Source: Auritidibacter sp. Marseille-P8566 (GTDB lineage: Bacteria > Bacteroidota > Bacteroidia > Flavobacteriales > Flavobacteriaceae). From it: a DNA stretch of 7,499 bases. The number at the start of each line of letters is the position of its first letter. Position 1 is the first letter of the stretch. The stretch lies in contig CALPQA020000083.1 in the NCBI GenBank assembly GCA_943325595.2, positions 1-7,499 of the forward strand, in the 5' to 3' direction. Below, one piece after another: positions 1 through 7,499 of the stretch. Position numbers and translations under genes: made by a program. The notes beneath the pieces are model-generated. The model worked only from the letters and a program-made list of their open reading frames with translations. It had not been told where the DNA came from and searched no databases.

Positions 1-30
1 AATTCAAAATTAAAAATGACGAAATAGATT

Positions 31-948
31 ATGAACAAAAAAATAATAGTTAGAGGAATACTACTTGTATTTTCTATTTCATTACTTTGGTACTTATTCA
101 TTAAAAAAAGTGATTATATAATTTCATTTAAAGCAAAAACAGCAACAGGAACGGTCTTTCAAGGGATTCAAGAGTGGTCAATTGCACAAATGAAAATTAA
201 TAACGAGAGTTTTTCCACAATCGAACAATCGCGCTATAATTTTATCATTCAAAAACTAAAAAAAGGAAATTCAGAATTTGAATATATTTGGGAAATAAAT
301 TCAGTTAACGATTCTGTTACGGCAATAAGTGTTGGTATCAAAGAGATTAATAATAGTATTTACAATCGCCTTACGGTTCCGTTTTTTAATACGGAATTTA
401 AAAAACAACAACTAAAAAAAATCACTGATTTCAAAAATGGCCTTTTTGCTCATTTGGAAAACTTAAAAGTAAAAATTGATGGCGAAGGAACTTCTGAAGA
501 AACATTTGTAGCCTATATCAATCTTAAAAGTGTAATGCAAGAAAAAGCACAAACCATGATAATGAATGATGCTGTTGCAACAGGGTTTTTAGAAAAAAAT
601 AATATCAAAATAATAGGAAGGCCTTATGTTGAAGTCGTGAATTGGGATTTGGAAACTGAAAAATTAGATTTCAATTATTGTTTTCCGATTGCTAAAAACA
701 CTCCAATAATTCCAGACCCTAATGTAAAATTCAAAATATTACCTGCAATAAAAGGATTGAAGGCAACCTATAATGGTAATTTCAGAACATCGGATAGGGC
801 TTGGTTTGCATTGCTAGATTATGCCAAAAGACATAAAATATCATTAGAAAATAAACCTTTAGAACATTTTTTAGCCAATCCATTTAATGGCGGCAATGAA
901 CTAGAATGGGAAACCAAAATAATTATCCCATTTAGTTCAAAAAAATAA
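31..948 (+). CDS. Membrane-anchored SRPBCC-like / GyrI-like effector-binding domain protein, function unknown
   Basis: A 305-residue protein with one N-terminal hydrophobic segment (about residues 5-24, preceded by lysines). It therefore looks anchored in the inner membrane or carried on an uncleaved signal, with the rest on one side. Residues about 28-150 look like a polyketide-cyclase/SRPBCC-type fold: beta-rich, with the paired FEYIWEIN and VTAISVGIKE strands and a helix carrying ITDFKNGLFAHLENLK. Residues about 155-303 have the layout of the GyrI-like/AraC effector-binding fold, including the late GLKATYNGNF strand, the helix around DRAWFALLDYAKRH and the C-terminal ELEWETKIIIPF strand. 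Such folds bind small hydrophobic ligands, but no DNA-binding domain is present and the ligand cannot be read. The ATG at 31 is chosen because the hydrophobic anchor follows directly. It is separated from the sugar operon by a 124-bp spacer containing a hairpin, so it is probably a separate unit. Domain calls are by eye and moderate in certainty; the ORF itself is solid. Confidence 0.8.
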   Translation: MNKKIIVRGILLVFSISLLWYLFIKKSDYIISFKAKTATGTVFQGIQEWSIAQMKINNESFSTIEQSRYNFIIQKLKKGNSEFEYIWEINSVNDSVTAISVGIKEINNSIYNRLTVPFFNTEFKKQQLKKITDFKNGLFAHLENLKVKIDGEGTSEETFVAYINLKSVMQEKAQTMIMNDAVATGFLEKNNIKIIGRPYVEVVNWDLETEKLDFNYCFPIAKNTPIIPDPNVKFKILPAIKGLKATYNGNFRTSDRAWFALLDYAKRHKISLENKPLEHFLANPFNGGNELEWETKIIIPFSSKK

Positions 949-973
949 AAAATATGAAATTTGCTGAAATTTA

Positions 974-1008
974 CGAAAACGTTTTTGGAACTCCCAAAAG
1001 CGTTTTTG
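974..1008. promoter_or_regulatory. Candidate tandem LacI-family-type operator upstream of the sugar operon
   Basis: Two 14-bp near-palindromes lie at 974-987 (CGAAAACGTTTTTG) and 995-1008 (CAAAAGCGTTTTTG). Each departs from the perfect palindrome CAAAAACGTTTTTG at one base, both share the right half CGTTTTTG, and their CG centres (980/981 and 1001/1002) are 21 bp apart, about two helical turns. A central CG flanked by A/T arms is the usual form of LacI/CcpA-family operators, and the site sits 65-100 bp before the first transporter start. No regulator gene is in the window, so the cognate protein is unknown. The same bases can also form a terminator-like hairpin, listed separately; the two readings are not exclusive. 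Confidence 0.5.
974..1008 (+). terminator. Candidate intrinsic terminator/hairpin after the first gene
   Basis: The left arm 974-988 pairs with the right arm 994-1008 around a 5-nt loop (AACTC, 989-993). This gives 15 pairs including two G-U pairs (975/1007 and 982/1000). Used as a terminator, the core stem is CGTTTTTGG/CCAAAAGCG (980-988 with 994-1002), followed by five T's at 1003-1007 and more T-rich sequence to 1023. It lies 25 bp past the stop of the preceding gene, a normal distance. The stem has only four G-C pairs in its nine-pair core, which is weak, and the arms are themselves palindromic, which a terminator does not need. This leaves the operator reading about equally likely. Confidence 0.45.
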
Positions 1009-1050
1009 CATTATTTACTTTTTCCTAATAAAATTTAAAATTACATTTAG
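1003..1050 (+). promoter_or_regulatory. Possible promoter of the sugar operon (weak match)
   Basis: Bacteroidota sigma factors prefer a -7 box TAnnTTTG with a TTG-type -33 box about 19-23 bp upstream. TACATTTA at 1042-1049 matches the -7 box at all but its last base, but has no good -33 partner. The TTTTTG at 1003-1008 has correct spacing to TAAAATTT at 1029-1036, which is a poor -7 box. A promoter for the five-gene run is expected in this spacer, and the exact boxes are uncertain. If 1042-1049 is used, transcription would start near 1055, leaving a short leader before the ATG at 1073. Confidence 0.22.
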
Positions 1051-1072
1051 AGAATATCAATCAAAATAAACC

Positions 1073-2371
1073 ATGAGTACAAAATTTAAACTGACCTTTT
1101 GGCAAATAATAAACATGAATGTGGGTTTTTTTGGCATTCAATATAGTTTTGGATTACAACAAAGCGCTGTAAATCCAATCTACGATTTTTTACATGCAAG
1201 TCCAGATCAAATCCCGATATTAAACCTTGCGGGGCCATTAACAGGTTTGCTAATTCAACCATTAATTGGCGCTATGAGTGATAAAACCTGGCATCCAAGA
1301 TGGGGAAGACGAAAACCTTACTTTTTTATTGGCGCATTAGTTTGTAGTATCGCACTATTTCTTTTTCCTTTTAGTAGCTCTCTTTGGATGGCGGTAGGAT
1401 TACTTTGGATATTGGATGTTGGAAACAACACCGCAATGGAGCCTTACCGTGCTTTTATCGCAGACACACTAAATGAAGAACAACAACCAACAGGCTTTCA
1501 GGCGCAAAGTTTCTTTACAGGTTTTGGACAATTTTTATCATATATTTCTCTTTTTCTATTTCCAATTGTATTTGTTGGTTACACCGGAGAATTACCAAAT
1601 TGGATGTACGCCTCGTTTTTCCTAGGTTCTGTGTTGTCAATTACTTCTATTTGGTGGAGTATGAAAAAAACACCTGAAATTATACCTTCAGATGAAGAAC
1701 TTGCAAAATTAAAAGCTGAACCATTAAATATTTTTTCTCCTTTCATTGACATCTACAAAGCAGTGGTTGAAATGCCTTCGGTGATGTGGCAACTGTTTTT
1801 AGTTTATTTGTTTCAATGGTATGCTTTGATGTGTTATTGGCAAAACAATGCCAAAAGTATTGCTTTGTCAGTTTGGAATGTAACGCCAGATAACAAAATT
1901 GCTTATGAAAAAGCGGTTGGATGGAATGGTTTAATAGGTGCTTTTGGGTTTATTATTACTTTTTCAATTGCGTTTTATTTAGCTAAATTTGCAAAAAAAC
2001 ACAGCGCCAAAATAACGCATTTTATTTGTTTATTGTTAGGAGCCATTTCCTTTTTATGTTTCCCAATGGTACAAAATCAATATTTGTTTTTTGTAGTAAT
2101 AATAGGTTACGGAATCGCTTGGGCTAGTATGATGGGAATTCCTTATCTTTTGGTAGTTTCAAATATTCCTAAAGAACGTTATGGTGTGTATATGGGAATT
2201 ATAAATATGATGATTGTAATACCAATGATTATTCAAAACTTATCTTTTGGTTACATCCTCAAACATTTTTTAAATAACGATCCAAGATTAGCAATTACTT
2301 TTGCAGGAATTCTTTTATTGATTGGGGCTTTTTGCACCCTTTTGATAAAAACCAAAAAAATAAAATTGTAG
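1073..2371 (+). CDS. MFS sugar permease of the SLC45/sucrose-symporter (GPH-like) type
   Basis: A 432-residue polytopic membrane protein with about 12 hydrophobic segments, expected in the inner membrane as a cation-coupled importer of a disaccharide. Visible family marks are GPLTGLLIQPLIGAMSD (54-70), followed by the loop-2/3 signature RWGRRKP (76-82), and LDVGNNTAMEPYRAFIAD (114-131). The last closely follows the LDVANN...PCRALLAD motif of plant SUT/SUC transporters as I remember it. A late GVYMGIINMMIVIPMI segment (371-386) also fits that family. A hydrophilic central loop lies around residues 198-235. The length is short of plant SUTs (about 500) but normal for bacterial members. It is the first gene of the run, only 6 bp before a GH100-like hydrolase, which supports sucrose or a related non-reducing disaccharide; maltose or another glucoside cannot be excluded. 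The ATG at 1073 has no clear Shine-Dalgarno, as is usual in this phylum. Confidence 0.87.
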   Translation: MSTKFKLTFWQIINMNVGFFGIQYSFGLQQSAVNPIYDFLHASPDQIPILNLAGPLTGLLIQPLIGAMSDKTWHPRWGRRKPYFFIGALVCSIALFLFPFSSSLWMAVGLLWILDVGNNTAMEPYRAFIADTLNEEQQPTGFQAQSFFTGFGQFLSYISLFLFPIVFVGYTGELPNWMYASFFLGSVLSITSIWWSMKKTPEIIPSDEELAKLKAEPLNIFSPFIDIYKAVVEMPSVMWQLFLVYLFQWYALMCYWQNNAKSIALSVWNVTPDNKIAYEKAVGWNGLIGAFGFIITFSIAFYLAKFAKKHSAKITHFICLLLGAISFLCFPMVQNQYLFFVVIIGYGIAWASMMGIPYLLVVSNIPKERYGVYMGIINMMIVIPMIIQNLSFGYILKHFLNNDPRLAITFAGILLLIGAFCTLLIKTKKIKL

Positions 2372-2377
2372 CAAGCA

Positions 2378-3556
2378 ATGAATAGTGACACTAACTATAT
2401 AAAAGCTATTGAGCTCCTGCAAAAGGTATCTTCTTCGGAAGGATTTTTAGCGAGTGCTCAAAACATTTCTAATTACAAAAGGGTTTGGGCTCGTGATGGC
2501 GTTATTTGTGGACTAGCAGCATTGGCTTCTGGTAATGAAAAACTGATTGAAACTTTCAAAAAAACTTTAGAAACGCTCGCAGAAAACCAACATGAAAATG
2601 GCACAATTCCTTCTAATGTAATGTCAAACGGAGAGGAAAAAGAAGTAAGTTATGGCGGTCTTGCAGGAAGAGTTGATGCTGTAACTTGGTTTATAATTGG
2701 AATTTGTCAATATGCCTTTTATAAAAAAGAGGTTGATTTTGTTGCGAAACACGACGCTGCAATTCAGAAATGCCTCCAACTCATGGAAGCTTGGGAATTC
2801 AATAACAAACATTTAATGTATGTTCCACTTTCAGGAAATTGGGCAGACGAATACATTACTGATGGCTATGTATTATACGATCAATTACTTCGGATTTGGG
2901 CTTTAAAAAGTTATAATCAATTTGCAAAAAACATTACGATTTCTGAAAAAATCGCAAAAATAACGAACCAAATTGAGGTGAATTTCACTCCGAATGCTGT
3001 TGGTGAAAAATACCATGAAAGAGCCTATACTGAAGCAAACATCAAAGAATTTATGCCTTGCTCCTTCTCCCCTGCCGGTTATAAAACCCAATTTGATGCT
3101 TTTGCAAATTCATTGGTATTAATGCTAAATATTGGTAGTGAAGTTTTTCAAAAATCCATATTGAATTATTTCGAAAAATTAGAAAAACAAATGCCGTTGC
3201 AATTAATACCTGCTTTTTGGCCTCCGATTCAAGAAACGGATATCGACTGGAATTTGCTAAAAAACAATTGCAAATATGAATTTCGAAACTATCCAAATGA
3301 ATTTCACAATGCCGGAAGTTGGCCAATGGTTAATGGGTTTTATGGTTTGGCATTGGTTGCAAAAAACAAAAAACAGGAAGCTGATTTGCTTCTAAAAAAC
3401 ATAAATAAGGCAAATGCTATTGAAGACTATTCATTTTATGAGAATTTTAATAGCGAAACAAAAAAGCCAAACGGAGTTCCTTACTGTGCTTGGAGTGCTG
3501 CCGCAACTGTAATGTTGCATCAAAGTATAAATACAAATTTTAAATTTCTTCTTTAA
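2378..3556 (+). CDS. GH100-like (alpha/alpha)6 glycosidase, probable neutral/alkaline invertase
   Basis: A 392-residue soluble protein without a signal peptide, so cytoplasmic. Its motifs run in the order of plant and cyanobacterial alkaline/neutral invertases (GH100). NYKRVWARDG (32-41) corresponds to NYDQVFVRDF; GRVDAVTWFIIG (98-109) to the catalytic-acid block GRVAPVDSGLWWII; NEFHNAGSWP (307-316) to TYHNGGSWP; and FYENFN (353-358) to the WPEYYDG nucleophile block. On that alignment the acid would be Asp100 and the nucleophile Glu355. The family hydrolyses sucrose to glucose and fructose, and the neighbours (sucrose-type permease before, PfkB sugar kinase 1 bp after) fit this. The protein is shorter than GH100 enzymes (about 450-550) and diverges around the acid (VDAVTW against VDSGLW), so another alpha-glucoside is possible. 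Proteins of this shape are sometimes labelled amylo-alpha-1,6-glucosidase; nothing in the context suggests glycogen debranching. The fold call is firm, the substrate moderate. The ATG at 2378 lies 6 bp after the permease stop. Confidence 0.8.
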   Translation: MNSDTNYIKAIELLQKVSSSEGFLASAQNISNYKRVWARDGVICGLAALASGNEKLIETFKKTLETLAENQHENGTIPSNVMSNGEEKEVSYGGLAGRVDAVTWFIIGICQYAFYKKEVDFVAKHDAAIQKCLQLMEAWEFNNKHLMYVPLSGNWADEYITDGYVLYDQLLRIWALKSYNQFAKNITISEKIAKITNQIEVNFTPNAVGEKYHERAYTEANIKEFMPCSFSPAGYKTQFDAFANSLVLMLNIGSEVFQKSILNYFEKLEKQMPLQLIPAFWPPIQETDIDWNLLKNNCKYEFRNYPNEFHNAGSWPMVNGFYGLALVAKNKKQEADLLLKNINKANAIEDYSFYENFNSETKKPNGVPYCAWSAAATVMLHQSINTNFKFLL

Positions 3557-3557
3557 A

Positions 3558-4493
3558 TTGGAAAAAACGATAGATATTATTAGTGTTGGTGAAGTCCTAA
3601 TTGATTTTATTGGACATGAAGTAAATGCACCAATATCAAAAACAAAAAATTACCATCGGTTTCTAGGTGGTTCACCTACTAATGTTGCTATAAATGCAGC
3701 CAAACTTGGATTAAAATCTGTGCTAGTTGCAACCTGCGGGAAAGATGGTTTAGGAGATTTTATTTTCAGAAAATTAGAAAAAAATAAGGTAATTACGTCT
3801 AATATTGTTAAGACAGAAGCTTTCCCAACCTCGGTAATATTTGTTTCAAAATCTACCGAAACTCCAGAATTTATTGCCTATCGTCAAGCAGATTGCCAAA
3901 TAGAAACTTCCCAAATCTCTGAAGAACTCTTACAATCTGCTAAAATTTTTCACACCACGTGTTTTGCGTTAAGTCAAAATCCTGCTCGTGAAACAATTGT
4001 TGAAAGTGCTAAAAAAGCGAAAGAACTTGGTTTAATAACAAGTATCGACATTAATTTCTCCGAAAAAATTTGGCCTAACCGAGAAGAAGCAAAAAGTGTT
4101 TTAAAAGAATATCTTTCTACAAATCCTATCGTAAAATTAAGCGATGATGATTGCTTTAGGCTTTTTAATGAGACAAAAGAAAATCAGTTTATTTTTGACT
4201 ATTTTCATGAACTAGGAGCCGCCACAATTTGTTTGACAAAAGGAAAAAACGGGGTGGTTCTATCCGATAAAAAATTAGGAGTGTTTAATTATAAGGCACT
4301 TCCAATTGATACTATTGTAGACACCACAGGAGCTGGTGACGCTTTTTGGACGGGCTTTTTATATGCCCAATTATCACAAAGTAATTTGGATGATACTGTA
4401 GCTATCGCCCAAAAATTGGCAGTATTAAAACTTCAAAACTTGGGTGGATTACCCGAAGAAATGGATATTCTTGCCTATTTAAACTCCAATTAA
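3558..4493 (+). CDS. PfkB-family carbohydrate kinase, probable fructokinase
   Basis: A 311-residue ribokinase/PfkB-fold kinase, expected to transfer the ATP gamma-phosphate to a sugar in the cytoplasm. The sugar-binding start GEVLIDF (11-17, Asp16) is followed by the first signature GGSPTNVAINAAKLG (37-51), the mid-domain SIDINFSEKIW (162-172), and the second signature DTTGAGDAFWTGF (255-267), whose Asp261 is the expected catalytic base. The length is typical. The start is TTG at 3558, one base after the hydrolase stop: this places GEVLIDF near residue 11, as in family members, and an in-frame ATG is not available before that motif. PfkB kinases for fructose, 2-keto-3-deoxygluconate and 5-dehydro-2-deoxygluconate share these motifs. 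Position behind a sucrose-type permease and an invertase-like enzyme favours fructose to fructose 6-phosphate. No other ketogluconate or inositol genes are nearby. Confidence 0.85.
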   Translation: MEKTIDIISVGEVLIDFIGHEVNAPISKTKNYHRFLGGSPTNVAINAAKLGLKSVLVATCGKDGLGDFIFRKLEKNKVITSNIVKTEAFPTSVIFVSKSTETPEFIAYRQADCQIETSQISEELLQSAKIFHTTCFALSQNPARETIVESAKKAKELGLITSIDINFSEKIWPNREEAKSVLKEYLSTNPIVKLSDDDCFRLFNETKENQFIFDYFHELGAATICLTKGKNGVVLSDKKLGVFNYKALPIDTIVDTTGAGDAFWTGFLYAQLSQSNLDDTVAIAQKLAVLKLQNLGGLPEEMDILAYLNSN

Positions 4494-4517
4494 TAGTAGA
4501 ATCAAAAAAAGAAAATC

Positions 4518-5738
4518 ATGAAAAAAAATGCTATTAAAGCGGTATTATACCTCAATTATTTTGTTTTTGCAATCTTACTTAATAGCGTCGGAATTGTGAT
4601 TTATAAATCCCAAAAAATTTATGGAGTTAATGAAGTTGACGCAAGTATTCTTGAGGCTTTCAAAGATTTTCCTATTGCTATTGTTTCCTTTTTGATTGCT
4701 TCCTTTTTGCCAAGAATAGGGTACAAAAAAGCAATGTTGATAAGCTTGGGATTGGTTACATTAGCCTGTCTGAGCATGTATTTTGGAAATTCATTTTTAG
4801 CTGCCAAAATATTATTTGCTACTGTTGGTGTTTCTTTCGCACTCATAAAAGTTTCGGTCTATTCCTTAATTGGTATGGTTACCGACAATCAAAAAGAACA
4901 CAACAGCTTAATGAGCAGCATAGAAGGAGTTTTTATGATTGGAATTGCATTAGCCTATTTTTTATTTCCTGCTTTTAATTCAGATACAAACGTAAATGCT
5001 TGGTTAAACGTTTATTTGCTTTTGGCATTCATTTCACTGCTTTCATTCGGGTTTTTATTTTTTACAAAATTTGATTTGCCAGTAGAAATTCCGGGTTCTG
5101 ATTTACTCGATGATTTTAGAAAAATGGGGTTTTTGTTGGCTAAATTATTGACGATTATTTTTGTGATAAGCGCTTTCTTATTTGTAATGATCGAGCAAGG
5201 AATCATGTCTTGGCTGCCCACCTTCAACGCTAAAGTACTTCATCTTCCTGAAAATATTAGTATTATGATGGCCAGTATTCTCGCAATTTCATTAGCCGTT
5301 GGTAGATTATTAGCGGGAGTGATTACCAAAAAAATAAATTGGATTTGGATATTAACTTTTTGTATTATTAGTGCTATGCTCGTCGTGTTGTTTGTTTTAC
5401 CAAAAACAATTGGACTACAAGTTATTGCCATTAATTCCATTTCAGATATTCCATTAATAGGATTTGCATTTCCATTGGTAGGGTTGTTTATTGCGCCTAT
5501 TTATCCTTTGTTAAATTCGGTAATATTGAGTTCCTTGCCAAAAAAACTTCACAGTTCAATGACGGGATTAATCGTGGTGTTTTCAGCTCTTGGAGGCACT
5601 CTCGGATCAAGAATTATCGGTTGGCTGTTTATGACCAAAGGGCCTGAAAATGCATTTTATTTTACCTTAATTCCAATGTCTTTATTACTATTATCTTTCT
5701 TTATTTTGAAAAAATTAACTGCACAAAATGAAGTTTAA
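4518..5738 (+). CDS. MFS sugar permease, FHS (fucose/glucose-galactose)-like
   Basis: A 406-residue polytopic inner-membrane protein with about 12 hydrophobic segments and a charged central region near residues 184-204. The motif FPRIGYKKAM-like loop (LPRIGYKKAM, 64-73) is a reduced form of the MFS loop-2/3 signature. The segment LFIAPIYPLLNSVILSSLP (323-341), with its PIYP, and SALGGTLGSRIIG (356-368) resemble helices 9-11 of FHS permeases such as FucP and the glucose/galactose transporters. EQGIMSWLP (226-234) at the start of the second half may contribute polar substrate contacts. It starts 24 bp after the kinase, behind a purine-rich stretch, and its last 11 bp overlap the trehalase start. 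The substrate may therefore be trehalose, glucose or fructose, and import versus export is not determinable. Family placement is moderate; membrane transporter status is certain. Confidence 0.82.
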   Translation: MKKNAIKAVLYLNYFVFAILLNSVGIVIYKSQKIYGVNEVDASILEAFKDFPIAIVSFLIASFLPRIGYKKAMLISLGLVTLACLSMYFGNSFLAAKILFATVGVSFALIKVSVYSLIGMVTDNQKEHNSLMSSIEGVFMIGIALAYFLFPAFNSDTNVNAWLNVYLLLAFISLLSFGFLFFTKFDLPVEIPGSDLLDDFRKMGFLLAKLLTIIFVISAFLFVMIEQGIMSWLPTFNAKVLHLPENISIMMASILAISLAVGRLLAGVITKKINWIWILTFCIISAMLVVLFVLPKTIGLQVIAINSISDIPLIGFAFPLVGLFIAPIYPLLNSVILSSLPKKLHSSMTGLIVVFSALGGTLGSRIIGWLFMTKGPENAFYFTLIPMSLLLLSFFILKKLTAQNEV

Positions 5739-7499
5739 ACTCCACATAAATCAAACGCTACAAGAATTATTATCTCAAGAAGATACTGATGGCGACAAGA
5801 AGATCACTATCGATGATGATGGCCCAAAAAAGTTTATAATTGTCAGTGAAGAGGGAACTGAATTTTCGATTGAAGGAACCTATTATTTATCAAACTTACT
5901 TCAAGAATTGGCTTTAGCCAAAAAAAGAACTTCCGAAGTTGCACAAATCAATATATCCGAAATAATAGAGGCGCCAGTAACAAGAATTTCAAGAAAAATA
6001 AAAGACCTTTATTGGGAAGGACTTACCAGAACCATAGATAAAGACGGGATTGTTAAGATAATTGAAGACGATAAAATTGACAACCCAATTTCATACCTCT
6101 ATGTTCCATTCAACGACCCTATTGCTTTTGACTATTTTAAGAAATTAGAGAAAAGCATTTCAAAATTAGAAGTAGTCCAACTACCCGAAATAATGACTCC
6201 AGATTTCATTTTAACATTGAATAAAAAACCTGGAATTCTAGCGCTTGCTCTCGAAATAAATAACGGAGAAATTAAAGGTGTTCCTTTTGTAGTTCCTGGA
6301 GGACGTTTCAATGAAATGTATGGCTGGGATAGCTATTTCATTGCCATGGGGCTAATTATTGATGATAAAATAAATCTTGCCGTTGCCATAACAGAAAACT
6401 TTAAATATCAAATTGATCATTACGGAAAAATTCTTAATGCCAATAGAAGCTACTATTTAACTCGCACGCAACCTCCTTTTTATACCACTTTACTTATTGA
6501 TATTCTTAGTAAATCAAATCAAGAAAAATCTTGGATTGAAAAGCATTTAAAAACGGCAATTACAGAATATGAAACAGTTTGGATGCAAGAGAAAACTAGA
6601 CTTGCGTCAAATGGTTTAAACCGCTATAAAGCAGAAGGAATTGGGCTTCCATTTGAGGTAGAAATTGGACACTTTGATGCTATACTCGAGAAATATGCTT
6701 TGAAATACAACATGCCTTTACGCGATTTTGAAAAAAAATATTTAAACAGAGAAATCGTTGACGAAACATTAGATTCCTATTTTATTCACGATCGAAGTAT
6801 GCGCGAAAGTGGGCATGATACAACCAATAGATTGGATGCAATTTGTGCCGATTTGACTCCAATTGACTTGAATTGCTTGCTATATAAATTTGAAACCGAC
6901 ATTGCTTTTTTAATTAAAACTGAATTTAACAACGAGTTTTCGTATAATGAAAACACACGATATACTTCAGAAAATTGGAATAAGAAAGCGGAAATTAGAA
7001 AGGAAAAAATAAATAAATTCTGTTGGAACGAAGAAAAAGGAATTTATTTTGATTATAATTTTATAAAATCTGAACAACACGAATTTGAAGCCGCAACAAC
7101 TTTTTATCCTTTGTGGGCAAATTTATGCAGCGCCGAACAAGCCTCAATTTTAGTAAAAACTACACTTCCTAAGTTCAAATTAAAAGGTGGAATTGTAGGA
7201 AGCACAAAAAAAGAAATAGAAAATTTAGATGCAAAATTACCTCAAAGACAATGGGATTATCCTTTTGGCTGGGCTCCTCATCAAATTATTTTATGGCAAG
7301 GATTATTAAATTACAATTACAAAAATGAAGCCCAGGAAATGATTTATCGATGGCTTTGGCTCATTACAAGAAATGCCGTAGACTATAATGGGACTATTCC
7401 CGAAAAATTTGATTTAGAAATCAGCTCCCATAAAATTTTTGCTGAATATGGGAATGTAGGAACTGAATTTGACTACATTACAGAAGAAGGATTTGGATG
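5728..7499 (+). CDS. Neutral trehalase (GH37) of the fungal Nth1 type, truncated at window edge
   Basis: The reading frame opens at ATG 5728, overlapping the permease end by 11 bp, and continues uninterrupted for 590 codons to the edge; the last codon begun (TG) is probably Trp of GFGW. It cleaves alpha,alpha-trehalose to two glucoses. GH37 signature 1 is PGGRFNEMYGWDSY (190-203) and signature 2 is QWDYPFGWAP (508-517). The catalytic acid is Asp364 in ESGHDTTNR and the base is Glu559 in PEKFD, by alignment to E. coli Asp312/Glu496 and yeast Asp478/Glu674. There is no signal peptide, so it is cytoplasmic. The sequence follows yeast Nth1 rather than E. coli TreA/TreF: an EF-like loop DTDGDKKITIDD (19-30) and GP, then GTYYLSNLLQELALAKK (51-67), HYGKILNANRSYYL (232-245) and EYGNVG (572-577). 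The fungal N-terminal tail of about 95 residues with 14-3-3 phosphosites is absent. Roughly 20-55 C-terminal residues are missing beyond the edge. Comparisons are from memory; the enzyme call is very firm. Confidence 0.95.
   Translation, partial: MKFKLHINQTLQELLSQEDTDGDKKITIDDDGPKKFIIVSEEGTEFSIEGTYYLSNLLQELALAKKRTSEVAQINISEIIEAPVTRISRKIKDLYWEGLTRTIDKDGIVKIIEDDKIDNPISYLYVPFNDPIAFDYFKKLEKSISKLEVVQLPEIMTPDFILTLNKKPGILALALEINNGEIKGVPFVVPGGRFNEMYGWDSYFIAMGLIIDDKINLAVAITENFKYQIDHYGKILNANRSYYLTRTQPPFYTTLLIDILSKSNQEKSWIEKHLKTAITEYETVWMQEKTRLASNGLNRYKAEGIGLPFEVEIGHFDAILEKYALKYNMPLRDFEKKYLNREIVDETLDSYFIHDRSMRESGHDTTNRLDAICADLTPIDLNCLLYKFETDIAFLIKTEFNNEFSYNENTRYTSENWNKKAEIRKEKINKFCWNEEKGIYFDYNFIKSEQHEFEAATTFYPLWANLCSAEQASILVKTTLPKFKLKGGIVGSTKKEIENLDAKLPQRQWDYPFGWAPHQIILWQGLLNYNYKNEAQEMIYRWLWLITRNAVDYNGTIPEKFDLEISSHKIFAEYGNVGTEFDYITEEGFG
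5782..5817 (+). other. EF-hand-like calcium-binding loop coding segment in the trehalase
   Basis: Residues 19-30 of the trehalase read DTDGDKKITIDD. Acidic residues fall at loop positions 1, 3, 5 and 12 (Asp19, Asp21, Asp23, Asp30), with Thr27 at position 9, which is the ligand spacing of an EF-hand loop. Yeast Nth1 has DTDKNYQITIED at residues 114-125 in the same place before GPK. Ca2+ binding there is known to support activation in yeast. Binding in this bacterial protein is inferred. Confidence 0.7.

Follow-up and report, generated by a model that had tools for sequence, protein, structure and literature searches.

The analysed window, 7,499 nucleotides in length, ends inside a gene for a GH37 alpha,alpha-trehalase (5728..7497, + strand), which is preceded on the same strand by four further sugar genes. 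Directly upstream is the MFS transporter MFS_B (4518..5738), a probable trehalose importer, whose gene overlaps the trehalase start by 11 bases, and before it lie a PfkB sugar kinase (3558..4493), a GH100-like hydrolase (2378..3556) and a second MFS transporter, MFS_A (1073..2371). The closest solved relative of the kinase is called a fructokinase, and all NCBIfam models stay below their cut-offs on it, the best being 5-dehydro-2-deoxygluconokinase. The hydrolase match reaches 49.8 bits (cut-off 23.6), and the protein is a distant relative of solved alkaline invertases; MFS_A resembles sucrose/proton symporters only weakly (80 bits against a cut-off of 511). From sequence, MFS_A, the hydrolase and the kinase are probably a sucrose set, which forms a single run of genes together with the trehalose pair (1073-5738). 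Ahead of the sugar genes a 305 amino acid protein is encoded (31-948) with a GyrI-like match below the cut-off (22.4 bits, cut-off 26), relatives of which are found in the loci sharing MFS_A.

The trehalase reading frame is open at the 3' end of the window and yields 590 amino acids. As P0001, a protein 99% identical to it (7 differences), has 622 residues, about 32 C-terminal residues lie outside the window. Pfam assigns to it, on the + strand like all features below, the Trehalase_Ca-bi domain PF07492 (5758..5835, residues 11-36; 41.5 bits, E 1.1e-10, above the gathering score of 25) and the GH37 catalytic domain PF01204 (5977..7497, residues 84-590; 426.6 bits, gathering score 21). Within the first of these is the EF-like loop DTDGDKKITIDD (5782..5817, residues 19-30), which the earlier note had read as a calcium loop, a family assignment that the PF07492 match confirms. 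In the catalytic domain the block ESGHDTTNR (6805..6831) includes D364, invariant in the alignment, which we take by homology to be the catalytic acid. The block EYGNVG (7444..7461, residues 573-578) starts with the invariant E573, presumably a catalytic residue, and is assumed here to be the counterpart of the Nth1 lid. GH37 signature 1, PGGRFNEMYGWDSY (6295..6336, residues 190-203), and signature 2, QWDYPFGWAP (7249..7278, residues 508-517), were recognised by the motif definitions in the available part of PMC10969515.

The trehalase starts 18 residues ahead of the loop and does not carry a tail with PKA/14-3-3 sites. The codons directly 5' of its ATG are TAA CTG CAC AAA, and because the in-frame stop TAA (5716..5718, + strand, by codon reading) stands four codons before the ATG there is no space for an N-terminal tail; the same stop excludes a mis-called start as the cause of its absence. 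The lack of a phospho-regulatory tail, claimed from the letters alone, is therefore correct. The portion absent corresponds to the Nth1 tail, which measures 95 residues in yeast according to the accessible text of PMC7806596. Among the relatives, the stretch ahead of the loop has a median of 18 residues in bacteria versus 111 in fungi, and a motif R[RK]x[ST] ahead of the loop is present in nearly every hit taken as fungal (118 of 120) versus 1 of 239 taken as bacterial, a comparison in which the shorter bacterial stretch by itself lowers the chance of such a motif.

The search of solved structures bears out a fungal neutral-trehalase plan, as had been proposed in the earlier note, the four blocks quoted there all being present in the translation. 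The best four PDB sequences are all yeast Nth1, the closest being 5nis, 5jta and 5n6n (E 6e-158 to 9e-158, residues 6/7-590) and the fourth having an E value of 5e-146; E. coli TreA comes next, with E 3e-38 over residues 186-565 only. That this is an ordinary trehalase of the TreF/TreA type with a chance loop is hardly conceivable: it shares with them the GH37 family and fold, but the TreF model gives 174.4 bits against a cut-off of 512 and the TreA models 157.3 against 941 and 156.3 against 560, and it stands apart from the TreA/TreF rows in the trees. A chance loop as such is ruled out by the E value of the PF07492 match.

The AlphaFold model of the trehalase has a pLDDT of 91.7. With VIA-align it matches 5n6n_C, which is Nth1 with 14-3-3, along its full length (577 residues aligned, model 1-590, rmsd 2.3), and with the free forms 5nis and 5jta the alignment begins only at model residues 82 and 81, respectively. 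The Z scores of 42.5 for 5n6n_C and 43.3 for both 5nis and 5jta are a tie by the rule of the tool, and the bound form is not favoured. The structures used to train AlphaFold2 include 5n6n, and the bound-like arrangement of the model may be copied from it. The block 571-580, which contains EYGNVG and is the one of lowest confidence in both models, has a pLDDT of about 53 even in the full-length model, which gives no sign of a lid ordered by the module.

Conservation of the loop was followed in an alignment of 381 sequences, composed of the window trehalase, 120 hits, 119 new profile-search hits, 21 locus proteins and 120 hits taken as fungal, of which 66 carry organism names, every one fungal by hand count. 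Each of the 260 relatives taken as bacterial has Asp at the positions of D19, D21, D23 and D30, the comparator being a mean conservation of 60% over N-terminal positions 1-185 in the 140-row diverse part of the bacterial set; this invariance is partly ascertained, because the aligned rows overlap and came from loop-bearing queries. The rows taken as fungal, 120 in number, have Asp throughout at the positions of D19 and D30 and in 119 cases at that of D21; D19, D21 and D30 are common to the window trehalase and Nth1. It had been suggested that the loop could be a structural relic, an inherited element which no longer binds Ca2+, and 14-3-3 is indeed not known from bacteria. We hold this to be very unlikely, because the four acid side chains are kept in 260 of 260 bacterial relatives while loop positions 22, 24, 25 and 28 vary, and loop position 5 (residue 23) is Asp in bacteria against Asn in 111 of the 120 fungal-type rows. 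The other option of the same note, that Ca2+ alone would stabilise or tune the bacterial enzyme, is favoured.

Three N-terminal forms were distinguished, export signals being called by eye and with a hydrophobicity rule, without a dedicated predictor. In the cytoplasmic form, found in 77 of the 80 loci kept and in several other lineages, the loop lies 17 or 18 residues past the Met. A lipoprotein-like signal occurs in L079, L080, L136, L137 and L143, and a Sec-like signal, with about seven additional residues past the loop, in L138, L139, L145, L147, L148 and L149. The relatives with export signals retain the loop, which in them would be located where 14-3-3 cannot act. These forms bear on the possibility of a Ca2+ sensor, by which the loop of the cytoplasmic enzymes would adjust activity with the Ca2+ of the cell, perhaps via another bacterial partner replacing 14-3-3. 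The cytoplasmic forms do conserve the loop, and the module and its ligand spacing are as in Nth1, whose activity is further raised by bound Ca2+ in the accessible part of PMC10847541. We nevertheless think a sensor distinctly unlikely, since exported relatives, probably in Ca2+-rich surroundings, have the same loop; its identity in these proteins suggests a permanent Ca2+ site.

The gene neighbourhood was surveyed in 95 loci of over 10 kb, shorter loci being omitted and L079 left out because it duplicates L141. Across related loci 17 neighbouring genes were identified, a small number beyond which a linked regulator, as a sensor might require, may exist. MFS_B is upstream of the trehalase in all 75 Flavobacterium-type loci. 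In the other 19 loci it is upstream in 7 of the 9 called cytoplasmic versus none of the 10 called exported (Fisher p 0.0007, for lineages which are not independent). The cytoplasmic-called loci without MFS_B are L133 and L146, and in L146 the start is probably mis-set and the call wrong. A simple reading is that an internal enzyme is supplied by MFS_B with trehalose, its presumed substrate, and that the importer is absent where the enzyme is exported. Upstream in L001 are genes for a TonB receptor and, in divergent orientation, a LacI regulator, and other Flavobacterium loci have reading frames of matching sizes.

The sucrose part of the neighbourhood is variable. In L044 a 578 amino acid GH13-like protein is found in place of the hydrolase, and L046 and L134 have reading frames of that size. 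MFS_A is shared by 27 of the surveyed Flavobacterium-type loci (71-88% identical), and in all 27 the trehalase has no more than 59-64% identity with that of the window; in the 47 loci without MFS_A the trehalase is 60-76% identical to it. The pattern suggests that 1073-7497 may be a mosaic in which the trehalase gene was replaced within the genus, or that old paralogs are involved.

Of 164 confirmed loci 80 were kept (56-76% identity), and 72 of these 80 have Flavobacterium in their record titles. Besides P0001 the best database hits are 73-77% identical, those with names being Flavobacterium. A recent transfer was considered and rejected on the Flavobacterium count, in agreement with the earlier note, which had found it unlikely from base composition; the GC content of the trehalase is 0.31-0.34 versus 0.27-0.36 in the rest of the window. 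Names among the best 120 profile-search hits include Melioribacteraceae, Ignavibacteria, Rhodocaloribacter, Psychroflexus and candidate division KSB1. PF07492 is present in 16 of 296 genomes sampled from the phylum (any PF01204 match in 102), in 21 of 197 genomes of the class of G013 and in 3 of 195 of the class of G039. By hand count, 41 of the 296 genomes have another full-length GH37 (E < 1e-100) and none has both types. A search for a closer outgroup in these genomes listed no GH37 score between 390.5 and 100.8 bits. In the nine genomes reached via loci all ten full-length GH37 hits are loop-bearing, and the Seonamhaeicola sp. MAG G006 has two full-length Ca2+-module trehalases in one genome (L081 and L090). 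Among plasmid records the loop was not reached by the best 20 of 79 matches, the best of them, from Granulicella, being 30.5% identical, and a phage search with L139 gave five records, none with 80% coverage. A Granulicella (Acidobacteriota) plasmid GH37 (L150, 3965-5578) has the YGWDSY form of signature 1, no loop seen and a very long branch, and may be intermediate between the two types of GH37.

For the direction of transfer, which the earlier note had left open both ways, several trees were compared. In a 59-row tree the 20 fungal rows, 5 of them without an organism name, form one clade (100/100), placed within the bacterial set beside bacteria of Rhodothermia type (100/97), a label based on few named rows (Rhodocaloribacter P0132, Rhodothermaceae P0138), with TreA/TreF and Granulicella outside. 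A 70-row tree has the identical arrangement (fungi with Rhodothermia type 99/93); for both trees the program warned that long branches meet and that several rows, that of the window included, have an unusual composition. An 83-row tree on catalytic columns only, with 13 more Bacteroidota GH37 in the outgroup, again nests the fungi (enclosing nodes 100/99 and 99/98; fungi with Rhodothermia type 93/61), as does a quick tree with only TreA/TreF-type outgroups (SH-aLRT 94). With Granulicella as sole outgroup, itself a very long row like TreA and TreF, a quick tree places the fungi outside all bacteria and the root on the fungal branch. Of the five trees rooted with an outgroup, four thus have the fungi nested inside the bacteria. 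The window trehalase falls outside the fungal clade, which has 100/100 in the 59-, 70- and 83-row trees alike, and is not grouped with the TreA/TreF rows, which a very long branch separates from the rest; the GH37 phylogeny asked for in the earlier note does not, therefore, join it to TreF-type enzymes.

That bacteria received the gene from a lineage within the sampled fungi, one of the two directions then considered, is disfavoured because the fungal rows form a single clade. A gene of fungal or other eukaryotic origin that moved to bacteria with loss of the tail is an unlikely but serious alternative. AU tests holding all bacteria as one clade did not reject it (p 0.174, 0.401 and 0.188), and both the Granulicella-only outgroup and the midpoint of the ingroup root on the fungal branch. 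On the other hand, the four trees with a TreA/TreF-type outgroup nest the fungi beside Rhodothermia-type rows, and the fungal rows are one clade, while the bacterial forms span several named phyla/classes and three localisation types. The 66 named hits of the 120 of fungal type include neither chytrids nor basidiomycetes, and neither oomycetes nor any other eukaryote outside the fungi. Q25 is found in all 120 hits taken as fungal, in 11 of 13 Rhodothermia-type tree rows and in 0 of 32 other bacterial tree rows, a pattern which supports the attachment point of the fungi and not the position of the root. We lean towards bacteria-to-fungi as the direction better supported by topology, a direction not backed by the AU tests, the Granulicella-only root or the midpoint root. 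The available parts of PMC3486916 and PMC10778863 say nothing on the origin of this trehalase type.

Taken together, a somewhat better than even case can be made for a cytoplasmic Ca2+-module GH37 trehalase with a constitutive built-in clamp, fed with trehalose by the adjacent MFS transporter, to whose type the phosphorylated tail was added later in fungi. Trehalose would be imported by the MFS protein and split inside the cell. The module at the N-terminus, made up of a helix, the Ca2+ loop of 12 residues and strands, would dock on the catalytic domain and, when Ca2+ is bound, keep the active-site lid region in a productive arrangement, which yeast Nth1 reaches only with 14-3-3; the bacterial clamp would be constitutive, and the later tail would have made it conditional. 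The Nth1 mechanism as published, in the accessible parts of PMC9523730, PMC10847541 and PMC7806596, counts in favour of such a clamp. Within this reading we infer Ca2+ binding, its effect on activity, the substrate of the transporter and the evolutionary order.

The Ca2+ module may be older than the fungal switch, since the bacterial trehalase carries it without the activating tail of yeast. More tentatively, and at slightly under an even chance, the fungal neutral trehalase would derive from a bacterial Ca2+-clamped enzyme nearest to the Rhodothermia type, the 14-3-3 allostery of Nth1 being a tail added to a ready clamp that in bacteria is constitutive inside and outside the cell. Many bacteria have the Ca2+ part, complete with its acid ligands, and no tail, which makes it testable how a classic allosteric switch arose.

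Among known systems, E. coli TreF and TreA have the fold, the signatures and the catalytic residues in common with the window trehalase. They differ in signature 1 (YYWDSY versus YGWDSY) and are very distant in the trees, and the E. coli control genome gave no PF07492 match. A 2023 review of bacterial trehalases names TreA and TreF for GH37, with the Ca2+-module type unmentioned in its available part (PMC10969515). No experimental description of bacterial PF07492 proteins was among the literature matches listed, from a coverage mostly outside subscription journals. Database proteins of bacteria labelled 'alpha,alpha-trehalase' or 'neutral trehalase' with precomputed PF07492 belong to the same family. 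With Nth1 of S. cerevisiae (5n6n, 5nis, 5jta, 5m4a) the window trehalase shares the GH37 domain, the PF07492 module, the spacing of the loop ligands and 43% identity. It differs in its bacterial operon, in loop position 5, which is Asp where Nth1 has Asn, and in being without the 95-residue phosphorylated tail for 14-3-3 binding. The enzyme is a conserved bacterial one whose setting is plain sugar use, and its value is that of a tail-less counterpart of Nth1.
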